From: Desulfurococcaceae archaeon
GTDB lineage: Archaea; Thermoproteota; Thermoprotei_A; Sulfolobales; Desulfurococcaceae
NCBI GenBank assembly: GCA_028275705.1
Contig: JAPWUD010000016.1
Coordinates: forward strand, 1-33,092
Direction of reading: 5' to 3'
Length of the DNA stretch: 33,092 bases
Position numbers and translations under genes: made by a program. The first letter of the stretch is position 1. The number at the start of each line of letters is the position of its first letter. The notes under the pieces were generated by a model that saw nothing but the letters and a program-made list of their open reading frames with translations, made no database searches and was not told the DNA's origin. This document shows, piece by piece, positions 1-33,092 of this stretch.

Positions 1-499
1 TGTAGTCTCTGCCAATGTAGTGCGTAGAGAACTCTATTGCTTGAACACCTGCTTTCTCAACTTTAGGTCCCAGTAGTGAGAGCTCTTCTGGTGTATATCC
101 AATACTCGCCATGAACACTACTCCCTTCTCCTCACAGTACTTCTTGACAACTGGATACTCTCTCTCCAAGTAGTGCTCTGCAGGTATATCACTCCATAGT
201 TCTGCATTGAGGAAGGCAAATACAAACCTATAATTGCCACTATCAGTGGGGATAACTCTCACATCCCCTGGCTTCATGGTCTTCAATATGTGTCCTCTAA
301 AAACCCCTCTATCAACTGCAGCCATACTTGGACGGGGAACTATAGCTGGCTTCACACTAATGGTTTTAGCTACAACCGCGCCGACTCCAGCATCTACTAG
401 TCCAATCATAGATTCTGCATCGCGGGATATAGGACACGCGGCATTCATTAGTGGGTTTTTTAGTTTCAAACTAGCTATTTCAACTGAGAGATCCACCAA
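1..499 (-). CDS. Dihydroorotate/dihydropyrimidine dehydrogenase-like protein, 3' end cut by window
   Basis: The first 166 residues are visible and the C-terminal half lies beyond the left edge. The N-terminus (VDLSVEIASLKLKNP, then an alanine/cysteine-rich turn) and the later LNAELWSDIP segment resemble the flavin TIM-barrel family of class 1 dihydroorotate dehydrogenase and the PreA half of dihydropyrimidine dehydrogenase. Members reduce or oxidise a pyrimidine ring using FMN. The KTISVKP segment sits where family members contact FMN. I place the start at TTG 499 because AAGGTG (505-510) sits 6 nt ahead and a TATA-like stretch lies near 536-547. The neighbouring hydantoinase and molybdenum hydroxylase genes favour a nucleobase-catabolic role over de novo pyrimidine synthesis, but that is inference. 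The catalytic base and any Fe-S domain cannot be seen. Confidence 0.75.
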   Translation of the reverse strand, partial: MVDLSVEIASLKLKNPLMNAACPISRDAESMIGLVDAGVGAVVAKTISVKPAIVPRPSMAAVDRGVFRGHILKTMKPGDVRVIPTDSGNYRFVFAFLNAELWSDIPAEHYLEREYPVVKKYCEEKGVVFMASIGYTPEELSLLGPKVEKAGVQAIEFSTHYIGRDY

Positions 500-551
500 G
501 ACACACACCTTTCAGTATTAAATACTTGGAGCGGAAGTATATAATATTTAC

Positions 552-847
552 AACCGAAAGCCTGCCTATCAAGGCGGGGATGGTGTAGAAAGGCTTATAA
601 ACTCTCTCATTTTGATTATTCCTTGGTGATGAGTTAATTGTAAGCTGTGGTTGCCCCTAAGCCCATGTGGGATGCGGGGTTTGCAACCACTAGGCAAATA
701 CACTATATGGGGGGATCTCTGACCACCCCGACTGCCCCGCAGAGGACAGATGTAGACCCGAATAGATGCGGGGAACCAGTGAACCGCTCAAAGGGAACCT
801 TCGCCCTTTAGAGCGGGGAGGAGGTCAGAACAATGGAAGCCTTCAAC
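552..847 (+). mobile_element. Protein-less IS200/IS605-like element (MITE) with probable omega-RNA-type structured RNA
   Basis: About 295 bp with no credible ORF. The possible left end follows TTTAC (547-551) and has a hairpin, CCTGCC/GGCGGG (561-566/573-578). A TATA-like CTTATAAAC (594-602) would start transcription near 622. The predicted RNA then has a long stem, GTGGTTGC/GCAACCAC (647-654/683-690) with nested C/G pairs, a second stem CCCCGC/GCGGGG (735-740/768-773), and a 12-bp stem with one bulge (784-795/804-816) followed by GGAGGAGGTCAG. The possible right end is TTCAAC at 842-847. Hairpin ends, lack of inverted termini and a terminal hairpin plus GGAGGAGGTCAG resemble archaeal TnpB-associated right ends. 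Exact ends and family are inferred. An unrelated structured ncRNA is the main alternative. Confidence 0.5.
622..833 (+). ncRNA. Predicted structured RNA inside the 552-847 element
   Basis: If the TATA-like box at 594-602 is used, a transcript would begin near 622 and include GTGATGA (626-632, identical to a C-box), three strong stems (647-690, 735-773, 784-816) and a purine-rich tail. The stems have near-perfect complementarity that chance would rarely give. It does not carry the GGAAGGGAGCA signature of SRP RNA, and I cannot match it to RNase P RNA. A TnpB guide (omega) RNA relic is the best guess. No D box (CTGA) is spaced correctly for a C/D sRNA. Confidence 0.4.
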
Positions 848-909
848 ATAAATAGAGGGACTCTGAGTATAGCACTAGAGTATTGTTAGTGGATGTTTAT
901 ATAGATATG

Positions 910-2175
910 TTATAAACCACCATAATGAATTCTTATAGTATTAGTTAACTCCTCCTCACTCGGGTTTACAGTGGGGGGCTCGCCAGTGATCTTCAGCGCT
1001 GTATCAATATCTTTTAATCCATGGCCTGTTACGAGTACAACTATAACTTCATCTTTATCAACTAGTTTTTCCTCAGTAGCTTTAATTAAACCAGCTAATC
1101 CAGCAGCTCCACTAGGCTCTGCAAACACTCCTTCTAGGCTAGCCAACAGCTTCATAGCATTTATGATTTCCCCGTCTGATACAACTACTCCATAGCCGCT
1201 TGTCTCGTAGAGAGCCTTCAACCCCATGTCTCCATCCCAGGGGTAAGTGTCCTCGAGACCCGTTGCTATTGTTTCAGGTGGTTTCTCCCATGGCTTAATA
1301 TTATGTGGGTCAGCACGCATTCTCCAAGCTCTCACCAATGGGTGGTTGCCTTCGGGCTGAACAGCTATGAGTTTCGGATAGCCATCAATGAACCCCAGTT
1401 CGTTAAAGTCTATAAACCCCTTGTATATACCAGTGAGTAAGCTCGCTGCACCGGTTGGGACAAAGACCTGGTCAGGTATACTCCAACTCAGTTGCTCCAC
1501 GATCTCCATTGATATAGTCTTAGGGCCCTCGACTTGGTATGGATTGAAAACCCCGAAGCTTGGGCTTGGGTAGAAACCATACTTCTCATATAGAATCCTC
1601 ATCATTTTAACAGTTGGATCTTCCGCCTCCAACCACCTGATCTTTATTACCTTAGCTCCATACATTAGCAATTGAGAAACTTTACCACTCGCAGCGAAGT
1701 GAGGTACGAGAGCGTAAACCTCTACTCCCGCCTTCGCTCCGTAAGCAGCTAGCGACGCAGCCGCATTCCCACTACTAGCTATTACGGCTCTCCTAAAGCC
1801 AAAGAACTTAGCCATCGAGATAGATACACTCATAGCTCTATCTTTGAAACTGCCCGTCGGGTTTCGAGTTTCATCTTTCAAATAAAGGTTTTTCAAACCA
1901 AGTTTCTCACCTAGTCTACTAGCCTTTAATAAGGGTGTTCCACCCTCGCCGAGCGTCACTACGTAGTCTCTACTGGGTACTGGCAGTAGCTCAAAGTATC
2001 TCCACATGTAGAATGACCTATGCTTCAACTCCTCTCTAGATAGAGACTTCGCTACCTCCTCGTAGTTGTAGTGTATATCGAGCCTCCCAAGATCCCTATT
2101 AATGCAGAGTAGTGGTTTCTCATCAAGAAAATAGCTCCTACCACACCGACTGCAGACGAGTTTCTCCACATACAT
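910..2175 (-). CDS. thrC: Threonine synthase-like PLP enzyme (fold type II)
   Basis: 421 residues, the usual length of archaeal threonine synthase. An N-terminal knuckle (C8, C11, C24) resembles the family's zinc-ribbon remnant. The PLP lysine is K111 in NPTGSFKDR, followed by the SSGNAAAS phosphate-cradle loop and a C-terminal VTGHGLKD segment. The classical reaction is O-phosphohomoserine to threonine. Related fold-II enzymes are threonine dehydratase and diaminopropionate ammonia-lyase. It starts 78 nt downstream of the carbamoyltransferase on the same strand and may be co-transcribed with it. Next to a carbamoyltransferase and a hydantoinase, a lyase-type catabolic role is possible, but the CxxC knuckle and the SFKDR motif favour true ThrC. 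No thrB or hom is visible in the window. Confidence 0.8.
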   Translation of the reverse strand: MYVEKLVCSRCGRSYFLDEKPLLCINRDLGRLDIHYNYEEVAKSLSREELKHRSFYMWRYFELLPVPSRDYVVTLGEGGTPLLKASRLGEKLGLKNLYLKDETRNPTGSFKDRAMSVSISMAKFFGFRRAVIASSGNAAASLAAYGAKAGVEVYALVPHFAASGKVSQLLMYGAKVIKIRWLEAEDPTVKMMRILYEKYGFYPSPSFGVFNPYQVEGPKTISMEIVEQLSWSIPDQVFVPTGAASLLTGIYKGFIDFNELGFIDGYPKLIAVQPEGNHPLVRAWRMRADPHNIKPWEKPPETIATGLEDTYPWDGDMGLKALYETSGYGVVVSDGEIINAMKLLASLEGVFAEPSGAAGLAGLIKATEEKLVDKDEVIVVLVTGHGLKDIDTALKITGEPPTVNPSEEELTNTIRIHYGGL

Positions 2176-2253
2176 GGATACTCAACCAATAGTGAATTCT
2201 ACAGTAAGACTAAGGATATGTGGTAATAAAAATAGTAAAAAAGAGTAATAGGA

Positions 2254-3327
2254 CTACTCACCCATCACCATTGCCATAACCGCCTTCTGGACGTGGAGCC
2301 TGTTCTCAGCTTCCTCAAAGTAGAGGCTCTTCTCGTATGAGTCTAATACTTCATCTGTTACCTCCTGCCCTCTATCAGCTGGACCACAGTGCATGTAGAA
2401 TGGCTTCCCAGCTTTCTCAAGTCTCTCCCTGGTTACGATCCAGTCTTTGAACTTGTCTTGGTAAGCTTTAGCTCCTTCTTTATCAACTACGTTATTGTAT
2501 GGTGGGAAGAACTTCTTAGGGCTCCAAGCCTTGGGGTATACTATGGTTGCACCCTCAAAAGCCTCATCCATGTTATACACTACCTTGAACTCGCTTCCCC
2601 AGTGCTCTGCGTACTTCTTAGCTACAGCAACTGCTTCATCCATTAACTCAAAGCCAGGTGGGTGTGCAATATAGACATCTGCACCCATCATAGCAAACAT
2701 AGCTGCCACGTCTTGCGGTACAGCAAGCGGCTTTAATCCACCACTATAGGCGTAGCTAACGACTACCTTCTTACCCCTCAGATCGCTTGGCCAACCCAGT
2801 GCCTCGAATCCAGCCATTGCATCTGCGAGAGACTGGAATGGATGCCATATATCGTCCTCCATGTTTAATACTGGTATGTCAGCCCACTTAGCGAATTCAT
2901 TTATGATCCTGTGTCCTCTACCAATAATCCACTTTGCAGCGTCTCCATAGATCCTTATTGCTATTGCATCTCCATATCTACTCAAAACTCTCGCAACGTC
3001 GCTAATGGCCTCTGTTTGATAGGGGATCATGTCTTCGGGTAGTGTTGGGGCATATACTTGGTCTGGGCTGATGTATATACCGTGTCCTCCGAGCTGGTAT
3101 ATTCCCGTCTGGAAGCTATTTCTTGTTCTAAGGCTCTTATTGTAAAATATCATGTATAGCGTCCTACCATGAAGCCAGTCTACTCTCCTAACGCCACTGT
3201 GGAATAGTTGCTTGAGTTCTCTAGCAGCCTTGAGAACTAGTTTAATAGTGTCTATATCGTAGTCGTAGTTTGACAACCAGTCTTTACCTTTGAGGTAACC
3301 TACAAACCATGGTTTATGCCTACTCAT
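2254..3327 (-). CDS. Knotted carbamoyltransferase, N-acetylornithine carbamoyltransferase-like
   Basis: 357 residues. The carbamoyl-phosphate motif SLRTR is at 65-69, with HPFQ at 162-165 in place of the usual HPCQ/HPTQ. A proline-containing loop (about 195-204) lies where the AOTCase/YgeW group forms its protein knot. KAW (266-268) matches the lysine-containing site of AOTCase. The C-terminal segment EEAENRLHVQKAVMA is strongly AOTCase-like. The family transfers the carbamoyl group between carbamoyl phosphate and an amine, or the reverse in catabolism. The usual HCLP motif reads HCGP (313-316), a change at the side-chain-binding position. The true substrate (ornithine derivative, ureide, oxamate or similar) cannot be read from sequence. 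It diverges from the small gene at 3430 around a symmetric TATA box. Confidence 0.85.
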   Translation of the reverse strand: MSRHKPWFVGYLKGKDWLSNYDYDIDTIKLVLKAARELKQLFHSGVRRVDWLHGRTLYMIFYNKSLRTRNSFQTGIYQLGGHGIYISPDQVYAPTLPEDMIPYQTEAISDVARVLSRYGDAIAIRIYGDAAKWIIGRGHRIINEFAKWADIPVLNMEDDIWHPFQSLADAMAGFEALGWPSDLRGKKVVVSYAYSGGLKPLAVPQDVAAMFAMMGADVYIAHPPGFELMDEAVAVAKKYAEHWGSEFKVVYNMDEAFEGATIVYPKAWSPKKFFPPYNNVVDKEGAKAYQDKFKDWIVTRERLEKAGKPFYMHCGPADRGQEVTDEVLDSYEKSLYFEEAENRLHVQKAVMAMVMGE

Positions 3328-3379
3328 ACATTACACGCCTCGAAATACCTTTAAGCCGATAATATCCGGGACTTGAGTA

Positions 3380-3385
3380 TTTAAA
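3380..3385. promoter_or_regulatory. Symmetric TATA box (TTTAAA) between divergent genes
   Basis: TTTAAA is self-complementary. It lies about 25 nt from plausible transcription starts on both sides: near 3409 for the small gene (+) and near 3355 for the carbamoyltransferase (-). One TFB/TBP site could therefore serve both directions. This position is inferred from spacing only. Confidence 0.4.
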
Positions 3386-3429
3386 CTTTTACCATGATTA
3401 CATTTATTGACAACATTACTGGGGGGATT

Positions 3430-3699
3430 ATGAAGTGCATTTTAAGTAAAGACAGGAAGACTATACTAATTCGGGAGGTTGTAAACCACGTCTACGTTGA
3501 AAGAGTGATCTACGATTTAAACCCTATCTTACTCTCGAAAGGTTATAATCCAATATACTACTTTGAGGGGTCTCCACAGATTAGTGAGGGTGGATTAAGC
3601 GTCACTATTAAATTATCAAAGGAGTTAACAAGTGAGGATTGGTTATTTGTGAAGCGATTAGTTGAATTAACAGGTTTCAAAACAATTGAGGGAGGGTGA
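3430..3699 (+). CDS. Small protein of unknown function (89 aa)
   Basis: I do not recognise a family. The start is placed at ATG 3430 because a G-run (3421-3426) sits ahead of it and the TATA-like TTTAAA at 3380-3385 would start the transcript near 3409. That start point falls downstream of the other ATG at 3394. The protein is soluble-looking, alternates beta-like and charged segments, and ends with a probable amphipathic helix (LTSEDWLFVKRLVELTGF). It diverges from the carbamoyltransferase and converges with the cysteine-synthase-like gene, 11 nt apart. A regulatory or accessory role in the island is possible but unsupported by any motif. Confidence 0.6.
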   Translation: MKCILSKDRKTILIREVVNHVYVERVIYDLNPILLSKGYNPIYYFEGSPQISEGGLSVTIKLSKELTSEDWLFVKRLVELTGFKTIEGG

Positions 3700-3710
3700 G
3701 GGAAACACTT

Positions 3711-4718
3711 CTATATACTCAGCTCCTCTAGTATGGTTTTACGAGACGCTATTTCACGCTTCTTCTTAAATAACCTCGTACTAAAGTACCTGGCTGCGTA
3801 GTCTGGTAGAATAGTTACTACTTTATCCTCCCTCTTCATATTATGCTTCCTCGCGAGGGCTATAGCAGCCACTACATTTGCCCCAGAGCTAATACCCACT
3901 GGGAGGCCTTCTAGCCTAGCTATTTGCCTAGCCATGTTTATTGCATCATCACTTGTAACAGTTACGAAGTCGTCTAGAAGATGCCTATACCTAGCCACGA
4001 TATCTGGTATAAAGCCATCTCCCACGCCCTCTATTTCGTGTCTACCATATGGACCAGGCTTACCTGTTCTAAACCACTCCGCGGCCACGGGGCACTCAGC
4101 TGGCTCTGCACCCGCAACTATAACATCCCTACACTCCTCCTTAAGCCTCTTAGCCACACCCATTAATGTACCTCCAGTCCCGATTTCAGCTACAAAAGCC
4201 TTTGGACAACCAATCTGCTCTATTATCTCCCTCCCGGTAGTCTCGTAGTGGGCTTGTACATTGGCTTCATCACTCCACTGGTCGAATAAGTAGTACTTAT
4301 CCGGGTTCTCTGCAACTATTTTTCTCGCTGTGTCTAATGCGTATCCAGCATCAGCCTCTCCACCAGGTGTGAAGTAGAATTCCGCGCCAAAGAGCTTCAT
4401 TAACATAAATCTCTCAGCACTCATCTCCTCGGGTATTACAATTAACACTTTAAAACCCATAACGCTAGCTAGAGATGAAAATGCTATCCCTGTGTTACCC
4501 GTGGTGGGTACCACGATTGTCATCCCCGGTTTTAACTCGCCTCGCTCAATAGCCTTCCTCAACATGTACAATGCCATTCTATCTTTAACGCTCCCCGTCG
4601 GGTTCAAGAACTCCATTTTACCCCAAATCTCGGCTTCTACATCACCTGGCTTAACTCTATTTAGTAAAATAACAGGTGTTCCACCTATACACTCAGTTAT
4701 ATCCCTACACACCTTCAC
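3711..4718 (-). CDS. cysK: Cysteine synthase / cystathionine beta-synthase family PLP enzyme
   Basis: Fold-type II PLP enzyme of about 335 residues. It has the N-terminal ECIGGTPV element, PLP lysine K45 in NPTGSVKDR, the loop TTGNTG (72-77; TSGNTG is commoner), a GTGGT phosphate-binding loop and a GISSGAN segment near the C-terminus. Family members make cysteine from O-acetyl- or O-phosphoserine, or catalyse related beta-replacement reactions. The start is put at GTG 4718 because GGGTGGTC lies just upstream; GTG 4736 would add six residues. A TATA box (TTTATATA read on + at 4756-4763) places the transcript start near 4734. No serine acetyltransferase or sulfur genes are nearby, so the substrate is open. 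Confidence 0.85.
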   Translation of the reverse strand: MKVCRDITECIGGTPVILLNRVKPGDVEAEIWGKMEFLNPTGSVKDRMALYMLRKAIERGELKPGMTIVVPTTGNTGIAFSSLASVMGFKVLIVIPEEMSAERFMLMKLFGAEFYFTPGGEADAGYALDTARKIVAENPDKYYLFDQWSDEANVQAHYETTGREIIEQIGCPKAFVAEIGTGGTLMGVAKRLKEECRDVIVAGAEPAECPVAAEWFRTGKPGPYGRHEIEGVGDGFIPDIVARYRHLLDDFVTVTSDDAINMARQIARLEGLPVGISSGANVVAAIALARKHNMKREDKVVTILPDYAARYFSTRLFKKKREIASRKTILEELSI

Positions 4719-4784
4719 ATAGACCACCCCTGCCACACTACAATATCAATTGGAATTTATATAGATTAAGGACTCTCCAATAAC

Positions 4785-4795
4785 AAATTTATTAA
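4785..4795 (+). promoter_or_regulatory. TATA-like promoter of the molybdenum hydroxylase operon
   Basis: AAATTTATTAA is centred near 4790, about 26 nt before a start point near 4816. This leaves a short leader that still contains the ribosome binding site at 4827-4832. The divergent cysteine-synthase-like gene has its own TATA box at 4756-4763 on the other strand. Confidence 0.45.
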
Positions 4796-4826
4796 CCCCG
4801 CCCATCTCTCAAATACTTAACAAATA

Positions 4827-4832
4827 GGTGAT
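4827..4832 (+). promoter_or_regulatory. Shine-Dalgarno GGTGAT that marks an AUA start
   Basis: GGTGAT is perfectly complementary to the archaeal 16S 3' end (GATCACC). It ends 5 nt before ATA at 4838. No ATG, GTG or TTG in the correct frame lies between the in-frame stop at 4829 and ATG 4910, so this site supports translation starting at ATA 4838. Confidence 0.6.
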
Positions 4833-4837
4833 GTGCT

Positions 4838-5716
4838 ATATTCGATCTATACAAGCCCTCAAGCCTGGAAGATGCATCGAGATTTCTAGCAAGTAATTAT
4901 CCTGAAGCAATGCCATTGGCTGGTGGAACAGAGCTTTTGATACTAATAAGGGATAAGAGAATTAAGCCCCCTAAATACCTCGTAGACATTTTGCGATTTA
5001 GAGACCAACTAAGTTACGTGAGGCTGGAGAATGGCTATGTAAAGATAGGTGCTTTAGCAACGCCTTGGGATCTATCGCAGAGTATACTACACAGAGATGA
5101 GAGGTTTGCTGGTTTTAGAGATGTTTGGAGTAAGTTTGGAACAATGTCACTTAGATTTATGGCTACAATTGGTGGAAACATAGCTACAGCTACTGACTTC
5201 AGCGACTACCTTGTACTACTACATGTATATAATGCGAGTGTGAGGCTTAGAGGGGTTAATGGCGAACGAGTTGTTCCACTAGAGAAGCTGATACTAGAGC
5301 GTAGGAAACCCGATTTAAAGCCAGGTGAGATCATTACTGAAGTATTATTCCCCGAGCCCCCGGTGGGGGCATCAAGCGCGTTCGAGAAGTTTGATCGTAG
5401 GAGCATCTTAGTAGCAGGCTTAGCAAACTCTGCTTCATACATCCAGCTAGAGGGTAAGAGAATTATTGATGTAAGGATCTCCCTAGACACCACGGGGTTG
5501 AATAGGATTCCAGGGAGACTTAGGGAACTAGAGGATTACTTAAAGGGGAGGGAGTTCTCAGCTGAGTTAATTGAGAAAGCTGTTGAGGAGGTTATACCGA
5601 GAAGTGTTGCGAAGTATAGTGATTGGTGGGCTTCTGGAGAGTACAGGCTTGAAATGACAAAGGTTTCTGTTAAGAGGTCTCTACTTAAGGCTTGTAAGAG
5701 GCTTGGGGTGGTGTAG
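4838..5716 (+). CDS. Molybdenum hydroxylase, FAD-binding subunit (CoxM/XdhB type), apparent AUA start
   Basis: 292 residues from ATA 4838, the normal length for this subunit. The two FAD loops are AGGTELL (28-34) and TIGGNIATATDFSD (110-123), followed by the C-terminal domain of the family. It passes electrons from the [2Fe-2S] subunit through FAD to an acceptor. The first conventional start (ATG 4910) falls inside the conserved PLAGGT motif, so it cannot be the true start. The 24 residues upstream (FDLYKPSSLEDA and on) fit the family N-terminus. A one-base indel between ATG 4831 and this frame is the alternative explanation. It is the first gene of a three-gene operon and its stop is 1 nt from the next start. 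Confidence 0.85.
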   Translation: MFDLYKPSSLEDASRFLASNYPEAMPLAGGTELLILIRDKRIKPPKYLVDILRFRDQLSYVRLENGYVKIGALATPWDLSQSILHRDERFAGFRDVWSKFGTMSLRFMATIGGNIATATDFSDYLVLLHVYNASVRLRGVNGERVVPLEKLILERRKPDLKPGEIITEVLFPEPPVGASSAFEKFDRRSILVAGLANSASYIQLEGKRIIDVRISLDTTGLNRIPGRLRELEDYLKGREFSAELIEKAVEEVIPRSVAKYSDWWASGEYRLEMTKVSVKRSLLKACKRLGVV

Positions 5717-5717
5717 A

Positions 5718-6254
5718 GTGCGGGGCTTACATAGGGTTAAAATGAGAGTTAATGGGAGAGACTACGAGCTAGAAGTACCTGGGCACGAGAGACTACTTGA
5801 TACACTCCGCTATAGACTAGGCTTCACTGGTGTTAAAGAAGGTTGTGGTAGAGGCGAGTGTGGTACTTGTATTGTGCTAGTTAATGGTGAGCCGAGAAAC
5901 TCTTGTTTGACTCTAACAGCTAGACTAGATGGAGCCGAGGTGACAACTATTGAGGGTATTGCACCACCTGGAAAACTACATGCTATTCAAGTTGCATTTA
6001 TAGAGACTGCAGGTGTCCAGTGTGGATTCTGCACTCCTGGATTCATAATGGTGGCTAAGGCTTTGCTAGATAGAAACATTGATCCAAGCGAGGAGGAGAT
6101 AAGGAATTGGCTTACCTCTGTTCTATGCAGGTGTGGAAGCTACCACTTGTACATTGACGCTGTGAAGAAGGCGTCTGAGTACTTGAAAAAGGGTGTTGTT
6201 TTCATTGATGAAAGAGATGTCAGGGAGAAGCTACACTTGAGGGTTGTGGGGTGA
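5718..6254 (+). CDS. Molybdenum hydroxylase, [2Fe-2S] subunit (CoxS/XdhC type)
   Basis: 178 residues with two [2Fe-2S] domains. The plant-ferredoxin-like cluster uses C43, C48, C51 and C63. The helical C-terminal cluster uses C102 and C105 (CGFC) and C137 and C139 (CRC). All eight ligands are present. It relays electrons from the molybdopterin centre to the FAD subunit. The start is placed at GTG 5718 because GGGGTGGTG at 5705-5713 lies just ahead, inside the end of the upstream gene; ATG 5742 is possible but has a weaker site. The C-terminus runs about 20 residues past the usual end of the family. It is followed 6 nt later by the large subunit. Confidence 0.93.
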   Translation: MRGLHRVKMRVNGRDYELEVPGHERLLDTLRYRLGFTGVKEGCGRGECGTCIVLVNGEPRNSCLTLTARLDGAEVTTIEGIAPPGKLHAIQVAFIETAGVQCGFCTPGFIMVAKALLDRNIDPSEEEIRNWLTSVLCRCGSYHLYIDAVKKASEYLKKGVVFIDERDVREKLHLRVVG

Positions 6255-6260
6255 TCCCGC

Positions 6261-8666
6261 GTGAGTAGACCCAACTATGTTGAAATAGTTGAATCTATAT
6301 TCCACAAGACTAAACACATTAAGACAAGTGAATTCAAGTATATTGGTAAAAAAGTTGTGAGATGGGATGCAATATCCAAGGTTGCTGGGAGACCCATATT
6401 TACAGCCGACTTATTCAACTTAGTGAAGAACCCTGTTTTCGTGTATAGTGTAAGGTCTAAGTATGCACACGCGAGGATCAAGAGTATAGACACCTCAGAT
6501 GCAGAGAGATATCCGGGTGTTATAAGAGTCTTCACATCGAGGGATGTACCGGGGATTAACGACATTGGATATGTAATACCAGATCAGCCAATGCTAGCAG
6601 ATAGGAAGGTAAGGTATATTGGCGATACAGTAGCACTAGTAGTGGCTGAGTCCCTTGAAAACGCTAGGGATGCAGGAGAATTGATTAGCGTAGACTACGA
6701 GCCACTACCCGTCTACCTAGACCCACTCCAAATAGTCGACTTTGAGACATTGCGGGAGAAGGAGCACGTGTTGATTCACGATGAGAGAGGTACAGACATA
6801 CTTACAAGGTATAGAATTAGAGTTGGAGATGTTGAGAAGGCATTTAAAGAGGCATCAGTGATCGTGGAGAACGTTTATAGTACACCTGCACAGGAGCATG
6901 CATACCTAGAACCCGAGGCAGCACTCGCTATCCCGGAGCCCGATGGTAGTGTAACAATATATGTTAAAACACAGTGCCCATTCGATGTTAGGAGGGCTGT
7001 GAGTAATGTACTTGGATTACCATACCACATGATCCGAGTGATAGCTCCAGCACTAGGTGGAGGATTCGGAGGAGCCGAGGACGTTGGAAACGAAGTTGCA
7101 GCTAAATCCGCACTAGTAGCCCTAGCGCTCAAGAGACCCGCTATAATTATCCACACGAGGGAGGAGTCTACAATATCCCATACAAAGAGACACGCGATGA
7201 AGGCGTACTATAGGCACGCCGCCGGTAGAGATGGTAGACTATTAGGGGTGGAAGCCCGCATAGTGCTAGATACCGGGGCATATGCCAGTCTAGGGCCATT
7301 TGTCGCTTGGAGGGCAACAGTCCACAGTACTGGACCATACAGAGTTGAAAACGCTAGAGTGGACCTTGTAAACGTATACACTAATAAAATACCAGCAGGT
7401 GCATTCAGAGGATTTGGCAATCCACAGGTACACTTCGCAGTAGAGAGGCAAATGGATCTACTAGCGGAGGAGCTTGGGTTAGACCCCGTTGAATTCAGGT
7501 TGAAGAATATATTGAGAAATGGTGATAGAACAGTTCATGGTCAACTACTAGACCACGGGGTCGGCTTAGAAGAAGCAATTAAGCGAGCGGTTGAACTAAG
7601 TAATTACTATGAGAAGAGGAAATTATACGAGTCAATGGATGGTGTAGTTAGAAGGGGTATTGGAGTAGCAGTAATGTATCATGGAAACAGCATTGGAGCT
7701 GAGGGTGCAGACTACTCAGCTGTCTCAATAATAATCAATAGAGATGGAAGTATAACATTTAGATCTGGAACAACGGATATGGGTCAGGGCTCGATCCAGA
7801 GCTTATTAAACATTGCCGGAGAAGTTCTCGGAGTACCACTAAGCTACTTCAAGGTTGAACTACCAGATACAGCGTCGGTACCTGACTCAGGCCCCACAGT
7901 AGCCTCTAGAGTTACTGTTATGACTGGTAATGCAACACTAGTCGCGGCTTATAAGTTGAGGCAGGGGCTTAATGCTCTAGCATCTGAAATGCTTGGCTGT
8001 AGAAGCCCTGATCAAGTGGTGATCGAGGCTCCAAGAGTATACTGCATTGACAAACCCGAGAAGTACATTACTTGGAGAGAGTTAATTGAGCAAGCATTCT
8101 GGAAGGGTATACCACTACAAGAGTATGGATACTTCAGGGCTCCTCCAGCTGAGTGGCATGATGAGACAGGCACTGGACAACCATACTTCACATATACCTT
8201 TGGCGCGATTGTAAGCGAAGTAGAAGTCGACTTAGAGACCGGTATTACTAGAGTACTGGGGGCGACAACAGTATATGACATTGGTAGAGTAATCAATAGA
8301 GTTGGAGCAGAACTACACGCTATAGGCGGGTACGTACAGGGAATGGGTTATGCGCTAACAGAAGACACGTACTACTCACCAGATGGAAAACTTCTGAATC
8401 CGAGTTTCTCAGCATATCACATACCCACAGTACTGGACATACCGGGTAAAATCAACGTAGACTTCGTAGAGGCGGGGTTTGTGAGGGGACCATTTGGTGC
8501 AAAGGGTCTTGGAGAGCCGTCAATAGTTGGGATAGCCCCGTCAATAGCGAACGCCATTGCCCATGCATTGAGGCAGAAGAGGGCAAAGTATGGAGTAAAT
8601 AAAATACCAGTAACGCCTGATTTTCTCTACGAGGTTATAAAGAAATACGAGTTAAAGAAACAATAG
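6261..8666 (+). CDS. Molybdenum hydroxylase, molybdopterin-binding large subunit (xanthine/aldehyde dehydrogenase type)
   Basis: 801 residues. The hammerhead domain begins near VRWDAISKVAGRPIFTADL. Cofactor-binding signatures follow: GGGFGG (266-271), GAFRGFGNPQ (from 380, including R383), MGQG (Q509), and the catalytic glutamate E752 in AKGLGEPS. The carbon monoxide dehydrogenase loop AYRCSFR is absent, so this is not CoxL. The substrate may be a purine, another N-heterocycle or an aldehyde. The arginine of FRGFG is shared by purine and aldehyde enzymes, so it does not decide. GTG 6261 has the full Shine-Dalgarno GGGTGATC across the preceding stop. No maturation gene (XdhC/MobA-like) is visible nearby. 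Confidence 0.92.
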   Translation: MSRPNYVEIVESIFHKTKHIKTSEFKYIGKKVVRWDAISKVAGRPIFTADLFNLVKNPVFVYSVRSKYAHARIKSIDTSDAERYPGVIRVFTSRDVPGINDIGYVIPDQPMLADRKVRYIGDTVALVVAESLENARDAGELISVDYEPLPVYLDPLQIVDFETLREKEHVLIHDERGTDILTRYRIRVGDVEKAFKEASVIVENVYSTPAQEHAYLEPEAALAIPEPDGSVTIYVKTQCPFDVRRAVSNVLGLPYHMIRVIAPALGGGFGGAEDVGNEVAAKSALVALALKRPAIIIHTREESTISHTKRHAMKAYYRHAAGRDGRLLGVEARIVLDTGAYASLGPFVAWRATVHSTGPYRVENARVDLVNVYTNKIPAGAFRGFGNPQVHFAVERQMDLLAEELGLDPVEFRLKNILRNGDRTVHGQLLDHGVGLEEAIKRAVELSNYYEKRKLYESMDGVVRRGIGVAVMYHGNSIGAEGADYSAVSIIINRDGSITFRSGTTDMGQGSIQSLLNIAGEVLGVPLSYFKVELPDTASVPDSGPTVASRVTVMTGNATLVAAYKLRQGLNALASEMLGCRSPDQVVIEAPRVYCIDKPEKYITWRELIEQAFWKGIPLQEYGYFRAPPAEWHDETGTGQPYFTYTFGAIVSEVEVDLETGITRVLGATTVYDIGRVINRVGAELHAIGGYVQGMGYALTEDTYYSPDGKLLNPSFSAYHIPTVLDIPGKINVDFVEAGFVRGPFGAKGLGEPSIVGIAPSIANAIAHALRQKRAKYGVNKIPVTPDFLYEVIKKYELKKQ

Positions 8667-8677
8667 TGTTTTAAATC

Positions 8678-10015
8678 CTAAACCTTTTCTTTTACTAATT
8701 CCCCTATATATACACCCCATCCGGGTTCTCCAACGAGCTCCCCTTTCTCAATTAATACCTTCCCACCGACGACTAGATGTAGTGGTGCACCATAGAATTC
8801 AAACCCCTCCCATGGGGTCCAATCTACTTTGTGGTGGTGATTTCTAGAGGAGATTAAGCGCTTTCTCCTAGTTTCAAGAATATACAGGTCTGCTCTAGAG
8901 CCAATAGCTAACTCTCCAATAAATGGATAAACTCCAAGTATCTTAGCGGGGTTTCTCGAGAAGACGTCTATGAATACTTCCAGGCTAATTCTCCCCGTTA
9001 AAACACCCATAGTATATAGGAATGGACCCATGATCTCGAGGTTTGGAATGCCACCCCAAGCACTCCAAGTATCAACATTCTTCATACTCCTCGGAGCTGG
9101 GGCATTATCACTCACGTATGCGTCTATTAAACCCTTGTTTAAGCCAATCCATAATTCCTCAATATCCTCCCTAGTCTTCAGTGTTGGTGCGAGCTTTAAG
9201 TAATTGCCATACCTCCTAGATTCCTCCCTGGTAAAGTACAAGTGGTGTGGGCAAACCTCACTAGTAATACTTACCTTGTTCTCTCTAAGCCACTTAATAG
9301 CGCTAAGCCCCATTCCACTAGATAAATGCGCTATGTGAACGCGTACTCCAACTTCGAGAGCATATAATCCAACTCTAAGTACTGCAGATGCCTCAGTCAA
9401 CCCTGTTCTACTAGAGTGGTACGCTACTACATCATTAATCCCTTTGTACTTTGACTCTCCATACGATATTAAATCATCATCTTCAGCGTGGAATATGGCA
9501 ATAGCATTATTCCTCTTTACTTCCTCTAATGCAGGTATTAATGAATCGTCTTCAATCTTAAATGGTCTACAAGTGAAGAATTTAAATGTCTTCACACCCA
9601 TTGATCTAAGCACGGAGATAGATCTGTAGTTTGATTTATTAATGAAGCCACCTGTAATACCGTAATTTACATAGGAGCGACTTCTAGCCTCACTTAACTT
9701 ACGCTCCACAATACTTGGATTATCAACGTATACTCTTAAAGGCATATCTATAATTGTTGTAAGGCCACCGTAAGCCCCTGCGAGAGATCCTGTACTCCAG
9801 TCCTCATTCTCCAAGTACTCTGGGTCGTACACATGGGCATGTAGATCTATACCACCAGGTATAATTAACTGACCCTCTCCATCGAGAACAACGTCTCCAG
9901 TATAATCTCTTCTCCCAATAGACGTGATCAATCCATTCTCAACAAGAATATTGCCCTCAAGTAGTGAACCCTGAATAGGGATCTTTACATTCCTAATGAC
10001 GAGAGATTCAACCAA
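8678..10015 (-). CDS. Dihydropyrimidinase / hydantoinase / allantoinase-like amidohydrolase
   Basis: Cyclic amidohydrolase of about 445 residues. Counting from GTG 10024, all binuclear-metal ligands are present at family spacing: H62 and H64 (LHAH), the carboxylated lysine K148 (TFKFF), H179 (FHAEDD), H233 (IAHLSS) and D306 (SDNAP). These enzymes open cyclic amides such as dihydropyrimidines, hydantoins or allantoin. SDNAP in place of the dihydroorotase TDHAP argues against a pyrimidine-synthesis role. TTG 10015 is preferred because AGGTGA (10021-10026) ends 5 nt ahead of it; GTG 10024 lies inside that site. A TATA box near 10060-10072 supports a start point near 10041. It converges with the Mo-hydroxylase operon, 11 nt apart. 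Confidence 0.88.
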   Translation of the reverse strand: MVESLVIRNVKIPIQGSLLEGNILVENGLITSIGRRDYTGDVVLDGEGQLIIPGGIDLHAHVYDPEYLENEDWSTGSLAGAYGGLTTIIDMPLRVYVDNPSIVERKLSEARSRSYVNYGITGGFINKSNYRSISVLRSMGVKTFKFFTCRPFKIEDDSLIPALEEVKRNNAIAIFHAEDDDLISYGESKYKGINDVVAYHSSRTGLTEASAVLRVGLYALEVGVRVHIAHLSSGMGLSAIKWLRENKVSITSEVCPHHLYFTREESRRYGNYLKLAPTLKTREDIEELWIGLNKGLIDAYVSDNAPAPRSMKNVDTWSAWGGIPNLEIMGPFLYTMGVLTGRISLEVFIDVFSRNPAKILGVYPFIGELAIGSRADLYILETRRKRLISSRNHHHKVDWTPWEGFEFYGAPLHLVVGGKVLIEKGELVGEPGWGVYIGELVKEKV

Positions 10016-10197
10016 GTCACTCACCTAGAATAATCTGTATGTGATGAAAATATAACATTGATTTATTTATATCAGCGATCGAAGACTTCTTCATGCGATC
10101 AGACAAACCCCGCCATCATCACACTTCTACTAGTACTTTTCATTATATGGGGTCTATTAAAAGTATATTCGTGTCACCATGGTGTTTATTAAAAACG

Positions 10198-10458
10198 GTG
10201 GCAGGAGTGACTACAGTAAGAATACCTGATTTCCCCTTGGTGCTCGAAAAGAGCAAAGAATGTGCTAGCTCATTGAAATTAGAGTATAAAGAACTATGGA
10301 TTACTCCTTTAAGAACAGGCTATAGAGTAGAGCTTCTTCCACCGCCAAATAATAAATCCATAGCTAGCTTCTCGGAGTGCCTTTCGAGGACTTTGGGTGG
10401 AAGGGTGAGCTTTAGGGTCTCAAGTGGTGTGGTAGCAGTGTATATAGAGTGGTACTAG
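10198..10458 (+). CDS. Small protein of unknown function (about 86 aa)
   Basis: No family recognised. The reading frame is open back to 10093, but the N-terminal stretch is low-complexity and the TATA-like CTATTAAAAG near 10153-10162 would place the transcript start near 10186. I therefore choose GTG 10198, with GTG 10207 also possible. The protein has predicted alternating beta strands with one helix (FPLVLEKSKECASSLKL) and ends in hydrophobic VVAVYIEWY. Size and strand pattern are loosely like Pcc1-type KEOPS subunits, but no residue motif supports that. It stands alone on the + strand, 67 nt before the CBS gene. Confidence 0.5.
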   Translation: MAGVTTVRIPDFPLVLEKSKECASSLKLEYKELWITPLRTGYRVELLPPPNNKSIASFSECLSRTLGGRVSFRVSSGVVAVYIEWY

Positions 10459-10524
10459 AAGCTATGTGTTTTAAACTCACCTCTTATTTCTATAGTAAAG
10501 AATTAAATTCTCCTATGAGTAGCT

Positions 10525-11484
10525 ATGTACATGGTGGTGTTGTTGAAGTATATGCCTAAATCTCGTCCTCTACGCCAGGAGCATTATAGATGGATGAGGG
10601 AGGGTACTCCTAACTTTAATGATCACGTATTTAGGCATATCAAGGAACTAGAGTTTATTGCACGCAAAGAGGTTAAGTGGGTTCTACCGTCTACTCCTAT
10701 CATAAGGGCTCTTGAAGAGATGTATCGTTCATATAGAAGCTTAGTAGTACTAAATACAAGTGGTTTATTCACGGGTCTTCTCACAACAATGAAGATTGTC
10801 AACTACCTAGGTGGGGGTGACTTATTCCAGATCGTTGAGAAAAGGCATGGATACAACTTATTCAATGCGCTGAGCAAAGAGCCTGTAGAGTCGATCATGG
10901 AGAAAAACCCCATTACAGTATATGTAGATGAAGGAATAAAAGAAACCCTCAGCAGAATGGTCATTTATGGTGCTGGAATAATACCAGTTCTAGAGAGAGA
11001 TGGCAGAGTTATCGGTGTAATCACGGAACACGACTTAGTTAAGTACTTATCTGGACTAGCCTCAATAGGGGTAAAAATACGCGATGTAATGTCCTCACCC
11101 GTTATCACAGTAAATGAAGATGCCTCTCTCAAGGAGGCTATGGAGACAATGGTACGTTATGGATTTAGGAGAACACCCGTTGTATCAAGTGATGGGGCAG
11201 TGGTTGGTTTAATAACAGCCGTTGATGTAGTTAGAGGCTTCGGTAGTCATAAATTAATCGAGAGAGCGGTGGGAGGGGATATTAGAGAGGTTTTGTCAAT
11301 GCCTGTCGCTGATTTAATGGTTAGAGATGTAGCAGTAGTACATGAAGAAGACGACTTAGTTGAAGCCGTTAATACAATGTTGTCTAGGAATATAAGCTCT
11401 GTTCTTGTGGTTGATGAAGAGGGGGTTTTAAGGGGTATAGTTACTGAAAGAGATGTTTTATACGCTATATTAGCACCAAAGTAG
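10525..11484 (+). CDS. Four-CBS-domain protein
   Basis: 319 residues made almost entirely of four CBS modules at roughly 50-98, 122-176, 186-240 and 262-316. The last three show the typical IPVLxxDGxxxGxITEHD-like pattern. CBS pairs bind adenine nucleotides or SAM and usually act as energy or ligand sensors. No catalytic or DNA-binding domain is attached, so it would act through a partner or as a free sensor. ATG 10525, 10531 and 10552 are all possible starts; none has a convincing Shine-Dalgarno, and an AATTAAATT TATA-like box at 10501-10509 would give a nearly leaderless mRNA. A T-rich terminator-like run follows at 11492. Confidence 0.85.
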   Translation: MYMVVLLKYMPKSRPLRQEHYRWMREGTPNFNDHVFRHIKELEFIARKEVKWVLPSTPIIRALEEMYRSYRSLVVLNTSGLFTGLLTTMKIVNYLGGGDLFQIVEKRHGYNLFNALSKEPVESIMEKNPITVYVDEGIKETLSRMVIYGAGIIPVLERDGRVIGVITEHDLVKYLSGLASIGVKIRDVMSSPVITVNEDASLKEAMETMVRYGFRRTPVVSSDGAVVGLITAVDVVRGFGSHKLIERAVGGDIREVLSMPVADLMVRDVAVVHEEDDLVEAVNTMLSRNISSVLVVDEEGVLRGIVTERDVLYAILAPK

Positions 11485-11491
11485 AAAGTAA

Positions 11492-11500
11492 CTTGTTTTT
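11492..11500 (+). terminator. CTTGTTTTT after the CBS gene
   Basis: CTTGTTTTT lies 8 nt after the stop codon. The same 8-9 base string also follows the stops at 12048 and 32694. Oligo-T runs terminate archaeal RNA polymerase; no hairpin is needed and none is seen here. Confidence 0.4.
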
Positions 11501-11535
11501 AGGGTTTAACCCGCTTTATACAATTGGTTTTGCTT

Positions 11536-12048
11536 ATGGAGATTGAGCCCAGATTTATTGTTGACAATATGCTTGGAACGGTTGCACGATGGCTTAGAAT
11601 ACTTGGATATGATACCGTGTATGATGATAAAGCAGAAGACTGGATGATCCTTAGAAGGGCCCAATTAGAGTCGAGGATAATTATTACGAGGGATAGGGGC
11701 CTTCACAATAAGGCATTGAAAAATGGGCTTAGAAGCATTCTCCTATGGGAGGACGATATGGCTGAGCGCTTAGCACATATTGGATTAATCGCTGGTATTA
11801 GGTTATCCGTGGATTTAGAGAGAACTAGGTGCCCGCTTGACAATACACGTTTGGTTAAAGTGTTGGATAAGAGAGAGGTTAAAGGCAAAGTCCCGCCTAG
11901 AGTATACGAGTTACATGAGGACTTCTGGAAGTGCACAGTGTGTGGTAAAGTATACTGGATTGGCAGACATTGGAGGCTCATAGAGAAAATCCTTGAAGAA
12001 GCGAGGAGGAAGCTAGAACAATATAGAGCGAGAACTAGTATTAAATAA
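11536..12048 (+). CDS. Mut7-C-type RNase domain protein (DUF82)
   Basis: 170 residues from ATG 11536. The N-terminal PIN-like fold shows [20 protein letters not shown] and, further on, IITRDRGL, which carry the acidic and basic residues typical of Mut7-C. The C-terminal part is the family zinc ribbon with CTVCGKVYW. The first knuckle reads CPLDN where CPxCN is usual, so one of four cysteines is missing. Mut7-C proteins are predicted RNases related to toxin nucleases; cellular targets are unknown in archaea. TTG 11524 would add four residues with no clear ribosome site. It lies 31 nt ahead of the AMMECR1 gene in the same direction. Confidence 0.82.
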
Positions 12049-12050
12049 AG

Positions 12051-12058
12051 CTTGTTTT
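12051..12058 (+). terminator. CTTGTTTT after the Mut7-C gene
   Basis: CTTGTTTT begins 2 nt after the stop codon and matches the string after the CBS and S-adenosylmethionine synthetase genes. If it terminates transcription, the AMMECR1 gene at 12080 would need its own promoter. Confidence 0.35.
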
Positions 12059-12079
12059 ATAAATTTGAAAGGGGTTTTT

Positions 12080-12745
12080 ATGGACTATATTCACCCGTCG
12101 GAATTAACACTTGAAGATGGAGTCTATCTCGTGAAATTAGCTAGGCAGGCAATAGAAAAATACCTTAAAACTAGTGAGAGATTGAAGCCCGTAGATGTAT
12201 CAAACCCCAAGCTACTTAAAAAGGGAATGACTTTTACAACTCTCGAAACAATAGATTTTGAGACTAATAGAACTAGCTTAAGGGGGTGCATTGGCTTTCT
12301 CACACCATTGTATAGCCTAGTGGAATCTGTAATAGAGTCAGCAATAGAAGCCGCTGTAAATGATCCACGCTTCCCACCTGTTAAAGATTGGGAGCTAGAC
12401 CACATATTGATAGAAGTCTCTGTATTGTCGATACCTATGGAGTTCAAGGTTAAAAATAGGTGGGAGCTCCCCAGGCAAGTTGTTATAGGTAAACATGGAT
12501 TAGTGGTTGAGAAGGGTTGGTTTAAAGGGACTCTACTACCTGTTGTCCCTGTTGAGTACTGCTGGGATGAAGAGACATTCCTAGCTGAGACTTGTCTAAA
12601 AGCTGGTTTAAACCCCGATTGCTGGCTCGATCCCTCGGTGAGGATTTACTACTATGAGGGTAGAGCATTTAAAGAGTTAAAGCCTAGGGGTAGCGTTGTT
12701 GATAGAGACTTGAACAAGGAGTACAGAGAGATTTGTAGAGTCTAG
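12080..12745 (+). CDS. AMMECR1-domain protein
   Basis: 221 residues covering one complete AMMECR1 domain. The invariant LRGCIG motif is at 67-72, followed by the helix region [16 protein letters not shown] and the C-terminal segment with [22 protein letters not shown]. The family is conserved from archaea to humans and its biochemical role is unsettled; in some genomes it is fused or adjacent to radical-SAM and MEMO proteins. ATG 12080 has GGGG 5 nt ahead. The next gene, NAD synthetase, begins 20 nt after its stop, so the two may be co-transcribed. Confidence 0.9.
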
Positions 12746-12765
12746 CCTCAACCAGGGAGTTGAGC

Positions 12766-13596
12766 TTGAGCAGTATTTCCTTGAGAGATATTGCTAGGAT
12801 TGACTACCAGGAGGTTATTAAAAGCATAGGTGTATATGTAGAGGGGTTTGTGGAGGAGAGCGGTGTAGATAAATTTGTGCTTGGTTTAAGCGGTGGAGTT
12901 GACTCGACTACACTGTTATATCTATTATCAAGGCTGGTCGAGAGCGACAAAATAATCGGGTTGATCATGCCGGATACAAGGACTACTCCTATTGAGGATG
13001 TTGAGGACGCTGTGAGAATAGCTAAGAATCTCGGTGTTAAGTACTATGTTATTCCAATAGATACTATTGTGGATTCATATGGTGTAGCACCCTTCTACGA
13101 TCCACTCGAGAAACTAGCTACTGGAAATTTAAGAGCAAGAGTAAGGGCTAATCTCTTATACTATTACGCGAATAAATATAGAGCCCTAGTAGTTGGTTCT
13201 AGTGATAGAAGTGAGCTGCTAATAGGGTATTTCACTAAGTATGGTGATGGGGCTGCAGACCTCTACCCTATATCATCCCTCTATAAAACCCAAGTGAAAG
13301 AGCTTGCCAAGTATCTTGGTGTACCAGGGGATATAATACGTAAGCCAAGCGCTCCGAGACTTTGGAAAAACCACACTGTTGAGGGAGAGCTTGGATTAAA
13401 TTATGAAACCATAGACCTCGCGTTATACGCATTGTTCGATCTAAATCTCAGTATAGAAGAGGCTGCAAAAGCTACAGGTCTACCGGTGGGGGTTATAGAT
13501 AGAGTACTAAAAATGCATAGATCTACAAGGCATAAGAGAATAGGCTTGAAAACACCTGTTCTACCATGGCTCCCACAGGCTATTAAAGAGATCTAA
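12766..13596 (+). CDS. nadE: NAD+ synthetase, ammonia-dependent
   Basis: 276 residues. The ATP-pyrophosphatase P-loop SGGVDS is at 42-47. GSSDRSELLIGYFTKYGDGAADLYP carries the deamido-NAD and second-substrate motif, and LYKTQVKELAKYLGVP follows. There is no nitrilase-like glutaminase domain, so the enzyme should use free ammonia to amidate deamido-NAD+. TTG 12766 is chosen over TTG 12760 because GGAG at 12756-12759 then has a 6-nt spacer. Its last 14 nt overlap the convergent unknown gene. Confidence 0.93.
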   Translation: MSSISLRDIARIDYQEVIKSIGVYVEGFVEESGVDKFVLGLSGGVDSTTLLYLLSRLVESDKIIGLIMPDTRTTPIEDVEDAVRIAKNLGVKYYVIPIDTIVDSYGVAPFYDPLEKLATGNLRARVRANLLYYYANKYRALVVGSSDRSELLIGYFTKYGDGAADLYPISSLYKTQVKELAKYLGVPGDIIRKPSAPRLWKNHTVEGELGLNYETIDLALYALFDLNLSIEEAAKATGLPVGVIDRVLKMHRSTRHKRIGLKTPVLPWLPQAIKEI

Positions 13597-14011
13597 GCTT
13601 GACTTCTAGGTGGAAAGGCGTCTCGCTGAATAATATGTGATCGGGGTTATAGTATATAACCAACCTCCTTGGGGAAAACGTTGCCATTATTGATAATGGG
13701 TAGTTCTCAATTCTGATAAGGATCTCCGAGATCTCCCACTTCTTAACCGGAGTACGTGCAATAACCCCTCTCCTAGATTCAGTTAATTCTAAATTCATGG
13801 AGCCGGGTTTTGCCCCATCTCCATTGATGAAGAGCATTCCAGTTGGTTCATAGAAGGTCTCAAGAGGTTCTTGAATTGTGATTACTCCTTTCAAGCCTTG
13901 AGCCTTGTTGAAGAGCAAGTAGCCAGTGCTAATTCCCCTAATATATAGCTCCATGGCAGTGTATACTTTGCCACTCACCTCTACGAGTGCGTCTTTTATT
14001 GAAACCAGCAT
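13583..14011 (-). CDS. Protein of unknown function (142 aa), mostly beta
   Basis: No family recognised. There is no signal peptide or membrane segment. The sequence is rich in alternating hydrophobic residues and suggests a beta-sandwich or barrel. Only one start is credible: ATG 14011 with AGGTG 7 nt ahead, and a TATA-like TATAAAATTA (opposite-strand 14066-14075 region) 50-60 nt upstream. It overlaps NAD synthetase tail-to-tail by 14 nt and follows the phosphomannomutase-like gene at 14091 on the same strand. It may belong to the sugar-nucleotide gene group by position alone. Confidence 0.65.
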   Translation of the reverse strand: MLVSIKDALVEVSGKVYTAMELYIRGISTGYLLFNKAQGLKGVITIQEPLETFYEPTGMLFINGDGAKPGSMNLELTESRRGVIARTPVKKWEISEILIRIENYPLSIMATFSPRRLVIYYNPDHILFSETPFHLEVKLRSL

Positions 14012-14090
14012 AGTTCTACACCTAGTTATATACAGCCCCGCTTACTTCAGCGTGTCCTCAGCACTTTTTAATTTTATAGAGGTATCGGGC

Positions 14091-15302
14091 TTATGAAGCT
14101 TCGGGGATTTTATCTGTGATTTTTATAAATCCATCTATTTCGGGGTTATATATGAGAGAGTATAGTGTACTTCCAATAGTAAACCTACAGCCCCATGGTG
14201 TTGGCTCAGTTTTCTCACTACATATTCTTAGAGCTGTGGCTGCATCTATAAATTCACAGACCATTTGATCTCTTGTTGCCGATACATCTTGTAATAACTT
14301 ACTGCCCTTCTCTGAGAATGCTTCGAGTACTTGTACAAATGCCGTTATAGCGTCATATCCTAGACTGAAAATAGGCGTTATAAACTCGCCTCTCGAATTC
14401 ATCGATATGGTAGGTCTCTCTCTTCTAGTGTCTAGGAGGAATTTCTCCTCGTCATTGAACACTCTTACTCTATAACCGTTTTTCTCGAGGTGTTCAATAA
14501 TAGTCCTCGATACAGGGTTTAACACATTTACTTTTACCCCAGGCGTATACTTCTCTAATACAAGTTGAAGCACTTCTTCCGGGAGTAGAAAGCCGGCGCG
14601 CTCGATCGCTACTGTGATTGAGGATCCCTCGGGGCTAACCAATACCCCAATATCCGATTCCACAGCTTTTCTAACCCTCCACACTCTCTTCATTAGATTG
14701 ATCATAGGGTACGATGGGAAATCCACCCCTCCTATAATTACCTGGTTGAAGTTTAAACCGCGCGCGGTTTCTAGAAAAATAGTTTCTAGGGGCTCATAGT
14801 CTGGTGCTGTGACTATACTTGGTTTTTTAGAGGATATCAAGTCTCCACGTACAAAAGATGAGATTGCAGCACTGTAAAGCTTATGCATGTATTCAGCGTA
14901 GTAGACCCAGCCTACTTCGCGTGGTTCTTTGATTTCTCCACTTATATAGTCTAGTAATTGGTTTAACTCACTACCTACCAGCTCGTAGCCCGGTGAGGAG
15001 AAAATTCTAATGTAAACCCCACTTAGTGCAGGATCTAATGAGACCATAAATCCCATTTTTGCACCAAACCTCTTTATTGCAAACGCTATCTCTCCTGTTG
15101 TTGACTCGTGGAAGTCCATGACGTCTGCTCCAGCAGACATTACGCCCGCGCTAATCGCCCTCTTGAGCATTCTTGATACTCTAAACGCGTCTCTTCCACT
15201 AATAACTAAGTTTTTCTCACCTACTATTTTACCAATCGCATATCCGATTCTCGCTGCTTTCTCAATTGTTATATCTCTATATGCTTTACCCTTCAACCTC
15301 AT
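14091..15302 (-). CDS. Phosphomannomutase/phosphoglucomutase-like protein, catalytic motifs lost
   Basis: 403 residues with the overall alpha-D-phosphohexomutase pattern: an N-terminal LVISGRDAFRVSRML segment like the family's GRDtR start, and a mid-protein GEFITPIFSLGYDAITA segment like the GExSGH-following region. The active-site phosphoserine loop (TASHNP in the family) is replaced by MVSLDPALSG at 86-95. The metal loop DGDGDR is replaced near 222-228 by VSPEGSS, and GExSGH and the C-terminal phosphate-binding RxSGTEP are not present. It is therefore very probably inactive. Its start overlaps the end of the nucleotidyltransferase by 17 nt, echoing fused NTase-PGM proteins in which the PGM-like part is regulatory. 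Confidence 0.72.
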   Translation of the reverse strand: MRLKGKAYRDITIEKAARIGYAIGKIVGEKNLVISGRDAFRVSRMLKRAISAGVMSAGADVMDFHESTTGEIAFAIKRFGAKMGFMVSLDPALSGVYIRIFSSPGYELVGSELNQLLDYISGEIKEPREVGWVYYAEYMHKLYSAAISSFVRGDLISSKKPSIVTAPDYEPLETIFLETARGLNFNQVIIGGVDFPSYPMINLMKRVWRVRKAVESDIGVLVSPEGSSITVAIERAGFLLPEEVLQLVLEKYTPGVKVNVLNPVSRTIIEHLEKNGYRVRVFNDEEKFLLDTRRERPTISMNSRGEFITPIFSLGYDAITAFVQVLEAFSEKGSKLLQDVSATRDQMVCEFIDAATALRICSEKTEPTPWGCRFTIGSTLYSLIYNPEIDGFIKITDKIPEAS

Positions 15303-16434
15303 ATGGAGACACCAATGTACATGGCTGTACTGTCTTATTCAATACATCTGACTCTATAAAACAACCGCTCCCAATAATCGATGAAAGTACTTTTACTCCT
15401 TCATTGATTTCAGTATTGTTCATTAACAAAGAGCTGTGAATGTATGCATTTCTACGGATTCTACTATTATGCCATATTATTGAGTAAGAAACCCTAGATC
15501 CCTTCTCCACCACTACATTACCCTCCAAGACTGCATATGGCCCCACAATACTACCCTCACTAACAATAACTCCTGAACCTATGTAAACCGGTGGATATAG
15601 AGTGGCGTTGATCTCTGCGTCTTCACTTACATATAAACCTTTCGCGACTAGGTTTCCACGTGGCCTCCAACCGGGGATTTTGTCGTCGAGTAGATCCCAT
15701 AAGGCTTGTACATACACCTCTACTCTGCCGATATCGTTCCAGTATGTATTGTGAGGGGCGATCCAGCCTTTAATGCTGTATCCAGATTCAAGCAAGTATG
15801 GAAATACATGTCTTCCGAAATCCATTAATCCCGGGTTGTCTACGAGTATACTTAATAACTCCTCTTTAAACGCATATATTCCTGCATTAACTAAATTACT
15901 GAAAAATACTGGTGATTTAACACTGTGGAATGCGAGCGATACAAGGTATATTTCAAGGGATGCTGGTTTTTCACTGAAAAGTATAATGTTTGAATTAGAG
16001 TCAACGTAGACTAGTCCATATGGTAGTGGATTATCAACTTCTTTGAGGACTATTGAAGCAATCTCTCCATGATCCAGGTGGTATTTGTAAAAGCTATTAT
16101 AAGGTATATTTGAAACTACATCACCCATTGATACTAGGAAATCACCCTTAATGAGCCCCGAAACTAAGCGAACAGCGTCAGCAGTGTCCTTTGAGTCGAT
16201 TAACAATGCTCTAACTCCATTAACCCCCCTAAAGTGCTTAACGATTTGTTCACCTAGGTATCGCGCGGTAACAACTACCTCGCTAAAACCACTCGATTTC
16301 AAGGATTCAACAATGTAATCTATTAGTGGCGAACCCGCAAATGGGACAAGTGGTTTTGGAATAACCCTAGTAAGAGGCGCAAGTCTAGTACCAACACCTC
16401 CAGCTAGGACTACTGCGGTGGGCAATTCAACCAC
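15286..16434 (-). CDS. Sugar-phosphate nucleotidyltransferase (mannose-1-phosphate guanylyltransferase-like)
   Basis: 382 residues. The GT-A core begins with LAGGVGTRLAPLT and the substrate motif PKPLVPFAGSP (lysine of PKP), and contains a VSMGDVVSN segment in the place of the metal-binding aspartate. From about residue 250 a left-handed beta-helix repeats hydrophobic hexads (ending near IIGSGCFIESDVL). The reaction would be sugar-1-phosphate plus NTP to NDP-sugar, most likely for glycan or lipid glycosylation. The base and sugar specificity cannot be told. GTG 16434 is near-leaderless behind a TATA box around 16458-16470. It overlaps the inactive phosphomannomutase-like gene and probably works with it. 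Confidence 0.87.
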   Translation of the reverse strand: MVELPTAVVLAGGVGTRLAPLTRVIPKPLVPFAGSPLIDYIVESLKSSGFSEVVVTARYLGEQIVKHFRGVNGVRALLIDSKDTADAVRLVSGLIKGDFLVSMGDVVSNIPYNSFYKYHLDHGEIASIVLKEVDNPLPYGLVYVDSNSNIILFSEKPASLEIYLVSLAFHSVKSPVFFSNLVNAGIYAFKEELLSILVDNPGLMDFGRHVFPYLLESGYSIKGWIAPHNTYWNDIGRVEVYVQALWDLLDDKIPGWRPRGNLVAKGLYVSEDAEINATLYPPVYIGSGVIVSEGSIVGPYAVLEGNVVVEKGSRVSYSIIWHNSRIRRNAYIHSSLLMNNTEINEGVKVLSSIIGSGCFIESDVLNKTVQPCTLVSPYEVEG

Positions 16435-16491
16435 ATTTAACTATGATGCAGTGTGGAAAATAAATTTTAAAACTGAATGGCTTCTATCTAA

Positions 16492-17562
16492 CTAGTATGG
16501 GATCACCGGTATCTTTCCAAATCTACCAAGATCCGCCGAGTCGCCTGGTTTCATGGGTACTGGAATAGCCCTTAATGATATTGGGCGTTGTTTAACAATT
16601 GCTATCGACATAGCACTAGCGATGAGTTTAGTGAGCGCATCTATATCCTCAGGTACTACAATCATATCTACCCCTGCAACGCATGTAGATGAAAGAGCTA
16701 GTAGATCCCTTGCCCTCAATAATCCCTTATATCCATAGTTTACTAGTAAGGAGTCTTCAGCGTATGGAAGCATTACCTCATTAAAACCAGTTCTATTAAC
16801 TCCCACGCTTAGTTCATTAATGATCCTGTTGAGTAGCCATGTGAAGTATAATCCACCTGGACCGAGGATGCCATAGCCGCTTTTTTCATATAACTCGGCA
16901 ACACTATTCTCCATCCATGGTGATAAACTATAGTCTACTAGCGTGTGTAGTCTACTAATTGACTCAACGGCTTCGACTGCATTCTTCAACTCGCTGAACA
17001 CGTGTGCAAAGGCATCAAATAGTGTTTTACCTCTCTCTAACTCATTCACCACCTGCTTTGGGTAGAGAAAGGCCACACCTAACTCCTCCATACCCCTACT
17101 AGAGGAATCTGGGAAGTATGGTGTTTGAAAGGACTCATCATGAAATCCTATAGAGAGTCTTGTTGCTCCAATGGGGTTTGCCGATGATACTTTGTGAATG
17201 ATCTGCGAGTAGTACCTTGCTCTATCAATGCTTGGTTCTCCAATATGTAGGAGGGGTACGTATAGCCCACTAGTAGTGAACTCCACTATTTCACGGTCGT
17301 CTATTTCCCTAGAATAGCCAATACTGACTAAGAGGTCGCTCTCAGCTAGGTCAAGGAGCCTCGTTATAAGCGACCTCGACAAACCAGGGAAAGAAACCCT
17401 CTTTGTAAATACTTTAAAGCCAAATTCGTTGAGTGCTCTCTCCACAATTGATAGAACTTCCCTCGCTCTAAATAGGGTTGACTCGAGGTCATTAATATCC
17501 CTAATTCTTCCAGTGAAATAAGTTAAAGCCCTAATAATGGGTTTTTCAGAAATTTCAACCAC
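16492..17562 (-). CDS. DUF711 (UPF0210) family protein
   Basis: 356 residues with features of the DUF711 family: RALTYFTG near the start, a SIGYSREIDDREI segment, and the C-terminal PMKPGDSADLGRFGKIPVIPY where members end with the KPGDxxxxGG-type motif. The family has a pyruvate-formate-lyase-like barrel and no established biochemical function. The start GTG 17562 sits about 25 nt from the TATA-like TTAATTAATAAC (17583-17594), consistent with a leaderless mRNA. It diverges from the class III aminotransferase. I am sure of the coding sequence, fairly sure of the family. Confidence 0.72.
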   Translation of the reverse strand: MVEISEKPIIRALTYFTGRIRDINDLESTLFRAREVLSIVERALNEFGFKVFTKRVSFPGLSRSLITRLLDLAESDLLVSIGYSREIDDREIVEFTTSGLYVPLLHIGEPSIDRARYYSQIIHKVSSANPIGATRLSIGFHDESFQTPYFPDSSSRGMEELGVAFLYPKQVVNELERGKTLFDAFAHVFSELKNAVEAVESISRLHTLVDYSLSPWMENSVAELYEKSGYGILGPGGLYFTWLLNRIINELSVGVNRTGFNEVMLPYAEDSLLVNYGYKGLLRARDLLALSSTCVAGVDMIVVPEDIDALTKLIASAMSIAIVKQRPISLRAIPVPMKPGDSADLGRFGKIPVIPY

Positions 17563-17582
17563 CCTGGATATAGATGAAGCGA

Positions 17583-17594
17583 GTTATTAATTAA
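17583..17594 (-). promoter_or_regulatory. TATA-like box for the DUF711 gene
   Basis: TTAATTAATAAC read on the minus strand is centred about 26 nt ahead of GTG 17562, so the transcript would begin at or next to the start codon. Confidence 0.4.
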
Positions 17595-17601
17595 TCCATA
17601 G

Positions 17602-19544
<1,943 letters not shown>

Positions 19545-19555
19545 ATTAGCTACAC

Positions 19556-21013
19556 CTATATAGTAATTAATTGAATGAGCCTCCTATATAGCATAAACCC
19601 GATTAAAACAATCAATGGCATATACTCTAATCTACCAAAATACATTAACGTCATTAACACTACTTTAGCCGGTACTGGAGCACTTAGAGATGTAATACCA
19701 GTTGATAAGCCTACATTACTTCCAGCAGATGTCGCCTCGAATAATGCATCGACAAAGTCTACGCTTGGAATAATAGACTTAATGACTACTGCCCCAGTGA
19801 ATACTGCTAGAAAGTGAAGAGAAATAAAGAGCAGCATGTTTGAAACTTCTCTCTCATCTAGTACTTCCTCACCTAGTCTAATATCTTGTGATAAACTACC
19901 ACTGCTTAAAACACCTAGAATATATGCCTTGATCTTCTTGAGTAAAACCACTAATCTAATGACTTTAATACCTCCTGCAGTCGAGAAGCTCATTCCCCCT
20001 ATAAACATAGCTAATACGAGTAGTAATTTTAGACTAGGGCTTAGACCACTAATATTCCCAATACTAAAACCTGTAGTGGTTACAGCGGAGATTGCGTTAA
20101 ATGAGCCCGTTGTGAGGCTCTGTAAGGGGTTTAATCCAGTACTTGGTAGTGTTATAATGAATGAAGTTACTGTGAAGAATAAATTTAAGTATATAAATCC
20201 ACGGAGTTCTTCATTACTCCAAGCTTTCTTTACATCTCCGTCAAGTATTATGCTAAGGGTAATGAAGTTAAATCCACCAATAATCATTAATGCAGTTATA
20301 GGGTATACGCTGAGTGGTGCATATTGAAATACCCTACCGTAATTGTCATCATAATTACTCATACCCCCCGTCGCAATAGCGGTCATTACATGTACAACCG
20401 CGTCAAGCGGCTCTACGCCTAGGTATATACATATAACTATACCTACAACAGTGAGGAGGAAGTATATGTAGAATATTCTAAGAGCTGTCTCCCTCAGGGA
20501 GGCGGAGATGTGCGATGGTCTCTCAAGCCTGTATAGAATACGACCAAACTGCCAGAAGAATGGGAGAAAGATGGAGGCGAAGACTACAACTCCTAGTTCA
20601 CCCATCCACTGCATTAAACCTCTCCAGAATAGAATACCCTTCTTCATGTAGTCGAGTCCTTGGTAGATAGTTAAACCTGTTCCAGTGAAACCGGAGATGG
20701 ATTCAAATAGTGCGTCAATGTAGCTCACTCCTGTTTCAATGGATAGCGGTATTGCTGATAACGCTGGAACCACTAGCCATGTTAGAGAATAAGTTGTAAG
20801 GGCCTCTATGTATGTAATCTCCACTCGCTTCATTATTTTACTAATTGCGAAGTAAGCGGTATAACTTGTTAATGCTATTAATAAACCTATCCATAGAAAG
20901 GAGAGTGAAACAGGGTTATTGTAGAGAGCATCCACGATTGGCACAAGCGTCATTATGCCCCCAACGATCATGGTTACAGAGAACAGTCCTTCAAGTATAC
21001 TAGTGATCCTCAT
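19556..21013 (-). CDS. trkH: TrkH/KtrB-type potassium transporter membrane subunit
   Basis: About 485 residues, almost all in membrane helices. It has the four pore-loop repeats of the family: FTGTGLTIY, TGGMSNY, TTTGFSIG and SNVGLSTG, each with the conserved glycine of the K+ filter. The protein is the ion-translocating subunit; uptake is normally gated by an RCK subunit. The frame is open to 21094, but that ATG lies upstream of the TATA box (21081-21090), and MRITSILEGLF at 21013 matches the family N-terminus. ATG 21046 is an alternative. It leads an operon with the tail-anchored gene. Confidence 0.9.
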   Translation of the reverse strand: MRITSILEGLFSVTMIVGGIMTLVPIVDALYNNPVSLSFLWIGLLIALTSYTAYFAISKIMKRVEITYIEALTTYSLTWLVVPALSAIPLSIETGVSYIDALFESISGFTGTGLTIYQGLDYMKKGILFWRGLMQWMGELGVVVFASIFLPFFWQFGRILYRLERPSHISASLRETALRIFYIYFLLTVVGIVICIYLGVEPLDAVVHVMTAIATGGMSNYDDNYGRVFQYAPLSVYPITALMIIGGFNFITLSIILDGDVKKAWSNEELRGFIYLNLFFTVTSFIITLPSTGLNPLQSLTTGSFNAISAVTTTGFSIGNISGLSPSLKLLLVLAMFIGGMSFSTAGGIKVIRLVVLLKKIKAYILGVLSSGSLSQDIRLGEEVLDEREVSNMLLFISLHFLAVFTGAVVIKSIIPSVDFVDALFEATSAGSNVGLSTGITSLSAPVPAKVVLMTLMYFGRLEYMPLIVLIGFMLYRRLIQLITI

Positions 21014-21125
21014 ATTGACCAAACCGTGGGTGAGTCCTAAACACATGTAAATGTAACTACGTTTAATAGAAAGGTGAATTGGATATATAAACACGAAGCT
21101 TTATTGCTCATCGTCGATCACGTGG

Positions 21126-21473
21126 GTGTATATTTATAAGCCCTATGACGTAGATTACAGTGTGGAACCTGGATTAATTCGAGAGGGATTTTGGTTGAGT
21201 AAAATACCGAGAAATACTAAGCCGCCGAGTCCGTTAAGGGTTTTGAAGGCCTCGGAGGGAAACATAGTTTTAGTTAAAACAAAGGGTGGGTACGAGTATA
21301 TTGGTGTATTAGAGCTTGCCGACGGTGTAATGAACGTTGTTCTAAGGGACTGTGTTGAATACAATGAAAACAAGCCAACTATGAGGCTTGGAAAAGTAAT
21401 TATTAGAGGGAGCAATATTGAATTCGTGAGTGTAGACTACGCGAGAGTTGCACCAGAGAAGATATCACTGTAA
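21126..21473 (+). CDS. LSm (Sm-like) protein with N-terminal extension
   Basis: 115 residues from a probably leaderless GTG at 21126. The first ~36 residues (rich in P, Y and basic residues) precede the Sm fold. The Sm1 pattern spans NIVLVKTKGGYEYIGVLE to DGVMNVVLRD, and Sm2 is LGKVIIRGSNIEFVSV with the RG diagnostic of Sm proteins. Archaeal SmAPs form heptameric rings that bind U-rich RNA. The extension and low-conservation loop between motifs differ from the short ~75-residue SmAP1. It diverges from TrkH and converges with the methyltransferase 6 nt away. Confidence 0.82.
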   Translation: MYIYKPYDVDYSVEPGLIREGFWLSKIPRNTKPPSPLRVLKASEGNIVLVKTKGGYEYIGVLELADGVMNVVLRDCVEYNENKPTMRLGKVIIRGSNIEFVSVDYARVAPEKISL

Positions 21474-21479
21474 AGTGGG

Positions 21480-22037
21480 TTAATCAAGAGGGTTTCTATT
21501 TGAGTATTGCATCTTCAGCGGCGTGAGGTTAGTTACTGGTGGGTATATGTAGAAGTCGTCTATGCAGTTCCCTATATAAGTATACTCGGGGTCAAGCGCG
21601 GATGGAGGGTCTTCATATGTCTTGGGGTGTCCAGTAATTACTACTAACCCATCTGGCTTAGCTAATTCCTTGAAGAGGAATAGTGCTCTCTGCTTACCAC
21701 CAATGACCCCCCACGTAGAGATTGAGACTACAAGAGCGCTCAAATGGCTTCTCAATGAGAGTTCTTCAGCATATCCTTGTATGAGTATTGAGAACGGGGT
21801 CTTCATCTTCTTGGATGCGATAAGTAGCATTTCTTCATCTGGATCAATGCAAATATACTTGATACTGGAAAGCATTAATTTACTCGATAAATACTCGTAT
21901 AGTAAGCCAGTTCCACACCCAACATCTACAATTAAATCCTTCACTGGGAAACCGAGGTCCTCTATACACTTGTACTTGGAAAACTGCTCTTCTCTATATA
22001 GATTATCATACACGTCAGGCTTCACTAGGTTAACCAC
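21480..22037 (-). CDS. Class I SAM-dependent methyltransferase (small)
   Basis: 185 residues. Motif I is VDVGCGTGLLYEYL, the acidic residue after beta 2 is in IDPDEEMLL, and the STWGVIGG and KPDGLVVITGHP segments fit motifs IV-VI. This is a UbiE/Methyltransf_11-like fold; the substrate is unknown. Its GTG start lies within the NucS gene (8-nt overlap), so the two are translationally coupled. No SAM-enzyme-specific side domain is visible. Confidence 0.85.
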   Translation of the reverse strand: MVNLVKPDVYDNLYREEQFSKYKCIEDLGFPVKDLIVDVGCGTGLLYEYLSSKLMLSSIKYICIDPDEEMLLIASKKMKTPFSILIQGYAEELSLRSHLSALVVSISTWGVIGGKQRALFLFKELAKPDGLVVITGHPKTYEDPPSALDPEYTYIGNCIDDFYIYPPVTNLTPLKMQYSNRNPLD

Positions 22038-22821
22038 TACTCTCAGCCCGTGTGAACTTTAACAACGTTGTTTTATCGGTTTCTCTTCTCTTCAGGAGCT
22101 CCCATATCTTCTTTAAATCAACATACCTATACTCTAGTCCAAGCTTTAAAAGTGTCTCAAGTGCTGTTGGAGAGAATGCTGGGGCAACTAGTATTCCCCG
22201 TGGTCTCTCCCCTAATTCTCTCGCAAGCGCCTCCACGTATTTATATAGTTGTAGTGCAGCCTCACGGGTAGCCGTTATTCTCTTAAGCTCGATCACTACA
22301 TGTCTTCCACTCTTATCTACAGCATAGATGTCTACATATCCGTCTCCAACAGGCTTCTCAATAGACAACACCCTCAAGCCTTCCTCGATTATCGAGGGAT
22401 TAGATACTATTACATCCCGCACTTCCCCCTCGTCGACGTACATTATAAAACTCCCAGGATCAAATAGTTTACCAGAGACTAGTAAATCCACTCTATTAAA
22501 AGTAATTGTCAAGTACTCCCTAGGTTTATCCCTCACAGCGTGTATTACTAGCCCAGTATCATCTCTATAGTAGACCTCTATCACAGATGTAGATGGCTGC
22601 CAGTTTATAGGGGAGTAACCGATAGGTCCGTGAACCAGTACTGCTCCATCCTGCTTGACAATAACTACTCTCTCCCCAGGCTCTAGTCTCGAGGCAGCTC
22701 TACCCTCGTAGTCTACTCTACACTCACCAATTACAATGGACAGTAGCTTTCCATTGATAGATGACTTCAAAAACGCAGCGGCTTCTTCGAGACGAGGTTT
22801 CTCCCTAACTATTAAATTCAA
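22030..22821 (-). CDS. nucS: NucS/EndoMS mismatch-recognising endonuclease
   Basis: About 263 residues. The N-terminal half carries GECRVDYEGRAASRL and INWQPSTSV like archaeal NucS. The C-terminal RecB-like nuclease core shows VDIYAVDKSGRHVVIELKR (the D and ExK metal residues) and a QLYKYVE helix. NucS cuts both strands at mismatches and replaces MutS/L in many archaea. The frame is open to GTG 22866, but TTG 22821 with GGGGAT ahead gives the family's usual short N-terminus and sits ~25 nt from the TATA-like TTAATAATAT. Overlaps the methyltransferase by 8 nt. Confidence 0.87.
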   Translation of the reverse strand: MNLIVREKPRLEEAAAFLKSSINGKLLSIVIGECRVDYEGRAASRLEPGERVVIVKQDGAVLVHGPIGYSPINWQPSTSVIEVYYRDDTGLVIHAVRDKPREYLTITFNRVDLLVSGKLFDPGSFIMYVDEGEVRDVIVSNPSIIEEGLRVLSIEKPVGDGYVDIYAVDKSGRHVVIELKRITATREAALQLYKYVEALARELGERPRGILVAPAFSPTALETLLKLGLEYRYVDLKKIWELLKRRETDKTTLLKFTRAESSG

Positions 22822-22880
22822 TGTATAATCCCCGGTAAAATTAATATTATTAAGGATATTTATCACGCAGGTGTCGAGCT

Positions 22881-23735
22881 CTGAGAGTACGGTTTATAGC
22901 ATTCGACAGTATGGGAGTTAGGAGTATGGCAACTATTGTTGAATCAAATACTGGATTATTTTTCATTGACCCCGGGGCTGCGCTTGCTCCGCGGAGGTAT
23001 GGTCTTCCACCACACGATATTGAATTGAAGACCTTGGCGAGATTTCTAGATAAAATACATAAGTACGTGGATCAATCCGACTACGTCATCATTACACACT
23101 ACCATAGAGACCACTATCTCTACCGTAGAGGCGAAGAGGACTACTACCGGGGCAAAATACTCCTCTTAAAGAACCCCCATAGATTAATCAATAGAAGTCA
23201 AGCCGTGAGGGCATATACTTTACTCAAAAAGATGAATGTAGAAGCCAAGGCTAGGGAGGTCGTATTCGCTGATGGTTTGAAAATAGAATTAGGGGGATTA
23301 AGTATTGAATTCTCACCCCCACTACCCCATGGAGACTGCAAAACGAAGTTGGGATATGTCCTAGCAGCTACGTTTAGAGAAGATGGCTATGTTTTCACAT
23401 TTGCAAGTGACACACAGGGTTTTATGTGTGATTCCTCTCTTGAATATGTACTATCAATAAACCCCGATTTCCTAGTTGTTAGTGGACCTCCAACATACCT
23501 TGGACTCGATGAACTACCATTAAATACTATTAGAGTAGTGGAGAGATTAAAGTCTAGGGCTATTGTTGTAATAGATCACCACTTACTGAGAGACAAGAAC
23601 TATGCGAAATATATAGAGCTCTTGAGGAATAGGAGGAGGGATATTAGTGTGAAGACTGCTGCTGAATACATGGGTGTAGAAGTGAATCAGCTTGAGGCTC
23701 ATAGGGATTTATTGTGGATGCGTAGTAAGGGATAA
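22881..23735 (+). CDS. UPF0282 metallo-beta-lactamase-fold protein, apparent CUG start
   Basis: 284 residues if begun at CTG 22881. The metal motif THYHRDHY (H73, H75, D77, H78) is clear, with a GDCKTKLGY region and a final DHHLLRD. The stretch from CTG, VRFIAFDSMGVRSMATIVES, fits the UPF0282 N-terminus (xxxxxESLGVRSMAT), so ATG 22911 would remove conserved residues. No ATG, GTG or TTG lies in frame between the stop at 22851 and 22911. AGGTG (22869-22873) gives a 7-nt spacer. UPF0282 has no settled function. An N-terminal truncation starting at 22911 is possible. Confidence 0.85.
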   Translation: MRVRFIAFDSMGVRSMATIVESNTGLFFIDPGAALAPRRYGLPPHDIELKTLARFLDKIHKYVDQSDYVIITHYHRDHYLYRRGEEDYYRGKILLLKNPHRLINRSQAVRAYTLLKKMNVEAKAREVVFADGLKIELGGLSIEFSPPLPHGDCKTKLGYVLAATFREDGYVFTFASDTQGFMCDSSLEYVLSINPDFLVVSGPPTYLGLDELPLNTIRVVERLKSRAIVVIDHHLLRDKNYAKYIELLRNRRRDISVKTAAEYMGVEVNQLEAHRDLLWMRSKG

Positions 23736-23852
23736 CATACGTTATTTCCCTGCCCTAGTATTATATGAGTAGAGCGCTTTGATCAGGCTCGTTGTAAAGG
23801 TTTATAAGGAGGGTTAGGTCAATTAATACATTGCTTTGGTGATACTGGGGAA

Positions 23853-24752
23853 TTGCATCCAATACTCGTATTATTCTCGATTAACTTAGCGTCTGCAATA
23901 CTAAAGTACATTAGTGTAACTGGTACAAACGCTATGAGTGCTTTTCTAGACTTACTTAATGATGTAGGCGACTCTGTTGGCTTAGGACTATTATTAGTTG
24001 GCTTAAGGTATTGGAGGATGAGGCAGAGTATGTTTTATCCTTTTGGTGCTCGTAGAGCACTATATGTTCTCGGTCTTCTATCCATAATGATCTTTAGTGG
24101 ATTACTGTTTGGAGTTGCATTATTCAAGGCGGCATCCATACTTTCAGGTTCTACTGGTTTAGTAGTTGAGATATACTCAGTAGTAGTTTTTCTAATAGCC
24201 TTTGCTATTAATATAGCTGGTTTAATCTACATATATATTCACTCTAGGGGGAGTAATAGAGACCCTGCTTTATCTGGTGGAATGCTTGACTCTATAAGCG
24301 ACACTGCTGGGAGTTCACTAGCACTATTTACTCTAATAACGAGAAATATTCTACTTGATGTTGTCGGTAGCTTGGTGTTAACCGGGGTGATACTGATCTC
24401 TGGTATTACCATAGGGTATAGGTATTTCCAGGTTCTCATCGGGAGAGCTCCACCCAGGGATATTTTGAAGAAAGTTATGAATAAAGTACTGGAGTTCCAG
24501 GAGGTTAGGGACGTTAATGTATTCAATGCATCTATGATAACCGAAGACGAGTATATGTTGATCCTTGAGGTGGAGGTGGATAAAGACATGGAGGTTGAAG
24601 ATGCTGAGAAACTATCAGCGAGGATTGAGGAGGAAGTGAAGAGAGTTGAGCCCAGGTTTAAGCATGTTGTAATAGAGTTTGTAAGTGAGAGAGCTGGGCC
24701 TAAGACGTACGGGGAGATTATTAAGCAAATAGATGGGGTTGATGAAGAGTAG
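23853..24752 (+). CDS. Cation diffusion facilitator family transporter with DD-DD metal site
   Basis: 299 residues with about six membrane helices and a cytoplasmic C-terminal domain (from ~205, RAPPRDILKKV to the end). The transport-site residues are D33 and D37 (FLDLLND) in helix 2, and D146 and D150 (LDSISD) in helix 5. Zinc transporters usually have a His in one of these positions; all-Asp or Asn/Asp sites are more common in manganese carriers. YPFGARRAL is the usual loop between helices 2 and 3. TTG 23853 has a GGTGAT upstream, with the next in-frame codons being poor alternatives. It stands apart from its neighbours. Confidence 0.86.
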   Translation: MHPILVLFSINLASAILKYISVTGTNAMSAFLDLLNDVGDSVGLGLLLVGLRYWRMRQSMFYPFGARRALYVLGLLSIMIFSGLLFGVALFKAASILSGSTGLVVEIYSVVVFLIAFAINIAGLIYIYIHSRGSNRDPALSGGMLDSISDTAGSSLALFTLITRNILLDVVGSLVLTGVILISGITIGYRYFQVLIGRAPPRDILKKVMNKVLEFQEVRDVNVFNASMITEDEYMLILEVEVDKDMEVEDAEKLSARIEEEVKRVEPRFKHVVIEFVSERAGPKTYGEIIKQIDGVDEE

Positions 24753-24802
24753 TGTATAGTAAAAATTAATTTTTGTTAATTTATTAACCATGGGTGGTCT
24801 TT

Positions 24803-25849
24803 ATGAAGGCTGCTATACTAGTGGAACACGCTGAAATAGAGGTCGAGGGTTCTCCTAGGAGATACCCGCATCTACCACTCAAGAAAAACCCATTATTAAT
24901 AACCAATACTGAAACCCCACTCCCCGGAGAGGGGCAGGTTCTAGTGGAGGTTGAAGCGTGTGGAGTTTGCTATACAGACATAGATATCATCGAGGGGAGA
25001 GTCCAGTGCAAACTACCATTAATACCGGGACACCAAGTCGTGGGGAGAGTTGTAGAGGCAGGTACTTCCGTGTCTAGTGTAGTCAGGGGGGATCGTGTAG
25101 GAGTTGCGTGGATTGGTAAAACATGTGGTGTCTGCAATTACTGTAGGAGGGGTTTAGAAAACCTCTGCGTGGACTTCAAAGCTACTGGATGCCACTTAGA
25201 TGGGGGGTATGCAGAGTACATGGTTGCATACGTCGACTATGTGTATCGAGTACCGCGTGGTGTTGATGCAGTTAAATTAGCACCTTTAATGTGTGCTGGT
25301 GCTGTTGGATATAGGGCATTGAAGCTTACAGAAATGACTGACGGCTTACGACTAGGACTATTTGGTTTTGGCGCATCTGCACACATTATAATACAAGTTG
25401 CTAGAAGGCTGTATCCATCATCAGAGGTATATATATTCACAAGATCTCCGGAACACCAGGATTTAGCTAGGAGGCTGGGTGCAGACTGGGTTGGAAACCC
25501 AGGTGAAAACCCACCGAGGCTAATAGACCGAGCAATAGACTTCACCCCTGTGGGGGAGACCATAGCTAGATCACTCGAACTTCTCGCACCCGGGGGCAAA
25601 CTAGTAGTGAATGTTATTAGAAAACAAACACCCGTGAGCCTCCTATATGAGAAGCATCTATGGCTAGAAAAGGAAGTTAAAACAGTCGCAAACGTCACGA
25701 GGAGTGATGTCAAGGAATTACTAGATATTGCTGGGAGAGAGCCAATAGATGTAAAGATAGAGGAGTATAGACTAGACGATGTTAATGAAGCCGTTAGAAA
25801 CTTAAAAGCAGCGAGAGTGAAGGGATCAGCGGTCTTAAGAATCACTTAA
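24803..25849 (+). CDS. Zinc-dependent medium-chain alcohol dehydrogenase
   Basis: About 348 residues. The catalytic zinc site includes CGVCYTD and PGHQVVG, with Q where the common motif has GHE. The structural zinc uses the four cysteines of CGVCNYCRRGLENLC. The Rossmann part contains LFGFGASAH in place of the GxGxxG signature. It would oxidise an alcohol or reduce an aldehyde with NAD(P). ATG 24803 follows GGTGGTC by 3 nt; GTG 24794 would add three residues and has no better site. It could belong to peptide or sugar fermentation, as in related Crenarchaeota, but the substrate cannot be read. Confidence 0.88.
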   Translation: MKAAILVEHAEIEVEGSPRRYPHLPLKKNPLLITNTETPLPGEGQVLVEVEACGVCYTDIDIIEGRVQCKLPLIPGHQVVGRVVEAGTSVSSVVRGDRVGVAWIGKTCGVCNYCRRGLENLCVDFKATGCHLDGGYAEYMVAYVDYVYRVPRGVDAVKLAPLMCAGAVGYRALKLTEMTDGLRLGLFGFGASAHIIIQVARRLYPSSEVYIFTRSPEHQDLARRLGADWVGNPGENPPRLIDRAIDFTPVGETIARSLELLAPGGKLVVNVIRKQTPVSLLYEKHLWLEKEVKTVANVTRSDVKELLDIAGREPIDVKIEEYRLDDVNEAVRNLKAARVKGSAVLRIT

Positions 25850-26035
25850 TAGTAATATTAGAATTATCTAAATAACCTATAGAGAGTGAAAGTTTATAAT
25901 AGAATCAAAAATCTTTTAATAATGTATGAAGGCTATACAATACACAAATATATTGTTACCTATACTTTTTCAATTCTTAAATTTGTTAAAGTGAAAACTC
26001 ACTGTCGAAGTCTTTTACGTAGACTTACAAGTTAT

Positions 26036-27559
26036 TTAATAGGATTCAAAATATAGAAGTACTGGAACGTGGAACTCGCAAGTTCCACGCATCCACCTAA
26101 ATTTACTCATCCACACATATATATACTCGTTTACATAATAATACTTGTCTATAGAGATCACGCCATTAATGAACACGAATTTAGCGTCCTCATAGCCAAA
26201 GGACGCTGTGATCAACGTCAATGGAATAGCCCAGTTCTTATTGCCTAGGCCGAGCGTTAAAGGCGAGAAGCTTAGTGGGACTTCAAAACTAAAGCCACAG
26301 GCATCATACAAACTATAGAATTCATTCAAGTAGAAATCCCTTAATGTATTATTTAATACTATGAAATTCTTCTTCTCTGCAAACGTGTAGTTGAATAAGA
26401 GGCTTCTATCAAGCCAATAAGGCCAATTATACTCAACACCATCATCATATCTTAGAAAGCCACCTTCATTTACAACCGAGAAGTCTTGTAGAATAGCGTC
26501 AACGCTTTGATACCCGGTAGGGTAGCTGGGTCTCCATGGGCAGTCAACCCACTCAATCCACTCTTCCCAGAAACTGAGTATTGGTCTACCATAAATATAA
26601 TACATGAATACTTGTCCATGGTCTAAATTAGTGAACATGTCTCCACTATCAGCGATGTAGGACTTCATACTGCTCGATTTATATAATATTATATCTGAAC
26701 CTATGTTGAAGCTACCATTTTGTAGCTTACTCTCTATTTCAAACCCTACACCAATTGAGTAGTATACCCCGCTGGCCGCTTGCGACGATATAATTATAAT
26801 TCCACTTAACGTATTCGATCTTGGATATGTATTCTCAACTATTAATATCGGCCACTTCAAGTATGGTTTTCCATTAATGTACTTCATATAGTCGCTATTA
26901 TAAGTCATGTTCTCTGGGCCAACCCACCACTTCAACCTCCACGAATATCCAGGTTCACATATTGGCCCATCTGATGGCACTATAGGGGCTTGTGAGGAGT
27001 CTTGGGAGATGGGGACTTTTATACGGTATCTAATGATGTTTCCATTAATTAGGGATATTGGACTATATGAGAGGTAATCTCTAAGTCTTGCAACTAGTTT
27101 GTGGTCTTTGATAACCCATATATTTACATATATCATCTCAGTGAATTTTTTAATTGCTCTCAGTGCATAGGGGCTATCCCCTGCGAGAGCCTCATATTTC
27201 TTGACGAATGCTCTTACGATATCGTTGAAAACCTTATTCTCTAGGTTGAGCTCTAGTAAACCAGTGCGAAGAGTTCCTTTGTAAACCTCTATTAGGGGTT
27301 GATCCATGGTGGGTGGTGTGACTGCATAGACTTGCGCTATAATCTTAGTATTAATCTTAGTATTTTCTTCATTCAGGATGCTGCCCTGCTGGTCAACTAA
27401 ATCAATATCGATTAATATACGCGGTACTTTATTAATGCTTGTATTGTTCATGTTGTAGACTATTGACATGCCAATGAGACTCACTATTATTAATGACGGG
27501 ACAGCGGCTTTAAACTTATTATTGAACTTCACGTAAACCCCCTTTTCATTATATTGCAT
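26036..27559 (-). CDS. Orphan surface/secreted protein of unknown function
   Basis: 507 residues, no family recognised. A hydrophobic segment at about 19-36 (AVPSLIIVSLIGMSIVY) after a basic start suggests a signal peptide or anchor, with the rest outside. The outer part holds many aromatic residues and several NxS/T sites (NMT, NGS, NYT and NNT among them) consistent with glycosylation. There are three cysteines in the C-terminal part. It is flanked by AT-rich gaps of 186 and 101 nt and has no co-directional partner, which fits a recent acquisition or a lineage-specific surface protein. ATG 27559 is the only clear start. Confidence 0.75.
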   Translation of the reverse strand: MQYNEKGVYVKFNNKFKAAVPSLIIVSLIGMSIVYNMNNTSINKVPRILIDIDLVDQQGSILNEENTKINTKIIAQVYAVTPPTMDQPLIEVYKGTLRTGLLELNLENKVFNDIVRAFVKKYEALAGDSPYALRAIKKFTEMIYVNIWVIKDHKLVARLRDYLSYSPISLINGNIIRYRIKVPISQDSSQAPIVPSDGPICEPGYSWRLKWWVGPENMTYNSDYMKYINGKPYLKWPILIVENTYPRSNTLSGIIIISSQAASGVYYSIGVGFEIESKLQNGSFNIGSDIILYKSSSMKSYIADSGDMFTNLDHGQVFMYYIYGRPILSFWEEWIEWVDCPWRPSYPTGYQSVDAILQDFSVVNEGGFLRYDDGVEYNWPYWLDRSLLFNYTFAEKKNFIVLNNTLRDFYLNEFYSLYDACGFSFEVPLSFSPLTLGLGNKNWAIPLTLITASFGYEDAKFVFINGVISIDKYYYVNEYIYVWMSKFRWMRGTCEFHVPVLLYFESY

Positions 27560-27660
27560 TATAGACCTTTATTTTTTTATTACGACTGATTAAAAATACA
27601 CAGAGATTACGATGGAGAGGATGTGGTTTGAAAAGGGCTTTTATATTGAGCGATCTGGGT

Positions 27661-28308
27661 TTAGTGTAAATCCGTGATTTCCCTCCATATATCATCTCTT
27701 ATTCTCCTATATTTTAAGTAGTACTCTAATCCATCTGCGAGTAGGGGTTTTCCACCCACTACTGGATACCTGTAGGGTAGGTATATTTCGCCACTCTCAG
27801 TCTCTACTCTTACTCCATCAATGTATTGGTAACCAGAGACTCCTTTATTTAGCCACACGTAATTAATGAAGTATACTGCTCCGTCAATACCATACTGTCC
27901 GTCTCCTATATTAAACGCTCTGGCTCCAATTGGCATTCTACTAGTTATGTACATCCAAGTCCTGCCTCTAGGTGGGTGTTCCCCCAGTATTCCACCTACA
28001 ACTACGTATTCTGCACTAGTGAGGTCGCTGTAGTCGAGGGTACTACTTGCTCTTGGATCTAGTATGATTAGGGATTCAACTGGTATTTCTCCATTATTTA
28101 CGAGCTCTACAACACTCTCCTCTCTCACCCGGCCATACTTAGATAGTATTTTCTGGTACTTTACGGGTATGTTTGTAAATAATAAGTAATCTCTTCCATA
28201 GATCATCGATGCGTGGCGGTACTCTAGGATTATCCATGGTGATAGAGAATCCTCGCAGTGCTCTATAATGACAACTGGCTTATTCCTACTCCTAGATTGA
28301 TCATGCAT
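27661..28308 (-). CDS. SFM1-like SPOUT methyltransferase (RNA_Me_trans, DUF431)
   Basis: 215 residues. IIEHCEDSLSPWIILEYRH near the start and VVGGILGEHPPRGRT in the C-terminal half are the two signatures of the Sfm1/DUF431 SPOUT family. In yeast, Sfm1 methylates an arginine of ribosomal protein S3; archaeal members are annotated only as RNA methyltransferase candidates. ATG 28308 is chosen because GAGGGG lies 7 nt ahead; TTG 28323 would add five residues. Its start overlaps the HAD gene by 8 nt, so it is the third gene of a tight run. Confidence 0.82.
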   Translation of the reverse strand: MHDQSRSRNKPVVIIEHCEDSLSPWIILEYRHASMIYGRDYLLFTNIPVKYQKILSKYGRVREESVVELVNNGEIPVESLIILDPRASSTLDYSDLTSAEYVVVGGILGEHPPRGRTWMYITSRMPIGARAFNIGDGQYGIDGAVYFINYVWLNKGVSGYQYIDGVRVETESGEIYLPYRYPVVGGKPLLADGLEYYLKYRRIRDDIWREITDLH

Positions 28309-29014
28309 GTAGTAGCCCCTCAACTACATTAATAGCCTCTCTTAGTGAGTAAACAACCTTAAGGCCCGGTATTCTAATGCATTTATCAACACTCTTCTGC
28401 CTACGTGCGTAGAGTACTGGTTTCAACCCAGCTACGTAAGCCCCGAGTACATCCCTAATGCAGGAGTCTCCAATGTGTATAGCCTCGTGGGGATTAATGT
28501 TGAGTTGTTGTAGAGCTATTTGGAAAATCCGGGGATGTGGTTTTAAGACCTCGTAGTCTGCTGAAGATACTATGAGGTCGATGTATTCTCCAATACCAGA
28601 GTTCATTAGTATCTTGTATATTGTTCCACTTGAGAAGTGTGTATTCGTGATTACTGCTACTTTGAGACCCATGCCTTTAGCGTATTGAAGAAGCTCTCTA
28701 GCACCATCTATTAATCTCGGTTTATATTGTGAACCACCATTCTCATAGGCTATTAAAGCCTCTTCCACGATATTAGCATTTATATCTAAGCCTAGTAGAG
28801 CGATGATCAATTTGGCGTAGACTCGTGGGTTGAAAACTCCTCTATATTCAGCCAGGGAGTTATAGGCTTTAATTAATTCATCCATGTCGACCTTGATTGC
28901 TCTTCCAATTGTTTTAATTATAGACTCTAACTCCATTATAACATAGGGTTCAATAGGGCCTTGCTCGCTCTGGATTATCGTATCCCATAGGTCTAGAGTT
29001 ATTGCTTTTATCAA
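28301..29014 (-). CDS. HAD-superfamily hydrolase
   Basis: 237 residues from TTG 29014, which overlaps the previous stop as TTGA. Motif I is LDLWDT, motif II VITNTH, motif III KPHPRIF and motif IV HIGDSCIRDV, so all four HAD motifs are present. The cap is a helical insert between I and II, giving a phosphatase-like subfamily I enzyme; the substrate is not known. A longer start at 29071 is open but would lie inside the upstream gene and add a poorly conserved segment. It lies between a membrane protein and the SFM1-like methyltransferase. Confidence 0.86.
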   Translation of the reverse strand: MIKAITLDLWDTIIQSEQGPIEPYVIMELESIIKTIGRAIKVDMDELIKAYNSLAEYRGVFNPRVYAKLIIALLGLDINANIVEEALIAYENGGSQYKPRLIDGARELLQYAKGMGLKVAVITNTHFSSGTIYKILMNSGIGEYIDLIVSSADYEVLKPHPRIFQIALQQLNINPHEAIHIGDSCIRDVLGAYVAGLKPVLYARRQKSVDKCIRIPGLKVVYSLREAINVVEGLLHA

Positions 29015-29331
29015 GATGCTACACCAATTGATTTTAGTAAATCGCTTAGTAAAATCGCTGTTAATAACCAAGTACCGTAGTATGTAGCTAATCCCCTGAG
29101 GTATAGTTGAAACTTACTCTTCGGATTGTATAGTGCACTTACAAATAACACTGTGAAGTAGTAGACTATTATCGACAACGCCCACGCATACCTCGACAAC
29201 TCAAGGTGGTTTATGAATAGTGATGAAGCATAGACTCCAATACCGTAAAATAATCCAACCATGAACCTAAAAAACACTATTTTATCCTCAATACTCGCTC
29301 TATCCAAGGATTTCCTCAGTCTCTCAAGCAT
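29011..29331 (-). CDS. Small membrane protein of unknown function
   Basis: 106 residues with about three hydrophobic segments, for example FFRFMVGLFYGIGVYASSLF, ALSIIVYYFTVLFVSAL and YYGTWLLTAILLSDLL. There is no export signal or recognised motif. The start is ATG 29331, and the gene opens a run in which the HAD gene overlaps its stop. Function unknown; the operon context with HAD and SFM1-like genes does not suggest one. Confidence 0.65.
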   Translation of the reverse strand: MLERLRKSLDRASIEDKIVFFRFMVGLFYGIGVYASSLFINHLELSRYAWALSIIVYYFTVLFVSALYNPKSKFQLYLRGLATYYGTWLLTAILLSDLLKSIGVAS

Positions 29332-29398
29332 GGTGTGTAAGCACCTGTTTTGGAATAATAGGGTTACTGGGTGATATTAATGTTGATGTAGGAATTTA

Positions 29399-31396
29399 AT
29401 GGTGTGTCTTCAATTGATCAAGAGGACTATGGACATATTAGATGTATATGCATGGGTCAGGATTCATAGAGTTGATTTAGCTAATTGCTTCGTCGACAAT
29501 GCTTATAGGTCGAAATACTATTGGCTCTTAAAACTAAGGTGTGGTGGTGATTCAAGGTTCTTGAAGATCGAGCCTGGTGTGAGGATCCACCTATCAAGCA
29601 CCGAGCCGGAAACCAAGACTATTGATAACTACACGAGGTTTCTTAGAGCCCATGTAAGAGACACGAGGGTTAATAAAGTAGATATGCCCTGGTGGGAGAG
29701 GATAGTGGTCTTAAATACTGGTAGGGGTGGTAGAGAGTACGTACACTATGTTGAATTAGTTCCAAGGGGTTTATGGATTATTACAAGCCCTGATGGAAAA
29801 ATACTCTACGCATCTAAATTCGAGGAATTCAAAGACAGAGTTATTAAACCCGGGGTTCAATACAAGCCACCACCCCAGAAGGGTGTAAATCCACTTGACA
29901 AAACTACTTTGATCGAGTCTATTAAGAAGGGCAGGGATTTAGTGAGAGGCATTGTCTATGAGTGGGGTTTGCCTGGGTATATTGCAGAAGAGCTTTTACA
30001 TAGAGCTGGGCTTTATGGATTGAAGAATGCTAAGCCAAGTGACGTAGGAGTGGTGGATTTAGATAAACTAGTGAATGAATACATGGGGCTCCTCAGAGAA
30101 GTTGAGGCGGGCTATGGGTACCTAGTGCTCGGTGAGGGTGTCCCAGAGTTATTTACTCCCTACAAACCTATTTTATTCACAGAAGTGTTTGCTCGAGAGA
30201 TCAGGGCTTTCAGAGTTTTCGACGAGGCTATAGAAGCCTTCTACGCTGGTCTAGAGGCTTTAATCGAGGCTGAGGAGAGGAGGAAAGTACTTGAAGAAGA
30301 GGTTAATGCGTGGAGGAGGAGGGTTGAGGAGCAGGAGAGGGTGATTAGAGAGTATGAAGTGGAGTTAGAGGGGATTAATAGAGTGCTTGAGGCTATTTAT
30401 GGAAACTACCAGTTGCTTAGTAGAATCATTGACTGTGTATTAGAGGTTAGGAGGTCTAAGGGGTGGGATTACTTAGGAGAGTGTGGGGTTTCAGGCTATG
30501 ATAAGGGAAAAGGAGTGGTGTTTATTGACGTTGCGGGTGAGAGACTTGCCTTCAACGTGAGGGAGCCTCTTGATAAGCAAGTGATTGAGTTAGAGAGGGT
30601 GAAGGGGGAGATCTCTAGGAAAATAGAGAGAGCGAAAAAGATTATAGAGGAGCTCGCTGTTAAAGTGGCTTCTGCCGAGAAGGAAGCTAAAAGAATGGTA
30701 TACGCAAAGCCTGCTCCAAGGTATTGGTATGAGAAGTATAGGTGGAGTATTACTAGGAATGGATTCCTCGTTGTTGCCGGTCGTGATGCATCACAAAATG
30801 AAGTCCTCGTTAAGAAGTACCTGGGTGGAGAAGACATATTTTTACATGCGGATATTCATGGAGCACCCGCGACAATACTATTCAAGCAGGGGAGAGAGCC
30901 TAGTTTAGTGGACATTGAGGATGCAGCCTATATAGCAGCATCATACTCTAAAGCTTGGAAAGCCGGTTTTAGCTACATCGATGTCTTCTGGGTGAAGGGT
31001 TTCCAGGTATCGAAGTCTCCTCCCTCTGGTGAGTACTTAGCGAGGGGTGCCTTCATGATCTACGGTGAGAGGTCATATGTGAAAACAAGGCTCATATTAG
31101 GAATAGGATTGAGGTTATTCTGTGACACAATATATGGAGACTACGTTAAAGTCTTCGCAGGCTCCCCCGAGGTAGTTAAGTCAACGTCTCTCTCATATGT
31201 AATACTCACACCAGGTGATAGTGATCCAGGGGAGTTATCGAGTACTGTGAGGAGGATCTTAGTTGAAAAAGCCATGGAGAAAACAGGAGTTGAGTATAGC
31301 GTTAGCAGTGAACAAGTATTGGAGTTAATGCCGGGGGACTCTAGAATCATTGAGTACGGTGTTGGCTCTGGAGGTATTGAATGCGCAGGTATCTAG
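29399..31396 (+). CDS. Rqc2/NEMF homologue (NFACT protein)
   Basis: 665 residues, typical of archaeal NFACT. The N-terminal domain (about 10-180) carries DILDVYAWV and LRAHVRDTRV, though the usual DR of the following loop reads ER (WWERIVVL). A helix-hairpin-helix segment lies near 180-240, coiled-coil helices span about 285-330 and 395-440, and the NFACT-R domain from about 440 starts with the YWYEKYRWSITRNGFLV signature and contains DIFLHADIHGAPATI. Eukaryotic Rqc2 and bacterial RqcH add C-terminal tails to stalled ribosomes; archaeal homologues probably act in ribosome rescue. ATG 29399 or 29429 may be the start. Confidence 0.9.
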   Translation: MVCLQLIKRTMDILDVYAWVRIHRVDLANCFVDNAYRSKYYWLLKLRCGGDSRFLKIEPGVRIHLSSTEPETKTIDNYTRFLRAHVRDTRVNKVDMPWWERIVVLNTGRGGREYVHYVELVPRGLWIITSPDGKILYASKFEEFKDRVIKPGVQYKPPPQKGVNPLDKTTLIESIKKGRDLVRGIVYEWGLPGYIAEELLHRAGLYGLKNAKPSDVGVVDLDKLVNEYMGLLREVEAGYGYLVLGEGVPELFTPYKPILFTEVFAREIRAFRVFDEAIEAFYAGLEALIEAEERRKVLEEEVNAWRRRVEEQERVIREYEVELEGINRVLEAIYGNYQLLSRIIDCVLEVRRSKGWDYLGECGVSGYDKGKGVVFIDVAGERLAFNVREPLDKQVIELERVKGEISRKIERAKKIIEELAVKVASAEKEAKRMVYAKPAPRYWYEKYRWSITRNGFLVVAGRDASQNEVLVKKYLGGEDIFLHADIHGAPATILFKQGREPSLVDIEDAAYIAASYSKAWKAGFSYIDVFWVKGFQVSKSPPSGEYLARGAFMIYGERSYVKTRLILGIGLRLFCDTIYGDYVKVFAGSPEVVKSTSLSYVILTPGDSDPGELSSTVRRILVEKAMEKTGVEYSVSSEQVLELMPGDSRIIEYGVGSGGIECAGI

Positions 31397-31455
31397 TATA
31401 AAAACTTTGATTTACTTATACAAATATCTTGATATCAGTATTTAGGGTGCTCTAA

Positions 31456-32694
31456 TTGGAGACTCAGCGGAATATAGAGATAGAGCTTCTTAAAATGCAT
31501 AGTGTTAGAGAAATGCAGGTTGAGCTTGTTGAGAGGAAGGGTTTAGGGCACCCTGATTACATTGCAGACTCTGCGAGTGAGGCTGCCTCACGTGCTCTTT
31601 GTAGATACTATTTAAAGGAATTCGGTACAATACTCCACCACAATTTAGATAAGACACTAGTTGTTGGTGGACAGGCTAATCCACGTTTTGGTGGTGGTGA
31701 GGTATTAGAGCCCATATACATCCTAGTTGCTGGTAGAGCTACTACAGAGGTTAGATTAAGGGATGGCGTGCACTATATTCCATTTGGTAAACTAGTAGTG
31801 GAGTCTGTTAGAGAGTGGATTAGATCTAATTTTAGGTACTTAGACCCAGATTCCCATGTAATAGTTGATTACATGATAAGGAAGGGCAGTGCAGACCTAG
31901 TGACGGTATTTGAAGCGGGTAAGCAAAGTATACCATTAGCGAATGATACAAGTATTGGTGTTGGATTTGCACCACTATCAATACTCGAACAACTAGTCCT
32001 AGGGACTGAGAAGTTGCTGAACAATAGGGAGTTTAAGAAGAAGTATCCAGCTGTTGGCGAAGATGTTAAAGTAATGGGGTTGAGAAGGGGGAGTAAAATA
32101 ATTTTAACTATTGCTTCAGCGATAATCGACCGTGAAGTTAATAATAAATACGAATACTTGAAGGTAAAGGAGGATATAGTAAGTGAGGTATCCAACTTAG
32201 TGCATAAAATAGCGCCTGACTACACAGTAGAAGTATACGTTAACACGGCTGACATCCCTGAAAAAGATAGCTTCTATATAACTGTCACTGGTACCTCAGC
32301 GGAGCATGGAGATGATGGGCAAACTGGGAGAGGTAATAGGGCTAATGGATTGATTACTCCCATGAGGCCTATTAGTATGGAGGCAACTGCTGGTAAAAAC
32401 CCAGTTAACCACGTTGGAAAGATCTATAATGTCCTCGCCAAGTTGATAGCTGAGAGGGTTTACGCAGAGCATAGTGATGTATTTAGCGATGTCTACGTAG
32501 AGATCCTTAGCCAAATTGGGAAGCCTATTGATAGACCATTAATTGCGAGCGTTAAGCTTATTCCACGGGATGTATCCATTAGTGATATCCCTGTGCATTT
32601 GAAGAACGATGTAAGGGGGATAGTAGACGAGTACTTACTTAACATAAGGAGGATTACGGAACTCGTAGTTAACAACCAAGTGGATTTATTCTAG
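31456..32694 (+). CDS. mat: S-adenosylmethionine synthetase, archaeal type
   Basis: 412 residues, the usual length of the archaeal family, which differs strongly from bacterial Met[16 protein letters not shown] in the N-terminal part, [20 protein letters not shown] and [16 protein letters not shown] are the family motifs for ATP and methionine. The reaction is methionine plus ATP to SAM. TTG 31456 has GGGTG at 31445-31449 with a 6-nt spacer. Its stop TAG overlaps that of the convergent gene at 32691 within CTAG, and CTTGTTTTT follows it. SAM is used by the methyltransferases at 21480 and 27661. Confidence 0.95.
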
Positions 32695-33080
32695 CTTGTT
32701 TTTCTCCTCGACTCCTGGTATTCCTTGATCATTTTAATAATCCTATCCCTCCTTTCCTTCGACTCTAATTCATCAATTAACCCCCACTGCTTCTTGATCT
32801 CGCCTATAATAGTGGACTTAACTAGCACGTAGTTCCCCAATTCAAGGACTGGTTGTTCAATTACAATGGGGACTCTAAGGCCGTGCCAGTTTAGGTTTTC
32901 AGTACCGGCTATTGTGACTATTCCTGTTTTCCACGCTTTAGCGTAGGAAATAGCTTGTTCTAAGTGTAATGGATTATCGAGAAATACAGGTTGACCACTG
33001 CACGCTTCCATGCTTGAGGATTTACAAATTAGAATGTACTCTCCCTTACCCATCTCCACGAGTATTCTCTCGAGGAGCAT
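32691..33080 (-). CDS. Protein of unknown function, possibly continuing past the window
   Basis: At least 129 residues. No stop precedes ATG 33080 before the window ends, so the true start may lie upstream. No family recognised. The C-terminal part is a charged helix (DELESKERRDRIIKMIKEY) and the rest looks globular and partly beta, with GQPVFLDNP and TGIVTIAGTENLNWHG. Convergent with S-adenosylmethionine synthetase, sharing CTAG for both stops. Confidence 0.6.
   Translation of the reverse strand: MLLERILVEMGKGEYILICKSSSMEACSGQPVFLDNPLHLEQAISYAKAWKTGIVTIAGTENLNWHGLRVPIVIEQPVLELGNYVLVKSTIIGEIKKQWGLIDELESKERRDRIIKMIKEYQESRRKTS
32695..32703 (+). terminator. CTTGTTTTT after S-adenosylmethionine synthetase
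   Basis: The run begins at the base after the stop and matches the strings at 11492 and 12051. It lies inside the 3' end of the convergent gene. Confidence 0.4.
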
Positions 33081-33092
33081 TATTCTATCCCT

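Follow-up and report, generated by a model that had tools for sequence, protein, structure and literature searches.

The question raised by this locus is what its grouping of redox, ring-opening, carbamoyl-transferring and pyridoxal phosphate (PLP) enzymes acts upon. We analysed a stretch of 33,092 nucleotides (the window), which is the entire contig C19 of a Desulfurococcaceae archaeon genome (G000; 1.47 Mb, 98.9% complete). An earlier note had listed in it a DHODH/PreA-like gene, a knotted carbamoyltransferase, two fold-II PLP enzymes, a three-subunit Mo hydroxylase and a hydantoinase with its metal ligands, and had proposed that a nucleobase or ureide is broken down with recovery of carbamoyl phosphate for ATP. 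The list was confirmed in full, all 8 of the 8 named genes being open reading frames that clearly match their families; the proposal held in outline, its substrate and reactions being inferred. The reading that we favour, with a probability of about 0.75, is that the island codes for a reductive anaerobic pathway of purine (urate) degradation of the SsnA type, in an archaeal variant. There are no biochemical data, and every reaction and the true substrate are inferences.

The gene content of the window is as follows. On the minus strand, positions 2..508 encode the N-terminal 169 residues of a DHODH/PreA-like flavoprotein, putatively a UacX-like purine-ring reductase; the call rests on a contig overlap, on a loop motif and on the match to PRK08318 PreA of a full-length orthologue in the same-genus relative G004 (the MAG Desulfurococcaceae archaeon UBA285). 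The same strand carries a ThrC-like fold-II PLP enzyme (910..2175; PF00291; PRK08197), the knotted carbamoyltransferase CT1 with YgeW-like motifs (2254..3327; PF02729/PF00185; motif alignment) and a CysK-like fold-II PLP enzyme (3711..4736; family match and adjacency elsewhere), which is the divergent neighbour of the plus-strand xdh operon. The latter comprises XdhB, the FAD subunit of the Mo hydroxylase (open frame 4832..5716, first standard start codon at 4910; PF00941/PF03450), XdhC, the 2Fe-2S subunit with the usual Cys clusters (5703..6254; PF01799/PF00111), and XdhA, the Mo-binding subunit (6261..8666; PF02738/PF20256/PF01315; 511 bits as PucD, 494 as XdhA). Read from 4910, XdhB is without about 26 conserved N-terminal residues, as judged from the frame and by comparison with G004; since there is no in-frame standard start codon, this open reading frame is considered truncated N-terminally. 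A hydantoinase/HyuA-like cyclic amidohydrolase (8678..10024, minus strand; family match, all metal ligands) completes the set, its end falling slightly past the position 10015 first given.

The island does not stop at the contig end. Bases 1-127 of the window are the exact reverse complement of the 127 bases with which contig C12 begins, and overlaps of this type are a typical leftover of assembly graphs. The DHODH-like gene, cut at the end of the window, has its C-terminal part there (G000:C12, L070:1-840), along with a second knotted carbamoyltransferase (CT2), where only one had been supposed, a PnrA/Bmp-type ABC transporter and part of a deaminase. This deaminase is split between C12 and C27, with about one residue missing at the junction, and an exact overlap between these two contigs was looked for and not found. 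C27 contains the rest of the deaminase, an adenine deaminase (478 bits, above cut-off) and, adjoining the latter, an SsnA-family protein. The C19-C12-C27 joins are supported by G004, where the same gene order is present on a single contig: SsnA, adenine deaminase, deaminase, transporter, CT2, DHODH-like, ThrC-like, CT1, CysK-like, XdhB, XdhC, XdhA, and hydantoinase. A carbamate kinase, of which none is visible in the window, as had been stated, was found on contig C39, where it scores 376.5 bits (cut-off 358). Gene content and linkage are shown. The set formed by the window, the two abutting contigs and the carbamate kinase gene elsewhere is, by its appearance, probably near-complete for anaerobic purine fermentation.

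Orthologues of eight families (CT1, CT2, SsnA, DHODH-like, ThrC-like, CysK-like, XdhA, and hydantoinase) were scored in 61 genomes. Among the 48 that were at least 90% complete, 19 had all eight families, 24 had none and 5 a partial set, so that a lack of co-occurrence in relatives, which would have refuted the initial proposal, was not observed. All eight are missing from G002, G005, and G007, which belong to the same genus as the carriers G000, G003, and G004; G016, from another genus, lacks them all though its close relatives carry them. In G024 the genes are unlinked and the families are still kept together despite the scatter, while G011 retains the families other than XdhA and CysK. A hydantoinase orthologue was present in 24 of 24 near-complete CT1 carriers and CT2 in all of them except one. 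Fisher P values went down to 6e-14 within the order and ranged from 0.001 to 8e-5 inside the family; they ignore phylogeny and are only indicative. Co-inheritance itself is shown. In a wider set of 398 Thermoproteota genomes from 164 genera, CT1 orthologues were detected in 36 genomes and 19 genera, belonging to families f1, f2, f12, f21, f25, f37, and f41. In the distant families f12, f25, and f37, CT1, CT2, carbamate kinase, and the ThrC-like and CysK-like genes are clustered, several of these clusters including XdhABC and SsnA, and a less complete form of this recurrence is seen in f21 and f41. Zestosphaera and its relatives have a compact six-gene run (CT2-CT1-CarbK-SsnA-DHODH-ThrC). It is possible to conceive the island as a mosaic, in which purine salvage or oxidation (XDH, adenine deaminase, transporter) stands beside a second module, for fermenting ureides or amino acids, whose carbamoyltransferases, carbamate kinase and PLP lyases would act on another ureido compound. 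In its favour, some genomes have the genes split into 2 or 3 loci (XdhBCA-CysK; CT1-CarbK-SsnA-DHODH; CT2 elsewhere), and in G011 only XdhA and CysK are lacking. Against it, the eight families, XdhA and hydantoinase included, are present or absent jointly and form joint clusters in distant families; we regard the mosaic as unlikely.

The family that gives the purine pathway its type is SsnA. The archaeal proteins formed one clade in the phylogenetic tree, sister to bacterial SsnA including that of E. coli, with 100/100 support; this clade, in which some branches are long, is separate from GuaD and from the neighbouring deaminases. The SsnA phylogeny is shown. The archaeal score of 344 bits falls short of 444, the curated cut-off for SsnA, with Chloroflexota proteins above it, and surveys with family models may therefore miss the archaeal proteins.

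In many relatives SsnA is adjoined by the DHODH-like gene, which belongs to the island here too. The protein, of about 406 residues in total, carries two 4Fe-4S motifs in its C-terminal part and is without a FAD domain. It is at this point that reductive uracil degradation has to be considered, in which the DHODH-like protein would be PreA, the hydantoinase a dihydropyrimidinase, and a carbamoyltransferase would split N-carbamoyl-beta-alanine with ATP recovery. In support of this, PreA is the best NCBIfam match of the DHODH-like protein (209 bits for the G004 orthologue), its nearest solved structure is dihydropyrimidine dehydrogenase, and the hydantoinase, which is below every NCBIfam cut-off, reaches 224 bits as dihydropyrimidinase. 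However, in the alignment the catalytic Cys loop of PreA and DPD (NFSCPQ in E. coli PreA, NLSCPHG in pig DPD) is absent, being replaced by EFSTHYIG; this FSTHY compares with LSTHY in SsnA-linked DHODH-like proteins of Chloroflexota and LSTMH in YgfK. Moreover, SsnA, an adenine deaminase and an XDH with a purine pocket are adjacent, and uracil breakdown has no role for two fold-II PLP enzymes. The uracil route is considered unlikely, a uracil reductase being rejected, and the comparison first made with PreA and pyrimidine breakdown is corrected: among known routes, the reductive urate pathway that depends on SsnA is the closest. The base of the DHODH tree was unresolved. The loop of the protein matches SsnA-linked reductases and not uracil reductase; from sequence alone, it is inferred to be a ring reductase that is probably ferredoxin-dependent. 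In f25 and f37 loci without a visible DHODH-like gene, a PF00296 reductase is found near SsnA, ThrC or CysK, and a putative F420-dependent reductase of the luciferase family is likewise described in SsnA clusters of Chloroflexota (Li et al. 2025, PMC12507026).

Regarding the Mo hydroxylase, E273 and R351 of XdhA align with E232 and R310 of the R. capsulatus XDH, and the catalytic Glu is present (E752). In the R. capsulatus enzyme Glu232 and Arg310 act in purine binding; counterparts of them are found neither in E. coli XdhA and XdhD nor in the hydroxybenzoyl-CoA enzyme. These key residues are shown, and an aldehyde oxidoreductase reading of the Mo enzyme was rejected on account of the purine-type E/R pocket. 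A counterpart of XdhD Glu606, the residue related to the conversion of urate into yanthine, was sought in XdhA of the window by alignment and no Glu was found there; no XdhD-type urate reductase was identified. XdhA is inferred to resemble classical xanthine dehydrogenase, which leaves the step from urate to yanthine without a clear enzyme. Two further XdhA homologues are located on contig C33 of the same genome. It is conceivable that 2,8-dioxopurine comes from XdhABC working in reverse or from another Mo hydroxylase, or that a different 8-oxopurine is the substrate; these remain possibilities. The hydantoinase is 27% identical to E. coli HyuA, with which its H62, H64, K148, H179, H233, and D306 align.

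Both PF00291 enzymes are of the ThrC-like and CysK-like kinds and not YgeX, with which the fold-II enzymes had been compared. Taking their names literally, the island could be an anabolic grouping of threonine synthase, cysteine synthase, (acetyl)ornithine carbamoyltransferase and an aldehyde-type Mo enzyme. The NCBIfam names favour this: threonine synthase at 328 bits, above cut-off, cysK at 300, and N-acetylornithine carbamoyltransferase (AOTC) at 237 for CT1. On the other side, no homoserine kinase (thrB) scored above cut-off in this genome, and in seven relatives (G002, G010, G022, G025, G033, G037, and G057) a separate ThrC, about 40% identical, is located near homoserine kinase. The motifs are altered as well, with SSGNAA, FGVFNPYQ, and VPTGAAS in the ThrC-like protein against STGNTS, NSVNPYR, and VPVGNAG in true ThrC. 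For these three reasons, a threonine synthase function of the ThrC-like protein is considered very unlikely. A separate OTC-like gene, distinct from CT1, co-inheritance with SsnA and XDH, and the purine-type pocket of XdhA also speak against the anabolic grouping, to which we give very little credence; the ThrC/CysK/OTC option that had been left standing is rejected. Both families co-occur with the purine pathway and are adjacent in G010, G013, and L088, and in other lineages the CysK-like gene adjoins DHODH-ThrC. It is possible, by inference only, that one of them is a lyase of 2,3-diaminopropionate or a related amino acid; the ThrC-like protein is proposed for this role, and the other has no assigned step.

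CT1 scored 237 bits as AOTC, 202 as OTC, and 155 as YgeW (cut-off 453), and both CT1 and CT2 had N-acetylornithine carbamoyltransferase as their top score, under every cut-off. The knot-type loop of CT1, YAYSGGLKPLAVPQ, aligns with WAYSPSYGKPLSVPQ of YgeW. Identity between the two proteins is 33%, and the common motifs KPLAVPQ, YPKxW, and HCxPAD are clearest in the divergent members L163-L165, and CT2 shows conserved forms of them that are its own. In many relatives carbamate kinase is near CT1, being either its direct neighbour or separated from it by two genes, one of the radical-SAM kind and one uncharacterised; SsnA and the DHODH-like gene come next. As a separate observation, an AlphaFold model of CT1 built from a 10-row alignment had a mean pLDDT of 51.5, which is too low for searching by fold. 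The other enzyme of the known route, the M20 protein YgeY, has no orthologue in this genome (the earlier note had likewise seen no ureidase), nor in several complete carriers. At the orthologue level it was found in 17 other carriers of pathway genes and in 0 genomes without them; in G010 it is 33% identical to E. coli YgeY and lies beside ThrC-CysK-DHODH. Considering that CT2 is near-universal in CT1 carriers and YgeY patchy, we propose that CT2 may replace YgeY, yielding a second carbamoyl phosphate, an inference that stays at the level of a possibility. The earlier note would also have been refuted by an aldehyde-specific Mo enzyme and an ornithine-biosynthetic carbamoyltransferase; as far as sequence allows, this is not the case, given the Glu/Arg pocket, the separate OTC-like gene and the recurrent position of CT1 near carbamate kinase in relatives.

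In the route that we propose, the PnrA-type ABC transporter would bring purine nucleosides or bases into the cell, adenine deaminase and the second deaminase would give hypoxanthine or xanthine, and XdhABC would act on the purine. The UacX-like flavoprotein would reduce the purine ring, SsnA would open the pyrimidine ring to a ureido-hydantoin, and the hydantoinase would open the second ring, leading to 2,3-diureidopropionate. By phosphorolysis, CT1 and CT2 would each release one ureido group as carbamoyl phosphate, from which carbamate kinase may obtain up to 2 ATP, and one or the other fold-II PLP enzyme would convert 2,3-diaminopropionate into pyruvate with elimination of ammonia. The enzyme making 2,8-dioxopurine (if any), the respective roles of CT1 and CT2 and of the two PLP enzymes, and the overall conversion of urate into pyruvate, ammonia, and carbamoyl phosphate are all inferred. 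In favour of the variant pathway are the co-occurrence, the compact runs and their distant recurrence, the SsnA tree, PF00296, carbamate kinase, adenine deaminase, the XdhA pocket, the missing PreA Cys, and the MocA-like and XdhC-like genes of G010. Against it are the lack of biochemistry, SsnA below its cut-off, the absence of XdhD Glu606, CT1 and CT2 scoring best as AOTC, G011, the spare PLP enzyme, and P values that ignore phylogeny.

The reductive urate pathway was described in gut bacteria, with the E. coli cluster xdhD-ygfM-ygfK-ssnA-hyuA-ygeW-yqeA-ygeY-ygeX, in a study whose SsnA survey was limited to bacteria and does not mention archaea (Li et al. 2025, PMC12507026). As in E. coli, SsnA, Mo hydroxylase, hydantoinase, a YgeW-like knotted carbamoyltransferase, carbamate kinase, fold-II PLP enzymes, and a ring reductase with flavin and Fe-S centres occur as a group in the archaea, and MocA-like and XdhC/CoxI-like genes are close to the Hyd-Xdh cluster of G010. 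The archaeal set differs in its host, in a DHODH-only UacX-like reductase instead of YgfK, in CT2 where E. coli uses YgeY, which is not present here, in ThrC/CysK-like enzymes that take the place of YgeX, and in a three-subunit Xdh with a classical xanthine pocket and no XdhD Glu606. The Clostridioides difficile cluster (UacX, UacY; Li et al. 2025) similarly pairs SsnA with a PydA/DHODH-type reductase without FAD domain, probably ferredoxin-dependent, but in the archaea carbamoyltransferases and carbamate kinase replace the hydrolase UacY. As in archaea, SsnA is accompanied by ThrC-like or CysK-like genes at some loci of Chloroflexota and Acidobacteriota; unlike the archaeal loci, the bacterial SsnA genes examined had no carbamoyltransferase or carbamate kinase within 10 kb. 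The PreTA/dihydropyrimidinase pathway shares a homologous reductase and cyclic amidohydrolase, whereas the archaeal island lacks the Cys loop and has additional purine and PLP genes.

No earlier report of archaeal anaerobic urate or purine degradation appeared in the titles and abstracts of the literature searched, which left most subscription papers outside its scope. Percudani (PMC12990295) considered the pathway restricted to anaerobic bacteria and asked if its origin is ancient or lies in a recent adaptation to the gut, favouring the latter. The gene set in Thermoproteota and the deep archaeal SsnA clade argue for an older or wider origin and not for a gut invention, and the question becomes testable. 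A bolder reading, against which we lean slightly, is that two dedicated knotted carbamoyltransferases convert both ureido groups of 2,3-diureidopropionate into 2 carbamoyl phosphates, giving 2 ATP per purine, with lyases derived from ThrC/CysK, and that this is possibly an older form related to the precursor of the gut-bacterial urate pathway. For biochemistry, the island offers two carbamoyltransferase families without an assigned role and a pair of re-purposed PLP enzymes. If the proposed pathway is true, anaerobic hyperthermophiles would gain a purine-based source of ATP.

The frame of the FAD subunit (XdhB) of the Mo hydroxylase is open 5′ of the start, at window positions 4832-4910 (+) (CAIFDLYKPSSLEDASRFLASNYPEA), and contains no ATG, GTG or TTG in this stretch. 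The gene probably begins at a non-standard start codon or carries a one-base indel close to its start.

Between CT1, the knotted carbamoyltransferase gene, and the CysK-like gene there is an ORF of 101 aa (3394-3699, +), which had no family match and which, among the loci compared, groups with ORFs from two other loci. The intergenic stretch between the DHODH-like and ThrC-like genes gave a sub-threshold match to the Rfam HgcC RNA, RF00062 (709-841, +; 32.9 bits versus a gathering threshold of 50, E 5.8e-6), and similar sequence was present as three stretches in two relatives, G034 and G026.

A second Mo-hydroxylase locus of the same genome (G000:C33:4227-11678) carries a hydantoinase homologue (29%) and two homologues of the Mo-binding subunit XdhA (46% and 33%); it has counterparts in families f4 and f9, which are without the aminohydrolase SsnA and CT1. 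The XdhA gene of the relative G004 (L036 10053-12949) is broken into ORFs of 136 and 558 aa, possibly through an assembly error.

At locus L171 (7785-9625), an uncharacterised protein of ~300 aa, for which Pfam gave no hit with a relative's version, and a radical-SAM protein are encoded upstream of carbamate kinase, an arrangement shared by several relatives. In G010, an S-methyl-thiohydantoin-desulfurase-like (S-Me-THD) gene (L168 12298-13428) is flanked by SsnA and carbamate kinase.
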